Positions 1 to 64,000 of a stretch of DNA of 64,000 nucleotides are shown piece by piece. Made by a program: the position numbers and the translations under genes. Within the stretch, counting starts at the first letter, position 1, and each line of letters begins with the position of its first letter. The notes under the pieces were generated by a model. It was not told the DNA's origin and ran no database searches. It saw only the letters and a program-made list of their open reading frames with translations. The DNA comes from Rhodothermales bacterium. Lineage in GTDB: Bacteria; Bacteroidota; Rhodothermia; Rhodothermales; UBA10348. Location: assembly GCA_040221055.1 (NCBI GenBank), contig JAVJVN010000018.1, positions 1-64,000 on the forward strand, written 5' to 3'.

Positions 1-20
1 CTCACACCCGCAAAAACATA

Positions 21-94
21 TTTTTTTTTTTTCAACCCTTAAATCATGAAATTTTTTTTTTATATCGGGGGGGGGGCCCGCCCGCCCCCCCCCC
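21..94. repeat. Homopolymer-rich tract at window edge (T12, T10, G10, C10)
   Basis: Seen: T12 at 21-32, T10 at 52-61, G10 at 67-76 and C10 at 85-94, all within about 75 bases just upstream of the first gene. The G10 and C10 runs could pair as a hairpin with an eight-base loop, followed by TCTTTT, which resembles a terminator for a gene to the left. It could also be low-quality sequence at a contig end, or a slippage-prone tract. The sequence alone cannot decide. Confidence 0.5.
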
Positions 95-114
95 TCTTTT
101 GTATATTCGACTCC

Positions 115-861
115 ATGTCATCCATCCACCCCTCCGCCCACATCGGCACGGGTACCGTCCTCGGTCACCACGTGGTCATTGAGGCCGACGTGCACGTCGG
201 TCCGAACTGCCAGATCGGCCATCATGTCATCCTCCGGTCCGGCACGCGCATTGGTGCGTCGGTCCGGGTGGATGACGGCGCATCCATCGGCAAACAACCC
301 ATGCGGGCCGCCAATTCCGCGGTCACGACGGACGAGCGGCTTCCCGGTGCCGAGATCGGCGATCACTGCATTGTGGGAACGAATGTCGTGTTGTACGCGG
401 GGTGCACATTGGCCGACCGCGTGCTCGTGGCGGACGGTGCTACGGTCCGGGAGCACGTCACCATCGGGGAGCGCACCATCGTGGGGCGGGGCGTGGCCAT
501 CGAGAACAAATGCACCATCGGCCGCCGCTGCAAACTGGAAACGAATGCCTACATCACGGCCTACTCCGTGCTGGAGGACTTCGTGTTCATTGCACCGGGC
601 GTCCGCACATCCAACGACAATTTCGTGGGCCGCACGGAAGAGCGCTTCAAGCACTTCAAGGGAGTGACCGTCCGTCGAGGCGCCCGGATTGGCGTGGGCG
701 CCATTACACTGCCCGGTATCACCATCGGGGAAGACGCCCTGATAGCGGCCGGGGCACTCGTGACGCGAGACGCCGAACCCGGCATGATACACGTGGGGAT
801 TCCCGCGAAACCTGTCCGTCCTGTCCCCCCTGAACAACGCCTCGATGCCCAGAACTGGTAA
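115..861 (+). CDS. Hexapeptide-repeat sugar N-acetyltransferase (WlbB/WbpD-like)
   Basis: A 248-residue left-handed beta-helix acyltransferase: nearly the whole protein is hexapeptide repeats of the I-G-x-x-x-x type, ending in the usual G-I-P-A-K-P-V coil. Enzymes of this family acetylate the amino group of nucleotide sugars such as UDP-3-amino-2-acetamido-glucuronate, using acetyl-CoA in the cytoplasm, for surface polysaccharides. The neighbour that overlaps its 3' end is a sugar aminotransferase, which fits an amino-transfer then acetylation pair. I chose the ATG at 115 because the in-frame ATG at 46 would translate the homopolymer tract. The exact sugar substrate is not visible in the sequence. 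Confidence 0.8.
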   Translation: MSSIHPSAHIGTGTVLGHHVVIEADVHVGPNCQIGHHVILRSGTRIGASVRVDDGASIGKQPMRAANSAVTTDERLPGAEIGDHCIVGTNVVLYAGCTLADRVLVADGATVREHVTIGERTIVGRGVAIENKCTIGRRCKLETNAYITAYSVLEDFVFIAPGVRTSNDNFVGRTEERFKHFKGVTVRRGARIGVGAITLPGITIGEDALIAAGALVTRDAEPGMIHVGIPAKPVRPVPPEQRLDAQNW

Positions 862-1957
862 TTCCGAAATCCAGATGGTCGACCTGCGCACGCAGTACGA
901 CCGCATGAAATCCGAAATCGATGCCGCCATCCAGCGGGTCCTGGACGACACATCCTTCATCAAGGGTCCTGAACTGGACGCGTTTGAAAACGCGCTAGGC
1001 GAGCGCCTGGGTGCCCATGTAGTGGGTGTCGCCAATGGCACCGATGCGCTCCAGATTGCCTTGATGGCCCTGGGCCTCCAGCCCGGCGATGAAGTCATCA
1101 ACCCTTCGTTCACGTTCGTGGCCACGGCCGAAGCAGCCTCCCTGTTGGGAGCCGTACCGGTGTTCGCCGACATCGAACCGGACCGCTTCACCATGGACCC
1201 GGCCCGGATAGAGGAGCTCATTACACCGCGGACGCGAGCCATCGTACCCGTCCATCTGTTCGGCCAGTGCGCCGACATGGATGCCATCATGGCCATCTCG
1301 GAGAAGCATGGTATTCCGGTCGTTGAAGACACCGCCCAGGCCATCGGATCGGACTGGAACGGTCATCCGGCGGGCACCCGGGGCGCATTCGGCACGCTGT
1401 CATTCTTCCCCTCCAAGAACCTGGGTTGCTATGGTGACGGCGGTGGCGTGGTATCGAAGTCGGATGAGCTCATTGAACGGGCGCGCCTCATTGCCAACCA
1501 CGGATCCCGGAAGAAATACCACAATGAAGTGGTGGGGGTCAACAGCCGACTCGACGCCCTTCAAGCCGCCATCCTGGACGTGAAACTGCGCCATCTGGAC
1601 GAATATACCGAGCGGCGTCGGGCTGCTGCAGACATCTACGACCGGTTGTTGTCCGGCATCCCGGGTGTGACCATTCCCGTCCGCTCGCCCCACTCCCTCC
1701 ACGTCTTCCACCAGTACACCATCCGGATTGGTCGGGGTCGGGACGACGTTCAGCGCAAATTGGACGAAGCCGGCATTCCGTCGGCCGTGTACTATCCGGT
1801 GCCGCTCCACCGGCTGCCGGTTTACGTCGACACCCCGCCCCGCCAGGCCCTGGAAGAGACCGAAAAGGCGGCAGCCGAAGTGCTTTCGCTGCCCATGCAC
1901 ACCGAACTCACGCTGGACATGCAGGAGCGGATTGCGGCCTGCATAGGGGCCGCGTAA
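845..1957 (+). CDS. DegT/DnrJ/EryC1 (WbpE-like) sugar aminotransferase
   Basis: A PLP-dependent nucleotide-sugar aminotransferase of 370 residues, full length for the family. It begins with the typical V-D-L-x-x-Q-Y block and has the PLP lysine in S-F-F-P-S-K-N-L-G (K191) followed by G-D-G-G. These enzymes transfer an amino group from glutamate to a keto sugar nucleotide. The start overlaps the acetyltransferase by 17 bases; an ATG at 875 (giving M-V-D-L) is an equally good start and would remove the overlap. With the upstream acetyltransferase it probably makes an acetamido sugar of the WbpE/WbpD type. It ends 18 bases from the convergent pilB, with no obvious terminator. Confidence 0.88.
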   Translation: MPRTGNSEIQMVDLRTQYDRMKSEIDAAIQRVLDDTSFIKGPELDAFENALGERLGAHVVGVANGTDALQIALMALGLQPGDEVINPSFTFVATAEAASLLGAVPVFADIEPDRFTMDPARIEELITPRTRAIVPVHLFGQCADMDAIMAISEKHGIPVVEDTAQAIGSDWNGHPAGTRGAFGTLSFFPSKNLGCYGDGGGVVSKSDELIERARLIANHGSRKKYHNEVVGVNSRLDALQAAILDVKLRHLDEYTERRRAAADIYDRLLSGIPGVTIPVRSPHSLHVFHQYTIRIGRGRDDVQRKLDEAGIPSAVYYPVPLHRLPVYVDTPPRQALEETEKAAAEVLSLPMHTELTLDMQERIAACIGAA

Positions 1958-1975
1958 GATCCCGTACGGAATCGT

Positions 1976-4612
1976 TCAAGCCGTAGCGGTCACGCGGAGC
2001 ATTTCCTCGACGGTCGTCGCGCCCATTTTGACCAGTTCGCGCGCGCTGTCCTGCAGCGTCAGCATGCCCTCCTTGACGGCCAGCTGGCGGATCCGGTCTT
2101 CGTCAATGGCTTCCGCCGACTCGGCGATTTCCTGGCGGATTTCCCGCGAGAAGTACAACGTCTCACAAACGGCGCGCCGGCCTTTGTATCCGTTGCCTCC
2201 GCACTTCTGGCACTTGCCGCCATGCGCGGCCTGGTAGAAGGTGGTCCCGGCAATGTCGTCTTCCGTGAACCCGAGCGAGCGCAGCAGCACCAGATCGGGA
2301 TCATGGTCCACCTTGCGGCAATCGGAGCACACCTCGCGGATGAGCCGCTGCGCCACGACCAGATTGATGGCATACGCAATCAGGAAGGGCTCAATGCCCA
2401 TCTTGTAGAGCCGTGAAACGGCCGCGGGTGCATCGTTCGTATGAAGCGTTGAAAACGTAAGGTGACCGGTGTTGGCCAATTTGATCGCCAATTCGGCGGT
2501 CTGTCGGTCGCGCATCTCACCCACCATGACCACGTCCGGGTCGTGCCGGAGAATGGCGCGCAAAGCGCCTTCCAGGTCCAATTTGTGGCTGAGTTTGATC
2601 TGTCGCACGCCCTTGATGATGTACTCGACCGGGTCTTCCACGGTCAGTACGTTCACTTCCGGCGTCACCACCTGGTGCAGCGCGGCCACGAGCGTGGTCG
2701 ACTTGCCCGATCCCGTGGGACCCGTCAGGATGACCATGCCGTGCGGCTGCCGGATGGCCCGGTTGAAGCGCTCCAGGGCCACGTCCAGCATGCCCAGTTT
2801 GCGGATATCGGTCAGCACCTTCCGGTCATCCAGGATACGGATGACAATGCTCTCGGCGCGGATTTCCTGGTTTGCCGTGGCAATCGGCAGGATGGATACG
2901 CGGAACCGGATAAGCGCCCCGTCAATTTCGCGCTGGATGAACCCGTCCTGGGCCATGTCCCGCTCGAACCGGTCCACGTTCGTGGAATTGTCCTTGACGA
3001 CGGCCAGGAAGGCCTCCGGATGCACTTTCTCTTCGGTGTGCCACTTCTTGAGCCGTCCGTCCGTCCGGAAATGGATTTCGACGGCCCGGTTCTGATTCGG
3101 ATAGATGTGGATATCACTCGCATTGCGGCGAACCGATTCCATGAGCGCGGCCTCGAACAGGTTGATGAGCTTCGAGCGGCTCATTTCAGCCTCGAGGGCC
3201 TCCTCGTCGAGTACGTCCTCGGTCTCCTCGTAGGACATGCCCAGGTCAAACGCCTGCGTATCCTGCGTTATGCGCTCCAGATATTCGTTCTTGCGCGGAA
3301 ACAGCTCGTCCAGGAGGCGCACGATGTCGGTTTCGGGCGCATAGCGCAGCTCGAATCGACCCACATCCAGCGAATGCAACAGTTTGTTCACGTCCGGCCG
3401 CGTGGGGTCGGGGGTCACGAAGACCATGCGACCCGTGCCCGTGTCGAAATCCAGGGCATGCTCGAACGGCAGCAAAAGCATTTCGAGCATCTCCTCGCGA
3501 TGATGCTCGGCCAATGTCTCCATGGTCAAACGCACGAAATCGTGGTCGGGGCGCCCCGGTACCAGGGTTTCCTGCTTGAATGCGTACACGGCGGCGGCTT
3601 TGCCATACACCGTCGGGCGGTCCACGGACGGCAAGTCGGCCAACACGCGCCAGAGCGCATCGCGACCGGCCTCGGCCGCATGAATGGCGGCAGCTTCCGC
3701 AACCTGTTCCTCGGTCACCAGATTCTCGGCTACCAGGGCTTTCACCACGCGATCCTTGGACACGCGTTTCTGCACATCGGTCGCCGATACCGGCTTGATC
3801 TCGATCGGAGCCGCCGGCTCAGGCGCGATTTCCCCTTCCGGGGCGTCTTCTTCAATCCGGAAGTAGGCCCGGACATTCTCCAGGGCTTCGGCCAGTTCGG
3901 CTTCCGGGGTATATACACAGACCACTTCAAGGGGCGCGCCCAACAAGGCGGTCTGGGCTGCGGAAGAGGTCGGATCGGACGATGCCAGCAACAACCCGCC
4001 CTGCGCAATCTGGTCAATCGGCACGAGCCCCGCCTCGATCATGCGGACAATGTCTTCCCGCTGCAGGGCCTGTTGGATGCGGTCCATGAGCGTCACGGTC
4101 GGGCGTGCCCCGATGAACGACTCCAGTGCATAGCCCGCGTGAGCCGCAGCGGCTTCACGGATGCGCTCCGGATCGGTGCTTTCCAGCCTGCACAGGACCC
4201 GCCACAGGTCCTCCCCGTCCTCGCGCAGTCGCAGGGCATCGAATACCTGCGTGATGTTGACAATCTCTTCGCGGAGAAGGCTCAGCACGAGTTCATCCTT
4301 GATGACACCGGCCGCAGGCACGAGATCATTCTCCAAAGGAGCATCTGACGCCATGTGGGCCGTCACGGCTGCGTCCAACTCCCCGTCGCTGATCATTTCA
4401 TCGATCCGTCCGGAAATCTCCTCTTCGGCGAATCCGTAGATCTGATCGATGGAGTAGGATTCAGGTGCACGTCCCCCACCGGCCGCAGAACCGGTTTCGG
4501 GATCCTCGGCCAATGCAGCCGCCCACTCATCCGCGCTGAGCGTGGACAGCTCCGACAGGATGTCGTTCAGGAGCGTGTCGTCCTGGGGTGATATGTGATC
4601 CCTTTCCTTCAT
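1976..4612 (-). CDS. pilB: Type IV pilus assembly ATPase PilB/GspE, with enlarged N-terminus
   Basis: The secretion ATPase that powers pilin extraction and polymerisation at the inner membrane. The C-terminal half is a standard PilB/GspE motor: Walker A GPTGSGKST at residues 631-639, Walker B region around 694-702 (V-V-M-V-G-E-M-R-D), and a CxxC...CxxC zinc site (C762, C765, C801, C804). At 878 residues it is about 300 longer than usual. The extra N-terminal part holds two GspE_N-like modules, recognisable from the matching L-W-R-V-L blocks at 136-140 and 320-324. The R-L-G-x-x-L motif of c-di-GMP-binding MshEN domains is not seen. It lies four bases after pilC in an operon with two pilins. 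Confidence 0.92.
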   Translation of the reverse strand: MKERDHISPQDDTLLNDILSELSTLSADEWAAALAEDPETGSAAGGGRAPESYSIDQIYGFAEEEISGRIDEMISDGELDAAVTAHMASDAPLENDLVPAAGVIKDELVLSLLREEIVNITQVFDALRLREDGEDLWRVLCRLESTDPERIREAAAAHAGYALESFIGARPTVTLMDRIQQALQREDIVRMIEAGLVPIDQIAQGGLLLASSDPTSSAAQTALLGAPLEVVCVYTPEAELAEALENVRAYFRIEEDAPEGEIAPEPAAPIEIKPVSATDVQKRVSKDRVVKALVAENLVTEEQVAEAAAIHAAEAGRDALWRVLADLPSVDRPTVYGKAAAVYAFKQETLVPGRPDHDFVRLTMETLAEHHREEMLEMLLLPFEHALDFDTGTGRMVFVTPDPTRPDVNKLLHSLDVGRFELRYAPETDIVRLLDELFPRKNEYLERITQDTQAFDLGMSYEETEDVLDEEALEAEMSRSKLINLFEAALMESVRRNASDIHIYPNQNRAVEIHFRTDGRLKKWHTEEKVHPEAFLAVVKDNSTNVDRFERDMAQDGFIQREIDGALIRFRVSILPIATANQEIRAESIVIRILDDRKVLTDIRKLGMLDVALERFNRAIRQPHGMVILTGPTGSGKSTTLVAALHQVVTPEVNVLTVEDPVEYIIKGVRQIKLSHKLDLEGALRAILRHDPDVVMVGEMRDRQTAELAIKLANTGHLTFSTLHTNDAPAAVSRLYKMGIEPFLIAYAINLVVAQRLIREVCSDCRKVDHDPDLVLLRSLGFTEDDIAGTTFYQAAHGGKCQKCGGNGYKGRRAVCETLYFSREIRQEIAESAEAIDEDRIRQLAVKEGMLTLQDSARELVKMGATTVEEMLRVTATA

Positions 4613-4616
4613 GGGG

Positions 4617-5969
4617 TTACTTCATCATATCGGTACTAGATGGCTGAACCAAAGCGAGTTCCGAAGAAAGTACCGTGAGGACCAGGATGGCGACCGTGAT
4701 GATCATGGCCACGACCGTCTGGATCATCTCCACCGTGGACTTCAGCTTGAGCCCGGTTTCGTTCTCATAGTAGTCCGCCATCTGGCGGGCCGCCGCCCGG
4801 ACGTTGCCGGTTTCCGATCCACTCCGGAAGCGTGCCAGGGACATCGACGTAAACACGCCCGACGCTTCCATGGCCTTCACCAGGTCGGCCCCCTGGGCCA
4901 CCATGAGCGGAATGGTAATGGTTTTTATCCGGTGTTCCATGTACTTGTTGCCCGATGCCTCCGCGGCAATGCGGATGACGGAAATGTTCTCGCCCGAGCC
5001 GGAATAGAGCACGGCAAACACGCGGCAGAAGATCTCGATGTTCAACTTGTGCAGCAGCGACCCGATGACCGGAATCCGGATCATGTACTGATGGATGAGG
5101 AAGCCCCCCCGCTGCGACTTCGCGAAGGCCACTATCCCGACAACGACGCTCACAAACGACCCGATGACCCACATCCAGTTGGCATCCATCCACGCGGAGA
5201 ATTCCAGTGTGGCGGTGGTCATGGGGGGAAGATCAATACCGAATCCGGCGAACAGACCGGCCGTCTCCGGGAAAATGTACCAGATGTACCACACGAACGC
5301 GGCAATCAATACGACCATCGTAATGGCCGGCGTCACCATGGCGCTCTTCGTGCTCTTCTTGAACTCGTTCTGACGCTCCAGGAACCGGGCCGTGGCTTCG
5401 TAGATCTCGGACATGTTGCCCGTCTGCGAGGCAATGCCCAGCATGTAGGCCGTAAACTTGCCCAGCATGTGCTGCTGCTTCATGAACGCCTGCTGGGCTT
5501 CCATGCCTCCCTTCAGGTCGCCGTTCAAGTCGCGGATGACCTGCTTCAGGCTGTTCGACGACACGTCGTTCACCAGCAGGTTCAGGATTTCGTCGAAGGG
5601 CAGCTTCTCCTTCAGCAGGTTCGCCGAGAGGCGTACGAACATGATGAGGTCCTGCTGCGGGGGCTTGCGCTGGAAGTCGAACCATTTCTTCTGGATCTTC
5701 AGGACCTCCAGGCCCATCTTTTCCAGTGCCGACCGTAATTCATCCTCGGAAAAGGACTTCTGCTCACCGTTTATGAGCTTTCCGTTGGGATGACGCACCC
5801 TGTAGATGTACGTCTGCCGCTGCGCAATGTCCTGCGGCCGGAATCCGTGCCGTTCGCCCAGCGAATCCACCCGTTTGCGGGCGGCCTTCTCGCTCGAGGC
5901 GAATACCGTTCCCTGGACCGGTTGACCGGTGCCGTTTATCCCGTTGAATCTGAATTCCTTTACAGCCAT
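4617..5969 (-). CDS. pilC: Type IV pilus inner-membrane platform protein PilC/GspF
   Basis: The polytopic platform protein that couples the PilB motor to pilin assembly. The 450-residue protein has two cytoplasmic T2SSF domains; the second carries the conserved G-S-E-T-G-N. Three hydrophobic segments are visible, near residues 217-240, about 80 residues further on, and at the C-terminus. The family's short N-terminal module (aromatic, then G-x-x-V-x-G, then an alanine/leucine helix) occurs twice in tandem, at about 5-48 and 54-93, a duplication parallel to that in PilB. It sits between pilin and pilB with gaps of eight and four bases, so it is surely co-transcribed with both. Confidence 0.92.
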   Translation of the reverse strand: MAVKEFRFNGINGTGQPVQGTVFASSEKAARKRVDSLGERHGFRPQDIAQRQTYIYRVRHPNGKLINGEQKSFSEDELRSALEKMGLEVLKIQKKWFDFQRKPPQQDLIMFVRLSANLLKEKLPFDEILNLLVNDVSSNSLKQVIRDLNGDLKGGMEAQQAFMKQQHMLGKFTAYMLGIASQTGNMSEIYEATARFLERQNEFKKSTKSAMVTPAITMVVLIAAFVWYIWYIFPETAGLFAGFGIDLPPMTTATLEFSAWMDANWMWVIGSFVSVVVGIVAFAKSQRGGFLIHQYMIRIPVIGSLLHKLNIEIFCRVFAVLYSGSGENISVIRIAAEASGNKYMEHRIKTITIPLMVAQGADLVKAMEASGVFTSMSLARFRSGSETGNVRAAARQMADYYENETGLKLKSTVEMIQTVVAMIITVAILVLTVLSSELALVQPSSTDMMK

Positions 5970-5977
5970 GTACGTGG

Positions 5978-6400
5978 TCAGTCCTCCTCTCCGTCCAGTG
6001 TGATCCCGCCCGTGAAGCTGACGTCGGTCTGATTGATGGCGTGACCAGACACAAAGGTCCGCGCGCCGATATTCGGGTCGCGCTTGCTTACCCCGGTGAT
6101 TTCAACGGTCGATGCGGTGGCCGCCGTAATGGCAAACGTGCCGTAATTGGTTTCCACATTCATGCTGAGCTTCTCCATGCCATCCTCCGCCAGACCGGCA
6201 TACGATGCGTTGCCTCCATTGAAGGGATCCAGCTTGGTCTTCCAGAAGACCGCCGAGTTGGCGATCTCGAGGTTCCGGTTCACCAGGTTGTCGGCAATCA
6301 CCTTGGCGCTCTGGTCTTCCCAGGCATACATGCCGGCGATGATCGCAACGCCGACAATGATGATGCCGAGGACCAGCAGGAGCAGTTGTTGTTGACCCAT
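5978..6400 (-). CDS. Short type IV pilin-like protein (MGQQQ family), second copy
   Basis: A 140-residue single-pass protein. It starts MGQQQLLLLVLGI, followed by more hydrophobic residues to about position 27, then an extracytoplasmic part of small and polar residues with few cysteines or aromatics. The architecture, size and placement next to pilC and pilB suggest a pilin. It lacks the usual basic leader and the Glu at mature position 5; if a prepilin peptidase acts, cleavage would be after Gly2, leaving QQQ at the mature N-terminus. It shares its first 13 residues with the pilin at 6614-7039 except for one conservative change further in, but the rest has diverged strongly. Assignment as a pilin is by inference. 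Confidence 0.75.
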   Translation of the reverse strand: MGQQQLLLLVLGIIIVGVAIIAGMYAWEDQSAKVIADNLVNRNLEIANSAVFWKTKLDPFNGGNASYAGLAEDGMEKLSMNVETNYGTFAITAATASTVEITGVSKRDPNIGARTFVSGHAINQTDVSFTGGITLDGEED

Positions 6401-6469
6401 GATGAATCAGGATTGGGAATGAAGGTCATTGAACGTATCGGCCTGTCACGGAATGACTTAATCCGGGCT

Positions 6470-6484
6470 GTATCTTTTTGATAC
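6470..6484. promoter_or_regulatory. Inverted repeat GTATC-N5-GATAC upstream of the second pilin
   Basis: Perfect five-base arms around a run of five T (plus strand) lie 70 bases upstream of the pilin that starts at 6400, in the 213-base gap between the two pilin genes. It may be an operator or part of a promoter; no convincing -35/-10 pair was found with it. Confidence 0.3.
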
Positions 6485-6540
6485 GAAGTCGTCCGCCTCC
6501 CCTCTGGTCCCGGCATGACCGGCACCCTCCGATTGCCCCA

Positions 6541-6578
6541 AAAGAAAAAAGGGGCGGCGCTTTCGCGCCGCCCCTTTT
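6541..6578 (-). terminator. Rho-independent terminator after the first pilin gene
   Basis: On the minus strand a perfect 10-bp stem GGGGCGGCGC/GCGCCGCCCC (6551-6560 with 6565-6574) closes a GAAA tetraloop and is followed by TTTTTTCTTT. It lies 36 bases past the stop of the pilin gene at 6614-7039 and before the second pilin, so it should end or reduce transcription between the two. This is one of only two clear intrinsic terminators in the window. Confidence 0.92.
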
Positions 6579-6613
6579 CCCAAGGCTTACGGGCCTGTAT
6601 TCAAGTTGGCTTA

Positions 6614-7039
6614 TTATGAAGCCACGTAGTTCGATACCGTTGTCGTGATGTCGCCCGGTGCCGTACCGTCTACCGCGACTACCACCTGATTCGCCTGTTC
6701 CGTGTTGATGGCCGTGATGGTCAATACGCCGGCGGCTTCGGTCATGGTGATCGTGCCATTCAAGTTGACATAAGCGCCGTCACCGTTCACGGTATATCCA
6801 AGCTTGGGAAGCGTCAGGCCGTCCCACATGTCAGCGGCTGCGTTGCCGGCACCACCACCGAAGGCGGTCGGCTTCAGGCGCCAGGCCTGTGCATCGGAGG
6901 CAATCCGGATGGCGTCATTGACGAGCGCATCGGAGTTGGCCTTTTTCATGTTTTCGGAGAATGCCTGGATTCCAACGACGACGGCCAGGCCGACGATCAC
7001 GATTCCAAGGACGAGGAGAAGAAGTTGCTGCTGACCCAT
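6614..7039 (-). CDS. Short type IV pilin-like protein (MGQQQ family), first and probably major copy
   Basis: A 141-residue protein beginning MGQQQLLLLVLGI and continuing hydrophobic to about residue 26, then a small extracytoplasmic domain rich in Ala, Gly, Thr, Val and Asn. Helical spine plus short beta-rich tail fits a pilin subunit. There is no basic leader before the hydrophobic stretch and no Glu5; Gly2 followed by Gln resembles a prepilin peptidase site with a two-residue leader. GAGG stands seven bases before the ATG. A strong terminator follows directly, so this copy can be made in excess over the pilin-pilC-pilB genes behind it, as expected for a major pilin. The role is inferred from context. 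Confidence 0.75.
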   Translation of the reverse strand: MGQQQLLLLVLGIVIVGLAVVVGIQAFSENMKKANSDALVNDAIRIASDAQAWRLKPTAFGGGAGNAAADMWDGLTLPKLGYTVNGDGAYVNLNGTITMTEAAGVLTITAINTEQANQVVVAVDGTAPGDITTTVSNYVAS

Positions 7040-7145
7040 TGTAGTACCTCAAGGATGGTCTGTTGCTTTTTCTGAACGCCGGTTTGACGTTGTGTTTCAC
7101 GTCTCGTATCGGCGTCCCCGGGTAGGCCTTAAGAAATTCGTTTGT

Positions 7146-7176
7146 GAAGATCGTGTTAAGTTGCTTTGTGATCTTC
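7146..7176. promoter_or_regulatory. Inverted repeat GAAGATC-N17-GATCTTC between divergent genes
   Basis: Two seven-base arms (7146-7152 and 7170-7176), 24 bases centre to centre, lie in the 278-base divergent gap between the first pilin and the DUF4342 gene. The spacing could fit a dimeric regulator. A smaller hairpin CCCGGC-TT-GCCGGG is at 7187-7200. I see nothing else identifiable in this gap. Confidence 0.3.
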
Positions 7177-7317
7177 CGCACAAATTCCCGGCTTGCCGGG
7201 GGGTGTGTCCCGCACCTTGCGCAACACAAGGGTGATCATCGCGTTATATCGAAGGGACTTAAATTTCCCCCGGCACTTTTTTGCCGCCACTTCTGAAAAA
7301 GCCACGTGAGGCCCGCC

Positions 7318-7623
7318 ATGACCAACAAGGAACGCATGAAAACCACGATCGATGAGATGAAGGTCAAAGGCACACATCTCGTCAGCAACGTCAAGGAAGT
7401 CATTGAGGAAGGCAATGCCCGCCGCGTCAGCATCCGCAAGGATGGTCGCACGCTCATGGAGGTGCCCCTCTCGGTCGGTGTGGGCGGCGCGGCCGCGGCC
7501 ATCTTCTTCACGCCGGTCCTGGCCGCCGTTGGCGCACTGGCTGCCCTCGTGACGGATGTGGATGTCGTCGTCGAGCGCGTCATCGCGGAAGTCGAGGTTG
7601 TGGACGAAGATCCAAAGGCCTGA
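7318..7623 (+). CDS. DUF4342 domain protein
   Basis: A 101-residue protein. The N-terminal 45 residues are charged and helical (V-x-V-I-E-E-G-N-A-R-R-V). Then come R-K-D-G-R-T-L-M-E-V-P-L and a glycine/alanine-rich hydrophobic hairpin of about 35 residues, the pattern of DUF4342, whose function is not known. The hydrophobic part could insert in the membrane. The ATG at 7318 has TGAGG a few bases upstream; an in-frame GTG at 7306 is possible but less likely. It is divergent from the pilin operon and ends nine bases before the dehydratase gene, so the two are probably co-transcribed. Confidence 0.75.
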   Translation: MTNKERMKTTIDEMKVKGTHLVSNVKEVIEEGNARRVSIRKDGRTLMEVPLSVGVGGAAAAIFFTPVLAAVGALAALVTDVDVVVERVIAEVEVVDEDPKA

Positions 7624-7632
7624 CGCCACACC

Positions 7633-8607
7633 GTGGAAGTGACCCCTGCCCTTCCGGTCCTGTTCTCTGACGTCCTGGGCGCGGCCGACATCCTGTCCGG
7701 CCGCGCCCACCGGACGCCCGTCATGACATCGCGCCAGTTGGATGCGCTCGCGGACGCCAGCCTGTTCCTGAAGTGTGAGAACCTGCAGCGGACGGGCGCC
7801 TTCAAGTTCCGCGGTGCCTGCAACGCCCTGTCCCGCCTTACCGATGCCGAGCGTGAGCGCGGTGTCCTCACCTATTCGTCTGGAAACCATGCCCAAGCCA
7901 TTGCGCTTGCCGGCTCCCTGCTGGGCATCCGGACCACCATCATCATGCCCTCTGATGCCCCCGCCGTGAAAATAGCGGCCACGAAGGGCTACGGTGCGGA
8001 TATCGTCACCTACGACAAGACGGTGACGACCCGGGAAGACCTGGCTGCCGAGCTCCAATCCGCATCCGGCGCCACACTCATCCCCCCCTACGACCACCCA
8101 CACGTGGTGGCCGGTCAGGGCACCGTCGGCCTTGAGCTGCTGCAAGCCATTCCTCACCTGGACTATCTGTTCGTGTGTTGTGGCGGCGGGGGCCTCCTGT
8201 CCGGCTGCGCCATTGCCGCACGCTCCCTGGCTCCGGAATGCAAGGTGGTCGGCGTTGAACCGGAGGCCGGGGACGACGCCACCCGCTCCTTTTATACCGG
8301 CACGCTACAAAGCGTCCACAATCCGGACACCATCGCGGACGGCGCCCGCACACCGTACCTGGGGAAGATTACTTTTCCGCTCATCCAGGCGCACGTGGAC
8401 GACATGATCACGGTCTCTGACAGCCAGCTGGTCGACGGCATGCGCTTCCTGTGGGAGCGCATGAAACTCGTCGTCGAACCCACCGGCGTGCTGGCCCTCG
8501 CCGGTGCGCTTTCAGGCAAAATGGAAATCCGGGGCAAGAAAGTGGGCATTGTCATCAGCGGCGGCAACGTGGACCTCGCCCGGGCGTGTGAACTTTTCAG
8601 CTCCTGA
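7633..8607 (+). CDS. PLP-dependent threonine/serine ammonia-lyase or racemase
   Basis: A 324-residue fold-type II PLP enzyme without the regulatory ACT domain of biosynthetic IlvA. The PLP lysine is in G-A-F-K-F-R-G, the substrate loop is S-S-G-N-H-A-Q, and the phosphate-binding glycine loop is C-G-G-G-G-L-L-S-G. Family members deaminate L-threonine, L-serine or 3-hydroxyaspartate, or racemise serine; which one applies cannot be told from these motifs. The length fits the catabolic/racemase group. It starts with GTG. Its last bases overlap the likely GTG start of the next gene. Confidence 0.88.
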   Translation: MEVTPALPVLFSDVLGAADILSGRAHRTPVMTSRQLDALADASLFLKCENLQRTGAFKFRGACNALSRLTDAERERGVLTYSSGNHAQAIALAGSLLGIRTTIIMPSDAPAVKIAATKGYGADIVTYDKTVTTREDLAAELQSASGATLIPPYDHPHVVAGQGTVGLELLQAIPHLDYLFVCCGGGGLLSGCAIAARSLAPECKVVGVEPEAGDDATRSFYTGTLQSVHNPDTIADGARTPYLGKITFPLIQAHVDDMITVSDSQLVDGMRFLWERMKLVVEPTGVLALAGALSGKMEIRGKKVGIVISGGNVDLARACELFSS

Positions 8608-9442
8608 GTCTTTGCCCGAAACGCTGCCCCCACCCGATCTCCCGGCGGTTCGCGCCTGGCTGGACCCCATCGTTGTCCGTTTCGAACAGGCGTCGTTCAT
8701 CCAGGACGACCCGGTATCGGTACCCCACGCTTTCGATGATCCGCGCGACCAGGAACTCATTGGCCTGTTGGCTGCGCTGCTGGCCTGGGGACGGCGGGAC
8801 ATCATGCTGGCCAAATTGAACGATCTCTGTGAACGGATGGATTTCCGGCCCGCGCAATTCATCCGCGATCTTCGACCGACATCCAGGGCCCTGGACGGCT
8901 TCGTACACCGGACGTTCAATCCGGACGATGCCATGGGACTGTGTCTGTCGCTCCAATCCGCATTAAGGGAGCACAGGACCCTGGAAAACCTCTTCAGAAC
9001 GGGCATGGACGTTCTGGATGATGGTTCTGGACCGAAGGACCTTACGCCCGCCCTTTCGGCCTTTTCCCATGCCCTGTTCGATGGCGTGCCGGGGCGGCCC
9101 AAGCGCATGAGGAAGCACCTGGCGCGACCGGAGACGGGATCGGCCTGCAAACGCCTGGTCATGTTCCTGCGCTGGATGGTCCGGTCCGGTCCGGTGGATC
9201 TGGGCATCTGGTCGACGCTGTCCCCTGCCGACCTGTGGTTGCCGCTGGATGTGCATTCCGGGCGTCAGGCACGCGAAGCGGGGCTTCTGGCCCGGAAGCA
9301 GAATGACTGGCGGTCCGTGCAGGAACTGACTGCCATATGCCGCCAGCTCCGCCCCGAGGACCCGGCCGCTTACGACTTTGCGTTCTTCGGCGTAGGTTCG
9401 TCGGGCGAATCGCTCTCCTGGAGTCGCGTATCGGCCACATGA
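8588..9442 (+). CDS. TIGR02757 family protein (DUF2400)
   Basis: A cytoplasmic protein of about 284 residues matching the TIGR02757 family: D-P-V-S-V-P-H-x-F near the start, E-L-I-G-L-L-A-A-L-L-A-W-G-R-R, K-R-L-V-M-F-L-R-W-M-V-R and W-L-P-L-D-V-H in the middle, and P[11 protein letters not shown] near the end. The family is conserved in many Bacteroidota and has no established function. I placed the start at the GTG at 8588, overlapping the dehydratase by 20 bases; the start is uncertain. The last 73 bases overlap the convergent flavin reductase gene, beyond the conserved C-terminal motif. Confidence 0.85.
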   Translation: MNFSAPESLPETLPPPDLPAVRAWLDPIVVRFEQASFIQDDPVSVPHAFDDPRDQELIGLLAALLAWGRRDIMLAKLNDLCERMDFRPAQFIRDLRPTSRALDGFVHRTFNPDDAMGLCLSLQSALREHRTLENLFRTGMDVLDDGSGPKDLTPALSAFSHALFDGVPGRPKRMRKHLARPETGSACKRLVMFLRWMVRSGPVDLGIWSTLSPADLWLPLDVHSGRQAREAGLLARKQNDWRSVQELTAICRQLRPEDPAAYDFAFFGVGSSGESLSWSRVSAT

Positions 9443-9948
9443 TCGCCGATGGCGTGGTAGGCCCGCTGGTGGTAGACCACCGGTCGTCCTTCCCCCCCTT
9501 CGAGCACGTTCACGACGCATCCCACGACAATGGAGTGGTCGCCGGCATCGTGGATGGCCTCCGTCCGGCAATCGAAGCGGACGAGCGCATCATCCAGAAC
9601 GGGATATCCGAACGGCCCATCTACCATGCGGACGCCATCCGTCTGCTCGACCGACGTGTAGTGCGGCATGGCGAACCGGTCCGACAGATCACTCTGGTCG
9701 TCCCTGAGGACATGCACCACGAAGGAGCCCCCGTTCACCAAGGCATGGTGGGAGCGGGCCGTCTTCATGACGTTGAAGCACACCAGCGGCGGCTCCAGGG
9801 ACAGGCTGACAAAGGAGCCGATGGTGATCCCGGTGGGCAGGTCCGGATCCGGCTGTTCGAACAGGACAACGGTCACCACCGTCGGGACGTGCCGGAATCC
9901 GCATTTGAAGGCCGATGGCGGGACACCGGTCAGGGAGGCTGGAATCAT
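9370..9948 (-). CDS. Flavin reductase-like (FMN-binding split barrel) protein
   Basis: A 192-residue protein of the flavin reductase/DIM6-NTAB family: [10 protein letters not shown], then [19 protein letters not shown] and a middle F-V-V-H-V-L. Such proteins bind FMN and reduce it with NAD(P)H, usually feeding a partner monooxygenase; no such partner is adjacent. It overlaps dnaJ by four bases (ATGA), which makes it the last gene of the hrcA-grpE-dnaJ operon and suggests expression during heat or oxidative stress. Its 3' end overlaps the convergent TIGR02757 gene by 73 bases. Confidence 0.85.
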
Positions 9949-11111
9949 GAGAACACGTCCTTTACGCGCGAGAAAAATGATTTGCGGTCGCCGAGCGATT
10001 CCGGATCGGGCCGGAAATGCTCGCTCTGGGCGAGGTTTTTCAGGATGGCGCGCTCCTCCTCACTGAGGGACAACGGCGTCCACACGTGGATGCGGACCAG
10101 CTGATCGCCCCGCCGGGCCGATTCGATATCCGGAATACCCCGATCCCGCATCCGCAGGATCTTGCCCGACTGCACGCCGGGATCAATCTGGAGCTTCGCC
10201 CGGCCCTTCAGGGTCGGGACCTCCGCCTCGGTGCCGAGCGCCGCATCGGGGATGGACAGATACAATTCGTGGTAGATGTCGAGCCCGTCGCGGGTGAAGT
10301 GTTCGTGGGGCTTCTCTTCGATTTCCACGCGCAGGTCGCCGGAGGGACCGCTTCGCAGACCCGCGTTCCCGGCGCCCCGCAGGGTCAGATAGTGTCCTTC
10401 CACGACACCCGCCGGAACCGTGATGGTAATGGTCTCCTCCCCTTTCACCCGGCCATCGCCCGCACACGTAGCGCACGGCTTCTTGATGGTCCGGCCTTCT
10501 CCCCGGCAGGTCGGGCAGGGCTGCACGTTCACGAACTGTCCGAATACGCTTCGGGTGACCTGCCGGACTTCGCCCGCCCCCTGGCACATGCTGCAGGTCG
10601 CGAAATCCGTCTCCGGATTCTGCGCGCCCTGACCGTCGCACGTTTCACAGGCAATGTACTTGCGGACCTTGATCTTCTTCTCGGTCCCCTCGGCCACCTC
10701 CTCGAGCGTCAGCGGAAGTTTTATCCGGAGATCGCTTCCCGGACGTCCGGTCCCCCGTGCGCCCCGACGCCGTCCGCCGCCACCACCGAATACCTCATCG
10801 AAAATGCTGCCGCCGCTGCCGAAGATGTCGCTGAAGGCACTGAAGATGTCATTGATGTCCTGGAAGCCCTGCTGACCGCCCGCTCCGTTGCCACGCACGC
10901 CGGCGTGCCCGAACTGGTTATAGCGTTGGCGCTTTTCGGGGTTCGAGAGCACCTCGTAGGCCTCGGCCGCCTCCTTGAATTTTTCCTCGGCCTCCGGATT
11001 GCCCTGGTTCCGGTCCGGATGGTACTTCAGGGCCAGCTTCCGGTAGGCCTTCTTCAGTTCGTCGGCACCGGCATCGCGACCGACACCGAGGATTTCGTAG
11101 TAGTCCCGCAT
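9945..11111 (-). CDS. dnaJ: Chaperone DnaJ
   Basis: The Hsp40 co-chaperone that delivers clients to DnaK and stimulates its ATPase. At 388 residues it is a full type I DnaJ: J domain with HPD at residues 31-33, a Gly/Phe-rich linker with many G-G-G, four zinc-binding repeats ([32 protein letters not shown]), then the substrate-binding beta domains. It starts inside the grpE stop (TGATG, one-base overlap) and is followed by the flavin reductase. dnaK is not in this window. Confidence 0.98.
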
Positions 11112-11695
11112 CAGTTGGCCACCACTACTTTCGCGTGGCGCAGGACACGGTCACCCATGCGGTATCCGGTCTGGACAACCGCCAGGACGGTGCCTTCCTC
11201 CACGCCGTCCGGAGCCGGTTGCTGCATGAGTGCCTCGTGCATGTCCTCGTCGAAGGCCTCGCCTTCCGCCTCAATGGCTTCCACGCCGAGCTTGGAGAGT
11301 TCATCCATCAACTTCTGGTACACCAGTTCAACACCGCTCTTCAGTGAACGATACGCCGGTGAAAGCTCGGTATCGGTCTCCGCCTCCGCCTTGTCCGTGG
11401 CTTCAAGCGATCGCTGGAAGTCATCCACGATGTCCAGCAATTGGCCGACCACCAGGCTCTTGCCGAACGTGACCATCTGCGCCTTCTCCTGCTCCGTCCG
11501 ACGGCGGTAGTTCTGGAACTCGGCGGCCGTGCGTTTCCACTGGTCGTTCGCAGCCTCCAGCTCGGTTTTCAACTCATCGATCTCCTTGGCGCGGTCGGCC
11601 AGTTCATCGATGGCTTGGAGGACCATGTCCGCGTCCTGCTCGCCGGCTGCGGGCGTGTTTTCCGCGGAATCATTCACGGATGGATTCTGTGTCAT
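11111..11695 (-). CDS. grpE: Nucleotide exchange factor GrpE
   Basis: The exchange factor that releases ADP from DnaK. The 194-residue protein has an acidic, unstructured N-terminus, a long coiled coil ([16 protein letters not shown]), the conserved [11 protein letters not shown] segment and a C-terminal beta domain ending G-Y[14 protein letters not shown]. It lies between hrcA (65 bases upstream) and dnaJ (one-base overlap). Confidence 0.97.
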
Positions 11696-11760
11696 ACCAC
11701 TTGGGCCTGTTTTCAGGGTGGACCTGTCTTCTCAGGTGCTGCCTTGTTCGGGTCGCCGGA

Positions 11761-12855
11761 TCAGGCGTCAATCGACTCGGGGCGGCTCATGAGCATTGCC
11801 ATGCCTTCCACGAGCGCGACGGCGCGACCATAATTCATACGAGTTGGGCCGATTACGCCAATGGTCCCCTGCATGTTGCTTCTCAAATATGAAGCTGTGA
11901 CGATGGACAGGCTGCACCCCCCGTCACCGGGTGTATGTCCGATATGGATGCGTGCCTGACCGGGTCCGGGCTCGGGCGCCGAAGGATTCCCCGGTTGTTC
12001 GAGCAGTTGGATGATGCCGTTTTCGTCGTCAATCATCTCAATCAGCTGGCGCACGGTGCCGGAATCGGCGAACTCGGGCTGCGACAACATGAAGGTGGTC
12101 CCTTCCAACTGGATGGTCCGGTGGCGAGCTCCGTCGGCGAACAGGTCACCGCTGCGGCGCAGCATGAGTTGGACGATCCCTGCCGAATCCTCGGCCAGGT
12201 CCTGGATGCGGGGCACCACGGTCCGTCGGATTTCGTCCAGCGTCAGTCCACCCAGACGTTCGTTGAGCACGACCACCAGCCGGTCCAGCCGGTCCCGTTG
12301 CATGGTCAACTCGTACGGGAATACGATGGTCTTGACCAGCCCGCCACGAACACTCACCACGAACATGACACGATCGGAGGAGACCGGGACAATATCCAGC
12401 CGCTCCAGGATTCCGTTCTTCATTTCGGGCGACATGACCACACCCAGCAGGCGCGCCAGACGGGCCAACAGTCGGGACGATTCCCGGACCAGCTCGTCGG
12501 TGTCATCCACCAGGATCTGCAATTGCTGCTGGATGAGATGCCGCTCATCGGCCGGCAGAACCGCCACGTCCATCAGTTCATCCACGAACGCCCGGTAGCC
12601 CAACTCGGTCGGCACGCGTCCGGCTGACGTGTGCGGATGACCCAGGAAGCCCAGCTTCTCCAGGTCGTTCATGGTATTCCGTATGCTGGCCGGACTGAGC
12701 CCCAGATGGGCGTCCTCGGACACCACACGGGAACCCACCGGACCGGCGGTTTCAATGAAGTGCTTCACGACCAGACGCAAGACAGACCGTTGCCGGTCTG
12801 TCAAGCGCGCCGTCCGAACGTCGCGGGGTTGATATGTAGAGGGCGGTCGGCTCAT
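11761..12855 (-). CDS. hrcA: Heat-inducible transcription repressor HrcA
   Basis: The repressor of class I heat-shock genes; it binds CIRCE inverted repeats with help from GroEL. The 364-residue protein has the N-terminal winged helix (L-T-D-R-Q-R-S-V-L-R-L-V-V-K-H-F-I-E-T-A-G-P-V-G-S) with the recognition stretch S-P-A-S-I-R-N-T-M-N-D-L-E-K-L-G, followed by G-H-P-H-T-S-A-G-R-V-P-T. It ends I-G-V-I-G-P-T-R-M-N-Y. It heads the grpE-dnaJ operon. The 53-base gap upstream shows no CIRCE element, so autoregulation through a classical site is not supported here. Confidence 0.97.
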   Translation of the reverse strand: MSRPPSTYQPRDVRTARLTDRQRSVLRLVVKHFIETAGPVGSRVVSEDAHLGLSPASIRNTMNDLEKLGFLGHPHTSAGRVPTELGYRAFVDELMDVAVLPADERHLIQQQLQILVDDTDELVRESSRLLARLARLLGVVMSPEMKNGILERLDIVPVSSDRVMFVVSVRGGLVKTIVFPYELTMQRDRLDRLVVVLNERLGGLTLDEIRRTVVPRIQDLAEDSAGIVQLMLRRSGDLFADGARHRTIQLEGTTFMLSQPEFADSGTVRQLIEMIDDENGIIQLLEQPGNPSAPEPGPGQARIHIGHTPGDGGCSLSIVTASYLRSNMQGTIGVIGPTRMNYGRAVALVEGMAMLMSRPESIDA

Positions 12856-12908
12856 GTACTGCGGGATTCAACAGTCCGTCCCCGCGTGGTGTTTCCGTCG
12901 GGCCCGGG

Positions 12909-13877
12909 CTATCGCATGGCGTCCACGCCTTCGTTCCACAGCCAATCGTGGCCCTCGGGAAGAAGCGAGAACGGGACGTATCCGGTGGATGCATCCGGCC
13001 GGTACAGCCGGGAACGACCGATTTCACGGACCCGCTCGCGGCGGAAGTCCAGGCGGCCGGCTTCTCCGGTCCAGGCATTCACGATTTCAAAGCCGCGTCG
13101 GCGATCCCCGAGCAGGTAAAGATCCGTATCGAACGTCATGTCCCCATCGCGATAGACGGTTGCCTCAACCCGGGACAACTCCAACGGAATATCATGGACC
13201 GACCCCACATACCGACCATCCGAGTACACGGCAATCGATTCGATTTCGATATCCAGGACGGCTTTCCGGTCATCGGCCCACAGGACGCGGTGCCGGTAAT
13301 TCGCCTCGTACTCAATGCGCTCGGCCCTGCGGGACCGGTCGCGGCTGTGGACAATGACCACATGCCGATGGGTATACCGGGGGGCCCAGTGCCGCACGTA
13401 TCGGGTCTCCCACGGCCAGAAATTCACGTGGATGTCAACGCGGGGACGCCGCACGTACACGTGGGGCTGGACCTTGGCGTATCCGTATTTGGGCGCAACG
13501 TAGACGCGACCTGGGCGGCGATCCACACGGCGGTTATCCACACGGCGGTCATCCCGGCGGCGATCCACACGGCGGTCCGCTCGGTTGTCCGCTCGGCGGT
13601 CTGCTCGGCGGTCATCCCCGCGCTTCGCCTGCCGGGGCGCCTCGGCCCGGACCGGGGCCTTTGCCCGCTCACGCGCCGGAGCCTTCGTCTTTCGCTCAAC
13701 CTTCCGCTCGGATTTCCGCTCGACCCGCTCACCCGCGTCGGTCCGTCCGCGCTGGGCCGTGGCCGGGGCCGGAGCGACCAGGAATCCCATGAGGATCATC
13801 AGGAAAAAGCCGACAAACAGCCGGTGCGGGGAAGCTACCGACCGTCGCTGTGGTGAAAGGAAAGGAATGCGTGACAT
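12909..13877 (-). CDS. Secreted basic protein with Asp-Arg-Arg repeats, function unknown
   Basis: A 322-residue protein I do not recognise. A signal peptide (hydrophobic stretch G-F-F-L-M-I-L-M-G-F-L-V, cleavage after A-T-A-Q) is followed by about 85 residues of highly basic, low-complexity sequence rich in R, K, D and A with repeated D-R-R-x-D. Then comes a region rich in His, Tyr, Arg and Trp (Y-V-R-R-P-R-V-D-I-H-V-N-F-W-P-W-E) and a folded-looking C-terminal half. The basic region could bind nucleic acid, polysaccharide or acidic proteins outside the cytoplasm; this is a guess. GGAGGT five bases before the ATG is one of the best ribosome-binding sites in the window. The 154 bases upstream (13878-14031) show nothing recognisable. 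Confidence 0.7.
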   Translation of the reverse strand: MSRIPFLSPQRRSVASPHRLFVGFFLMILMGFLVAPAPATAQRGRTDAGERVERKSERKVERKTKAPARERAKAPVRAEAPRQAKRGDDRRADRRADNRADRRVDRRRDDRRVDNRRVDRRPGRVYVAPKYGYAKVQPHVYVRRPRVDIHVNFWPWETRYVRHWAPRYTHRHVVIVHSRDRSRRAERIEYEANYRHRVLWADDRKAVLDIEIESIAVYSDGRYVGSVHDIPLELSRVEATVYRDGDMTFDTDLYLLGDRRRGFEIVNAWTGEAGRLDFRRERVREIGRSRLYRPDASTGYVPFSLLPEGHDWLWNEGVDAMR

Positions 13878-14031
13878 CGTGGACCTCCGTTTCAGGGTTG
13901 GTTGACAGCCCGACTCCCTGAAAACGCCGTGCCAAGCCCCTCAAATCAACCGGAAAACGGCACGAAAGGCCGGCCAGGCCGCAAATGCGTCACGCCGGGA
14001 CGCAACGACTGTCCACCTTCATGGACACTTC

Positions 14032-14496
14032 TCAGACCGGCGTGCCCCACACCATGACACCGCCGATGTGACTCACCCACGCAATCAGTGCGGCGGCCCC
14101 CAGCGCCACCAGGAAGCCCACCAAGCGCATCCACAGGGCGCTGCCCGGTCGCGAGACGTCACGCCTCGACGCGCGGAGCATCAACCAGAACAGGAGGGCC
14201 GACACTCCGATTACCCACAGCGACCACTCGGCCATCGATTCGTGGAATTCCACGAGGGCATCCACAATCGGAACACCTTCGCTCTGCTCCTCCAGGGCCT
14301 CCCCCGTCAGGAATGCGCCCCACGTGGCCAGCCATCCGAGCGTTTGCAGCACGGCGGCAGCCATCAGCATCCAGCGCCGGTCCCAGACGAGCCAGAGCAT
14401 CGCCGCCCCCAGGGCAAGACCTACCGTGGCAATCGGAAAGTGCACCAAGAGCGGGTGCAGGGCCGGAATACGATACTGGAAAACCTGTTCGAACAC
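14032..14496 (-). CDS. DUF2231-like integral membrane protein
   Basis: A protein of about 154 residues with four hydrophobic segments. It opens with I-P-A-L-H-P-L-L-V-H-F-P-I-A, the signature of DUF2231 membrane proteins, whose His residues may bind haem or a quinone site; function unproven. I chose the GTG at 14496 because an upstream ATG at 14529 would overlap the divergent sppA start; even so the two start codons are only 12 bases apart, so one may start later (sppA also has an ATG at 14544). Confidence 0.7.
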   Translation of the reverse strand: MFEQVFQYRIPALHPLLVHFPIATVGLALGAAMLWLVWDRRWMLMAAAVLQTLGWLATWGAFLTGEALEEQSEGVPIVDALVEFHESMAEWSLWVIGVSALLFWLMLRASRRDVSRPGSALWMRLVGFLVALGAAALIAWVSHIGGVMVWGTPV

Positions 14497-14507
14497 GGGG
14501 CAATCAC

Positions 14508-16331
14508 ATGGCGTACAAAAGGAAATCAACTTTCCACGCGGACATGAAGTTTCTATCCACGCTCGTCGCCAACGTCCTGGGGACGTTCATTGCCATCGGA
14601 ATCCTGTTCTTCGTGGCCTTCCTGTTCATGGTCGCGCTGGTGGCCTCCACCGATTCCACACCGGCCGTCCGTTCGGGCACGGTCCTCGTCCTGGACCTCG
14701 ATGGAACCGTGGCCGAGCGCGTCTCCGGCGATCCCACGGCCCAGTTGTTCATGGGAGAGGCCGCCTACGGCATGCAGGATCTCATTGACGGAATCGAGCG
14801 GGCCGCCGACGACGACCGGATTGCCGGTCTCTGGATTCGTCCCGGCATGCTGGCCATGGACTGGTCCAAACTGGAAGCCACGAAGCGCGCCATTGAGACC
14901 TTCAAGGCGTCCGGAAAGCCGGTGCTTGCATCGTCCAGCGCCTATTACGTCGGGGAAAACGCGTATTTCCTGATGTCCGCGGCCGATCGCGTATTCCTCG
15001 ATCCCCAGGCCATGTTTGAATACAACGGATTCGCGACCCAGGTCTTCTACCTGGCCGACCTGTTCGAACGGCTGGAAATCAATCCGGTCGTGGTCCGGAG
15101 TGGCACGTACAAGGCAGCGGTCGAGCCCTTCCTGCGGACGGACCTGTCGCCCGAGAATCGTGAGCAGATGCAGGCCATGGTGGATGCCATCCAGCAGACG
15201 TTCGTGCAGGGCGTGGCGGTCGGGCGGGGCGTGGCTCCCGACGAGCTGGAGCGGATGCTGGTCGAGGATGCCATGATGTCCGCGTCGGAAGCCTTTGCGG
15301 CCGGTCTCGTCGACACCCTTGCTTACGAATCGGACGTGCGGCTGGCCTTCCAGACGGCGCTCAGTGCCGATTCCACCCAGCGGCTCCCGACCGTGTCGAT
15401 TTCCCGGTATGCCCGCACGCTTCCGTCGGGCCTGTCCACGTCCGGGGACATCGCCGTCGTGCACGTTTCCGGGACCATGGTTCCGGGAGATGCGGGAGAT
15501 GCGTCGCCCTTCGGCGGCGGCTCCATGGCGGCAGCCGGTACGGTGATCAAGGCGGTGAACGATGCGTCGCGATCCTCCCGCACGAAAGCCATCGTGCTCC
15601 GGATTGATTCACCGGGTGGCTTCGCGCCCGCGGCCGACGCCATGCTGGATGCCGTGCGGAAGCTCGACCCCGAAGTCCCCGTCATCGTCTCCATGGGCAA
15701 CATGGCCGCGTCAGGAGGATACTGGCTGGCCACCGGGGGCGACCACATCGTGGCCGAGGCCACGACGCTCACGGGATCCATCGGGGTCTTCAGCTTGGCG
15801 TTCGACCTGGGGGATTTCCTGGGAGAGACGCTCGGCGTGGATGTGGACGTGGTCCGCACCAGCCCCTATGCGGACATGTTCTCCGGGATGCGCGAACCGA
15901 ATGCGGCTGAAATCGCCATCCTCCAGCGCCAGGCCGATTCCACCTACGAAGCGTTCGTGGCCCTCGTCGCCGAGGCGCGTGGCATGACCGTGGAAGAAGC
16001 CGATGCCGTTGCCCAGGGGCGCGTCTGGATGGGCAAGGATGCTCTGGAGGTCGGATTGGTGGACGAACTGGGTGGTCTGGACCGGGCCATTTCCGTGGCC
16101 GCGGAGAGAGCTGGCCTGGACCCGGAAACAGCATCGGTAGCGCATTTTCCCGCTCCGCTGTCCTTCTTCGAACAGCTTTCCCGCAGCATGGGCAGTACCG
16201 TCCGCGCCGTGGTGTCTCCCACGGTCGAACTCCCCGAGCCACTGGACAGCAAACTGCGCGACGTGCGTGCGCTCAGCGGACTCCGGGGTCAGACCCAGGC
16301 GCTCCTGCCGTTCCGCTGGTCCATCAATTGA
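14508..16331 (+). CDS. sppA: Signal peptide peptidase SppA, 67K type
   Basis: A membrane-anchored serine protease that degrades cleaved signal peptides. The 607-residue protein has one N-terminal transmembrane helix (about 14-38) and the duplicated S49 fold. Catalytic residues match the E. coli Ser-Lys dyad: Lys202 in S-G-T-Y-K-A-A-V-E-P-F and Ser402 in M-A-A-S-G-G-Y-W. The ATG at 14508 is the first good start; 14544 is an alternative. Its stop overlaps the convergent gpmI by eight bases. Confidence 0.95.
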   Translation: MAYKRKSTFHADMKFLSTLVANVLGTFIAIGILFFVAFLFMVALVASTDSTPAVRSGTVLVLDLDGTVAERVSGDPTAQLFMGEAAYGMQDLIDGIERAADDDRIAGLWIRPGMLAMDWSKLEATKRAIETFKASGKPVLASSSAYYVGENAYFLMSAADRVFLDPQAMFEYNGFATQVFYLADLFERLEINPVVVRSGTYKAAVEPFLRTDLSPENREQMQAMVDAIQQTFVQGVAVGRGVAPDELERMLVEDAMMSASEAFAAGLVDTLAYESDVRLAFQTALSADSTQRLPTVSISRYARTLPSGLSTSGDIAVVHVSGTMVPGDAGDASPFGGGSMAAAGTVIKAVNDASRSSRTKAIVLRIDSPGGFAPAADAMLDAVRKLDPEVPVIVSMGNMAASGGYWLATGGDHIVAEATTLTGSIGVFSLAFDLGDFLGETLGVDVDVVRTSPYADMFSGMREPNAAEIAILQRQADSTYEAFVALVAEARGMTVEEADAVAQGRVWMGKDALEVGLVDELGGLDRAISVAAERAGLDPETASVAHFPAPLSFFEQLSRSMGSTVRAVVSPTVELPEPLDSKLRDVRALSGLRGQTQALLPFRWSIN

Positions 16332-17883
16332 CCGCCGACGCTGCTTCCGGTACGACTATCAGGTTCTCGCCGGTCATTTCGGCCGGCTGATCCAAGCCCA
16401 GGATGGCCAGGATGGTCGGTGCCACGTCGCCCAACCGGCCCTCCCGAATGGGCCCGGTAAACCCCTCCAGCGCAATCAGATGGGGTACGGGGACCGTCGT
16501 ATGGGCCGTGTGCGGCGACCCGTCCGGATTCCTCATGCGGTCGCAGTTGCCATGATCGGCAATGATGCTCACCGAGAACCCGCGCTCCATGGCCGCCGTC
16601 ACGACCTCCGCGGCGGCCGCATCCACGGCTTCGACGGCTTTCACCGCCGCGTCGAAATCCCCGGTGTGCCCCACCATGTCCGGATTCGCGAAGTTGATGA
16701 CCACGAGCGCATAGTCGTTCGTCCGGATGGCGTGCGCCACGCGGTTGCCCAACTCAGGCGCACTCATTTCCGGCTGCAGATCGTAGGTGGCCACCTTCGG
16801 TGACGGGATCATGATCCGGTCCTCACCGGGGAATGCATCCTCCCGCCCCCCGTTGAAGAAATAGGTGACGTGCGGATATTTCTCGGTCTCGGCCGCGCGC
16901 AACTGCCGCAGACCGGCGCTGGCCACGGCCTCTCCCAGGGTATGAGTCAGGTTGACCTTCGGGAATGCGACGGGAAACGGAAACGTGTTGTCATACTTGG
17001 CGAACGTCACGTAATCCAGATCCAGGCGGGCCACCGGAAACGCATCGAATTCCGGATCCGTCAATGCCCGGGTAAGCTGCCGGGCCCGGTCCGAACGGAA
17101 GTTGAAGACAATCACCGCATCGCCATCGGAAACCCGACCCGGGTCCGGGGTACCGTCGGCCACCAGGGGTTCCAGGAATTCGTCGGTCGTTCCGGCATCA
17201 TACTGGGCCCGGATGGCATCCAGCCAGGCGTTCCGCTCGTCCGGGACGTGCGTTCCCACCCCTTCGACGAGTGCCCGCCATGCCTTCTCGACGCGCTCCC
17301 ACCGGTTGTCCCTGTCCATGGCGAAATAGCGCCCCACGACGGTCGCCAGTCGGCCAGCACCCGTGCGCTCCATGGCGTCCAACAGCCAGGCCACATGCCC
17401 GGCACCGCTGTGCGGATCGGTGTCCCGACCATCCATGAAGGCATGCACACAGACCTTGTCCGATGCCATGCCTTCCCGAGCACACAACTCCAGGAGGGCC
17501 GCCACGTGATTCCGGTGGGAGTGCACGCCACCGTCCGAGAGCAGACCCATGAGGTGGAGGCGCCGTCCGGCCGCCTTGGCCTCGCGCACCACGCGCACCA
17601 GCACCTCGTTCGCGTAGAACGAACCGTCCTCGATGGCCACGTCTATCCGCGTGATGTCCTGGTACACCACGCGACCTGCTCCCAGGTTCATATGGCCGAC
17701 TTCCGAATTGCCCATCTGCCCTTCGGGAAGCCCGACGGACCGCCCCGAGGCCTGCAGGCGACCGTGCGGCCATGTCGCGAACATCTTGTCCAGGAAAGGC
17801 TTGCGGGCGCGCTCAATGGCGCTGACAGACGGATCTTCGGCAATACCGTATCCGTCCAGGATGACCAAAAGGTGTTTGCGCAT
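16324..17883 (-). CDS. gpmI: 2,3-bisphosphoglycerate-independent phosphoglycerate mutase
   Basis: Interconverts 3- and 2-phosphoglycerate in glycolysis, using two Mn ions and a phosphoserine intermediate. The 519-residue length and motifs are typical: V-I-L-D-G-Y-G at the N-terminus, catalytic Ser60 in G-Q-M-G-N-S-E-V-G-H, H-x-F-x-D-G-R-D-T-D-P-x-S, and I-I-A-D-H-G-N-C-D near the end. The ATG at 17883 gives the standard N-terminus M-R-K-H-L-L-V-I-L-D-G. It lies five bases after nth on the same strand. Other glycolytic genes (gap, pgk) are at 52-54 kb. Confidence 0.97.
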   Translation of the reverse strand: MRKHLLVILDGYGIAEDPSVSAIERARKPFLDKMFATWPHGRLQASGRSVGLPEGQMGNSEVGHMNLGAGRVVYQDITRIDVAIEDGSFYANEVLVRVVREAKAAGRRLHLMGLLSDGGVHSHRNHVAALLELCAREGMASDKVCVHAFMDGRDTDPHSGAGHVAWLLDAMERTGAGRLATVVGRYFAMDRDNRWERVEKAWRALVEGVGTHVPDERNAWLDAIRAQYDAGTTDEFLEPLVADGTPDPGRVSDGDAVIVFNFRSDRARQLTRALTDPEFDAFPVARLDLDYVTFAKYDNTFPFPVAFPKVNLTHTLGEAVASAGLRQLRAAETEKYPHVTYFFNGGREDAFPGEDRIMIPSPKVATYDLQPEMSAPELGNRVAHAIRTNDYALVVINFANPDMVGHTGDFDAAVKAVEAVDAAAAEVVTAAMERGFSVSIIADHGNCDRMRNPDGSPHTAHTTVPVPHLIALEGFTGPIREGRLGDVAPTILAILGLDQPAEMTGENLIVVPEAASAVN

Positions 17884-17888
17884 GGGTG

Positions 17889-18770
17889 TTATACTCGGTA
17901 GTCCTGTATGCGCTTCGTGGTTTCCCCCGTGCGCGTCAGGAAGACATTCATGGATCCACACCGCGGGCAGGATATCTGTTCCGTTCCGCTGCGATCCGTG
18001 ACCCGGTCCGGATCATCAAAATAGTGGTTGCGCGTGGCGCAAAAATAAGTCCCTCTGCTCGCATCGAGCCCTTCCTGCGGCGCCGGCAACTGCTGCATGC
18101 GCGCCCACGTCTTGCACCACGCGGAAACCGTGCACCGTTCGCAGGAGGGATTCCGGGCCGTGCAGGTGTATCGGCCATGCAAGATGAGCAGATGATGCGC
18201 ATCCCGCCAGGTTTCCTTCGGCAAGAGATCCTTCAGCTGTTTTTCCACGCGGGCCGGGGTCGTCGCATCTTCCCGCACCAACCCAATCCGGTTGGCCACG
18301 CGGAAGACATGGGTATCCACTGCGAGGGCATCCTGACCGAACGCTACGGCACTGACCACCTGCGCTGTCTTCTGGCCGACGCCCGGCAATTTCCGGAGGT
18401 CCTCGACCCGGTCAGGCACCTGCCCGTCGAACACGTCGCGCAGCATGCGGGCCGCACCCACCAGATGTTTCGATTTGTTGTTGGGATACGATATCGATGC
18501 GATGAGCGGAAATACGTCCTCGGGCTCGGCGGTGGCCATGGCTTCCGCCGTCGGATACGCCGCGAACAGCCCCGGCGTCACCTTGTTCACCCGCTCATCC
18601 GTACACTGCGCCGACAGGACCACGGCAATGAGCAATTGGAACGGGTCCTCGTACATCAACTCTGTTTCCGGCGCGGGTATTACCTTCCAGAGTCCGTCGA
18701 TCACGCGCTCGGCCCTTTCCGTCCTTGACAGGCTCTTTTCCGTCTGTTCCGTCCCCGAATTCGCTTTCAT
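17889..18770 (-). CDS. nth: Endonuclease III with a C-terminal cysteine-containing extension
   Basis: A base-excision DNA glycosylase/AP lyase for oxidised pyrimidines. From the ATG at 18770 the 293-residue protein has the helix-hairpin-helix L-P-G-V-G-Q-K-T with catalytic Lys134, the catalytic Asp152 in V-D-T-H-V, and the 4Fe-4S ligands C203, C210, C213, C219 (C-x6-C-x2-C-x5-C). Ordinary Nth ends shortly after; here about 70 more residues follow, with C244 and a CPRC pair (C268, C271) in a zinc-ribbon-like setting ending T-T-K-R-I-Q-D-Y-R-V. Its start codon overlaps the divergent DUF4105 start in one CATG. Confidence 0.93.
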   Translation of the reverse strand: MKANSGTEQTEKSLSRTERAERVIDGLWKVIPAPETELMYEDPFQLLIAVVLSAQCTDERVNKVTPGLFAAYPTAEAMATAEPEDVFPLIASISYPNNKSKHLVGAARMLRDVFDGQVPDRVEDLRKLPGVGQKTAQVVSAVAFGQDALAVDTHVFRVANRIGLVREDATTPARVEKQLKDLLPKETWRDAHHLLILHGRYTCTARNPSCERCTVSAWCKTWARMQQLPAPQEGLDASRGTYFCATRNHYFDDPDRVTDRSGTEQISCPRCGSMNVFLTRTGETTKRIQDYRV

Positions 18771-20055
18771 GCCATTGAGTCCCATTCAAATCCGATTCTT
18801 TGCGTTGGTGCTCGGACTGCTCGCGGTTTGGCCGACCGCCGGCGCCCAACGGGCGAACGCGCAACTGCCCGATGAGTTGTCCGGTTCGGCCTACGCCGAA
18901 CTCTGGACGATGGCTCCGGGTACGGCCATCCATGCGCTCTTCGGACACAGTGCGCTGCGGGTGGTGGATCCGGCCATCGGTCTAGACGCCGTTTTCAACT
19001 ACGGCACCTTCGACCCGACCGATCCGTGGTTCCTCCCCAAGTTCGTGTACGGCGATCTGGACTACTACCTCTCCGTCGCCGGTGGCCGATTCGTGCTGCA
19101 GGCCTACGCCGCCGAACGGCGCAGTGTTTTTGCCCAGCGCCTGGACCTCGCCCCGGCCCAACTCGCGGGGCTGTACCGGGCCCTCCGACTGAATCTGGAA
19201 CCGGAGAACCGGTTCTATCCCTACGATTTCGTACGGGACAACTGTTCGACCCGCCTGTATGACCTGCTCCACGAGCACGCGGGGTTCACCTTGAACCCCA
19301 CCGGACACGGGGCGGAGCGCACAGCCGGCACCGAAAACCCACCCCCCAGTTACCGCGCGCTCATCCGGTCCTACCTCCACCCGGTGCCGTGGCTGGACCT
19401 GGGCATCCATCTGGTTCTCGGGCGACCCATGGAGCAGACCCCCACGCCCGCGGAAGCCACATTCCTGCCCTACGAATTGATGGATGCGCTGGACGCCGCC
19501 CAGCCGCCCCTGGTCGCGTTCACCGATACCCTCCTCTGGATCCCGCCCGCCGCGACAAAGCCGAATACGGCCAACCCCACCCCCTCTGCGGGGGCTTCGG
19601 CACGGCCGTGGACCATGTACGCATTCCGCCTCGCCCCCCTCCTCCTCCTCATCCTCGCCTTCTACCCGGGCCCCGGCCAGACCCGCCGGCTCCGCCGCCT
19701 GGATGGGACGCTGATGGTCCTGTCCGGCCTGCTGGGTCTCTTCCTGCTGTGGATGTGGCTCGGCACGCTGCATACCGTCACGGCCTGGAACGTGAACATC
19801 CTCTGGCTCATGCCGCTGAATATCTGGTCCGCCTTCAGGGCCAAAACCGGCATCGGCTCGGCGGCGACCGGGCTCACGCGGATCCTCCGGGCTGCAGCCC
19901 TTGGCATGTCCACCCTCGCGCTGCTCACCCCCCTGCTGCCCGTGCAGAGCATTCCCGGTCCGGCGTGGACGTGGGCGCTGCTGCTGGCCCTGCTACACCT
20001 CTCCGCAGTAGTCCAGCACCGTCCGATGGAGCACCCGGGCCAGTCGCACGACTGA
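18769..20055 (+). CDS. DUF4105 membrane-associated protein
   Basis: A 428-residue protein with an N-terminal signal peptide (F-F-A-L-V-L-G-L-L-A-V-W-P-T-A-G-A-Q), then a periplasmic domain with the DUF4105 hallmarks: M-A-P-G-T-A-I-H-A-L-F-G-H-S-A-L-R-V near the start and R-D-N-C-S-T-R-L-Y-D in the middle. The conserved His and Cys suggest a papain/NlpC-like hydrolase fold, as proposed for this family; activity is unproven. Four to five transmembrane segments fill the C-terminal third. It begins in the same CATG as divergent nth. Its last 63 bases overlap the convergent M20 peptidase gene. Confidence 0.8.
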   Translation: MPLSPIQIRFFALVLGLLAVWPTAGAQRANAQLPDELSGSAYAELWTMAPGTAIHALFGHSALRVVDPAIGLDAVFNYGTFDPTDPWFLPKFVYGDLDYYLSVAGGRFVLQAYAAERRSVFAQRLDLAPAQLAGLYRALRLNLEPENRFYPYDFVRDNCSTRLYDLLHEHAGFTLNPTGHGAERTAGTENPPPSYRALIRSYLHPVPWLDLGIHLVLGRPMEQTPTPAEATFLPYELMDALDAAQPPLVAFTDTLLWIPPAATKPNTANPTPSAGASARPWTMYAFRLAPLLLLILAFYPGPGQTRRLRRLDGTLMVLSGLLGLFLLWMWLGTLHTVTAWNVNILWLMPLNIWSAFRAKTGIGSAATGLTRILRAAALGMSTLALLTPLLPVQSIPGPAWTWALLLALLHLSAVVQHRPMEHPGQSHD

Positions 20056-21168
20056 ATCCACCTCGACCCACTCCACGTCCTGGTGGATGCCACCACCGCG
20101 CGCACCCATGACCACCGACGGAATCCCGGCTTCCCCGAAAATCGCGGAATCCTCCCACCAGCCGTGACCGATGAGCGTGTCGGGCGTACCGCCGACGGCC
20201 GCCGAGGCCCCACGAAGCGTCCGGACCAGTTCCGTGTCCACATCGATTTCCCACGGACTGCGCCACAGTTCCAATTCCAGGTCCGCGCGGAAGTCCGGCT
20301 CGGCGGTGGCGACATCACGCAGGATGGCCTCCAGCTCCGCCCGTACCGATGCTTCGGTTTCCCCGGGAATGGTGCGGCGTTCAATATGGATGCGGCATTC
20401 GTGCGAGTAGATGAACAGGCTCCGCCCGCCTTCAATGAGCGGTACGTGTGCCGACGCCTCTCCGCACAGCGGATGCACCTGCATGTCCGGCAACCGCCTG
20501 GCGTACTCGAACAGCCGGGACAGGACCAGTCCCATCATCATGTTCGCGTCCCGGCCTTCCCGATGCATACCCCCGTGTGCCGTGCGTCCGTGCGTCACCA
20601 ATCGGTAGACCGCGAACCCCCGGTGCGCCGGGCACACATGCAGATCGGTCGGCTCGGTGACAATGCACCCGTCTGCCTGGAACTGGCCCTTCTTGAAGGC
20701 CTCGGCCACGGCGAACGCTCCCAGGCTCTCGTACTCCTCATCGGCCACGAACGACAGTGTGAGGTCACCTTTCAACTGCGTGCCCGCAGACCGCAGCAGG
20801 TGGGCCACGCCGAGCATGGCGGCGAGCCCGCTCTTCATGTCGTAGGCGCCCCGCCCGTACAGGCGTCCGTCCTCCACGCGCCCGGAAAACGGGTCCGCCA
20901 TGCCGCCCTGACCCACCGTATCCATGTGTCCATTCAGCATGAGGGATCGCCCGCTTCCAGCGCCCGGAATACGCCCCGTCACGTTGAGTCGACCGGGAGC
21001 CAACGTATCTGTCGAAACCTCAACGCCGAGCTCCTCCAGAACGCCTGAAATGTAGAGCGCGATGTCAGCTTCGCCGGGACCGCCCTCTTCGAGAGATGGG
21101 TTCACGGAGTTGATCTGGACAAGCCGCCTGAGCGTCTCCAGGATGAATGGGCTCAGTTCATCTTCCAT
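19993..21168 (-). CDS. M20 family metallopeptidase (ArgE/DapE/CPG2-like)
   Basis: A cytoplasmic di-zinc hydrolase that removes an acyl or amino-acid group from a small substrate. The 391-residue protein shows N-G-H-M-D-T-V (H81, D83), G-R-G-A-Y-D-M-K-S-G-L-A, the catalytic E-E in V-A-D-E-E-Y, and the dimerisation domain with G-R-T-A-H-G-G. Closest in pattern to acetylornithine deacetylase/succinyl-DAP desuccinylase relatives, but the exact substrate cannot be assigned. It follows the PLP lyase gene with a gap of 33 bases and may be co-transcribed. Its 3' end overlaps the DUF4105 gene. Confidence 0.9.
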   Translation of the reverse strand: MEDELSPFILETLRRLVQINSVNPSLEEGGPGEADIALYISGVLEELGVEVSTDTLAPGRLNVTGRIPGAGSGRSLMLNGHMDTVGQGGMADPFSGRVEDGRLYGRGAYDMKSGLAAMLGVAHLLRSAGTQLKGDLTLSFVADEEYESLGAFAVAEAFKKGQFQADGCIVTEPTDLHVCPAHRGFAVYRLVTHGRTAHGGMHREGRDANMMMGLVLSRLFEYARRLPDMQVHPLCGEASAHVPLIEGGRSLFIYSHECRIHIERRTIPGETEASVRAELEAILRDVATAEPDFRADLELELWRSPWEIDVDTELVRTLRGASAAVGGTPDTLIGHGWWEDSAIFGEAGIPSVVMGARGGGIHQDVEWVEVDSVVRLARVLHRTVLDYCGEV

Positions 21169-21201
21169 ACAGGTTCATCGCAGGTAAGTGGGCGGGGTGC
21201 A

Positions 21202-22383
21202 TCAGACTGCACGGAGCCCCCGCTCCAGATCGTCCAACAGATCTTCCACGTTTTCTATGCCGACCGAATAACGGACCAGGCTTTCGGAAATCCCGAGTTC
21301 CTTGCGCTGCGCGGCCGTGAGTTCGACGTGACTCGTCACCGAGGGGGGGCCAACAAGCGTGCTCACCGAACCCAGACTGGCCGCCAGGTGCCTCAATTCC
21401 ATGGCATGCAGCATCCGCGCCACGCCGTCGGCTCCCGACTTCAGCTCGAACGCCAACATCCCGCCGAAGCCCCGCATCTGCCGGGCGGCCACGGCATGCC
21501 CCGGGTCGTCCTCCAGCCCGGGATGGAACACCCGTTCGACCTTCGGTTGCTGCTTCAGCCAGCGGGCAATCCGGAGCGCACTCGCGTTCTGCCGTTCCAC
21601 CCGCAATTCCAGCGTCTTCATGCCGCGAATGACCATGTAGGCCGAATCCGGATGCAGCGACGCGCCCGTGATTTCCCGGAAGGCAAATATCCGCTGCACC
21701 AGGTCCTTCCGGCCACAGACCAGGCCGCACATCACGTCCGAGTGCCCGCCCAGGTATTTGGTCGCACTGTGGACCACCAGGTCCACGCCGTGCTGGATGG
21801 GGTTCTGGTTGATGGGCGTCGCGAACGTGTTGTCACACACCGTGATGGCTCCCACCTTCCGGGCCGCTGCCGACAGCCGCTCCAGGTCCATGACCTTCAG
21901 CGTCGGATTGGTGGGAGATTCCAGATACAGCAGAGCGCATCCCTTGGCGACCTCCCGCTCAATGGCCTCCACGTCCGTCGTGTCGACGAGCACCGCATCG
22001 ATCCCGAAACGCGGAAGATGCTCCAGAAATATCCGGCTCGTACCGCCGTAGGAATCCCGGATGGAGACGACCCGATCGCCCGGTTTAAGCAGCGCGAACA
22101 ATAAATTGGAAATGCCCGCCATGCCCGTCGAGAACGAGACGGCGGCCTCCGCCCCTTCCAGGACCCGGATCTTTTCCTCCAGGACCTGGACCGTGGGGTT
22201 CGTGTTGCGGCTGTAGATGTGGCCGAGCTGCTGCCCGAGTGCCACGTCCTTCCAGGTGTCCAGATCCTCGTAGGCGAACGTCACCGTCGAGTAAACGGGC
22301 GTCGTCGAACTGCCGTCGGCGAACCCATCCGACTCTCCTGCCCAGACCGACTTCGTGCCGGCCTTCTTGTCGTCTAATTTCAT
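21202..22383 (-). CDS. Trans-sulfuration PLP enzyme (cystathionine gamma-synthase / beta- or gamma-lyase family)
   Basis: A 393-residue Cys/Met-metabolism enzyme. It has Y-S-R-N-T-N-P-T near the N-terminus, S-Y-G-G-T in the PLP pocket, D-N-T-F-A-T-P, and the Schiff-base lysine in S-A-T-K-Y-L-G-G-H-S-D (K209 from the ATG start). The family makes or breaks cystathionine, homocysteine or methionine; the motifs do not separate synthase from lyase. I use the ATG at 22383, not the TTG/GTG codons just upstream. The AT-rich gap before it holds a repeated TAATATATTA palindrome that may control it. Confidence 0.9.
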   Translation of the reverse strand: MKLDDKKAGTKSVWAGESDGFADGSSTTPVYSTVTFAYEDLDTWKDVALGQQLGHIYSRNTNPTVQVLEEKIRVLEGAEAAVSFSTGMAGISNLLFALLKPGDRVVSIRDSYGGTSRIFLEHLPRFGIDAVLVDTTDVEAIEREVAKGCALLYLESPTNPTLKVMDLERLSAAARKVGAITVCDNTFATPINQNPIQHGVDLVVHSATKYLGGHSDVMCGLVCGRKDLVQRIFAFREITGASLHPDSAYMVIRGMKTLELRVERQNASALRIARWLKQQPKVERVFHPGLEDDPGHAVAARQMRGFGGMLAFELKSGADGVARMLHAMELRHLAASLGSVSTLVGPPSVTSHVELTAAQRKELGISESLVRYSVGIENVEDLLDDLERGLRAV

Positions 22384-22404
22384 GTGCACCAATAGATTAC
22401 GAGT

Positions 22405-22437
22405 GTAATATATTACCTGTATACAACTAATATATTA
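22405..22437 (-). promoter_or_regulatory. Two TAATATATTA palindromes 22 bases apart upstream of the trans-sulfuration gene
   Basis: The first copy sits in a perfect 12-base palindrome GTAATATATTAC (22405-22416). A second TAATATATTA is at 22428-22437, exactly 22 bases on, two helical turns, and runs into the stop codon of the DPP4 gene. In a GC-rich genome two such copies 20-50 bases before an ATG suggest an operator, a promoter, or both. Regulator unknown. Confidence 0.45.
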
Positions 22438-24537
22438 CCGCGCCAGCAGCAACCGCTCAATGAAGAACTCCATCATCCGGTAGGGATTGATGCCGGTGTG
22501 CCCACGGTCCGGGCCCACCTGGACTTCGAAGCTCTTGCCGGCCGCCTGCAGCGCCTCAATGAGCTGCATGGAGTTCGACGGATGCACGTTGTTGTCGGCC
22601 GTGCCGTAGTAGATCATGAGGTGGCCTTCAAGGTTCTCGGCGTACGTCATCGCCGAGCCCGCATCGTACCCCGCCGTGTTGTCCTGCGGGGTGTACATGT
22701 ACCGCTCGGTGTAGATCGTATCGTAGTGACGCCAATCCGTCACGGACGATGCGGCACTGGCCGCCTGGAAGACGTCCGGGTACCGAAGCAGCGCCATGGC
22801 CGATGCGTATCCGCCATACGATGTGCCATAAATGCCCACCTTCGTGCCGTCCACATACGAACGCTCGCGCAGGGCTTTCACGCTGGCTGCCAGGTCATCG
22901 ATTTCCGTGATGCCGAGTTTCTCGTAGATGGCATCCAGGAATACCTTCCCGCGACCACCCGCACTGCGCGCATCGACCGATGCCACCAGAAAGCCATACT
23001 CCGTCAGCGGGCTACCGGTAGAGAAGGTCTCGCGGGCGCCGTTCGATTTGGGCCCGGAATAGATGCTGAGCAGGAGCGGATAGGACTTCGTCGGATCGAA
23101 ATCAGCGGGTTTGCCCAGGATGCCGTGCAATTCGGTGGTCCCGTCGGCCGCCATGAAGGTGAACAGTTCGACCGGCTCCTTGCCAAGGGCTTCGAGGCCG
23201 GAGGTGTCGCTTTCCGTGATGGTGGCGACCACGAGACCGTCAGCGTCCAGCAGACGCGAGACCGGGGCCTGATTGTGCGTTTGCGCCACATCCACGAACC
23301 AGCGTCCGTCCGGTGACGGCGAAATAGCGTGGTTCAGGGTGGGGTCCGTCAGACGACGGTCCCCGCGACCGTCGAGCCCCACCTTATGCAACTGCATCTT
23401 CATGTGGTTGTCGCCCGACCGGGCCATGTACCAGAGGACGCCCTCCTCCTCGTCCACGCGCACGATGTTGCCGACCTCGAAGGCATGCGCCGTGAGTGGC
23501 GTAATGAGTGTGCCATCCAGGTCATACAGGTACCAGTTCAGCCAGCCGGTCCGTTCGGACTCCCAGATGAACCGCTGTCCATCCTCCAGGAACTGCATGG
23601 TGGGACGGTTGTCCACCCAACTGGCGGGCCACTCCTCCCGAACGACCGTCCGGCAGGCCCCCGTGAGCGGCTGACAGGCCGCGATTTCCATGATGTTCTG
23701 CCGGCGATTGGTACGGTTCACGAGCAGTTCGGAGCCATCCGGCGTCCAGCCCACATTGTACGCATAGTGACCGACCACGTCGTCCGTGAGCGGCGCGCCG
23801 TCGCGGATATCCACGCGAACGGTGTTGCCGCTGGCCCGGTCCCACACGAAAATGTCCACCTTCGGATTGGGAGAGCCGGCCTTCGGATAGGCTTCAATGT
23901 CCAGCGAGCTCTGGATTTTGGTCTGATCCATCTGCAGGAAATAGTCCTGGACCTCGCTTTCGTCGAAGCGGAACCAGGCCAATCGGTTGCTTCCGGGCGA
24001 CCACCACATGGCCGTCCGCTGTCCCAGTTCCTCGCCGTAGACCCAGCTGCCGCTGCCGTTCCGGGTGCGTGCTTCTTCGCTGCCGTCCGTGGTCAGCGCC
24101 CGCTCGTTCGATCCATCGAGGTCGGACAGCCACAGGTTGCGGTCGCGGTACGTGGCCATGAGCGTGCTGTCGGGCGACACCGCCGACTCGAACTGACGCC
24201 CACGGGCAGGCCCGCCCATGAAGCGGCCGAAGTTGGGCCGCGTCGCCTCGCCAATGTCCGTCGCTTCGCGCGTGGCCACGTCAAACCGGTAGCGCCGCTC
24301 GTTGAAGTTGTATTCGAAGGAGCCGGAATCCTCGGCCCAGTCAGCCTGAATGGCACCCGAGACAAACGCATCCGCGAGTTCCGTGCGCATGCGCTCATAA
24401 TTGTCGTACCCGGGCATGTCCTTTATGCGCTGCTGGGCGGCCGCCGGCAGGACGACGAGCAGCAAGAGCAGGAAAACCAGGAATCGGGAGATGCAGGTGG
24501 TCGGGTTCAGCCGAAGGATGCGGGGCGAGTGGGTCAT
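22435..24537 (-). CDS. Secreted prolyl oligopeptidase-family peptidase (DPP4-like, S9)
   Basis: A 700-residue serine peptidase with a signal peptide (F-L-V-F-L-L-L-L-L-V-V-L-P-A-A-A-Q). The N-terminal two thirds form the eight-bladed DPP4 propeller (W-W-S-P-G-S-N-R-L-A-W-F-R-F-D-E is the conserved EE-loop region). The C-terminal hydrolase has the nucleophile in G-T-S-Y-G-G-Y and the His in P-D-R-G-H-T-G. Such enzymes remove X-Pro dipeptides from the N-termini of peptides in the periplasm or outside, in line with peptide scavenging in Bacteroidota. It ends in the second TAATATATTA copy before the trans-sulfuration gene. Confidence 0.93.
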   Translation of the reverse strand: MTHSPRILRLNPTTCISRFLVFLLLLLVVLPAAAQQRIKDMPGYDNYERMRTELADAFVSGAIQADWAEDSGSFEYNFNERRYRFDVATREATDIGEATRPNFGRFMGGPARGRQFESAVSPDSTLMATYRDRNLWLSDLDGSNERALTTDGSEEARTRNGSGSWVYGEELGQRTAMWWSPGSNRLAWFRFDESEVQDYFLQMDQTKIQSSLDIEAYPKAGSPNPKVDIFVWDRASGNTVRVDIRDGAPLTDDVVGHYAYNVGWTPDGSELLVNRTNRRQNIMEIAACQPLTGACRTVVREEWPASWVDNRPTMQFLEDGQRFIWESERTGWLNWYLYDLDGTLITPLTAHAFEVGNIVRVDEEEGVLWYMARSGDNHMKMQLHKVGLDGRGDRRLTDPTLNHAISPSPDGRWFVDVAQTHNQAPVSRLLDADGLVVATITESDTSGLEALGKEPVELFTFMAADGTTELHGILGKPADFDPTKSYPLLLSIYSGPKSNGARETFSTGSPLTEYGFLVASVDARSAGGRGKVFLDAIYEKLGITEIDDLAASVKALRERSYVDGTKVGIYGTSYGGYASAMALLRYPDVFQAASAASSVTDWRHYDTIYTERYMYTPQDNTAGYDAGSAMTYAENLEGHLMIYYGTADNNVHPSNSMQLIEALQAAGKSFEVQVGPDRGHTGINPYRMMEFFIERLLLAR

Positions 24538-24635
24538 GGTCGTTTGTCCGGTTCAACAGATGCGTCATGTTACAACGTTCGCAACTTGGGCGCACGTTTC
24601 GTGTCTTCAGACGGTACCCGTCCTCCCCGGATTCC

Positions 24636-25178
24636 ATGAACATCGACATGAACACCTCCCGGACCTTCCCGCCCCTCCTTGCTGCCTTCCTCATTGCCGT
24701 TGCAACGCCGTTTTCAGCGCGCGTGTCTGCTGCCCAGAACGCCAAGCCGACCGACCCGGCCACCCCCGCCGGCATCCATGCGGTGTACGAGGCCTTCTCC
24801 CGCGCCTACGAGACCGTGGACCTTGACCTGCTGCGGGCCCAGTACACGCCGGATTGCAGGTACCTGCCGGCCGGTGGCGGAAGCGTGCCCATTCAGACCT
24901 GCGACAAAGCCATGGCCGGATTTGAGGCCATGTTCGCTGGCGCGAAGGCCGACGGCCGACGACTCGGCATCACGTTCCGTTTCGTGGACCGGTCCGTCTC
25001 CGGAGACCTGGCCCATGACGTAGGCTATTACGACGTGGTCAGTGGGGATGCCGATCGCCATGCCTACGGCAAGTTCGTCGTGGTGCTCAAGCGACAGGCA
25101 GACGGCACCTGGCGCATCCATGTTGACGGATTCAGCCCGACCAGTCGCGAGGCGTATGAAGGAGCGGCATCAAATTGA
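24636..25178 (+). CDS. Secreted SnoaL/DUF4440-like (NTF2-fold) protein
   Basis: A 180-residue protein with a signal peptide (L-L-A-A-F-L-I-A-V-A-T-P-F-S-A-R-V-S-A) and a single NTF2-like domain: I-H-A-V-Y-E-A-F-S-R-A-Y-E-T-V-D near the start, then alternating strands ending in G-K-F-V-V-V-L-K-R-Q-A-D-G-T-W-R-I-H-V-D. These small cone-shaped domains bind or convert small molecules; no function can be given here. The ATG at 24636 is chosen as the one just before the signal peptide. It is alone between two minus-strand genes; the 98-base gap upstream, shared with the DPP4 gene, shows no confident promoter. Confidence 0.75.
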   Translation: MNIDMNTSRTFPPLLAAFLIAVATPFSARVSAAQNAKPTDPATPAGIHAVYEAFSRAYETVDLDLLRAQYTPDCRYLPAGGGSVPIQTCDKAMAGFEAMFAGAKADGRRLGITFRFVDRSVSGDLAHDVGYYDVVSGDADRHAYGKFVVVLKRQADGTWRIHVDGFSPTSREAYEGAASN

Positions 25179-25203
25179 CACCCGAACGCCGCGTCAACGT
25201 CGA

Positions 25204-26295
25204 TCAGGGCCGGTAGCCCGCAGGCATCATGTCGCACAGACGCTCCCATGCCCAGTAGCCTGAGCGCTGCATGGAATAGGCGCCGTACTCGTTGCCTTCC
25301 CGGTCGAATACCATGTAGTCGCCGTTCAGCATGAGCCAAGAATACCGGTAATTGCGGGGCAGCAGGCGGCCTGTGGTTTCCTCCCACTCCTCCCGCTGGC
25401 GCAATCCCATCCGGTCCTGGTACACCCGGTATTCCATGGCCTCCGGCTCCTTCACATAGGTAACGGCCAGCACGTTGTTGAACCGGAGCTCCCAGGCCGG
25501 AATCCGAGGATCTGCCATGACCACGTCCACGGCATCTTCGGGATCGGGTGCCACCCTGAAGTCCCGGATGCTTCCCGGACGCTCGACCGAAGTGATATGG
25601 AAGCCCTCACGGGACGATTCTTCGCGCGCCAGGGACGACAGGAAATGCCGCGCCGATCCGCGCCAGGCCTTTTCCCGGTTCTCGTCCCACGTGCGCCGCT
25701 GACGACGGCCGTCCGCCTCCAACTCCGTGAACTGCATGAACCCCGCCCATCGGTACGTATGATCGTCCGCCGCGAAACTGAACGCGTGGACCGTCACATC
25801 GTACCCCAGTGCATTGTTCGAGAATGAAAATGGGCGCTCGGTCGAAGCGGTCAGCAAGCCCGTCCGGGGATTGCTGGACAGATTCAGCTGTTCCGGCTCA
25901 TGAATGATGCACTCCTCGGCATTGGGCGTCGTGCTGAATACCAACTCCTTGAACCGCTGCAAGTCCAGCAGCCACTGCTCATTCGATGCGCTGACGCCGA
26001 TTTCATCCAACTCGTACGTCTTGGGGGTCAACCGGAAGTCGATCTGATAGCTGCTGACGGAATCGGCCGACACCACCCGGGACACCACCTCGTACCCGAT
26101 CATGGAGGCGATCAATTCGTACTCGAGCCTGCCCTGTGGGATCGAGAACCGGTAGGCGCCGTCGGTGCCCGTGGTACTCCCCACGCTCGTTCCGGCCAGG
26201 AACACATGAACCCCTGTGAGGGCGTCTCCCGACTCGGAATCCGTCACCGTGCCCGATACCTGAAGCGCCAGCGCTATTGCAAGGATGATGGCCAT
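25204..26295 (-). CDS. Exported protein with N-terminal carboxypeptidase-regulatory-like domain
   Basis: A 363-residue protein with a very short N-terminal hydrophobic stretch (M-A-I-I-L-A-I-A-L-A-L-Q) leading straight into a CarboxypepD_reg-like beta sandwich: V-S-G-T-V-T-D-S-E-S-G-D-A-L-T-G-V-H-V-F-L-A-G-T, G-S-T-T-G-T-D-G-A-Y-R-F. This is the domain that often opens SusC-type receptors, but no TonB plug or barrel follows. The C-terminal 250 residues are unrecognised and rich in aromatic residues and charges. It is likely periplasmic or surface-associated. Function unknown. Confidence 0.75.
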   Translation of the reverse strand: MAIILAIALALQVSGTVTDSESGDALTGVHVFLAGTSVGSTTGTDGAYRFSIPQGRLEYELIASMIGYEVVSRVVSADSVSSYQIDFRLTPKTYELDEIGVSASNEQWLLDLQRFKELVFSTTPNAEECIIHEPEQLNLSSNPRTGLLTASTERPFSFSNNALGYDVTVHAFSFAADDHTYRWAGFMQFTELEADGRRQRRTWDENREKAWRGSARHFLSSLAREESSREGFHITSVERPGSIRDFRVAPDPEDAVDVVMADPRIPAWELRFNNVLAVTYVKEPEAMEYRVYQDRMGLRQREEWEETTGRLLPRNYRYSWLMLNGDYMVFDREGNEYGAYSMQRSGYWAWERLCDMMPAGYRP

Positions 26296-26339
26296 CCCTG
26301 AATATAACCCATAGGCGTAAAACCAACCGGCTGGCGGCC

Positions 26340-27977
26340 TTACGACTGCATGCGCATGATGAATCGCATGCGCGTGTTGGTCAGGATGGAGTGCGCATCG
26401 AACACACTGCCCATGGGAGTGTCCGGGGCGATATCCAACAGAAGGAGCGGGTCTGACGTGCTCCGTCGCTGCTCGACCACGCTCAGGAGTTCCCCCGACT
26501 GCACGGGACGGCCATCCACACGGAGCCCTTCGGTCGATAGCGCTACGGTAATGGTCTCTCTGGCAGACGATTCAAGCGCACTGGTTGCCGGCTGCGGCGG
26601 AGGAGGCGGCGGCAGTTTGCCGTCCAGCGTGAAGTACATGGTGAACGCGAACTGGACCGGAACGGCTATCCCCCGCTGCTTGCCGGGCGTGAACCGGGCG
26701 GTCTGCATGACGCGAAGCGCTTCCTCGTCCGCGCCGGCACCTATGCCGCGCAGCAATTTGATATCCGTGGGCGTGCCTTCCTTGTCGACGGTCACCTGCA
26801 TGACCACGCGACCTTCGATCCCCGCTTTCTTGGCGAGCGCAGGGTACTGGATGCGGTCGTGGAGCGCCTGCATCCCGCCGATCAGTTCGGGCATTTCCTC
26901 AACAATTTTGAACATCTCCCGGGGCGACTCATTCGGGGAAGCGGTATCCAGGGCAGCATCGACGGCGCTGTCCGAACAGGCCGACAGGCCGGACACCAGC
27001 ACCAGGACCAGCATGCCGATAAGGAGCCCGACGGGGCGTGACGTGAGGGCGCGAGAGGGTTGGTTCATGGCTTCAATCCGTTTTTTCAGCTTGGTTGCGA
27101 GATAAAGGACAGGGGCGGTGGACGGTGCGTGCGCTGTTCCCGATGTGCGCGCGGTGCCCGGTACGGCTTCGGCACGTGAAGTGGCGTACTGAAGCAACAC
27201 GACAGCATAGGAGCGCATGGGGACGCCCACCCGGTTCACGACGGCGGCATCACACGCTTCTTCTACCGACTGGTCGAACCGACGGGCCAGCCATACCGCC
27301 AGCGGATGCAGCATGAATACCGACCGGACCACGCCCACCGCAAGCGTTTTCCACAGGTCGCCACTGCGATGGTGCTCGAGTTCATGCAACAGGATCAGCT
27401 CCAGGGCCGGGTCGGTGGCATCCGGGACACAGATGACGGGCCGCAGGACGCCGCAGGATAAAGGGGATGCGCAGCCGGGCCATTCCCGGAGATGCACTTC
27501 ACGGCCGACGCCGGATCGAACCCGTGCTGCGCCGAGAATGGACAACGCGTTCGCGTCCGTCACCGGACGCGAACGTCCGGCAATCCGGGCCACCCAGGTC
27601 ACCGATGCGCCGAACCGGATGGCGCCAATCGACGCCGCAAGGGCAGCGATCCACGTCAGCAGTCCGAGCAGGAGCCACGTCAGGTTGGGCTCGGCGGTCG
27701 CGGCCACGCCAGGGCTCCTGAGAACGGGCTCAGCAGGCAGCGGAACCAGCATCACCAGCGATTCCATGGAGGTCGGGCGCCACGGCAGATTGGCCATCAA
27801 CACCGCCACGGGCAAGGCCAGAAGGGTGGCCACGATCAAGTCCACCTGCTGCGAAGCCGACAGTCGGGGCGATCGGGCGACCAATGCGACCAGCAGGGCA
27901 GGTACACTCCAGATGAGCACGGGAAGCCAGAGCGCATCCCATGCCGCGAGACCTGTGGTTTCGAAATATTCAATCAT
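26340..27977 (-). CDS. BlaR1-like M56 metallopeptidase fused to a TonB C-terminal domain
   Basis: A 545-residue membrane sensor/protease. The N-terminal half has about four transmembrane helices and the M56 zinc motif H-E-L-E-H-H. After about residue 310 there is another hydrophobic segment ending L-V-S-G-L-S-A-C, a lipobox-like sequence in mid-protein. A TonB C-terminal-type domain follows (Y-P-A-L-A-K-K-A-G-I-E-G-R-V-V-M-Q-V-T-V) and then a Pro-rich linker and a last small domain. BlaR-type proteins sense a signal outside and cleave the BlaI repressor. It overlaps blaI by eight bases, and the pair is surely co-regulated; no beta-lactamase gene is nearby. Confidence 0.88.
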   Translation of the reverse strand: MIEYFETTGLAAWDALWLPVLIWSVPALLVALVARSPRLSASQQVDLIVATLLALPVAVLMANLPWRPTSMESLVMLVPLPAEPVLRSPGVAATAEPNLTWLLLGLLTWIAALAASIGAIRFGASVTWVARIAGRSRPVTDANALSILGAARVRSGVGREVHLREWPGCASPLSCGVLRPVICVPDATDPALELILLHELEHHRSGDLWKTLAVGVVRSVFMLHPLAVWLARRFDQSVEEACDAAVVNRVGVPMRSYAVVLLQYATSRAEAVPGTARTSGTAHAPSTAPVLYLATKLKKRIEAMNQPSRALTSRPVGLLIGMLVLVLVSGLSACSDSAVDAALDTASPNESPREMFKIVEEMPELIGGMQALHDRIQYPALAKKAGIEGRVVMQVTVDKEGTPTDIKLLRGIGAGADEEALRVMQTARFTPGKQRGIAVPVQFAFTMYFTLDGKLPPPPPPQPATSALESSARETITVALSTEGLRVDGRPVQSGELLSVVEQRRSTSDPLLLLDIAPDTPMGSVFDAHSILTNTRMRFIMRMQS

Positions 27978-28362
27978 CGCTCGCATCCCCCAACGAATTG
28001 ACGAGGGCGCGCAACTCATCTATTTGTTCAATCGACAGGGACTCCGATTCGACGAGCGTGCGGACGGCCGCGACGCGCGATCCTCCGAACACGCTCGAGA
28101 CCACGTCCGACAAGAGCCGACCACGCACTTGCTCGGCAGGAATGCCCGGAGAATAAAGGTACGTCCGCCCCTCCTCCTTGAAGTCGAGGTAGCCCTTGTC
28201 GGCAAGTTTGCGCATGACCGTCATGACGGTCGTATACGCCACTTTCCGCTTTTTCCGGATGATTTCCAGTACGTCGGCGACGCTCGCGGTGCCGAGCTCC
28301 CAGACGATGTCCAGGACTTCGAGCTCGGTTTCGCCCAGGCGGGTCGGGGTTTTGCGCTTCAT
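27970..28362 (-). CDS. blaI: BlaI/MecI/CopY-family transcriptional repressor
   Basis: A 130-residue winged-helix repressor: P-T-R-L-G-E-T-E-L-E-V-L-D-I-V-W-E-L-G opens the DNA-binding domain, with the recognition segment K-V-A-Y-T-T-V-M-T-V-M-R-K-L and wing Y-L-D-F-K-E-E-G-R-T-Y-L-Y-S-P. The C-terminal dimerisation helices contain the region cleaved in BlaI homologues. Directly upstream are two operators placed over the promoter, so it very likely represses itself and the M56 gene. Confidence 0.95.
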   Translation of the reverse strand: MKRKTPTRLGETELEVLDIVWELGTASVADVLEIIRKKRKVAYTTVMTVMRKLADKGYLDFKEEGRTYLYSPGIPAEQVRGRLLSDVVSSVFGGSRVAAVRTLVESESLSIEQIDELRALVNSLGDASDD

Positions 28363-28381
28363 GGGGTGCCCATTGGTTGAC

Positions 28382-28425
28382 TACTATCATGATAGTACGA
28401 CGTCGTTGGTACTATGTCAATAGTA
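28382..28425 (-). promoter_or_regulatory. blaI promoter inside two BlaI-type operators
   Basis: A perfect 16-base palindrome TACTATCATGATAGTA lies at 28382-28397 and a second copy TACTATGTCAATAGTA, with an imperfect centre, at 28410-28425; centres are 28 bases apart. On the minus strand TTGACA (28415-28420) and TACTAT (28392-28397) are separated by exactly 17 bases. So the -35 is in the distal operator and the -10 is the first half of the proximal one. The predicted start is near 28385, about 23 bases before the blaI ATG. Confidence 0.85.
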
Positions 28426-28456
28426 GACCCCCAAACCCGCAAACTACACGTTCAGT

Positions 28457-29581
28457 CTAGGGCGTGTTCACACTACGCCCTCCTTGAAGCCCAAAGAGAT
28501 CGCCCTGGCTGCGTCTGAAATGGCGCGTGGTGAGCGCGAAATGCTCGGCCCTGGGCCCGGCCTCAGACCCGGCCTCGGCCTCCGCCCGACCTTCGTACCC
28601 CAACCGCCGCGTGGTCTGGCGGAACAGGGCGTTCAGGATGTCCGCCCACGGTCCCTCCCCCTGCATGCGCTTGCCGAACCGGCCGTCGTTCAGTTCACCG
28701 CCTCGCATGGATCGGATGCGTGCAAGCACCTTCTCGGCCCTCCCCGGGTGCACGCGCTCCAGCCACTCCCTGAAAATGGGCTCGACGGCGCCCGGCAAGC
28801 GGACCGGAATCCAGGAAGCACGCACCGCGCCGGCTTCGCGAGCCGCTGCAAGGATGGCGGGTACTTCCTCATCGGTCAGCCCGGGGATGACGGGGGCCAC
28901 CATGACACCACATCGGATGCCGGCCTCCGTCAGTTCCCGGATGGCGTCCAGGCGTCGTGCCGGCCGCGAGGTCCGGGGCTCCATGCCCGCGGTCACGTCA
29001 TCCCGCAGACTGGTCACCGACACGTTGACGTGCACGATGTCCAGCCGGGCCATTTCAGCCAGCAGGTCGATATCCCGCGTCACCAGATGATTCTTGGTGA
29101 TGAGCGCCACGGGATTCCGATACCGGAGGAAGACCTCCAGGCATTGCCGGGTAATCCGCAGACGCCGTTCCGCGGGTTGATACGGATCGGTCGCGCCGGA
29201 GAGTGCCACCACGGCCGGTTTCCACGAGGGCCGTTCAAAGGTCTCCGCAAGCAGATGCGCCGCATCGTGTTTGACCATGATGTGCGTCTCGAAATCGAGC
29301 CCGGCCGAATAGCCCAGGTATTCGTGGCCGGGTCGGGCATAGCAGTAGACGCAACCGTGCTCGCATCCCCGGTAGGGATTCAGCGACCAGGTGAAGGGCA
29401 CGTCCGGACTGTCATTCCTGGACAGTATGGTCCGCGAGGCATCGGTGTGGAACGTGGTCGGGATGGCCCGGCGCTCCTTTTCATCCAGTTCCGCCGGATC
29501 CTCTTCCAGGTGGAACCGCTCGTAGGGATTGGCCGGATTCAGGGCCGCACCACGCCCGCGCCGATGGATGTGCTCTGCCAT
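28457..29581 (-). CDS. PA0069-family radical SAM protein (SplB-related)
   Basis: A 374-residue radical SAM protein. The iron-sulfur motif is C-E-H-G-C-V-Y-C (C73, C77, C80 from the ATG at 29581) preceded by the conserved N-P-Y-R-G. Other family marks are G-R-G-A-x-x-N-P-x-N-R/P-Y at the start and S-G-A-T-D-P-Y-Q-P-A-E. This family is related to spore photoproduct lyase but lacks a known reaction. The C-terminal tail is low-complexity (A-E-A-E-A-G-S-E-A-G). The ATG at 29581 fits the family N-terminus better than starts further upstream. The 94 bases between its stop and blaI hold the blaI operators. Confidence 0.88.
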   Translation of the reverse strand: MAEHIHRRGRGAALNPANPYERFHLEEDPAELDEKERRAIPTTFHTDASRTILSRNDSPDVPFTWSLNPYRGCEHGCVYCYARPGHEYLGYSAGLDFETHIMVKHDAAHLLAETFERPSWKPAVVALSGATDPYQPAERRLRITRQCLEVFLRYRNPVALITKNHLVTRDIDLLAEMARLDIVHVNVSVTSLRDDVTAGMEPRTSRPARRLDAIRELTEAGIRCGVMVAPVIPGLTDEEVPAILAAAREAGAVRASWIPVRLPGAVEPIFREWLERVHPGRAEKVLARIRSMRGGELNDGRFGKRMQGEGPWADILNALFRQTTRRLGYEGRAEAEAGSEAGPRAEHFALTTRHFRRSQGDLFGLQGGRSVNTP

Positions 29582-29649
29582 GTCGTTGCAACCTGAGGCT
29601 GCCACACATGTTTCTGCACATATTCCTTTTCCGTCGCCCGTGCGACGGT

Positions 29650-30462
29650 TCAATGACCGTAAATCGTCCGACCATTCAGCGGCTGGACGGGGCGATAATT
29701 ATGGTCGAAAATCGCTTGGAACGCCGCGATTTGATCGGCAGACATGGTTATCGCCTCTTTCATCACCAACCAGTTCACGATTTCAGCGCAGGATGCGGCG
29801 GGATTACTGCCGTTGGGCGTTGTGAGTGAGCCATCGTACTGATAGTAGGCCCGATTTTCAGGCAGTACGTCTTCCACGTCGACATGGACCTCTACGTGCG
29901 GCGATGATTCGAGCGTCGGGAGCTGGTCCCAGACCGCAGCAAGCGCTTCGTTCGGGGCACCCTCCTGGATCATGACCCCGATTACAGCCAAGCGTGCGTC
30001 CTCGTTCCGGTGGACCAGATGCATTTCAAGCGGGCTGTGCGCTCCGTCAATGGTGTGCTCGCTGAGCGAATGGAAATGGATTTGCAGTAATTCGAAACGC
30101 GTTCCACCGACGGTGATGGCATTCTCTTTTTCGACATGTTCATCCCCCTCTTCAATGGTATGCCCGTTGTTGAACAACGTCAGTTCCGTTTCGCCGTATT
30201 CGAAGAGAATGGGTTCGGCTTCGGATTCTGCGTTGGCGTCGACGACTGATGCCGTTACAATATCTACGGGCGATTGCCGGTCACCGGCACAGGTCGGACT
30301 GCAGAGCGACGCCCACTGGGCTGGGCCTGTTTCACCATCGTAGCTCCAGTCTTCACAGGTTGAGACGCGTGTCGGCTCGATGTCCGGTTGGCAACCTGCC
30401 GCACCGACGGCCACCAATGCAGATACAAGGATCAGGCCAAGCGGATGGTTCAATCGGGACAC
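29650..30462 (-). CDS. Alpha-class carbonic anhydrase, predicted exported lipoprotein
   Basis: Hydrates CO2 to bicarbonate outside the cytoplasm. The zinc ligands are visible in L-L-Q-I-H-F-H-S-L-S-E-H-T and E-M-H-L-V-H; the substrate loop appears as G-S-L-T-T-P-N-G, with the N-terminal S-P-V-D-I also typical. I place the start at the GTG at 30462, which gives a signal peptide G-L-I-L-V-S-A-L-V-A-V-G-A-A-G-C with a lipobox-like Cys24; the only other upstream start is a TTG at 30510. About 270 residues. It is monocistronic or follows the tRNA terminator; no promoter is obvious. Confidence 0.9.
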   Translation of the reverse strand: MSRLNHPLGLILVSALVAVGAAGCQPDIEPTRVSTCEDWSYDGETGPAQWASLCSPTCAGDRQSPVDIVTASVVDANAESEAEPILFEYGETELTLFNNGHTIEEGDEHVEKENAITVGGTRFELLQIHFHSLSEHTIDGAHSPLEMHLVHRNEDARLAVIGVMIQEGAPNEALAAVWDQLPTLESSPHVEVHVDVEDVLPENRAYYQYDGSLTTPNGSNPAASCAEIVNWLVMKEAITMSADQIAAFQAIFDHNYRPVQPLNGRTIYGH

Positions 30463-30513
30463 CGGGTTCGCGTAATGATGACCGCAGCAGTGTACGAACC
30501 AAACAATCAACGC

Positions 30514-30534
30514 GTACGGGTTCTACTCCCGTAC
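30514..30534 (+). other. Orphan tRNA T-arm-like hairpin
   Basis: A perfect seven-base stem GTACGGG/CCCGTAC closes a seven-base loop TTCTACT, like a tRNA T-arm. It resembles the T-arm of the adjacent tRNA-Glu in 17 of 21 positions but is on the opposite strand, and no rest of a tRNA (acceptor partner, anticodon arm, CCA) is present. It may be a remnant of a tRNA 3' end, or chance. Confidence 0.3.
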
Positions 30535-30543
30535 ACCCCTATT

Positions 30544-30583
30544 AAAAAGCCCCGGACGGCCTGATGGCCATCCGGGGCTTTTT
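30544..30583 (-). terminator. Rho-independent terminator after tRNA-Glu
   Basis: A long hairpin with stem AAAAAGCCCCGGA/TCCGGGGCTTTTT and an inner TGGCC/GGCCG part, ending in a T run on the minus strand, directly against the tRNA-Glu CCA end. It ends the two-tRNA transcript and is nearly symmetrical, so it could stop plus-strand transcripts too. Confidence 0.9.
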
Positions 30584-30658
30584 GGTACCGCGTACGGGAT
30601 TTGAACCCGTGTTACCGCCGTGAAAGGGCGGCGTCCTAGACCCCTAGACGAACGCGGC
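30583..30658 (-). tRNA. tRNA-Glu (anticodon TTC)
   Basis: A 76-base cloverleaf with encoded CCA. Anticodon arm CCGCC-CTTTCAC-GGCGG gives anticodon TTC. T-arm ACGGG-TTCAAAT-CCCGT. The acceptor stem pairs fully apart from a G-U at the first position. It is the second gene of a tRNA-His/tRNA-Glu transcript, 13 bases after tRNA-His. Confidence 0.97.
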
Positions 30659-30671
30659 AAGTAAATCTTAC

Positions 30672-30749
30672 TGGGGTGATCGAGGGGATTTGAACCCCCG
30701 ACCTCCAGGGCCACAACCTGGCGCTCTAACCGACTGAGCTACGACCACC
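30672..30749 (-). tRNA. tRNA-His (anticodon GTG)
   Basis: Cloverleaf with anticodon arm CCAGG-TTGTGGC-CCTGG, anticodon GTG. The His-specific G at -1 (30749) is encoded and faces discriminator C73; CCA is encoded. Acceptor stem GTGGTCG pairs with CGATCAC. First gene of the tRNA pair. Confidence 0.97.
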
Positions 30750-30767
30750 GTGTACTGACAGAAAAGA

Positions 30768-30797
30768 AATATAGCAATTCCGGGGATAGCGAGGCAA
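30768..30797 (-). promoter_or_regulatory. Promoter of the tRNA-His/tRNA-Glu transcript
   Basis: On the minus strand TTGCCT (30792-30797) and TATATT (30768-30773) are separated by 18 bases, and tRNA-His begins about 19 bases after the -10. The rest of 30750-30855 contains nothing else identifiable. Confidence 0.7.
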
Positions 30798-30855
30798 CCG
30801 ACCATCGTTTGAACTTTCGATCAACTGAGACACCCTTTCTGGCAGGACTGCCGAA

Positions 30856-33213
30856 TCACCGGATGACTGCAATCCGTCCGTAGGCCGTGCCTTCGTCGTT
30901 CCGCCCGACGGCAATGACCAGATACACCCCGGATGAGACCAATTGTCCAGTTTCGTCGCGTGCATCCCACGCCACGCGGCCGCCCCGGGATTCCAGGCGA
31001 CGGACCAGGGAGCCGGCGGCCGTCACTATCCGGATATCTGTGGCCTCGACCAGCCCGTCAATCATGACCTCAGCCGCATCGGTGGCGTCCAATCTGAGCG
31101 GATTGGGGTACACCGTCAGTTCACGGGCCGTCAGGGACGGCGCCACGGCATCGGACGACCACGACAGGGCACCCCGATCGGTCGAGAAATACACCTCGCC
31201 GGAAAGATCGTCCACGGCGACCGCCAGGACCTCGTTGGAAAACAATGGTGAATTCTCCGTCGTGAAGTGCTGGACGGGTGTGAATCCGCCCTCACCCGCC
31301 TCCACGAGCCAGGCCCCCTCGCTGGTTGCGAACCATAGTCGGTTGGCCGGATCTACGGCGATGTCGTTGATGCGCAACCCGAAGAGCATGAAGGTCCCGT
31401 TCGACCGATCGGCCCACTGCGGCCATATGGCCCGGGCTGACGCATCGCGCGCCACGACACCCGTATTGACGAAATACGCCGGTCCGGAAGACGTGCCGAT
31501 CCAGACCAATCCGTCCCGATCCTCGGTTATGGCTGTGACCGTGGTGGATGGAAGGCCCAAACCGGCCCCCCCTGCACTTCCGAAGAACCGGAACCGGTCG
31601 TCTTCTGGGGTCGAGATGTCCCCGGTCTGGAGGACCATCAATCCCCTGACCAGCTGGAAATTGGTTTCATTCCGCACGATGACCCACTTCTGCCCGAACG
31701 AGTCCACATGGATGCGGCCGTAGGCGGTTGCACTGGAGGTCAACCCTTCCCCCACGTACGGTCCGAACGCACGCCAGGTACCGTTGTCATCCCGGGCGTG
31801 AAGCGGCACGCCGCTGGCACGGGTCGTCGTCCAGATCCGGCCTTGTTCGTCCCCGGCGACGCCACCCACCACGACGAAATTATCCGTCCCCGTGGCTGGC
31901 AGGAGGGACGAATTCGACGCATCATGTATCTCCAGTTCGTCCGCGACGACGTGGACCAGGCCCCCGCCTTCCGATCCGAACCATGCCGTCGCATCATCCC
32001 CTGAATAGACCGAAAGGAACCGGTTCTTGCCGTTCAACACAGGGTAGGTCCGACCCGTGAAATCGTCCCACGACCCATCGGGGTTCCGACGGTGGAAACC
32101 GGTGTTGCTGGCATTGGCACCCCCCGCCCACAGCGTGCCGTCGGTGGCCACGGTAAGCGTCGAAAAATTGCCTGCAGACGGGCCGTTCGGGTTGAATACA
32201 CCCTGAACGTCGGCCTGGATTGCTCCTTGTGACGGATCCGAAAGCCGCAACAAGCCCTCGTTCGCATCGCTGGCCCACAAGGAACCGTCCGGCGTCCGGG
32301 TCGCGCCGGTCGGATCCTGCGCACCGGGAATGGATGTCAATTGCGCCACTCCGTTCTGGAAAATCCGGATGACCCTGAATCGCTCGGCCCCCACGATTCC
32401 ATCCTCCACGGATCGGAGCGTGGAGACAGGCTCGGCCGTCAATCCCATGGCCAGGAAATTGCCATCGGCAGCACGGACGTACAGGTCGCGGGCCGTACCG
32501 ACATAGAGGGTGGAACCGGAGAATGCCAACGATCGAATGTCATTGGCGGCAACCGTCGCTCCCACGAATTCCAGCTGCCACGCGGATGGATCCTGCAGGT
32601 TCGGAGCACTCAGCGGCGCCGAGGCGAGGCCCTCAGGAAGGGCGGTCCAGATGCGTTCCGTACCGTCGATCGCGGGGCCAACGGCAATATCACGTACCGG
32701 AATGGCCGGCGATGCCGTGCCCAAGCGCGTGTAGGAGTCCCGGACTTCGTCGCGGACGGGATCGAAAACAACCACGCCGAAGTCGGCCCCGATATACAGG
32801 ACGTGCTCCCGGACGTGGATTCGATTGATGCCCCGTGAGGCAAACTGCGTGGCCCGGGCAATGTCCCTGAACACGGTGACCCTGCCCGTCGCCAGGTCCA
32901 CGCGGTCCAGGACGCCGTCGCCGTATCCGAGCCAGACCTGGTCTCGGACATCGTCCACGGCTACCGCGCGTGGCTGCACGCCGGACAGGCCATCCACCAT
33001 GGTCATGGTCTTGATTTCCCCGGTACTCAGACGGTATCCGAACGCGCCTCCCGTTGTCGCCACCCAGACGTCATCAGCTCCGGATGCGACCGCAATGGCC
33101 GATCGCATGGAGGTGTGGGCCGTCCATCCGTCCTGACGTGCCTGGGCGACATGGGACGGGTGCATCGCGAGAAGCGTGCACATCAGCAACAAGGCCGGAA
33201 GGAAATTGGGCAT
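30856..33213 (-). CDS. porZ: PorZ-like type IX secretion system protein
   Basis: A surface protein of the T9SS attachment complex, which joins cargo to anionic LPS in species where it has been studied. From the ATG at 33213 it has 785 residues: signal peptide (L-P-A-L-L-L-M-C-T-L-L-A-M), a first two-component-regulator-type beta propeller with the PorZ-like sequence D-G-L-S-G-V-Q-P-R-A-V-A-V-D and Y-I-G-A-D-F-G-V-V-V-F-D, a second propeller, and a C-terminal Ig-like sorting-type domain (V-Y-P-N-P at its start, S-S-G-V-Y-L-V near its end). Length and domain order match PorZ. No other T9SS gene is in the window. A sensor-type two-component propeller protein is the main alternative. Confidence 0.82.
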   Translation of the reverse strand: MPNFLPALLLMCTLLAMHPSHVAQARQDGWTAHTSMRSAIAVASGADDVWVATTGGAFGYRLSTGEIKTMTMVDGLSGVQPRAVAVDDVRDQVWLGYGDGVLDRVDLATGRVTVFRDIARATQFASRGINRIHVREHVLYIGADFGVVVFDPVRDEVRDSYTRLGTASPAIPVRDIAVGPAIDGTERIWTALPEGLASAPLSAPNLQDPSAWQLEFVGATVAANDIRSLAFSGSTLYVGTARDLYVRAADGNFLAMGLTAEPVSTLRSVEDGIVGAERFRVIRIFQNGVAQLTSIPGAQDPTGATRTPDGSLWASDANEGLLRLSDPSQGAIQADVQGVFNPNGPSAGNFSTLTVATDGTLWAGGANASNTGFHRRNPDGSWDDFTGRTYPVLNGKNRFLSVYSGDDATAWFGSEGGGLVHVVADELEIHDASNSSLLPATGTDNFVVVGGVAGDEQGRIWTTTRASGVPLHARDDNGTWRAFGPYVGEGLTSSATAYGRIHVDSFGQKWVIVRNETNFQLVRGLMVLQTGDISTPEDDRFRFFGSAGGAGLGLPSTTVTAITEDRDGLVWIGTSSGPAYFVNTGVVARDASARAIWPQWADRSNGTFMLFGLRINDIAVDPANRLWFATSEGAWLVEAGEGGFTPVQHFTTENSPLFSNEVLAVAVDDLSGEVYFSTDRGALSWSSDAVAPSLTARELTVYPNPLRLDATDAAEVMIDGLVEATDIRIVTAAGSLVRRLESRGGRVAWDARDETGQLVSSGVYLVIAVGRNDEGTAYGRIAVIR

Positions 33214-33252
33214 ATCCTGACGATGGTTCAGCGACTGCAAACGCGGACGCCT

Positions 33253-34068
33253 TCACGGGGTTCGCGCCGCTGGCCGAAGCCGCGGCGGGAGTTTGTTGAG
33301 CCCATTCGATCCCATGTGGCCCCGCTCGGGCCTGTGGAAATCCGACCCGCCCGTGCAGAGCAGCCCGTGCGCATGGGCCAGGTCCCGGTAGTACGTCTCC
33401 AACATGTCGTCATGGGATGGATGCGACGCTTCCAGGCCGTCCAGACCGGCCGCCAGCAGGGCCAGGATGACTCGATGCGGCGTGGAATGACCTGGATGGG
33501 CAAGAGCTACCACGCCGTCGGCGTCGTGGACCGTTCGGATGACATCGGGCCCCGTCGGGAGTGGTTTCTCAACGTACGTGGAAGCGCCTGGCACCAGGAA
33601 ATCCGTAAACGCGTCTTGCATGGTGCCTGCCGATCCATGCTCCACCAACAGACCGGCCAGATGCGGCCGCGCGATGGAATCATGGTCGGGCAGGACCACA
33701 TCGGACGGCAATGCACCGGCATCCACGAGGACCTCGATGAAACGAACGGCCCGTGCCCGGCGGGCCTGGCGCTGCTCCTCGAGGAAATCGGTCAGTCCGG
33801 AATGGCCCACTCGGAAGCCATACGCGAGCAAATGGACCTCATGCCCGTCCATCTGGGCACTGATTTCAACGCCCGGTATGAACTCCAGCCCGGCTGCGGC
33901 CGCGGCCATGCCGCCCTCATCCACACCGGCCAGGGTGTCGTGATCGGTGATGGCTATTCCCGACAATCCGATGGACACGGCTATCTTCACCAGATGCGCA
34001 GGCAGAAACACGCCATCCGATGCGTTGGAGTGCATATGCAGGTCATATTGGATGCCCGTTTGAATCAT
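33253..34068 (-). CDS. PHP-domain phosphoesterase (RNase AM/YciV-like)
   Basis: A 271-residue metal-dependent phosphoesterase with PHP motifs: D-L-H-M-H-S-N-A-S-D-G, then I-A-I-T-D-H-D-T, P-G-V-E-I-S, A-L-A-H-P-G, and G-S-D-F-H-R-P-E near the end. Relatives hydrolyse 3',5'-nucleoside bisphosphates or trim 5' RNA ends. It precedes porZ on the same strand with a 39-base gap and could share its transcript. The 62-base gap to the divergent HIT gene shows no confident promoter. Confidence 0.88.
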   Translation of the reverse strand: MIQTGIQYDLHMHSNASDGVFLPAHLVKIAVSIGLSGIAITDHDTLAGVDEGGMAAAAAGLEFIPGVEISAQMDGHEVHLLAYGFRVGHSGLTDFLEEQRQARRARAVRFIEVLVDAGALPSDVVLPDHDSIARPHLAGLLVEHGSAGTMQDAFTDFLVPGASTYVEKPLPTGPDVIRTVHDADGVVALAHPGHSTPHRVILALLAAGLDGLEASHPSHDDMLETYYRDLAHAHGLLCTGGSDFHRPERGHMGSNGLNKLPPRLRPAARTP

Positions 34069-34130
34069 ATGGAACGGTCGCGCCCTGCGCGGTGTTAATT
34101 GGCCCCAACAAACCGATATCCCCGCATTTC

Positions 34131-34619
34131 GTGGAACACCTCTGGAGCCCCTGGCGAAACCGGCACGTAACCCGATCCTCGGACAACGGGGATTCCGTGT
34201 TCACCGACATCGCGGAGCGCCAGACGGATGAGGAAGATCTGGTCCTGTATCGTGGTCGCACGGCTTTTGTTCTCCTGAACCTGTATCCGTACAACAATGG
34301 CCACCTTCTTGTCGTACCGTACCGGAAGGTGTCCCATTGGTCAGACCTGACCCCGGATGAACAACTGGAAATGACACAACTCATGGGAGACAGCATGCAG
34401 TGGCTCAGCCGGGCGCTGCACCCGGACGGGTTCAACGTCGGTATGAACATCGGTCCGGGGGCCGGGGCCGGGATTCCCGGACACATCCACATGCACATCG
34501 TCCCGCGCTGGACTGCCGATACCAACTTCATGCCGGTCACCGCCCATACGAAGGTCCTCCCGGAAAGTCTGCAGGACACCTGGCGCAAGCTGCGCGCCGT
34601 AGCCGGACAACCCGGATGA
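34131..34619 (+). CDS. HIT-family hydrolase/AP4A phosphorylase-like protein
   Basis: A 162-residue histidine-triad protein. The conserved start is W-S-P-W-R, the middle has N-L-Y-P-Y-N-N-G-H-L-L-V-V-P, and the triad is G-H-I-H-M-H-I-V-P-R-W. This longer HIT group acts on dinucleoside polyphosphates or nucleoside phosphoramidates. I chose the GTG at 34131, which gives the family-typical V-E-H-L-W-S-P-W; no upstream ATG is suitable. It overlaps the next gene by four bases (ATGA). Confidence 0.88.
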   Translation: MEHLWSPWRNRHVTRSSDNGDSVFTDIAERQTDEEDLVLYRGRTAFVLLNLYPYNNGHLLVVPYRKVSHWSDLTPDEQLEMTQLMGDSMQWLSRALHPDGFNVGMNIGPGAGAGIPGHIHMHIVPRWTADTNFMPVTAHTKVLPESLQDTWRKLRAVAGQPG

Positions 34620-35677
34620 CTTCATTGCCTCCCGACCGGTCACACCACGTCTCGGCTTTCAATATCATCTGGCCGGTGGTGTTGAGTCTGGGCGTCATGG
34701 GCATCATTGCCTGGTACACGTACGACGAAGGTGCCATCCGGGAAATGGTCCATGCCGTGAACCCATGGATCATGGCCGCTGCCGTCCTGTCGGTCGTCGT
34801 TCGGGTGCTCACCGGGGGATGGCGATTGAGTTTCGTTTCCCGGCATCGGCTGTCCTTCCGGCAGGGGTTGCGCGCCCAGTTGGCATGGGACTTCGCCTCC
34901 AACGTGACGCCGTCGGTCGTGGGTGGTGCTCCGGTCGCCGCGTATTACATAGCCCGCGAGTCGGAAGTGGATACCGCCGGGAAGACGCCCATCAGCATGG
35001 GCGAAGTGACCGCCATGATGACCTTCACCATGCTCCTGGACCAGGTCTGGTTCGCGCTCACCGTCCCGCTCGTCTTGATTTCAGCGGTATTCCTTGAAGT
35101 CATTCCGAGTGAAGCGGGTCGATTCGGGTTGTGGACGATTACGGCGTATTTCGTCGTTTTCATGTGCTATACCGGTGTTTTTGCATACGGAACCCTCTTC
35201 CGACCCGCCATCCTCGGCCGGATTGCCGATGTCGTGTGCCGCCTGCCTTTGTTGCGGCGATACCGGGAACGCGTAGCCCGGGAAATGGAGACCTTCGTGG
35301 AACGGGCTTCGGTGCTTCGACATCAGCCGGGTGATTTTTTCCTGCGTGGACTGTTGTTGTCTTCCTTCACCTGGGTATCCCGGTACGTTCTGGTCGTCCT
35401 GATCTTCTGGAGCTTTGTCCCGGATGTCGACAAGTGGCTGCTCTTCCTGCGCTCAGTTGCCATGACCATGAGTTCCCTGATCATGCCGACACCCGGCGGC
35501 GCCGGCGGAATTGAAGGACTTTATGCCTTGTTCTACGGCTCCATGCTGCCCGACACCGCCCTGCTGGCGCCATCCCTGCTCGTGTGGCGCTTCCTGGGAT
35601 ACTACATCTTCCTCATCCTGGGCATCGGGCTCTCCACCCGGCACATCCAACGTCGCGTCCTCAAGAAGTCGCTGTGA
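34616..35677 (+). CDS. UPF0104/lysylphosphatidylglycerol synthase-like membrane protein
   Basis: A 353-residue polytopic protein with about eight transmembrane helices. Family marks: W-R-L-S-F, the S-N-V-T-P-S-V-V-G-G-A-P-V segment, and M-P-T-P-G-G-A-G-G-I-E-G near the C-terminus. UPF0104/AglD-type proteins flip or modify lipids, but only those fused to an aminoacyl-transferase domain make lysyl-PG; this one has no such domain. It overlaps its neighbours by four bases on each side (ATGA and GTGA), so HIT, this gene and the DUF72 gene form one operon. Confidence 0.85.
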   Translation: MTSLPPDRSHHVSAFNIIWPVVLSLGVMGIIAWYTYDEGAIREMVHAVNPWIMAAAVLSVVVRVLTGGWRLSFVSRHRLSFRQGLRAQLAWDFASNVTPSVVGGAPVAAYYIARESEVDTAGKTPISMGEVTAMMTFTMLLDQVWFALTVPLVLISAVFLEVIPSEAGRFGLWTITAYFVVFMCYTGVFAYGTLFRPAILGRIADVVCRLPLLRRYRERVAREMETFVERASVLRHQPGDFFLRGLLLSSFTWVSRYVLVVLIFWSFVPDVDKWLLFLRSVAMTMSSLIMPTPGGAGGIEGLYALFYGSMLPDTALLAPSLLVWRFLGYYIFLILGIGLSTRHIQRRVLKKSL

Positions 35678-36711
35678 GCATCCGCAAAGAAATCGAAGCC
35701 TTCGATTTCCGGCACATCCATCCGGACGTGTACTTCGGAACGGCCAGCGATCGATACGCCGGTTGGATCGGACAGATCTATTCGCCTGCGTGGGAAAACC
35801 GGATCACATCCCGCAAGCGGACACTCGGCGGTCGGCGCTTCGAAGAGCGTCAGGTACCCATTGAGAGCGTGGGCGAATACTTCGAGCACTTCCGGGCGTT
35901 GGAATTGGACTTCACCTTCTACCGCGTCCTGGTGGAACCGGACGGGAAGGCCGGACCGAACTGGTTCGTCCTGAAGCACTATGCGGACAGTGCGCCCGAT
36001 GACGCGCGATTCTATCTGAAGGCACCGCAACAGGTCTTCGCCCGCATTCTTCGCGATGGCAAGGGATATCGGGACAATCCGGATTACCTGAATGTGGCCA
36101 TGTTCGTGAAGGGGTTCATGGAACCGGCCCGGGCGTTGCTCGGCGACCGGCTGGGCGGCGTGATCTGTGAGCAGGAATACCAGCGGAAGGCTGAATCGCC
36201 GCCGGTCGCCGAGCATGTGGCGGCTCTGGACGCGTTCTTTGAGGCGGTCAAGTCCGGGTCGGGGGAGGATCCGGGGAAGGATCTGGGGTGTCATCTGGAA
36301 ATCCGCTCCCCCCACTTGCTCCAGCCGGACTATTTCGATTGGCTGGCGACGGCGGGCATCGGCCATGTGTTCAGCCACTGGACCTGGCTGCCTCCCTTGC
36401 GTGACCAGTGGGCGATGTCCGGTCACCGGTTGACATCGGCACGGAAAGAAGTGGTTGCCCGGTTGCTGACGCCGCTGCGCGTTCCCTACGCCAAGGCGTA
36501 CGCGGCCGCCTGGCCATTTGACAGACCCATACCGGAAATTGCCGATTCCAAAGGTGGTCAGGATATGGTCCTGGATGCCGTCGCGTTGGGCATGCAAGCG
36601 TTGAAGCACGACAGCGCGCCCATCATCCTGCTGAACAACCGCGCGTGGGGCAGCGCACCGGATCTGGCCCGGAAAGTGGCCGAACGCCTGGTGGAGGAAC
36701 TTGAGCGCTGA
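35674..36711 (+). CDS. DUF72 domain protein
   Basis: A 345-residue cytoplasmic protein of the DUF72 TIM-barrel family: Y-F-G-T-A-S-D-R-Y-A-G-W near the start, F-R-A-L-E-L-D-F-T-F-Y-R, F-Y-L-K-A-P-Q-Q-V-F-A, and a C-terminal pattern ending L-N-N-R-A-W-G-S-A-P. Function of the family is unknown. Its GTG start overlaps the UPF0104 stop by four bases. It ends one base from the convergent cupin gene. Confidence 0.85.
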   Translation: MSIRKEIEAFDFRHIHPDVYFGTASDRYAGWIGQIYSPAWENRITSRKRTLGGRRFEERQVPIESVGEYFEHFRALELDFTFYRVLVEPDGKAGPNWFVLKHYADSAPDDARFYLKAPQQVFARILRDGKGYRDNPDYLNVAMFVKGFMEPARALLGDRLGGVICEQEYQRKAESPPVAEHVAALDAFFEAVKSGSGEDPGKDLGCHLEIRSPHLLQPDYFDWLATAGIGHVFSHWTWLPPLRDQWAMSGHRLTSARKEVVARLLTPLRVPYAKAYAAAWPFDRPIPEIADSKGGQDMVLDAVALGMQALKHDSAPIILLNNRAWGSAPDLARKVAERLVEELER

Positions 36712-36712
36712 G

Positions 36713-37066
36713 TCAGCTCCGGCCGTAATCGTCTTCCAGGCGTTCGATGTCGTCTTCGTCGCAGATGCCGAGCTGCGTCTCGACAATCAGCAGGGGCTTG
36801 GTGCCGGGATTCGTGATCCGGTGGATGCCGCCCACCGGAATGAAGACGGTGGATCCCGTCTCGACCGGCCGATCCGTCCCATCCAGATGGAACAGGCCCT
36901 CCCCGGCCACGATCACCCAATGCTCGCTCCGCAACCGGTGCCGCTGCAAGGAAAGTCGCTGCCCCGGCGCCACCACGATCCGTTTGACCCGGTAACCCGG
37001 CTCATTGAGGTACTCTTCCCAGCGTCCCCAGGGGCGGTCATCGGCATCGAGGAAGTTTTCAGGCAT
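36713..37066 (-). CDS. Cupin protein, mannose-6-phosphate isomerase type II C-terminal domain
   Basis: A 117-residue single-domain cupin: R-P-W-G-R-W-E-E-Y, Y-R-V-K-R-I-V-V-A-P-G-Q-R-L-S-L-Q-R-H-R-L-R-S-E-H-W, then G-S-T-V-F-I-P-V-G-G-I-H-R-I-T-N. This matches the C-terminal isomerase domain that is usually fused to mannose-1-phosphate guanylyltransferase; here it stands alone. A role in mannose or GDP-mannose supply is possible. The 108 bases to the nhaC stop show nothing recognisable. Confidence 0.88.
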   Translation of the reverse strand: MPENFLDADDRPWGRWEEYLNEPGYRVKRIVVAPGQRLSLQRHRLRSEHWVIVAGEGLFHLDGTDRPVETGSTVFIPVGGIHRITNPGTKPLLIVETQLGICDEDDIERLEDDYGRS

Positions 37067-37174
37067 GACGGGCAGGGTAAAAGATTTCAGGTGAGGATTG
37101 GAGGCTCGGAGCTTCTCAAGTTTGGTTGACGGACTGGAGCCCGACCTTCGTGTGGGGCTCGGCCGCGTCCCGGC

Positions 37175-39094
37175 TCATGCCGTCACCGGGGCGTCATCCG
37201 CCTTCCTGCCCACGGTCCGGAGTATGGCAAAAAGGACAATGCCGCCTCCCAGCATGGACACCCACCAAGGCAGACCGAATCCGGCCGGAATGGTACCCAG
37301 AAGGAGCGCGACCCCGCCCACCATCAGAGCGTACGGCAGCTGGGTCCGGACGTGCTCAATGTGATCACAGCCGGACGCCATGGACGAAAGGATGGTGGTG
37401 TCCGAAATCGGGGAGCAATGGTCACCCCAGACCGATCCGGCGAGGACACACGAAATGGTGGAGTACAGAATGTGGTAATCATGCACGGCCACCATGTCAT
37501 TCACGACCATGACCGCCCAGGCCAAGGGCAACACCAGGGGCAGAAGGATGCCCATGGTGCCCCAGCTCGAACCGGTGGCGAAGGCCGTGGCAGCAGACAG
37601 CAGGAAAACAATGGCCGGAATGAACGACGGGCTGACAGTATCGCCAAGGACCGACACCAGGAAGTCGGCGGTTTGCAGGACATCCGTGATCGACGACAGC
37701 GACCAAGCGAGGACCAGGATAATCATGGCAAACAGCATGCCCTTCAGGCCGCTGTACCAGGATTCCATGACTTCCGTCACGGTCAGGATCCGCTGGGATA
37801 CCGACAGGACCGCGGCCACGAGCACACCCAGCAGGGAGGCCCACATGAGCGCCTTGTAGGAATTCGCCGAACCAATGATGTCCCGCAGATTGTCCCCATC
37901 ACCGGTAACGTAGAGGCCGACCATGACGCCAACCACGAGGACAACCACAGGCAGCACCGCGTTGATCATACGGTGGGGGACGCCCTCTTTCGGAGCCGTT
38001 TCGTCGGCGTCCACACCCGTCTCGGTTGCCAGACTGCCTGGCGACATGACCTCGCCCGTCGTGCGCGCACGCAACTCGGCGGCGTACATGGGTCCGAAAT
38101 CCAGCCTGGTCAGGGACACCATGAACACGAAGGCAATGGCCAGGACCGGGTAAAACGAATACGGGATGGATGCCAGGAAGAGGGCATAGGCCGATTCGTC
38201 CAGTCCGTCCAGGTTGGCGACCGCGGTACCGATGAGTCCGACCTCGTATCCGATCCACGTGGTCACGAGCGCAATACAGGCGACCGGTGCCGCTGTTGAA
38301 TCCACCAGGTACGCCAGTTTTTCCCGCGAAATACGGAGCCGGTCGGTCACCGGGCGCATGGTATTTCCGACCACGAGGGTGTTGGCGTAGTCGTCGAAGA
38401 AGATGGCCACACCCAGCCCGGCGGTTGCGACTTGCCCTTTGACAGCCGTCTTGGCCCATTTCACGATCTGATTGACCACCCCTTGCATGCCGCCATTCCT
38501 GGAAATGATGCCGACCATGCCCCCGATCATGAACGTGAACAGGATGATGGATGCGTGATCCGGATTGGCCAGCGCATTCAGCACATACACCTGGAATGCG
38601 GCAAACAGACCGGTAAAGACCCCCTCGAACGAGATACCGATGGCCAGGAACGCCCCGAGCCATATCCCGAGGAAAAGGGCCGGGACCACGCGTTTGAAAA
38701 TGAGCGCGATCACGATGGCCATGAGCGGTGGCAGGATGGACGTCCACGGCGGCAGCTTGTGGATATCCCTGGAAGCCACCAACACACCCTGGCGCAACAG
38801 CGTGATTGACGTGGCCCCCGAAACCTCGGAAAGAACGCCTTCGGCCACTACTTCATCGTCGTCCGTCAACGTGACAGCATAGGACTGCCCATCCACGACC
38901 ACCTCATAGAAGGACAGGGCCAGGGAATCACGGGAAATATCCAGTTTCACGTCGAACGGGATGCCCGTGAGGGCCACATCGGGGCCCGAAATGCCCCAAC
39001 TCTGGGCGTCTGCCTGCCGGACGACAAGACCGGAAACCAGTACCAGGAAAAATACGACCAGGAATCGGAGGCTGGATTGGGAACTGGGGTTCAT
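37175..39094 (-). CDS. NhaC-type Na+/H+ antiporter with an N-terminal exported domain
   Basis: A polytopic antiporter of 639 residues from the ATG at 39094. Residues up to about 30 form a signal peptide (F-L-V-V-F-F-L-V-L-V-S-G-L-V-V-R-Q-A-D-A-Q), followed by about 90 residues of beta-rich, Ig-like sequence, and only then the first transmembrane helix (P-P-W-T-S-I-L-P-P-L-M-A-I-V-I-A-L). The transporter part has F-F-D-D-Y-A-N-T-L-V-V-G and G-S-S-W-G-T-M-G, typical of NhaC. A TTG at 39109, overlapping the upp stop by four bases, is an alternative start. It ends the symporter-upp-nhaC operon. Confidence 0.88.
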   Translation of the reverse strand: MNPSSQSSLRFLVVFFLVLVSGLVVRQADAQSWGISGPDVALTGIPFDVKLDISRDSLALSFYEVVVDGQSYAVTLTDDDEVVAEGVLSEVSGATSITLLRQGVLVASRDIHKLPPWTSILPPLMAIVIALIFKRVVPALFLGIWLGAFLAIGISFEGVFTGLFAAFQVYVLNALANPDHASIILFTFMIGGMVGIISRNGGMQGVVNQIVKWAKTAVKGQVATAGLGVAIFFDDYANTLVVGNTMRPVTDRLRISREKLAYLVDSTAAPVACIALVTTWIGYEVGLIGTAVANLDGLDESAYALFLASIPYSFYPVLAIAFVFMVSLTRLDFGPMYAAELRARTTGEVMSPGSLATETGVDADETAPKEGVPHRMINAVLPVVVLVVGVMVGLYVTGDGDNLRDIIGSANSYKALMWASLLGVLVAAVLSVSQRILTVTEVMESWYSGLKGMLFAMIILVLAWSLSSITDVLQTADFLVSVLGDTVSPSFIPAIVFLLSAATAFATGSSWGTMGILLPLVLPLAWAVMVVNDMVAVHDYHILYSTISCVLAGSVWGDHCSPISDTTILSSMASGCDHIEHVRTQLPYALMVGGVALLLGTIPAGFGLPWWVSMLGGGIVLFAILRTVGRKADDAPVTA

Positions 39095-39105
39095 GACGGA
39101 TTGAT

Positions 39106-39735
39106 TCAAGAGGTTCCAAAGATGCGATCGCCGGCATCACCCAGTCCCGGGCGGATGAAGGCGTTGGCATCCAATTCACGGTCTATGGCAGCGGTCACTA
39201 CGTGCACATCCGGATGCGCGGTGTGCAGACGCTCAATGCCTTCGGGCGCCGATACCAACGATACCATGATCAGCCGGCGTGCGCCGTGGTCCTTGAGGTG
39301 CTGGATGGCACCACAGGCACTTCCCCCGGTGGCCAACATGGGGTCCACCACCACGACCAACGCATCCCGGAGACCTTCCGGATAATTTGCGTAATAGTCC
39401 ACCGGATTGTGGGTCGTTTCGTCCCGATACATGCCCAGGTGACCGACGCGTGCATCGGGCAGGAAGCGGATGAATCCGTCCACCATGCCGAGACCGGCCC
39501 GCAGGATGGGCACGACAACGACCTGTTCGTCCAGTTCGATGCCTGCTGCCGGTTCCAGGGGTGTCTGTACCGTCACCTGGCGTACGCGGACGGTCCGGAG
39601 CGCCTCGTACGCCAGATAGGCCGACGCTCCCGCCAGTATCTGCCGGAAGTCGCCATACGGCGTCGTCGCCCGCCGCAATCGTGTCAGATCACGCCCGAGC
39701 AACGGATGGTCAACGACCGTTACGCCTGCCGACAT
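39106..39735 (-). CDS. upp: Uracil phosphoribosyltransferase
   Basis: Salvages uracil to UMP with PRPP. The 209 residues show the family pattern: L-T-R-L-R near the start, R-A-G-L-G-M-V-D-G, the PRPP loop D-P-M-L-A-T-G-G-S-A, and G-D-A-G-D-R-I-F-G-T at the C-terminus. Lies three bases after the symporter gene and just before nhaC. Confidence 0.97.
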   Translation of the reverse strand: MSAGVTVVDHPLLGRDLTRLRRATTPYGDFRQILAGASAYLAYEALRTVRVRQVTVQTPLEPAAGIELDEQVVVVPILRAGLGMVDGFIRFLPDARVGHLGMYRDETTHNPVDYYANYPEGLRDALVVVVDPMLATGGSACGAIQHLKDHGARRLIMVSLVSAPEGIERLHTAHPDVHVVTAAIDRELDANAFIRPGLGDAGDRIFGTS

Positions 39736-39738
39736 GGT

Positions 39739-41451
39739 TTATTTGTGACCGCGGCTCTGACGCTCGACTTCCTTGGGCTGCGACTTCCAGGGCTGGCGCT
39801 CGAAGTAGCTGTCCGTGATCTTTTTCAACAATCCGGAGAGCAGCACGAGCGTGATGACGTTCGGAAGTGTCACCAGCGACAGGGCCACGTCCCCGATGTC
39901 CCAGATGGTCGTGATGGCCAGGACCGCTCCGACGAAGTGGAAAATCAGGAAGACGATCTTGTAGGGCACGATGGCTTTCTTGCCCCACAGATAGTTGGCA
40001 CAGCGGTCACCGTAGTAGCTCCACGAAATGGCCGTTGAGATCGCGAACAGGAAGACGCAGATCAACACCAGGTACCGTCCGACGCCACCCAGGCCGATGG
40101 GCTCCAGCCCGCGCTCGAATCCGAGGGTCGTGAGTGGCGATGAATTCCGGGCCGCGTCGCCGAAGAGCACGGCGTATTCCGTCCCGTCATCCGATACCGC
40201 TCGGGCGGTACCCGGATAAATGACGCCCGAGAACGGGATGGTCTGGTCCGGGTCGACGTAGAATGTTTCCACGGCCACATCGAAGTAGGCCATGCGGGGC
40301 ATGTCCGGTGTGGCGGTTGGCGCCCCGTTCGTGACGGTATAGAGTTCCGGAGGCAGGGTCGTGACAATCCGGCCGTTCTCGTTGGCTTCCACGAAGGACA
40401 CATTCCCGTCCGTCAGACCGATTTCCGTTGGAATACGCGCCTCGTGCGCACCGGTCATGACGATGACCAGCCCGGTCATGGTGCAGATGACAATCGTATC
40501 GATGAACGGCTCGAGCAATGCCACGACGCCTTCCGACACGGGCTCATCCGTCTTTGCCGCCGAGTGGGCAATAGGGGCCGAACCCTGTCCCGCCTCGTTG
40601 GAGAAGAGTCCCCGCTGCACACCGTACTGGAGCGTGAACATGAACACGCCCATTCCGGTACCGGCAACACCGGCCGTCGGATTGAACGCTTCGCTGAAAA
40701 TGGTCCCGAACGCCGGCAGAATGTTTTCCAGGTTGAGGGCCAGGATGACCAATGCGGCCGTCACATACAGGCCGGCCATGACCGGCGCAAGGATGCTGGT
40801 CACGCGGCCAATCCGGGATATCCCGCCAATGATGACCGTACCCACGACGGTCGCCGTCAACAGGCCGGTCATCCACGTGGCAATGCCGAAGTTGTCCGCA
40901 ACCTGCGTCGCGACGGTATTGGCCTGGATGGCATTCCCCGTCATGAACGACGTGATCATGAGCATGAAGGCAAAGAACATGGCGACGGGCTTCCAATTCC
41001 ACCCGAACACGTCCTTGACGCCCCGCTCGATGTAATACATGGGGCCACCCGCGACGGAACCGGCCATCTTGCCGCCTTCCATTTCCACGCGGTAATGCTG
41101 GGCCAGGGTGACCTCACTGAATTTCGTGGCCATGCCCAGGAACGCCGTAACCCACATCCAGAACAGGGCGCCGGGGCCTCCCCAGTGGATGGCCAGCGCC
41201 ACGCCTGCAATGTTGCCGATGCCGACCGTCGCAGAGAGTGCCGTCGTGAGGGCCTGGAAATGCGACACATCGCCCGGCTCCGAGTCGTCATCGTAACGGC
41301 CAGTCGTGACGGCGAATCCATGCCCGAGTCGGCGGAGCTGGACAAAACCGAGTCGGAGGGTCAAGAAGATGCCGACGCCGAGCAGACCGATCACCAGTAC
41401 AGGTGACAGGTATCCATTGATGACGTCAATAACGTGTGCGAGCAGTTCCAT
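39739..41451 (-). CDS. Alanine/glycine:cation symporter (AGCS family)
   Basis: A sodium- or proton-coupled amino-acid carrier. It has 570 residues and around 11 transmembrane helices, with the AGCS marks A-L-S-A-T-V-G-I-G-N-I-A-G-V-A, G-P-G-A-L-F-W-M-W, and G-L-F-S-N-E-A-G-Q-G-S-A-P-I. It is about 110 residues longer than usual because of a soluble insert (around residues 350-450) between late helices, probably on the outside. The ATG at 41451 is chosen since the longer frame would run into the promoter at 41483-41511. Confidence 0.93.
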   Translation of the reverse strand: MELLAHVIDVINGYLSPVLVIGLLGVGIFLTLRLGFVQLRRLGHGFAVTTGRYDDDSEPGDVSHFQALTTALSATVGIGNIAGVALAIHWGGPGALFWMWVTAFLGMATKFSEVTLAQHYRVEMEGGKMAGSVAGGPMYYIERGVKDVFGWNWKPVAMFFAFMLMITSFMTGNAIQANTVATQVADNFGIATWMTGLLTATVVGTVIIGGISRIGRVTSILAPVMAGLYVTAALVILALNLENILPAFGTIFSEAFNPTAGVAGTGMGVFMFTLQYGVQRGLFSNEAGQGSAPIAHSAAKTDEPVSEGVVALLEPFIDTIVICTMTGLVIVMTGAHEARIPTEIGLTDGNVSFVEANENGRIVTTLPPELYTVTNGAPTATPDMPRMAYFDVAVETFYVDPDQTIPFSGVIYPGTARAVSDDGTEYAVLFGDAARNSSPLTTLGFERGLEPIGLGGVGRYLVLICVFLFAISTAISWSYYGDRCANYLWGKKAIVPYKIVFLIFHFVGAVLAITTIWDIGDVALSLVTLPNVITLVLLSGLLKKITDSYFERQPWKSQPKEVERQSRGHK

Positions 41452-41482
41452 TGAGAGGTAGTCTGGTGGTTGCCAAACGAGG

Positions 41483-41511
41483 AATATAACGTCACTCGCC
41501 TCCGTGAGCAA
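41483..41511 (-). promoter_or_regulatory. Promoter of the symporter-upp-nhaC operon
   Basis: On the minus strand TTGCTC (41506-41511) and TATATT (41483-41488) are exactly 17 bases apart, with the -10 about 32 bases before the symporter ATG. It has the same -10 as the tRNA promoter. Confidence 0.65.
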
Positions 41512-41547
41512 ACCGTGAAGGCACCCACTGGCCCACGCCCACGCTGT

Positions 41548-42246
41548 CTACCGATCTGCCGATGAAAGACTCTTCGGATCCACTTCCACGATGCGGCGAT
41601 TCAGGACCGCGAGCGTACGGGACGGATACTTGCGGACCAACCGGTAATCATGGGTCGCCATGAGAACGGTCATCCCGTTCCGGTGCAGTCCCACCAACAG
41701 TTTCTGGATTTCATCCGCGACCCCCGGATCCAGGTTTCCGGTCGGCTCGTCGGCCAGCACTACCCACGGCTCATTCACGATGGCGCGCGCAATCACCACC
41801 CGCTGTTGCTCACCGCCGGAAAGCTCATGGGGAAACCGGTTGCGCTTGTGGCTCAAACCCACACGGGCCAGAACCTGCAGTACACGGTTCTTGACGTCCT
41901 TTCCTGATTTCCCGGTAACATACTGGGCAAACGCGATGTTGTCGTACACATTCCGGTCCGGCAACAGCTGGAAATCCTGGAACACGATCCCGATGGCGCG
42001 GCGCAGGTACGGTGTATCGTCGTCTTCTTTCCCGGTCGATACGAAGTCCGCAATCCGGACCGAACCATTTCCCGGCTTTGCATCGCGATACAGCAGCTTC
42101 AGGAGCGAAGATTTTCCGCTGCCGGTCGGTCCAACGAGGTACACGAACTCCCCCCGGCCGATTTTGAGCGATACGTTCTCCAGGACCGGCTTCTCGCTTC
42201 CGTCCGGCAAAGGATAGGTGACCGATACATCCTGGAGTTCAATCAT
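41548..42246 (-). CDS. ftsE: Cell-division ABC ATPase FtsE
   Basis: A 232-residue ABC ATPase: Walker A G-P-T-G-S-G-K-S-S, A-I-G-I-V-F-Q-D-F-Q-L-L-P-D-R-N-V-Y-D-N-I-A-F (the FtsE hallmark), signature L-S-G-G-E-Q-Q-R-V, Walker [13 protein letters not shown]. With FtsX it regulates septal peptidoglycan hydrolysis. ftsX is not adjacent: the next gene downstream is the symporter. ATG at 42246 overlaps the methyltransferase stop by four bases. Confidence 0.92.
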   Translation of the reverse strand: MIELQDVSVTYPLPDGSEKPVLENVSLKIGRGEFVYLVGPTGSGKSSLLKLLYRDAKPGNGSVRIADFVSTGKEDDDTPYLRRAIGIVFQDFQLLPDRNVYDNIAFAQYVTGKSGKDVKNRVLQVLARVGLSHKRNRFPHELSGGEQQRVVIARAIVNEPWVVLADEPTGNLDPGVADEIQKLLVGLHRNGMTVLMATHDYRLVRKYPSRTLAVLNRRIVEVDPKSLSSADR

Positions 42247-42989
42247 GGCCGCACGACCCAATGGATGCGCTCGGCTTCTCCATCCGCAGGATCGAGCGAA
42301 AAACCGTCATAGGCGGCCAGTACCGTCCAGCCGCTCCGCTGCAGCAGGGCACGAATGGTATCGAAGGTCCAGGCACGCTCCACATGCTCTTCCACGAACG
42401 AACCGGACGGTGTCGTGATTTCGAACACCGTCGTATGCAACCCCGTTTCGGGGTCATAGTGGCTGGTGCGCTTGTAGGATCCTTCCTCAAGCTCGTCCTC
42501 ATCCTCGAAGAACTCCGCATTGTTCACGGAATTTGCCGGTGTCGATTGATCGAACACCAGGAACCCATCCGGCGCCAGCATGCCACGCACCTGGGCCAGC
42601 ATCCCCTCCACCGCCTCCTCCGTGAGGAGGTAATTCATGCCATCGTAAAGGAGGATGCACGCGTCGGCACGTTGTCCGCCCATGACAGCTTCATCGAGCG
42701 GGGCTCCGGGATAGACCAGCCGGGTTGCAGTGACCGATTCCGGCAGACGCTGCCGCGCGATGGCCAGCATATCTTCCGACCCGTCGGTGGCCACGTAGGA
42801 AACGCGTCGCCGGCGCAGGAATTCCTCGGCAAACATGCCGGTTCCGCAGCCCAGTTCCACCACGACATCGGGATTCAGGTCATGCTCGTCCAGCATGTGG
42901 TGGATATAGTCGGCCCATGCCTCATGGTCCACGTAATCCATGACCTCATCATAGATGCCGGCAAGGACGGTATAGGGTTCAACGTGCAT
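42243..42989 (-). CDS. Class I SAM-dependent methyltransferase
   Basis: A 248-residue methyltransferase: V-V-V-E-L-G-C-G-T-G-M-F-A-E-E-F (motif I), Y-V-A-T-D-G-S-E-D-M-L-A-I-A (motif II), D-A-C-I-L-L-Y-D-G-M-N-Y-L. The opening Y-D-E-V-M-D-Y-V-D-H-E-A-W-A-D-Y fits a small-molecule methyltransferase. Substrate unknown. ATG at 42989 overlaps the pdxA stop by 11 bases; longer frames have no support. Confidence 0.9.
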   Translation of the reverse strand: MHVEPYTVLAGIYDEVMDYVDHEAWADYIHHMLDEHDLNPDVVVELGCGTGMFAEEFLRRRRVSYVATDGSEDMLAIARQRLPESVTATRLVYPGAPLDEAVMGGQRADACILLYDGMNYLLTEEAVEGMLAQVRGMLAPDGFLVFDQSTPANSVNNAEFFEDEDELEEGSYKRTSHYDPETGLHTTVFEITTPSGSFVEEHVERAWTFDTIRALLQRSGWTVLAAYDGFSLDPADGEAERIHWVVRP

Positions 42990-43965
42990 GGCGTACGGGT
43001 TCAAGTGCCCGGTTGCGGGCAATGATGCAGGCTTCATCGATGGCGGACCGCATGGACATGGCGTTGGCAACCCCTTGCCCGGCAATGTCGAAGGCGGTTC
43101 CGTGGTCCGGGGATGTACGCACGATGGGAAGACCCGCCGTGACATTCACGCCACGCCCGAAGGTGAGGGACTTGAACGGGATGAGCCCTTGGTCGTGGTA
43201 CATGGCCAGAACGGCGTCATAGCGAAGGTGGGCCTTTCTGCCGAAGAATGCATCGGCGGCGAACGGACCCTCCAACGTGACATCCATTCCTGCCGCAGCA
43301 TCCAGAGCGGGGCGCAATACCGTCGTCTCCTCGTCGCCGAGGATTCCGCCATCACCGGCGTGCGGATTCAGGCCGAGCACGGCAATCTTCGGATGGGCAA
43401 TACCATGGTCCGTCTTGAGCGCTGCACCCACGACAGCCAGTTTTCCCAGGATGGCGGCGGTCGTCACTTCGTGAGCCACCTCCCTCAGCGGAACGTGCGC
43501 CGTCACGAGAGCAACACGGAATCCACCGGAGACCATCATCATACAGAAGGACGACCCGCTGCACTTTCCGGCGATGAATTCGGTATGACCGGGGAAATCC
43601 CATCCGCCAAGATGGATGGCCTCCTTTGAAATGGGCGCCGTGACCACCGCGTCTGCCTGACCGGTCAGGCACAGGTCGACCGCCGCATCCACAGCCACCA
43701 TGGATACATTGCCGCTCTCTGCCGACAAGAGTCCGTGTACCGGCCGGTATGAGGCTACATGCACAACCGCAAGTGCTCCCCCGGCGGCCTGTTCCGCCGC
43801 ATTGTACAGTCCCGGGAACGCCTCCAGGGCCTCCCGGGGTCCGACAAGAATAGGGCGCACACGCTGGTGGAGATCGGCATCGGACAATGCCTTCAACACG
43901 ACCTCTGGACCTATTCCGTTCGGATCGCCCAATGAAATGGCGACCCGGATTCGCTGCTCAGCCAT
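42979..43965 (-). CDS. pdxA: 4-hydroxythreonine-4-phosphate dehydrogenase
   Basis: An NAD-dependent step of the DXP-dependent pyridoxal-phosphate pathway, providing the substrate for PdxJ. The 328-residue protein has S-L-G-D-P-N-G-I-G-P-E-V, the metal-binding histidines in D-F-P-G-H-T-E-F, M-Y-H-D-Q-G-L-I-P-F-K, and T-S-P-D-H-G-T-A-F-D-I-A-G. It is followed by the methyltransferase and ftsE and preceded by pepA with a gap of three bases. pdxH is 4.6 kb away. Confidence 0.97.
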   Translation of the reverse strand: MAEQRIRVAISLGDPNGIGPEVVLKALSDADLHQRVRPILVGPREALEAFPGLYNAAEQAAGGALAVVHVASYRPVHGLLSAESGNVSMVAVDAAVDLCLTGQADAVVTAPISKEAIHLGGWDFPGHTEFIAGKCSGSSFCMMMVSGGFRVALVTAHVPLREVAHEVTTAAILGKLAVVGAALKTDHGIAHPKIAVLGLNPHAGDGGILGDEETTVLRPALDAAAGMDVTLEGPFAADAFFGRKAHLRYDAVLAMYHDQGLIPFKSLTFGRGVNVTAGLPIVRTSPDHGTAFDIAGQGVANAMSMRSAIDEACIIARNRALEPVRHAR

Positions 43966-43968
43966 GGA

Positions 43969-45471
43969 TCAGCGTTTGTTTTCGGCGTAGGCGCGCAGGT
44001 ATTCCACCAGAAGCCGGACACCGAACCCCGTTCCGCCCACGGGATGGTACGGGCCAGCGGTGGACAGGAATGCCGGACCGGCAATGTCCACATGCATCCA
44101 TGGATAGTCCACGAAGTGCTCCAGGAACTTGGCCGCCGTAATGGCCCCCCCTTCGCGGCCCCCGACATTCTTCAGGTCGGCTACCTCCGATTTCAGTTGA
44201 TCCTTGTAGTCGTCGAACATGGGCAGCGGGTGGACCCGGTCCCCGGACAGTTCGCCGGCTTTGAGCATGGCTTTGAGCCGATCTTCCGCCCCCTTTGTTT
44301 CATTGGTCATCAGTGCGCCCACGATTTCACCGAGGGCTACGGCGGCTGAACCGGTCAGTGTGGCCAGGTCGATCACGATTTCCGGATAGAACGTCGATGC
44401 ATACGAGAGCGCATCGGCCAGGATCATTCGCCCCTCGGCGTCGGTGTTCAGGACCTCAACGGTGGCACCGGAGTGCATCTTCACGACATCCCCCGGTACG
44501 TAGGCGTTTTCTCCCGGACGGTTGTCCGTGGCGGGAATGAGACCCACCACGTACAATGGCAACTCCATGCGTGCCAGGGCCTCCATGGTTCCTATGACCG
44601 CAGCGGCGCCGGCCATGTCGGACTTCATGTAATCCATGGAGTTCTTGGTGGGCTTCAGGGAGAGGCCGCCGGTATCGAATACCACGCCCTTGCCGACCAG
44701 GACAACCGGTCGTGTATTCCGGGCATTCTCGGGATTCCACTCCAATACCGAAAACGTGGGCGGCTCCTTGGAACCCCGGTTCACGGCCAGCAGGCCTCCC
44801 ATGCCTTCTTCCTCAATGAGGGCCTTGTCCCAGACGGACACTTCATAGCCGCTCCGTTTCGCCGACTTCTCGATGGCCTTGGCCAGCAAGGTCGGGGTCT
44901 TCTCGTCCGGCGACAGGTTGACCAGGTCACGGGCCGACCAGACGGCCTCCGATACCAGGCGTCCCCGGTCAGCACCCCGACGGACCAGCTTGTCCTGATC
45001 CGACGTCTGGATGACCAACCGCTGAGGGCCTTCATCTTCAGACGCATCGGTCTTGTACTTGCGGAATCGATAGGCCCCCAGCATGAATCCCTCGACCAGC
45101 GCTTGTGACGCCACGTCCCCATCCACATTGAAATCCGACGGTACGGAAATCCCGACGGTTTCCGCATTGGTTTTTATGGCGATGGCGGACCCGGCCGCCG
45201 CCGCGCGACGCAGGCGCTCGGCATTCACGTCGGCCTCCTCGCCCACACCCACGATAAGGAGTCGTTTGGCCGTCCCGGAGTCGGGATACACCACGAGCGT
45301 ATCGGCCAATTTACCGGAAAAATCGCTCCTCGAGCGAACCACAACGTCACCGAAGGCCTCGGACAATACTTCAAGACCATCCGCGGCCTGCTCGGCCGAG
45401 CAGGGAACCAACAACAGGTCAACGTCCAGTTCCGAAAGGGAGATGGTCGATACAGATACTTTCATGGACAT
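43969..45471 (-). CDS. pepA: Leucyl aminopeptidase (M17)
   Basis: A two-metal cytoplasmic aminopeptidase, 500 residues. M17 marks: K-G-V-V-F-D-T-G-G-L-S-L-K-P, M-K-S-D-M-A-G-A-A, the N-T-D-A-E-G-R block, and A-L-G-E-I-V-G-A-L. The acidic N-terminal domain is usual for the family. It starts with one-base overlap with nrnA and ends three bases before pdxA. Confidence 0.95.
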   Translation of the reverse strand: MSMKVSVSTISLSELDVDLLLVPCSAEQAADGLEVLSEAFGDVVVRSRSDFSGKLADTLVVYPDSGTAKRLLIVGVGEEADVNAERLRRAAAAGSAIAIKTNAETVGISVPSDFNVDGDVASQALVEGFMLGAYRFRKYKTDASEDEGPQRLVIQTSDQDKLVRRGADRGRLVSEAVWSARDLVNLSPDEKTPTLLAKAIEKSAKRSGYEVSVWDKALIEEEGMGGLLAVNRGSKEPPTFSVLEWNPENARNTRPVVLVGKGVVFDTGGLSLKPTKNSMDYMKSDMAGAAAVIGTMEALARMELPLYVVGLIPATDNRPGENAYVPGDVVKMHSGATVEVLNTDAEGRMILADALSYASTFYPEIVIDLATLTGSAAVALGEIVGALMTNETKGAEDRLKAMLKAGELSGDRVHPLPMFDDYKDQLKSEVADLKNVGGREGGAITAAKFLEHFVDYPWMHVDIAGPAFLSTAGPYHPVGGTGFGVRLLVEYLRAYAENKR

Positions 45472-46547
45472 CAGTTTTTGTTTTTCATTTCGAGGAGCGC
45501 GGACAGATAGTCCTCGTCCTCGGCCGACAGGGAGTCGGATGAATCCGGTTCATTGAAGGAAATGTAACGGGGAGCCGAATCGACAATCTGCCGGACGGTT
45601 TCCTCGAGGGATTTGTGAACGAACGCACCCGATGCGTTGCGGTGGCCGCCCCCACCGAAGAACCGGGCCCAACCGTGGACATGATCGTCCGCCTTGGAAC
45701 GGAAGCTGATCTTGGTGCCGCGCTCGGTTTCCGTCAGGAGGAGAGCAACCCGGACACCTTCAATGGACAGGATCTGGTTCGCAATCCCTTCGGTCTCTTC
45801 GACCGATGCACCGGTATCGGCCAATGCCGCCCGCGTCACCGACATCATGCCGAGTTGACCATCGAACCGCAGGTCGAGGGTATCCAGTATGCGCCCCATC
45901 AACCGGATACCACCGGACGAACGCTTGTCGTAGACCTCTGCATGGATAGCGGCCACGTCCAGTTGTCCCCGCTCAATGATATCGGCCACCCGCCGGTGCA
46001 GGTCCGGCGTCACATTGGAATACCGGAAAGATCCCGTATCGGTCATGATGGCGGTGTACAGGCTGGCAGCAATGGCTTGATCCATGGCCTGGATATCCCA
46101 TTCTGCCAGGATTTCGTAGACCAGCTCTCCTGTGGACGAAGCGGAATCACGGTGCCACGTGAGGTCGAACCATCCTTCAGGATCGGGATGATGGTCCACC
46201 AGCAGCGTGGTGGCCTTTCCGTCCTTGACCAGCGTTCCGTGGTCGCCAATACGGTGCACGGCATTCGTGTCGGCGATCACGATGACGTCGGCATCCGCCA
46301 GCGCCCTGACCTGTTCCAGACTTCCGTCATAGATCACAATCCGATCCGATCCAGGCAACCAGTCCAGGTTGTACGGATGGGGGTCCGCATTCAGCATGAG
46401 CACGTCTATGCCCTTCTTTTCCAGGAACAGGCCCAACCCCAACTGGGAGCCGATGGCATCGCCATCGGGGCGCGTGTGTACGGAAATGACGACGGACTTC
46501 GCTCGGGTGAGCGCATTGAGAACAACGGCCTTGGAGGCTTCAGACAT
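45471..46547 (-). CDS. nrnA: DHH/DHHA1 phosphoesterase (NrnA-like)
   Basis: A nano-RNase/pAp phosphatase-type protein of 358 residues. Metal motifs: H-T-R-P-D-G-D-A-I-G-S at the N-terminus, D-T-N at the second motif, V-D-H-H-P as DHH, and the C-terminal DHHA1 G-G-G-G-H-R-N-A-S-G. It degrades short oligonucleotides or pAp (or c-di-AMP-derived pApA); the activities are not separable from sequence. First gene of nrnA-pepA-pdxA-methyltransferase-ftsE. Confidence 0.92.
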   Translation of the reverse strand: MSEASKAVVLNALTRAKSVVISVHTRPDGDAIGSQLGLGLFLEKKGIDVLMLNADPHPYNLDWLPGSDRIVIYDGSLEQVRALADADVIVIADTNAVHRIGDHGTLVKDGKATTLLVDHHPDPEGWFDLTWHRDSASSTGELVYEILAEWDIQAMDQAIAASLYTAIMTDTGSFRYSNVTPDLHRRVADIIERGQLDVAAIHAEVYDKRSSGGIRLMGRILDTLDLRFDGQLGMMSVTRAALADTGASVEETEGIANQILSIEGVRVALLLTETERGTKISFRSKADDHVHGWARFFGGGGHRNASGAFVHKSLEETVRQIVDSAPRYISFNEPDSSDSLSAEDEDYLSALLEMKNKN

Positions 46548-46606
46548 GCAGACACGGACCTGTAGGAAAAATAGTCCGTGTTAAACCGTCGGGGACCGGG
46601 GAAGTT

Positions 46607-48454
46607 CTACCGCTTCAGTCGGGGTCCCCACAGCCAGGCATCCCTGTACGCCAACGCCGTCGCGTCCGCGTCCGGGTCGACCACCACCCTGACCGCCGGG
46701 TCCTCCGCTACCACGATATCGGTCTGGAAGACGACGCCCCGGGAATTCACCGTGACCGGAATCCCATCACCGGGCGCCAGGCGAGCCACCCACGCCTCCA
46801 GGTATTCGGGGTGGGACACCGGTCGGCCGTCCACGTGGGTAATCCGATCGCCGGGAGATACACCGGCACGGAACAGGGGCGTTCCTTCCAGTGCGGCCGC
46901 CACCAGGATCCCATCCGACGCAGGCACGAGTGCTGCCATCAAGCCGGGTCCGGGGTGGGCGGATTCCAGCTGCAGCCCCATGCGCGCCAGCAGTTCCGCA
47001 TAGTCCGGGACCCCGTGGCCACGTACGTACCGGTCCATGAATGTGGTGGCAAAACCGCGATCGCCGGCCACCTCACCCAGCACATGCTCAAGGTCCTCAA
47101 GAGTGTACGGCACCTCGGCCTGACCGTACCGTTCCCACATCCGTTGCATGAGGACATCCACCGAGGTATCGAATTCCGTCCGGAGCGTGACGTCCAGAGC
47201 GAGTCCGATTGCGCTCCCCCACGTGTAGTAGGAAATGAACGTGTTGGCCGTGTTCATGGGGTCCAGGAAGCTGCCCTGGTCCGCGAACGTGGCATACTGA
47301 CTCATTTCAACCAAGGATCGGTGTGCCCGTCCCGGGAGGTTGACCACCGCGTTGACGGTGCCCGACAGGCTGGCGGCGTAGTCCGCAACGCTGGTCAGCC
47401 CTGCCCGATGGATGGAGAGTCCGGTGTAATACGAAGTGAACCCTTCGGCGAACCAGAGCAGATCGGTCATGTTTTCTGCCTCGAAATCGAAGGGCTCCAG
47501 ATCGGCCGGTCGAATCCGTTCCACGTTCCACTGGTGGAAATATTCGTGCGACATGGTCCCCAGGTTCGACAGGCCGTCCGGGGTCAGGGGATTCGGATTC
47601 GTAACCACCGTCGAGTTCCGGTGCTCCATGCCGTCTCCCACTGCGTGGGGCATGTAGCATACGATGAAGGTGTAGGTACCGAAATCATGCGCCGGCAATT
47701 CCCCGAATACGTTCCACTGGGCGTCGACGATGGCGCGGACGTTGCGGGCAAAGGCCTCCCCTTCCTGCACGGAGCCTGTGTGGTGCAGGGCAATCCGGTG
47801 TTCCGACTGACGCGTCCCATCATCCACCGTCCACGTGTGCCACTCCAGGGCGGCCATTTCGGTGGGAGAATCCAACAGATAGGCCAGGTCAGGCGCTGTG
47901 AACGTCTCGGGGTCGTTCGTCGGAACGAGTTGCGTCGCGATCGTCCATTCCGGGTGGGGGCGAACGAACCGGATCCGGATGGGAGCCGCATCCATGTTCC
48001 GCGCCCACAGGATGGTCGCCGGCATGTTCAGGTGCGCGTGCGTGCGATCGAGCGACGAATAGGTGCCGTCCGCCCGGTCAGCGAAGAGGGTATACCGGAC
48101 GTGCACGGTCCCGGAATGCCCCACAACGTTCCATTGGTAAGGATTCGGACGCTCTATGCGCAGTGTGCGTCCCGCCTCGTCGGTTGCCACGACATCGTAG
48201 ACATTCTTTGCGAACTCGTGCATGGCGTAACGCCCGGGGGATGTCCGGCTCATCCGCAGTTCCACGGGTTTCCCGGCATCCAGACCGGAAAACGTGGCCC
48301 GGACATCCGCCTCGTGGTGTTCAATCCGATCAAAGCGGAGCTCGTATTCCACGGACGGCGTCGGCTCACCGGCACATACCGTATGCGCAAGGAGCACGGC
48401 GTGGGCCAGGGTCAGGCCAAGGAGAGACATCATGAACCGGTTCGGATTAGGCAT
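46607..48454 (-). CDS. M61 glycyl aminopeptidase-like secreted peptidase with PDZ domain
   Basis: A 615-residue zinc peptidase: signal peptide (M-M-S-L-L-G-L-T-L-A-H-A-V-L-L-A-H-T), an N-terminal M61 beta domain, zinc motif M-S-H-E-Y-F-H-Q-W-N-V, downstream E-G-F-T-S-Y-Y, and a C-terminal PDZ domain (G-D-R-I-T-H-V-D-G). The family cleaves N-terminal glycine or alanine from peptides. Starts at 48454 or 48433 are both possible. The 103-base gap upstream shows no confident promoter. Confidence 0.92.
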   Translation of the reverse strand: MPNPNRFMMSLLGLTLAHAVLLAHTVCAGEPTPSVEYELRFDRIEHHEADVRATFSGLDAGKPVELRMSRTSPGRYAMHEFAKNVYDVVATDEAGRTLRIERPNPYQWNVVGHSGTVHVRYTLFADRADGTYSSLDRTHAHLNMPATILWARNMDAAPIRIRFVRPHPEWTIATQLVPTNDPETFTAPDLAYLLDSPTEMAALEWHTWTVDDGTRQSEHRIALHHTGSVQEGEAFARNVRAIVDAQWNVFGELPAHDFGTYTFIVCYMPHAVGDGMEHRNSTVVTNPNPLTPDGLSNLGTMSHEYFHQWNVERIRPADLEPFDFEAENMTDLLWFAEGFTSYYTGLSIHRAGLTSVADYAASLSGTVNAVVNLPGRAHRSLVEMSQYATFADQGSFLDPMNTANTFISYYTWGSAIGLALDVTLRTEFDTSVDVLMQRMWERYGQAEVPYTLEDLEHVLGEVAGDRGFATTFMDRYVRGHGVPDYAELLARMGLQLESAHPGPGLMAALVPASDGILVAAALEGTPLFRAGVSPGDRITHVDGRPVSHPEYLEAWVARLAPGDGIPVTVNSRGVVFQTDIVVAEDPAVRVVVDPDADATALAYRDAWLWGPRLKR

Positions 48455-48557
48455 TCTGGATACAGAAGACATGGTTGTCCTGTTCTTGAGGGAAAGACAC
48501 ATGGCGGACCGGAGCATAACCTTTGCGACGCGCGGTCCGGACCAGGGCATGATCACA

Positions 48558-49220
48558 CTACGGATAGAGCCGTTCCGTGTCCCACGTTCCTGCCTCCGGA
48601 TGGGGACGAGTGAAAACCAACCGGTCATGCAACCGGAACGGCCTTCCCTGCCAGAATTCCATCCGTTCGGGCTGGACCAGATACCCGCCCCACCACTCAG
48701 GCAACGGGACATCTGCCCCGGCATACCGGGCTTCCACGTCCTTCACGGCCTGTTCGAGCTCGGCACGACTGCCGAGCCGACGACTCTGCCGGGAGGCCCA
48801 CGCCCCGATCCGGCTGCCGCGGGGTCGGCTCCGGAAATAGACCTCCGCTTCTTCCCTGGAGACCGGCTCCACGCGACCTTCAACGCGGACCTGGCGCTCC
48901 AGCACGGGCCAATGGAAAAGCAGGGCCACGTGCGGATTGGCGTTCATCTCGTCCGCCTTCCTCGACTCCAGATTCGTATAGAACACGAACCCGCGTTCAT
49001 CCGCCGACTTCAGCAGCACCATGCGACTGGACGGGCGGCCATCCGCCGACACCGTGGACAGCGACAAGGCTTCCGGAAGGAACAGTCCCGACTTCCGGGC
49101 AGCCGCGAACCATTCGGAAAACAGGGCGATGGGATCGGCGTCGGCCGTTGCATCGGGCATTCCGACGACCAGGCCTTTTCCGGCCGTTGCGAGGGCACGA
49201 AACGTGGATAGCAAACTCAT
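48558..49220 (-). CDS. pdxH: Pyridoxine/pyridoxamine 5'-phosphate oxidase
   Basis: FMN-dependent final oxidation giving PLP. The 220-residue protein has the family's S-x-D-G-R-P-S-S-R-M-V-L-L-K, F-V-F-Y-T-N-L-E-S-R-K, R-S-R-P-R-G-S-R-I-G-A-W-A-S-R-Q-S, W-G-G-Y-L-V-Q-P and ends W-x-x-E-R-L-Y-P. Sits 16 bases from lolD and probably shares its transcript. Confidence 0.96.
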   Translation of the reverse strand: MSLLSTFRALATAGKGLVVGMPDATADADPIALFSEWFAAARKSGLFLPEALSLSTVSADGRPSSRMVLLKSADERGFVFYTNLESRKADEMNANPHVALLFHWPVLERQVRVEGRVEPVSREEAEVYFRSRPRGSRIGAWASRQSRRLGSRAELEQAVKDVEARYAGADVPLPEWWGGYLVQPERMEFWQGRPFRLHDRLVFTRPHPEAGTWDTERLYP

Positions 49221-49236
49221 GATGCTGCAGGAACGG

Positions 49237-49956
49237 TCACGAAGGCTGTGGAAGAACGGGAGGGGTTTCGAGCAGGATGCCGCGATCCAGGGTCAGGGTA
49301 CGGTCCGCCATGGCGGCGAACGCCGGGTTGTGCGTGACCAGGATGAACGTCTGGCCCATGTCCCGGCTCAACCTCAGCAATTCCTCGTGCAGGGCATGGG
49401 CCGTCTGTTCGTCCAGATTGCCCGTCGGTTCGTCGGCCAGCACCAGATCGGGATCGTTCATCAGCGCCCGGGCAATCGCCACCCGCTGCTTCTCCCCTCC
49501 CGACAGCTCGGCCGGTCGGTGGGCGGACCGGTCGGACAATCCCACGACCGTCAGCAGTTCCGCGGCGCGCACACGTGCCCGGTCCATGGGCGTTCCGGCA
49601 ATCAGGGCCGGCATGAACACATTCTCCAGTGCCGAGAACTCGGGCAGCAAGTGATGGAACTGGAAAACGAACCCCAGTCGGCGATTCCGGAAAAGGGAAA
49701 GGGCGTCGTCGGAGCCGGTGAAAATATCCTTTCCCTGGAACAGCACATCCCCCGAATCCGGGCGATCCAGCGCTCCCAGGACGTGCAACAAGGTGCTTTT
49801 CCCGGAGCCGCTCTCCCCGACGATGGCCACGACTTCGCCCCGGCGAACCGACAGGTTCACATTCCTGAGCACTTCAATGCGGCCACCGGAAATGGCCGGA
49901 TACGACTTCACGAGTGCACGCACCCGGACCAGGGGTTCGGCTCCGTCGCTACTCAT
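49237..49956 (-). CDS. lolD: Lipoprotein-releasing-type ABC ATPase (LolD family)
   Basis: A 239-residue ABC ATPase with Walker [10 protein letters not shown], the LolD-like [18 protein letters not shown], signature L-S-G-G-E-K-Q-R-V and Walker [13 protein letters not shown]. It would drive a LolCE- or MacB-type permease moving lipoproteins or substrates from the inner membrane; no such permease is adjacent. It overlaps the NtrC-type regulator by eight bases. Confidence 0.88.
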
Positions 49957-51337
49957 CGTTTCGCTGGATATCGTACTTGCCCATCTTGTTGTACAGGTGG
50001 GACCGCTGGATGCCGATGGCTTCGGCCGTCCGGCTGATATTCCAGTCGAATTGCTCCAGTTTGTGCTCGATGAACATCTTCTCGGCACGGTCCCGGAAGT
50101 CCTGGAACTGATCGAACTTGTCCATGAGTCCGACGATGGGATTGACCGATGCCCCTCCCGGCGCCACGTACCGTTCCACGTCCAGGTGTCCAATCCGGTC
50201 TCCGGTGCTCATGATGGTCAACCGCTCGACCACATTGTGCAGTTCGCGAACGTTGCCGCGCCATTCAAACGCCTTCAGCGCGGTCAATGCCTCGTCCGAG
50301 AACGGTCTAGGCTCGAGGCCATTCCGCCGGGCAATCCGGTCGGCTATATGGTTCGTGATGATGGGAATGTCCTCCCGGCGCTCCCTGAGCGGCGGGACAT
50401 GGATGAGAATGACGGACAGCCGGTGGTACAGGTCCTCCCGGAACTGCCCCCGTTCTATCTGTTCCAACAGGTTCTTGTTGGTCGCCGCGATCACCCGGAC
50501 ATCCACCGGGATGGAGCGGTCCCCTCCCACCCGCGTGATCTGGTTTTCCTGAAGGGCCCGAAGCACCTTCGCCTGGGCGGACAGACTCATGTCCCCGATT
50601 TCGTCCAGGAAAAGCGTTCCGTTGTGCGCCTGCTCGAATTTGCCAATCCGTTGCTTCGTGGCCCCGGTGAAACTGCCCTTCTCATGGCCGAACAGCTCAC
50701 TCTCAATCAGTTCACCCGGAATGGCCGCGCAATTCACTTCGACAATGGGTCCGTCCGTCCGGTGGGACTTCCGGTGCACCCATTTCGCGACGAGTTCCTT
50801 TCCGGTCCCGGGCTCGCCCGTTATCAGCACCCGCGCTTCGGTGGGGCCCACCCGGTCAATGGTCTCCGTGATCTGCCGGATGGCCGCACTTTCTCCCAGA
50901 ATGGGCGTCACATCCCCCTCGTGCCGCTCCACGATGGTCTGGCGCATCCGGGTGTTCTCGGCAACCAGTTGCCCCCGGTCCATGGCATTGCGCAGCGTAA
51001 CCAGCAGTCGGTTCAGGTCCGGCGGTTTCTCGACGAAATCGAACGCACCCAACTTGGTGGCTTCGACTGCCGTCTCGATGGTCCCGTGCCCGGAAATCAT
51101 GACGACCGGTGCCTCGCACTGCATGCGGCCCATCTCCGTGAGCACCTCCATGCCGTCCCGCTTGGGCATCTTGACATCCAGCAGGACCACATCGTACGTC
51201 CCGGACCGCAGCTTCTCGAGCGCCTGCTCGCCGTCCTCTGCCTCATCCACCGAGTAATCCTCGTACTCGAGGATTTCCCGCAACGAGCGGCGGATGGCCG
51301 CTTCGTCGTCGACGACGAGGATGCTGGGAACGGCCAT
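49949..51337 (-). CDS. NtrC-family sigma-54-dependent response regulator
   Basis: A 462-residue activator: receiver domain with phospho-acceptor D54 in [11 protein letters not shown]+ domain with G-E-P-G-T-G-K-E, sigma-54 loop E-K-G-S-F-T-G-A (GSFTGA rather than GAFTGA), and a C-terminal Fis-type helix-turn-helix ([17 protein letters not shown]). Its sensor kinase is not in the window. The ATG at 51337 lies in the stop of the TPR gene (TGATG), and lolD follows with an overlap of eight bases. Confidence 0.94.
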
Positions 51338-52035
51338 CAGTTTCCGGCAGCGACCGCGGCCAGGTAGAAGTCGATGTTCTGGGCGGCCGTCGATTCCGGC
51401 CAATCGGATTTGATCTCCTGGTAGGCCCGCGCGGCCTGGTCCGTTTCGCCGGCGGCCGTGAAGGCACGACCGGCATCCATCAGATAATTCGGTGTGGAGA
51501 TGGACGATTCGAACATGCGTGCGGCCCGCAGATACAGATCGCCGGCGGTCTCGTGTTCGCCCCGCATTTCCAGGATGGCCGCTTCGCCGGCGAGGGCCGA
51601 TGCGCCGAGGTAATCCGCACTCTTGTCGTACTTGCGGAAATACTCCAGGGCACGATCATGATCGCCGACCCGGTACAGGGCATCGGCCGCATAGAAGGTG
51701 GCCAGGTTGCCCGACGGCGTTCCACCATACTCCTCGGCAATATCAATCAAACCGGTGAACGTGATGTCCCCATCCAGGGCGGCCCGGTACGCACCGTCTT
51801 CGTAACGATCCACGGCAAAAGCCATTTCGGACAACGCGGCTTCGTTGCGGACACTGGAATTCCACGCCAGGCCCACGATGACGAGTGCAATGAGCACAAT
51901 GCCCCCGATGGCGCCGTATACCAGATTTCGCTGGTTCTCGTAGATGTCAATGGCACGGGCATAGAGCGTGACAACGGTATCTTCGCGCAATTCGTGGCGG
52001 CGGGATACTTTCCGGGTGGGTTTCAGTGTGGACAT
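51337..52035 (-). CDS. TPR-containing membrane protein (YfgM-like)
   Basis: A 232-residue protein with a short cytoplasmic start, one transmembrane helix (around residues 39-60: L-V-Y-G-A-I-G-G-I-V-L-I-A-L-V-I-V-G-L-A-W) and a periplasmic part of tetratricopeptide-like repeats (Y-A-A-D-A-L-Y-R-V-G-D-H-D-R-A-L-E-Y-F, A-A-I-L-E-M-R-G-E-H-E-T-A-G-D-L-Y). It is similar in build to YfgM, a chaperone-network partner of SecYEG. It heads the TPR-NtrC-lolD-pdxH gene group. The start is the ATG at 52035. Confidence 0.8.
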   Translation of the reverse strand: MSTLKPTRKVSRRHELREDTVVTLYARAIDIYENQRNLVYGAIGGIVLIALVIVGLAWNSSVRNEAALSEMAFAVDRYEDGAYRAALDGDITFTGLIDIAEEYGGTPSGNLATFYAADALYRVGDHDRALEYFRKYDKSADYLGASALAGEAAILEMRGEHETAGDLYLRAARMFESSISTPNYLMDAGRAFTAAGETDQAARAYQEIKSDWPESTAAQNIDFYLAAVAAGN

Positions 52036-52164
52036 GCGAAGTGCAGGATGGATACAGAAAGCGGTAGAGGACTGCTCGGCAGAGCATACCAAATTACGGC
52101 AAAAGCACGGGTCTATCAAACCGCATAATTAATGACTTCTTGGTGCATATGACATGCCCATTGA

Positions 52165-54388
<2,224 letters not shown>

Positions 54389-54392
<4 letters not shown>

Positions 54393-55267
54393 CCGCGACG
54401 GTCCTTGACGCACGTGGGGCCGGAAAAACGTACAGGACAGGCCTCCGGCGCCGCGAAGTGCATGCGCTTGACGCCCTGGACCTGACGGTGCACGCGGGAG
54501 ACCTGCTGGGCATCCTCGGACCGAATGGTGCGGGGAAAACCACCCTGTTGAAGCTGGCACTGGGCATTGTCCGCCCGACCCGCGGTACCGTTTCCCTGTT
54601 CGGGCGCGAAGCGGGCGACCCTGCGGCCCGGCGTCGCGTGGGCTACCTGGCGGAAAACCATCGTTTCCCGCCGCACCTCACGGCACGACAGGTCCTGGAC
54701 GTGTACGGTCGGCTGGGCGATGTCACGCATCCGGTCCGGCACCGCCGGATCCAGGAGTTGTTGGGCCTGGTCGAATTGACGGACTGGGCCGACCGCCGGA
54801 CCGGCACCTTCTCGAAAGGGATGATGCAGCGCCTGGGATTGGCCCAAGCCCTGCTGGGCGATCCGGAACTGCTCATCCTGGATGAACCGACGGACGGAAT
54901 AGACCCGGTCGGTCGCCGCAATATTCGGGACCTCCTGCTCCGGCTGAACCGTGAGGGGATGACCATCCTCCTGAATTCCCACATGCTGTCCGAAGTCGAG
55001 CACCTGTGCCGGCGCGTCGTGGTCCTGCGCCACGGCGCGTGTCTGTGGGCCGGTCCGACCTCTGACCTGCTCAAAGCCAGCTCGTCCGTTATTCTCCGCA
55101 TAAAACGCGGAGAATACGATGAAAATGTGGTACTGGACGGCGCGACGGACGAGGAATTGAACGCCCGGATAGACGCGCTTCGGAGCGAAGGCGTTCTCAT
55201 CCTGTCCGTGGAACGCGCAAAGAACACACTCGAGTCCGGGTTCATCCGGTTGATGGAGGCGGAATAA
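54389..55267 (+). CDS. ABC exporter ATPase
   Basis: A 292-residue ATPase of the NodI/CcmA/NosF group: Walker [11 protein letters not shown], signature F-S-K-G-M-M-Q-R-L, Walker [14 protein letters not shown], and a C-terminal extra domain. Pairs with the permease that starts in its own stop codon (TAATG). Its four-base overlap with pgk ties it to the glycolytic operon. Substrate unknown. Confidence 0.9.
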
Positions 55268-56094
55268 TGCTGACCTTCAGCGGATCCTTGTTGCTGACCT
55301 TCCGCGAGCTGTGGGCCCTCCGCCTTACCCAGGGCATGTTTGCCGTGGCCACGCTCGCCTGGCTCGTGCTTTCCCTCGCCCTGAAACTGGATGTAGTGGA
55401 AGGATCGCTTGCCGCCCTGCGGATTTTCGGGATGGATGCCCAGCCCGGTGGCGCGCTGCCCGTCGGCGAGTTCGTCCTCGCAGTGAATCAAATGGTGTTC
55501 GGCGCCGCGTATTTCCTGGGCACGCTGTTGGGTCTGTTTGCGACCATGCCCCTGATAGGCGGTCTGCTCGAGTCTGGACGCATAGATCTCCTGCTGTCCA
55601 AACCGGTGTCCCGATCCCGGATTCTGGGCGGACACCTGGCCGGACTCGTACTGGTCGTGTCGGCTCTCTCAACGTACCTCATAGGAGGCGTCTGGTTGAC
55701 GCTCTCCCTGAAGACCGGCATATGGGAGACCGCCTTTCTCGCGGCCATCCCCTTGATGGTCGCCATGTTCGTGGTCATGTACGGGGTCTTGCTGTTTTTC
55801 ACCGTGCTGACCCGGAATGCCGGTCTGGGACTCATCGTATCCTACGGCCTGATCTTCGTGTCTGTCATCCTGGCCGCCCACGAACAGATCCGTCCACAAC
55901 TGGACGGCGTGGGCCTGGCGGTATTCTCTACGCTGTACCACGTCCTGCCCAACTTCGCCGAGATCGCCCGGACCGTCTCGCAACTCGCCTCTCCGGAGGG
56001 CGTATCGGACGTCTATCCCTTCATTTCTTCCCTCCTGTTCGGAGGCATCGTATATGCGTTCAGTTTCCGTCTTTTCGCCCGCAAGGATTTTTAA
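55267..56094 (+). CDS. ABC-2 type permease
   Basis: A 275-residue membrane protein with six predicted helices and a NosY-like pattern (G-G-L-L-E-S-G-R-I-D-L-L-L-S-K-P-V-S-R-S-R-I-L-G-G), the fold of ABC-2 permeases of export type. It would form a two-component exporter with the ATPase upstream (one-base overlap). Its 3' end overlaps the lipoprotein gene by 41 bases. Confidence 0.88.
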   Translation: MLTFSGSLLLTFRELWALRLTQGMFAVATLAWLVLSLALKLDVVEGSLAALRIFGMDAQPGGALPVGEFVLAVNQMVFGAAYFLGTLLGLFATMPLIGGLLESGRIDLLLSKPVSRSRILGGHLAGLVLVVSALSTYLIGGVWLTLSLKTGIWETAFLAAIPLMVAMFVVMYGVLLFFTVLTRNAGLGLIVSYGLIFVSVILAAHEQIRPQLDGVGLAVFSTLYHVLPNFAEIARTVSQLASPEGVSDVYPFISSLLFGGIVYAFSFRLFARKDF

Positions 56095-57004
56095 CGCGAC
56101 CCTGCTGGCAGCCGTCCTCGTGCTCGGCGGCTGCGACAGCGAGGCACTCGTTCTGTCCAGTTCGGACCAGGACGACCGGGCCCTGGCGGCGCTGGGAACG
56201 GACCATGCAGCCATGTTCCGCGTGGATGTCCGCGGTCTCATGGCCGAATCGGATGCCGTGTTGGCCATGCTTCCTGCCGAGGCCGGTGCCATGTGGCAGG
56301 TACGCATGCAGGAAATTGCTGCTGCAACCGGGATGGATCCGCAGCAGGACATGGACGTGGTGTGGTTGGCCGTCGGGGATGACTACGGATCGGCCGTTGC
56401 ATTCGCCGAGCATGATCCGACCTTCCTGACCACGGCCCTGCCCCACCGCACGACGATGGTCGGGCACGACGTGTATCATCCGGAAGATGCGAGCGGCATG
56501 CAGGTTGCGTCCTGGCAGGGAGATGTCCTCCTTGCCACATCCACGGAGCCGGCCATGCGACGGGCGCTGGAGGCCTTCCAATCCAATGCTCCCGCCCCGT
56601 CCCTGCCGACCGAGGCTGCCCGGGTGCGCTCGGCCGATGCGTGGGTCCACGTCCGGGACATGCCGGCCCTGCTGGCCAGCATGCCCGATGCCGGTGGAGA
56701 CCTTACCGGTCAACTGCGGCTGCTGTTGGGACAAGTCCAATCCGGTGCGGCCGGTCTGGTCGTGAACAACGGTTCGTTTTCGTTCCAGCTGGTGGGCCGC
56801 CCCGTTGCGTCCACGACGCCGGATGACCTGGCCAGCGTTCTGAAGGGCGTGGTGGCCATTGCCAAAATGCAACCGGACCTCCCCGCCGAGTTCCTGTCCA
56901 TCGTGGAGGGCATTGATATTGCCGCCCGGGATGGTTTCGTAACCGTTGAACTCACCCTTTCGGCCGAAGCAGCAGCCGCACTTCTCGCTTCCATGCAGGA
57001 ATGA
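56054..57004 (+). CDS. Predicted lipoprotein of unknown function
   Basis: A 316-residue protein I do not recognise. Signal peptide with lipobox L-V-L-G-G-C at residue 27, then an acidic, alanine-rich mature part of alternating helices and strands (A-M-F-R-V-D-V-R-G-L-M, V-V-W-L-A-V-G-D-D-Y). The outline recalls proteins that compute on a stored ligand rather than enzymes; no catalytic motif stands out. GGAGGC seven bases before the ATG lies inside the permease gene. The overlap of 41 bases with the permease and four with the next gene suggests that it works with the exporter or with the enzyme behind it. Confidence 0.7.
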   Translation: MRSVSVFSPARIFNATLLAAVLVLGGCDSEALVLSSSDQDDRALAALGTDHAAMFRVDVRGLMAESDAVLAMLPAEAGAMWQVRMQEIAAATGMDPQQDMDVVWLAVGDDYGSAVAFAEHDPTFLTTALPHRTTMVGHDVYHPEDASGMQVASWQGDVLLATSTEPAMRRALEAFQSNAPAPSLPTEAARVRSADAWVHVRDMPALLASMPDAGGDLTGQLRLLLGQVQSGAAGLVVNNGSFSFQLVGRPVASTTPDDLASVLKGVVAIAKMQPDLPAEFLSIVEGIDIAARDGFVTVELTLSAEAAAALLASMQE

Positions 57005-57894
57005 TCCACCGCGACCTTGCATCCGTCCGCTTCACCCTGGACGAATGCCCCCGCATTCCGCTGCCGAAGCGGGTACTCATGACCTCCCCCGCCCACTTCG
57101 ACGTGGTGTACGTCATCAACCCCCACATGCAGGGCAACGTGGGGGACGTGGACCCCATCCGGGCGCGGGAGCAGTGGGTGTCCGTACGCGATGCGTTCAC
57201 GGCCTGCGGGCTGGAGATGCACGAAATACCCGGTCAGTCCGGCCTGCCCGACATGGTGTTCTGCGCCAACCAGACGTTGCCGGCCATCCGCCCGGGGGGC
57301 GGGGCTCGCGAGCTCATCCTGAGCCGGATGTATGCCGAACAGCGGCGCGGCGAGGTCACGCACTACGACCGGTTCTTCCGGGAGCAGGGCTATGAAATCC
57401 ACGATGATCTCGTGGGGGGCGACACCCCGTTCGAAGGCATGGGCGACGCCATCTGGCACGCCGACCGCTTCCTGTTGTGGGGCGGATACGGGTTCCGGAC
57501 CAGTCCCCACGCCTACGATGTCATTGCAAGGCACCTGGACGTCCCCATCCTGCTGCTCTACCTGGACGACCCGGACTTCTACCACCTGGATACGTGTCTG
57601 TGCGTGTTGGATGCGGATCACGCCATCGTTTTCCCGGGGGCCTTCAATACCGTGGGCATGGAACTCCTGCGGCATTTTTTCCGGGTCGTGATTGAGGCTC
57701 CGGAAGATGAGGCGCGTCACCTGTTCGCGTGCAACGCCACGTGCCCTGACGGGCATCACGTCATCATCCAGGAAGGATGCGTCGAGACGTGCCGCCAACT
57801 CCGCGAGCACGGATTCGAACCGGTCGAGGTCGACACGGGCGAATTCCTGAAGTCCGGCGGTTCGGTTTATTGCATGAAGCAGCTGTTCTGGTAG
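57001..57894 (+). CDS. Arginine dihydrolase/DDAH-like guanidine-modifying enzyme
   Basis: A 297-residue amidinotransferase-fold enzyme. Marks: F-D-V-V-Y-V-I-N-P-H-M near the start, the acidic/His catalytic sites around Y-H-L-D-T-C, and the nucleophile Cys in K-S-G-G-S-V-Y-C-M-K at the C-terminus. Relatives hydrolyse arginine to citrulline or ornithine, or dimethylarginine; assignment to one is not possible here. Four-base overlap with the lipoprotein gene; end of the gap-pgk chain, 12 bases from the convergent TonB receptor gene. Confidence 0.82.
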   Translation: MIHRDLASVRFTLDECPRIPLPKRVLMTSPAHFDVVYVINPHMQGNVGDVDPIRAREQWVSVRDAFTACGLEMHEIPGQSGLPDMVFCANQTLPAIRPGGGARELILSRMYAEQRRGEVTHYDRFFREQGYEIHDDLVGGDTPFEGMGDAIWHADRFLLWGGYGFRTSPHAYDVIARHLDVPILLLYLDDPDFYHLDTCLCVLDADHAIVFPGAFNTVGMELLRHFFRVVIEAPEDEARHLFACNATCPDGHHVIIQEGCVETCRQLREHGFEPVEVDTGEFLKSGGSVYCMKQLFW

Positions 57895-57906
57895 TAGGCT
57901 GCGGCT

Positions 57907-60366
57907 CTACCGAAGGGTGTATCGCGCCGCAAACAATACATGCCGCGTGGCCATCGGGAAGTACTGCGGCCCGACGGCGCCCACGTTCCCCCAGCTCAGG
58001 ACCCGGTTGTCAAACGCGTTGTTCAGGTCGGCCGACAGGCGCAGGGACTTCCACGTATACGACGCCGTGACATCCACGATGGTGCAGGCGGGCAAGGGCG
58101 GAATGCCCTGAGCGCCCACCGCGTTGTCTATGTACTGCTCCCCGACGTGCGACAGCATGCCGGTCAGCGTCGCGGGCCCGTGTGTCCACGTCAGCATGAG
58201 ATTGGCCGATGCGTCCGGAAAGCCGGCAATCGGATTGCCATCCCGCACCGCCGGCGAACCATCCGCCAGGAATTCCGTGAACCTGACCAGGCGATTCCGG
58301 CTGAAGGTCACATTGCCGCTCGCATCGAGTCCGGGCGCAAGGCGGATGCCCCCATCGATCTCCAGGCCGGCATGACGCGTCCGGTCCGCATTGCCTGTCC
58401 GGGGGACGCCGAACTGGTCCAGGCCCCCGCTCGGCACGATTTCGTCCGTGAAGCGCATGTGGAATACCGTGACGGAAGCACGATGGCGGGTGGATTGCCA
58501 CGCCCCGCCCAATTCCAGATCGATGACCTGTTCCGGACGCACGTTTTGCCGCTGGAATCCGGCCCCTGCCTCTTCCCCGTCATAAAGCGATTTCATTCGT
58601 GGCTCCCGGTTGGCGAGCGCAATGCTGGTGAACGCCGAGAAGCGCTCTCCCGCCCGGTAATGCAGTCCCACGGCCGGGTTCAGGAACACATACGGTTCGC
58701 TGAAGGACGTGCCAAAAAAGGCTTCGTCGTACACACGGTACTGGCGCCATGTACCTTGCACATCCGCCTGCACGGACCAATTCGGCGTAAGACGTTCCAC
58801 ATGCGTAAGGAACGCCGACAGGATGGCCTTTTCGCCCCGGAAGGAGTAGACGCGGACGTCATTTCCGCTGCCCACGACGTCCGCCGGAATGACGCTGTTG
58901 GCCTCCTGGATGCGGCCCCAGCGCAGACTCCGGTGCAATCGGGCCTCCACGCCAAGGGTTGTCGTACGGCCGTCCACCCGCCGGGTCACCGACGGCAGCC
59001 AGCCCACCTGCCACTGGTCCAGATACGCCCGGAACAGCACCGCAGCATCGGGGCGCGACAGGAAGAGCGGCAGCGCCCGCTCCGAGGGCTGCACCACACC
59101 GTCCGGCAGGCGCAGGTAGTCGGCTGATCGGAACGTGCCCCCGAAGTCGAAATACCCGATTCCGGCCACACCGAACAGGGATTGCTGCGCCGACCACGCC
59201 CCGCCGGGCGCCCATGTATGATGCACTTCCAGGTGCGGCTGATGGAACTGCTCCACATCCTGCGTGAGGGCGGAGAAATTGTAGCGCCGGTCAATCGTCC
59301 CTCCAAAGCCGTCCGCGACCGGGCCGTCATTCGCCTCCCGCGGGATGCCGCTGAATGCCAACCCGTCCCGCTGCGGACCTCCGTAGGCCTGCACGGTGAC
59401 CGTCTGGTCCTGCCCGTACCACGTCACCCCGGCAAAAAAGCGCCAGAACTCTGTCCAGGACCAGTCCCGGTACCCGTCCGACTCCAGCCGGCTGAGCCGG
59501 CCGAACACCACGAACCGGCCGTCCAGCAATCCCGAGTTCACGTCCACCGACGCCCGGCGCGTGCCGAATGACCCGGCGCCCACATGCACGTTCGCCTCGA
59601 AGGTGGGCTTGTACGGCATGGCCCGGATGCTGATGGCGCCTCCGATTCCGGCGGGCCCGAACCGGGCACTGGTGGCTCCCCGCTGGATCTGTATGTCCTG
59701 CGTGGCTCCCTGGATGTCGAAGAAGTTGATCCAGAACACGTTGGACTCTTCCGGATCGTTCTGCGGGATGCCGTTGATGGATACGGCCAAGCGCCGCTGT
59801 CCGAAACCACGGAGTCGAAGCGTGGAATAGCCCACGGCATTCCCGTTTTCCGAGTGATACGTAATGGACGGCTGTCGCGAAAGATGCACCGGCAAATCCT
59901 TCATGTCCGGCATTCGCGTCAGCTCTTCGGCCGAAATATTGGTCAGCGTAATGGGGGCGAGCGCCTGGTCGGCGCGCCGTCCGGATACCACGACCTCATC
60001 CCCGGGAAGCGCCCGCAGTTCCAGCCGGACGGCGCGCTCCAGGCGCTCGCCCCCCTGGATGGTCAAGGTCTCCTGAGCGCTCCGGTAGCCCACGTAGCGC
60101 GCTTCCAGCACGTATGTACCGGCCGGAATGCCCGACAAGTGCCACTCCCCGTTCGCGTCCGAGGTCGTGCCGAAGCGGATGAGGCCGGTCATCTCCGCGC
60201 GGAGGGCAATGGTTGCGCCTTGCATGGGCCTGTCGTCCGCGTCCCGCACCACGCCTGAGATCACGGCGGTGTCCTGTGCCACGGTCGGCCACGGCAAGGC
60301 AAGGAAGAAAACAAGGATGCACAAGCGTGCGCGAACGCGGGGGGCGGACGAAGAGGATGGGATCAT
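57907..60366 (-). CDS. TonB-dependent receptor under TPP-riboswitch control (probable thiamine or precursor receptor)
   Basis: An outer-membrane receptor of about 819 residues from the ATG at 60366: signal peptide (C-I-L-V-F-F-L-A-L-P-W-P-T-V-A-Q), CarboxypepD_reg-like domain (V-I-S-G-V-V-R-D-A-D-D-R-P-M-Q-G-A-T), plug domain (L-R-G-F-G-Q-R-R-L-A-V-S-I-N-G-I-P) and a 22-strand-type barrel ending in Y-T-L-R. The TPP aptamer in its leader argues strongly for thiamine or a thiamine breakdown product as substrate, as for the thiamine-regulated receptors of Bacteroides. An ATG at 60390, nearer the G6 stretch, is an alternative start. No other thi genes are present. Confidence 0.9.
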   Translation of the reverse strand: MIPSSSSAPRVRARLCILVFFLALPWPTVAQDTAVISGVVRDADDRPMQGATIALRAEMTGLIRFGTTSDANGEWHLSGIPAGTYVLEARYVGYRSAQETLTIQGGERLERAVRLELRALPGDEVVVSGRRADQALAPITLTNISAEELTRMPDMKDLPVHLSRQPSITYHSENGNAVGYSTLRLRGFGQRRLAVSINGIPQNDPEESNVFWINFFDIQGATQDIQIQRGATSARFGPAGIGGAISIRAMPYKPTFEANVHVGAGSFGTRRASVDVNSGLLDGRFVVFGRLSRLESDGYRDWSWTEFWRFFAGVTWYGQDQTVTVQAYGGPQRDGLAFSGIPREANDGPVADGFGGTIDRRYNFSALTQDVEQFHQPHLEVHHTWAPGGAWSAQQSLFGVAGIGYFDFGGTFRSADYLRLPDGVVQPSERALPLFLSRPDAAVLFRAYLDQWQVGWLPSVTRRVDGRTTTLGVEARLHRSLRWGRIQEANSVIPADVVGSGNDVRVYSFRGEKAILSAFLTHVERLTPNWSVQADVQGTWRQYRVYDEAFFGTSFSEPYVFLNPAVGLHYRAGERFSAFTSIALANREPRMKSLYDGEEAGAGFQRQNVRPEQVIDLELGGAWQSTRHRASVTVFHMRFTDEIVPSGGLDQFGVPRTGNADRTRHAGLEIDGGIRLAPGLDASGNVTFSRNRLVRFTEFLADGSPAVRDGNPIAGFPDASANLMLTWTHGPATLTGMLSHVGEQYIDNAVGAQGIPPLPACTIVDVTASYTWKSLRLSADLNNAFDNRVLSWGNVGAVGPQYFPMATRHVLFAARYTLR

Positions 60367-60419
60367 GGGCTCCGGGCAACTGGTGAACATGTGCCGGGAT
60401 GGTCCCCCCAGGGGTGCAA

Positions 60420-60498
60420 ATCCGTTTTCCTTCGCCGGCATGACCCGGATCAGGTTCAAAGGGTATGGTCTCAGCCCTGGGGGGCACCCCTAACAGAT
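60420..60498 (-). ncRNA. TPP riboswitch (THI element) in the TonB receptor leader
   Basis: On the minus strand the thiamine pyrophosphate aptamer is recognised by GGGGTGCC...GGGCTGAGA, ACCC, GAACCTGATC and ATGCCGGCG. P1 pairs ATCTGTT (60492-60498) with AACGGAT (60420-60426); P2 GGGGT pairs with ATACCC; P3 is the short GCCC-CCCA-GGGC. The predicted transcription start is at its first base. Downstream, GCACCCCT (60410-60417) can pair with AGGGGTGC of the aptamer, and a G6 run (60404-60409) may be the ribosome-binding site, so translational control is likely. Confidence 0.93.
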
Positions 60499-60504
60499 CC
60501 ATCC

Positions 60505-60533
60505 ATGATAGGATTGAACCTGTGCTTTGTCGA
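60505..60533 (-). promoter_or_regulatory. Promoter of the riboswitch-TonB receptor transcript
   Basis: On the minus strand TCGACA (60528-60533) and TATCAT (60505-60510) are exactly 17 bases apart; the start predicted from the -10 falls at the first base of the riboswitch P1 (about 60498). It overlaps the leader region of the divergent msrP gene. Confidence 0.6.
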
Positions 60534-60554
60534 GACGTTGAGAAAGAAAACCCG

Positions 60555-61613
60555 ATGAACCACGACATGGCCCATTTCCTGAAACGCCCCGACTGGCATC
60601 TGCCCGAGAGCGCCGCCACGAGTCCGTCTGCTTACGCCAACCGCCGAGCCTTCATCAAAAGCATGGGCTTGGGTACCATCGGTTTGGCAACGATGGGGTG
60701 CGGTCCGTCCGGCAACAGCAACGGCAATCCGACCACCTACCCGGTGGGTGCCGGCCCCCTCGACACCATTCCGGAAAATGCGCCGCGCATCGGATTGCCG
60801 GCAACGCGGAACGCCAATTACGTGGTACCGGAACGGCCGGTGACGACCCGGCTCGCCGCATCGTCCTACAACAACTACTACGAATTCATCAGCCAGGGCG
60901 ACCTGAAAACGGTCTGGCCGTTGGTGGATGACTACAAGCCGTTCCCGCATACGATTGATGTGCGCGGACACGTCGACAAGCGGCTCACGCTCGATGTGGA
61001 AGACCTCATCCGGGAGTTCGGGCTCGAGGAGCGGGTCTACCGGTTCCGATGCGTCGAGGCCTGGTCCATGACCATCCCCTGGACCGGTTTTCCACTCAGC
61101 AAGCTGATAGAGCGCTGCAAACCGACCTCAAAGGCCACGCATGTCCGGTTCTGGAGCATCAGCCGCCCCAAGGAGATGCCCGGCATTCCGGCCGCGCCCT
61201 GGTTGGATTTCCCGTACTTCGAGGGTCTTCGCATGGACGAAGCCATGAATGAAATGGCCTTCATGGCTACAGGCATGTACGGCGAACCGCTGCCCAAACA
61301 GAATGGCTCACCCCTGCGCATGGTGTTGCCGTGGAAGTACGGCTACAAGGGCGCCAAGGCCATTACGCGAATTGAATTCGTGGATGAAGAGCCTGGAACG
61401 TTCTGGAATGACCTGTACCCGCAGGAGTACGGCTTCCTGTCCAACATCAATCCGAACATTCCGCATCCGCGCTGGACGCAGGCCACCGAGCGATTCATGC
61501 GCGACGAGAACAACCTCGAACAGATTCCGACGCAATTGTTCAATGGATACGCGGACCAGGTGGGCAGTCTCTACCCCGACGAACCGACTACGCTGACGCG
61601 CGTCGTTCGTTAA
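60555..61613 (+). CDS. msrP: Periplasmic methionine sulfoxide reductase catalytic subunit
   Basis: A molybdopterin enzyme that reduces methionine sulfoxide in exported proteins. The 352-residue protein has a twin-arginine signal (N-R-R-A-F-I-K, residues 29-35) and the family's N-N-Y-Y-E-F, molybdenum-ligand Cys166 in F-R-C-V-E-A-W-S-M-T-I-P-W, and P-W-K-Y-G-Y-K-G near the C-terminus. The haem partner msrQ is not adjacent; the next gene is convergent. Its start region faces the riboswitch promoter on the other strand. Confidence 0.94.
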   Translation: MNHDMAHFLKRPDWHLPESAATSPSAYANRRAFIKSMGLGTIGLATMGCGPSGNSNGNPTTYPVGAGPLDTIPENAPRIGLPATRNANYVVPERPVTTRLAASSYNNYYEFISQGDLKTVWPLVDDYKPFPHTIDVRGHVDKRLTLDVEDLIREFGLEERVYRFRCVEAWSMTIPWTGFPLSKLIERCKPTSKATHVRFWSISRPKEMPGIPAAPWLDFPYFEGLRMDEAMNEMAFMATGMYGEPLPKQNGSPLRMVLPWKYGYKGAKAITRIEFVDEEPGTFWNDLYPQEYGFLSNINPNIPHPRWTQATERFMRDENNLEQIPTQLFNGYADQVGSLYPDEPTTLTRVVR

Positions 61614-61625
61614 GCCACGCTCATC

Positions 61626-62084
61626 TCAAGCCTTTTGCGCTGTTCTTTTTAGCCACCGGTTCCACGCGAATACGCCCCAGATGGCCATGAGCGCGGCAAT
61701 GAAGGCCATGACGGCATTCGATCGGGCAATGGAAATCTGCGTCCGCGCGATTTCGTCAATGACCACTTCCTGCGCGGCTCCGGGCTGGACGATGACCATC
61801 AACGAGTCTTTCTCAACCCGGTGCCCGATGGTGTACGGCAAATTAAGGCGGGTGCGCTCGAACACCGACCCATCCGGCAATGTGGCTACCAAGTCCAGTT
61901 CCACCATGGTCACGTCCTTCCGGTCTGAACGCTCATAGCGGGTTACGTCGGCCCACACCTTCGTCCCCGTCTGCCGCGTTTCCGACAGATCCACGGAAGT
62001 TTTTACCTGGTGGCCGGTCAACACCAGCAAAAGAACGGGGAGCAGCCAGGCAATCCGGGCGACACGTCGGGACGCAGAAGTCAT
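61626..62084 (-). CDS. Small two-helix membrane protein, DUF3592-like
   Basis: A 152-residue protein with one transmembrane helix at each end (about 13-27 and 118-141) around an outside domain of some 85 residues with V-E-L-D-L-V-A-T-L-P-D-G-S and the spacing of DUF3592 proteins. Function unknown. The 97 bases to the HNH gene show nothing recognisable. Confidence 0.65.
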   Translation of the reverse strand: MTSASRRVARIAWLLPVLLLVLTGHQVKTSVDLSETRQTGTKVWADVTRYERSDRKDVTMVELDLVATLPDGSVFERTRLNLPYTIGHRVEKDSLMVIVQPGAAQEVVIDEIARTQISIARSNAVMAFIAALMAIWGVFAWNRWLKRTAQKA

Positions 62085-62181
62085 GGTTCAGAACGGTATG
62101 GATGAGCCGCAATCCCACCGGTCAACCGGTGCCCGACCGGACGGTTCGTGGACCGGAGTGAAATTGACAGGAATCCGGGTA

Positions 62182-62706
62182 TCACGACAGGAACAGGTAG
62201 GGTTTCCAGGAATCGTCCACGAGGCCAACGTAATCCCGGATGTACATGACATAGCTCGGCCGGAAGGGTGTGCGTGCCAATGAGATACCGGCTTCTTTCG
62301 GTGTCCGGTCCCCCTTCCTGTTGTTGCAGGGCACGCACGCGGCCACCAGGTTTTCCCACGTATCCTTGCCACCGCGGGATCGGGGTACGACGTGATCGAT
62401 GGTCAGCTTCTCCCGGCTGCCACAATACTGGCACGTATCGCGATCCCGGCGGAAGACATTCCGACGCGTCAACAGGATACGTTTGTACGGCACGCGCACA
62501 TACTGGCGGAGACGGACAATGCTGGGCCACGGGAAATGGGTCGTGGGGCTGCGAACAACCCGGTCACTTTCGCTCGCCACCAGTTCGGCCTTCTGCATCA
62601 TGACAAGCACGACGGCGCGTTGCACGCTCGTGACCGTGAGGGCCCGGTAATCCTGGTTCAGGACCAGGACGTGGCCACTGAAGAATGTGGAGCCTGGGAC
62701 TTCCAT
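62182..62706 (-). CDS. HNH endonuclease family protein
   Basis: A 174-residue HNH protein: C-Q-Y-C-G, T-I-D-H-V-V-P-R-S-R-G-G, N-L-V-A-A-C-V-P-C-N-N-R-K-G. The N-terminal half (V-L-V-L-N-Q-D-Y-R-A-L) is typical of the common chromosomal HNH family of Bacteroidota and Actinobacteria, of unknown role, not a restriction enzyme. No mobile or defence gene is near. Confidence 0.9.
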   Translation of the reverse strand: MEVPGSTFFSGHVLVLNQDYRALTVTSVQRAVVLVMMQKAELVASESDRVVRSPTTHFPWPSIVRLRQYVRVPYKRILLTRRNVFRRDRDTCQYCGSREKLTIDHVVPRSRGGKDTWENLVAACVPCNNRKGDRTPKEAGISLARTPFRPSYVMYIRDYVGLVDDSWKPYLFLS

Positions 62707-62731
62707 GCTCCTGAGTATACGAATTGCCGCA

Positions 62732-63535
62732 TCAAGCGGAAGGGCTCGCGTCCTTTGTTGACAATACGGTTACCCGGTCCCCCACGGCAATCGTGCCCGC
62801 CTTCTCCACGACGGCATTTTCACCGAACAGGACCTTGCTGCCCTGTTTCCTGAGCCGGGCAAGTGTGGTTAGCGGCTCCTTCCCGGCGACACCCGTATCC
62901 TGGTCGATGGTGGTCACGACGCATCGGCCGCACGGCTTCACCAAGCGCAGCTCCACGTCCCCGATGGCAATGCGGTCCCAAGCATCTTCCATCCAGGCGT
63001 CGAGCGTATGGATCACAATGCTCGGCCGGAAGCGATTCATGGGAATGTCCAATCCGAGCGACTGCAGGGACCCCGTCGTGGTCACCAGTACGGGGTAACC
63101 ATCCGTGAAACGCGTCCCGTGGCCCTCGCTTGCATAGACCGGATCCACCTGGCGGTGCGTGGTTGGTGGCATCCAGAACAGGCGGAATGTGCGACCCAAT
63201 CGCTCGGAAAGCCAGCTGTTTGCCTCTTCGTCCGCCGGGATGGCTTCCACGATGTCGTTCCACACGCGCACGGGTTCCAACGGGCCCGTGGGCTGCGGCA
63301 CCGTATGATGCTCGCCTCGCCACACCAACTCGAGTGAGTCACCCGTCTTGTGATGCGCCGTCAGGCCCGTCAAATCGGGCACCGAACGCTGCGACACGAA
63401 TGTGCCGTCCGCATCCACCAACATCCAGGCGCGATCACCCTCCAGTCCCCTCGACTGGACACGGACCGTATCCAAATCGACGGCGCGAGCCCCCTTCAAC
63501 GGGTAAATATGGAGCGATACAACTCGGGATTCCAT
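62732..63535 (-). CDS. MOSC domain protein
   Basis: A 267-residue protein of the mARC/YcbX type: N-terminal beta barrel (Y-P-L-K-G-A-R-A-V-D-L), then MOSC domain with the molybdenum-ligand Cys in K-P-C-G-R-C-V-V-T-T-I-D-Q and F-G-E-N. Such proteins use the molybdenum cofactor to reduce N-hydroxylated compounds. It is 25 bases from HNH and on the same strand; msrP, another Moco enzyme, is close by. Confidence 0.92.
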   Translation of the reverse strand: MESRVVSLHIYPLKGARAVDLDTVRVQSRGLEGDRAWMLVDADGTFVSQRSVPDLTGLTAHHKTGDSLELVWRGEHHTVPQPTGPLEPVRVWNDIVEAIPADEEANSWLSERLGRTFRLFWMPPTTHRQVDPVYASEGHGTRFTDGYPVLVTTTGSLQSLGLDIPMNRFRPSIVIHTLDAWMEDAWDRIAIGDVELRLVKPCGRCVVTTIDQDTGVAGKEPLTTLARLRKQGSKVLFGENAVVEKAGTIAVGDRVTVLSTKDASPSA

Positions 63536-63559
63536 CGGAGGACAGGTTCGGGTGGCGTT

Positions 63560-64000
63560 CTACAATTGTCCGAGACCGGTATTCAGGGTACGAATGGCCC
63601 GCGACAGGAACACCCCGACCGACCGATAGAACTCCGGCGTGATCTGGTCGAAATCATCGGACGGGCGGTGATATCCGTCATGATCCTCCACGCCGAAATA
63701 CACGAACGGGATGCCGGCGGCGTGGAATGGCCCGTGATCGCTGGACATCGTCCAGTCGTCGCTGCCGGTACCGGGCTCATCGTGGCCGTATAGCAACGTA
63801 ACGCCCTCCGGAACGGCGACCATCTCCAGAAGGGGCCGGACGCTCGGCCAATGCCGCGTGCCCGACGCGTACAGTTCACCGGCCTCGCTTCGGCTGACCA
63901 TGTCCAGATTCACATTCAGGGCGATGGTCCCCGATCCACACGGGGATTCCACGAACGCCCGCGCTCCGTTCAGTCCGCCTTCCTCGAAGTCGAACAGTGC
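63560..64000 (-). CDS. M28 family metallopeptidase, C-terminal part (truncated by window end)
   Basis: The last 146 residues of a di-zinc aminopeptidase; the gene continues beyond the window. Visible M28 motifs are F-D-F-E-E-G-G-L-N-G-A, N-L-D-M-V-S-R, S-S-D-H-G-P-F-H-A-A-G-I-P and Y-H-R-P-S-D. The substrate is likely peptides outside the cytoplasm, to judge from relatives; no signal peptide can be checked. Confidence 0.9.
   Translation of the reverse strand, partial: ALFDFEEGGLNGARAFVESPCGSGTIALNVNLDMVSRSEAGELYASGTRHWPSVRPLLEMVAVPEGVTLLYGHDEPGTGSDDWTMSSDHGPFHAAGIPFVYFGVEDHDGYHRPSDDFDQITPEFYRSVGVFLSRAIRTLNTGLGQL

Follow-up and report, generated by a model that had tools for sequence, protein, structure and literature searches.

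The proteins encoded by pilA1 and pilA2 are very probably type IVa-like pilus subunits made at, or within three residues of, the mature N-terminus, and most of the bacteria that carry such pilins lack a prepilin peptidase. On a wider scale, comparison of genomes suggests that a branch of type IV pili in Rhodothermales, Balneolales, Ignavibacteria and KSB1 has probably abandoned both the prepilin leader and its peptidase, with pilins that would be born mature. This putative leaderless pilin class is very likely genuine as a matter of genomics.

Pilin genes and predicted fold

The window, which is the whole stretch of 64,000 nucleotides analysed here, carries both pilin genes on the minus strand. 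The pilA1 gene for a putative leaderless pilin (6614..7039, 141 amino acids, ATG start) begins with MGQQQLLLLVLGIVIVGLAVVVGIQAF and is followed by pilA2 for a second putative leaderless paralogue (5978..6400, 140 amino acids, ATG start). Directly downstream on the same strand are a pilC-like gene for the inner-membrane platform (4617..5969, 450 amino acids, two T2SSF domains, E 3.6e-28) and a pilB-like gene for the assembly ATPase (1976..4612, 878 amino acids, T2SSE E 8.6e-99, MshEN E 6.4e-07). Both open reading frames, which the initial annotation had reported at these positions with a shared start, are real, and their translations have the N-terminus MGQQQLLLLVLGI in common. In an alignment of 59 homologue rows, M1-G2-Q3-Q4-Q5-L6-L7-L8 is invariant, which is partly an effect of ascertainment because MGQQQLLL itself was the seed of the search that supplied most rows. 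When we scanned this genome for starts with MGQQ, six places were found versus eight for the reversed pattern, and none besides pilA1 and pilA2 was pilin-coding.

An intrinsic-terminator-like hairpin lies between pilA1 and pilA2 on the minus strand (6544..6581, RNA fold -34.2 kcal/mol, z -5.6) and is absent from the listing of a consensus terminator scan. This is the layout expected if pilA1 is the most expressed gene, and pilA1, the most conserved paralogue with a putative terminator of its own, is most likely the major subunit. Some relatives contain near-identical tandem copies of pilA1 (L015:351-794 and 1501-1944; L055:9947-10396 and 11151-11600), perhaps for dosage or sequence variation.

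Single-sequence searches of Pfam, NCBIfam and PDB gave no significant match for the pilins. The structure prediction proposed in the initial annotation was then carried out with AlphaFold2 using alignments of relatives. The pilA1 model (pLDDT 94.2, pTM 0.80) shows a helix at residues 3-55 and four strands, and the pilA2 model (pLDDT 90.0) shows a helix at residues 2-57 and four strands. Both models thus have the predicted architecture of type IV pilins, a long N-terminal helix of about 53 residues followed by a sheet. Foldseek found no PDB match under E 0.001 for either model. With VIA-align, rows 1-18 for pilA1 contained nothing but type IV pilins or pseudopilins, with a best Z of 8.9 and unrelated proteins from Z 4.4, and the same was true of rows 1-17 for pilA2, with a best Z of 10.1 and unrelated proteins from Z 4.8. 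The similarity to PilE, PilX, PilV, PilA4 and PAK pilin is moderate, at Z 8-10. When PDB sequences were searched with a profile, most matches were type IV pilins (Geobacter, Thermus, Streptococcus and Neisseria), though with E-values above 0.2.

When we compared the PDB matches with mature numbering, the register was constant, with position 9 placed on residue 6, and the second pilin family placed position 7 on residue 4. In this register, the open reading frame begins three residues ahead of the usual mature N-terminus and Leu8 occupies the place of Glu5, which is almost invariable in bacterial type IV pilins. The absence of Glu5 claimed in the initial annotation is upheld, and in the window translations the first 25 residues of each pilin are all non-acidic. 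Glu5 pilin mutants of other bacteria form no homopolymers (PMC4471445), which counts against a model of pilins without Glu5. The VIA-align results, the predicted architecture and the linkage to pilC and pilB support the assignment of both proteins to the type IV pilins.

Pilus machine and distribution

The pilin genes are in linkage with those for a traffic ATPase and for a polytopic platform protein, and the pilin role that had been deduced from this linkage agrees with the predicted fold and with the presence of PilC/T2SSF in 136 of 137 pilin-bearing genomes of the phylum. In profile searches of the whole genome, T2SSF and the secretin were each found once and T2SSE was clear in three genes. 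In Balneolales, KSB1 and Ignavibacteria, one operon contains the pilins, PilC, PilB, a PilT-like ATPase, PilM/N/O-like genes and the secretin. The operon is split in many Rhodothermales, and the second half in this genome is located on contig C2 (locus L028). Here we found a PilT-family ATPase (L028:11902-13272; TIGR01420 E 2.9e-90, 302.9 bits, slightly below the cut-off of 319.1) and a PilQ-like secretin (L028:7763-9118; Secretin E 3.3e-27, with PilQ as the best NCBIfam model, below its cut-off), so that the PilT-type ATPase and PilQ secretin of a type IVa machine are both present. The locus further encodes a 585-amino acid protein and a PilO-like protein. These two genes stand where parts of a PilM-PilN-PilO-PilP alignment complex would be expected, and their matches are weak ones to PilN (E 0.016, the 585-amino acid protein) and T2SSM_b (E 0.058). 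To judge from this gene content, pilins that require no removal of a leader appear to serve a pilus machine that is complete and includes PilT. Another PilB-like ATPase, shorter at 613 amino acids (L029:9454-11295, contig C12), is encoded at a distance from all pilin and pilC genes.

In leaderless loci, PilC has a median length of 449.5 amino acids compared with about 375 for the classical T2SSF of the phylum, a difference of about 75 residues. In the window PilC, the first T2SSF domain begins at residue 111, and the extra sequence ahead of it resembles a second copy of the N-terminal cytoplasmic region. In the PilC tree, a 100/100 branch sets the PilC of leaderless loci, as a single group, apart from the classical T2SSF of the phylum. 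This indicates separation and not a date of origin because the branches are long and there are no other outgroups.

A type II secretion-like or DNA-uptake pseudopilus, instead of a surface pilus, is an unlikely reading of these genes. Type IV pili and type II secretion systems are poorly separable by sequence, the window PilC-like protein scores best against GspF, and the best NCBIfam model of the window PilB, TIGR02538 type_IV_pilB, is under its cut-off with GspE scoring almost equally. However, it is the PilB model that is best for this ATPase, and the PilT-family ATPase together with a secretin closest to PilQ, which share an operon with the pilin genes in related genomes, argue for a pilus. 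The Tad/Flp pilus, with its TadB/TadC single-domain pair and TadV, was considered and rejected, since a single two-domain T2SSF gene and no A24 peptidase were found.

The same machine may include minor pilins. On contig C2, directly upstream of pilT, a minus-strand gene (L028:13376-15001) encodes a leaderless candidate minor pilin of 541 amino acids, starting MGKGAIILVASMLITL / MGKGAIILVASMLITLTSMYAVEKE, which has no Pfam match and resembles a minor pilin of the PilX/GspK type or a tip adhesin. A gene for a subtilase-like lipoprotein with about five tandem copies of VLDRYK lies 5' of it (L028:15229-16614, minus strand). In Salinivenus, Roseithermus, Fodinibius and other relatives, a leaderless trio with an N-terminal hydrophobic helix is located between pilB and pilT (L056:15044-17942, L059:13995-17002, L062:14213-16810, L071:16174-18572 and L108:13758-15960). 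The trio resembles the minor pilins PilV/GspI, PilW/GspJ and PilX/GspK in order and N-terminal character, and these proteins are likely minor pilins of the three classes. No alternative upstream start was present in 18 of 19 minor-pilin-like genes examined, and a Pfam search of the minor-pilin-like proteins gave no match.

To describe the distribution, we surveyed 392 genomes of the phylum, each at least 90% complete. Leaderless pilins were found in 137 of them, representing 76 of 178 sampled genera; 136 of the 137 also had T2SSF, and 209 of the 392 genomes had neither pilin nor T2SSF (p about 3e-63 for these counts). Among 60 relatives, 48 contained pilin homologues. The search for relatives starting with MGQQQLLL that the initial annotation had suggested yielded 462 places in the public genome collection that encode a pilin relative; these loci were found via the motif itself, and its perfect conservation there is not independent evidence. 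With homologues this widespread, the pair in the window is no chance occurrence. Homologues standing apart from pilus genes, which the annotation had named as the observation that would speak against it, are not the pattern we found: pilC was near the pilin in 63 of 80 loci, and many of the remaining loci are contig ends. The initial annotation had also proposed a poorly described pilin class of Bacteroidota. The first part of this proposal agrees with our literature search, and the restriction to one phylum does not hold, as the class extends beyond Bacteroidota to KSB1 loci. One leaderless pilin (L113, JAHISB010000030.1) occurs in a record titled Patescibacteria, through either a binning error or transfer.

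Prepilin peptidase and leader

The source genome (3.32 Mb, 99.5% complete) contained no Peptidase_A24 (PF01478) in a Pfam search that was positive in 12 of 14 control genomes. An archaeal-type class III signal with an archaeal peptidase was rejected on the same basis, as PF01478 finds none here and was positive in all four archaeal controls. Since the peptidase of the classical system in some families is barely or never matched by PF01478, a divergent-A24 profile was built from five Bacteroidota peptidases of two families and searched in 37 genomes. It matched 13 of 13 tested genomes of those two families (E 1e-11 to 1e-69), five of which had built the profile, and gave no match in this genome. 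In 19 other pilin genomes, only chance-level matches were obtained, none better than E 0.007 and located in short or interrupted frames. The idea of a hidden divergent A24 peptidase was rejected, the profile having given nothing credible in pilin genomes. The profile is narrow, as it missed both the ordinary A24 of one genome (G118), which PF01478 finds, and the A24 of a third family (f22), and it complements the PF01478 search. At the sensitivity used, these searches show that an A24 prepilin peptidase is absent from this genome.

In the phylum sample (n=392), A24 was present in 15 of the 137 pilin-bearing genomes and lacking in 122; these counts cover the sampled genomes of the phylum only. 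On statistical grounds, the pilin-bearing genomes of the phylum are thus shown to be mostly without A24. Each of the 15 exceptions has a further T2SSF that belongs to the short classical kind, and in 12 of them it shares a contig with the peptidase. Among the matches listed, such an extra T2SSF occurred in 3 of the 122 genomes lacking A24 (Fisher 2e-17 versus 15/15). Similarly, A24 was found in 5 of 60 relatives, all five among those with an additional, better-scoring T2SSF, which was on the same contig in four. The extra T2SSF in all 15 exceptions indicates that the A24 peptidase, where present, goes with another system.

It is improbable that an unrecognised peptidase of an unrelated family trims or modifies the pilin N-terminus. 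Such processing would be invisible to A24 profiles, but there is almost nothing to remove from the pilin, and no hydrophobic open reading frame with a GxGD motif was found in 80 leaderless loci, in the window or in the two other pilus loci of the genome.

The initial annotation had compared Gly2 and the following Gln with archaeal class III signals and taken the leader, if processed, to be two residues long. In such a model, a prepilin peptidase would cleave behind Gly2 and expose Gln3. Gly is the canonical -1 residue of prepilin leaders, Gly2 is invariant, and an A24 peptidase does occur in 15 of the 137 pilin-bearing genomes. However, the preference of methionine aminopeptidase explains Gly2 equally well, and the peptidase is absent here by both the Pfam and the divergent profile, is missing from most pilin genomes, and accompanies a second classical system where it occurs. 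Moreover, canonical prepilin leaders have 6-26 residues (PMC4471445), and in place of a hydrophilic leader of this length ending in Gly, Met alone precedes Gly2. We thus set this part of the initial annotation aside as carrying a very small chance of being correct.

The start sites point in the same direction. In-frame stop codons are located three and two codons 5' of the ATGs of the two window pilin genes, and a Shine-Dalgarno-like GAGG (7047..7050, minus strand), seven bases 5' of the pilA1 ATG, supports initiation at MGQQQ. In a set of 135 distinct homologous genes, an alternative upstream in-frame ATG, GTG or TTG is missing from 130, the median distance to an upstream in-frame stop is four codons, and 59% carry a Shine-Dalgarno-like motif 5' of the proposed ATG versus 11% at random positions. 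The upstream stops, the lack of alternative starts and the Shine-Dalgarno-like motifs together mean that a prepilin leader of canonical length is not encodable here, and the pilin genes as read here are therefore shown to encode no leader. A misplaced start codon with a normal leader encoded further upstream, for which five of the 135 homologues offer an alternative in-frame start, has a practically negligible probability given the other 130 and the motifs at the proposed ATG, and the stop codons rule it out for both window genes.

Proposed assembly and comparison with known systems

Methionine aminopeptidase prefers Gly at residue 2. Based on this preference, we suggest that Met1 would be removed by this enzyme after deformylation, leaving Gly-Gln-Gln-Gln, so that a housekeeping enzyme would do the only trimming. 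The uninterrupted hydrophobic helix may then insert N-in/C-out via SRP/Sec, with little positive-inside help because the pilin N-terminus has no Lys or Arg, and the inserted subunit would at once be ready for PilB and PilC. From homology, subunits would be polymerised by PilB and PilC and leave through the PilQ-like secretin, and PilT could retract the fibre. The fibre-core contacts that residue 1 and Glu5 make in classical pili may here fall to the invariant Gln triplet. The fibre might be primed or capped by the leaderless PilX/GspK-like protein in this genome and by the minor-pilin-like trio in relatives.

If this is true, building a type IV filament does not inherently require PilD to remove a leader and N-methylate the pilin, and the class would be a widespread natural exception to a supposedly universal leader and peptidase. 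The purpose of leader cleavage would become testable, given a pilus machine kept without cleavage. In addition, genomes with pilB/C/T/Q reported but pilA or pilD missing would be accounted for, and pilin finders based on the leader and Glu5 would overlook pili throughout a large environmental group of bacteria.

In reviews, the class III signal peptide and a dedicated peptidase are universal parts of type IV filaments (PMC4471445), and Nanoarchaeota is the group noted as peptidase-less. MSH loci have no prepilin peptidase gene of their own, but one that belongs to a different system is present in the same genomes (PMC6668835). A literature search, with subscription papers and preprints outside its scope, found no earlier account of MGQQQLLL or leaderless pilins or of peptidase-less pilus systems. 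In the 2013 genome paper on Melioribacter roseus, pilT, pilQ, pilB and pilC were reported and pilA and pilD were deemed missing (PMC3534657). We found leaderless pilins in an operon of the PilT/Q/B/C type in another Melioribacteraceae genome (L096, not M. roseus itself), and such pilins would supply the missing pilA of Melioribacter and explain its missing pilD.

The system resembles type IVa pili in its PilB, PilC, PilT-family ATPase, PilQ-like secretin and candidate PilN/O-like proteins, and its pilins resemble type IVa pilins in their predicted long N-terminal helix and four-stranded sheet. It differs from them in that the pilins have neither leader nor Glu5, most genomes have no PilD, and PilC exceeds the phylum's classical T2SSF by about 75 amino acids. 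The so-called T2SS of Cytophaga hutchinsonii (CHU_3191-3201) shares the broad phylum and the core of T2SSE, T2SSF and secretin. However, its locus includes the Peptidase_A24 gene CHU_3197 (PMC5553014), and the T2SSF of related classical systems forms a distinct, shorter clade. Finally, Glu5 is often absent from archaeal type IV pili and archaella too (PMC4471445), but these filaments keep both the leader and an archaeal prepilin peptidase.
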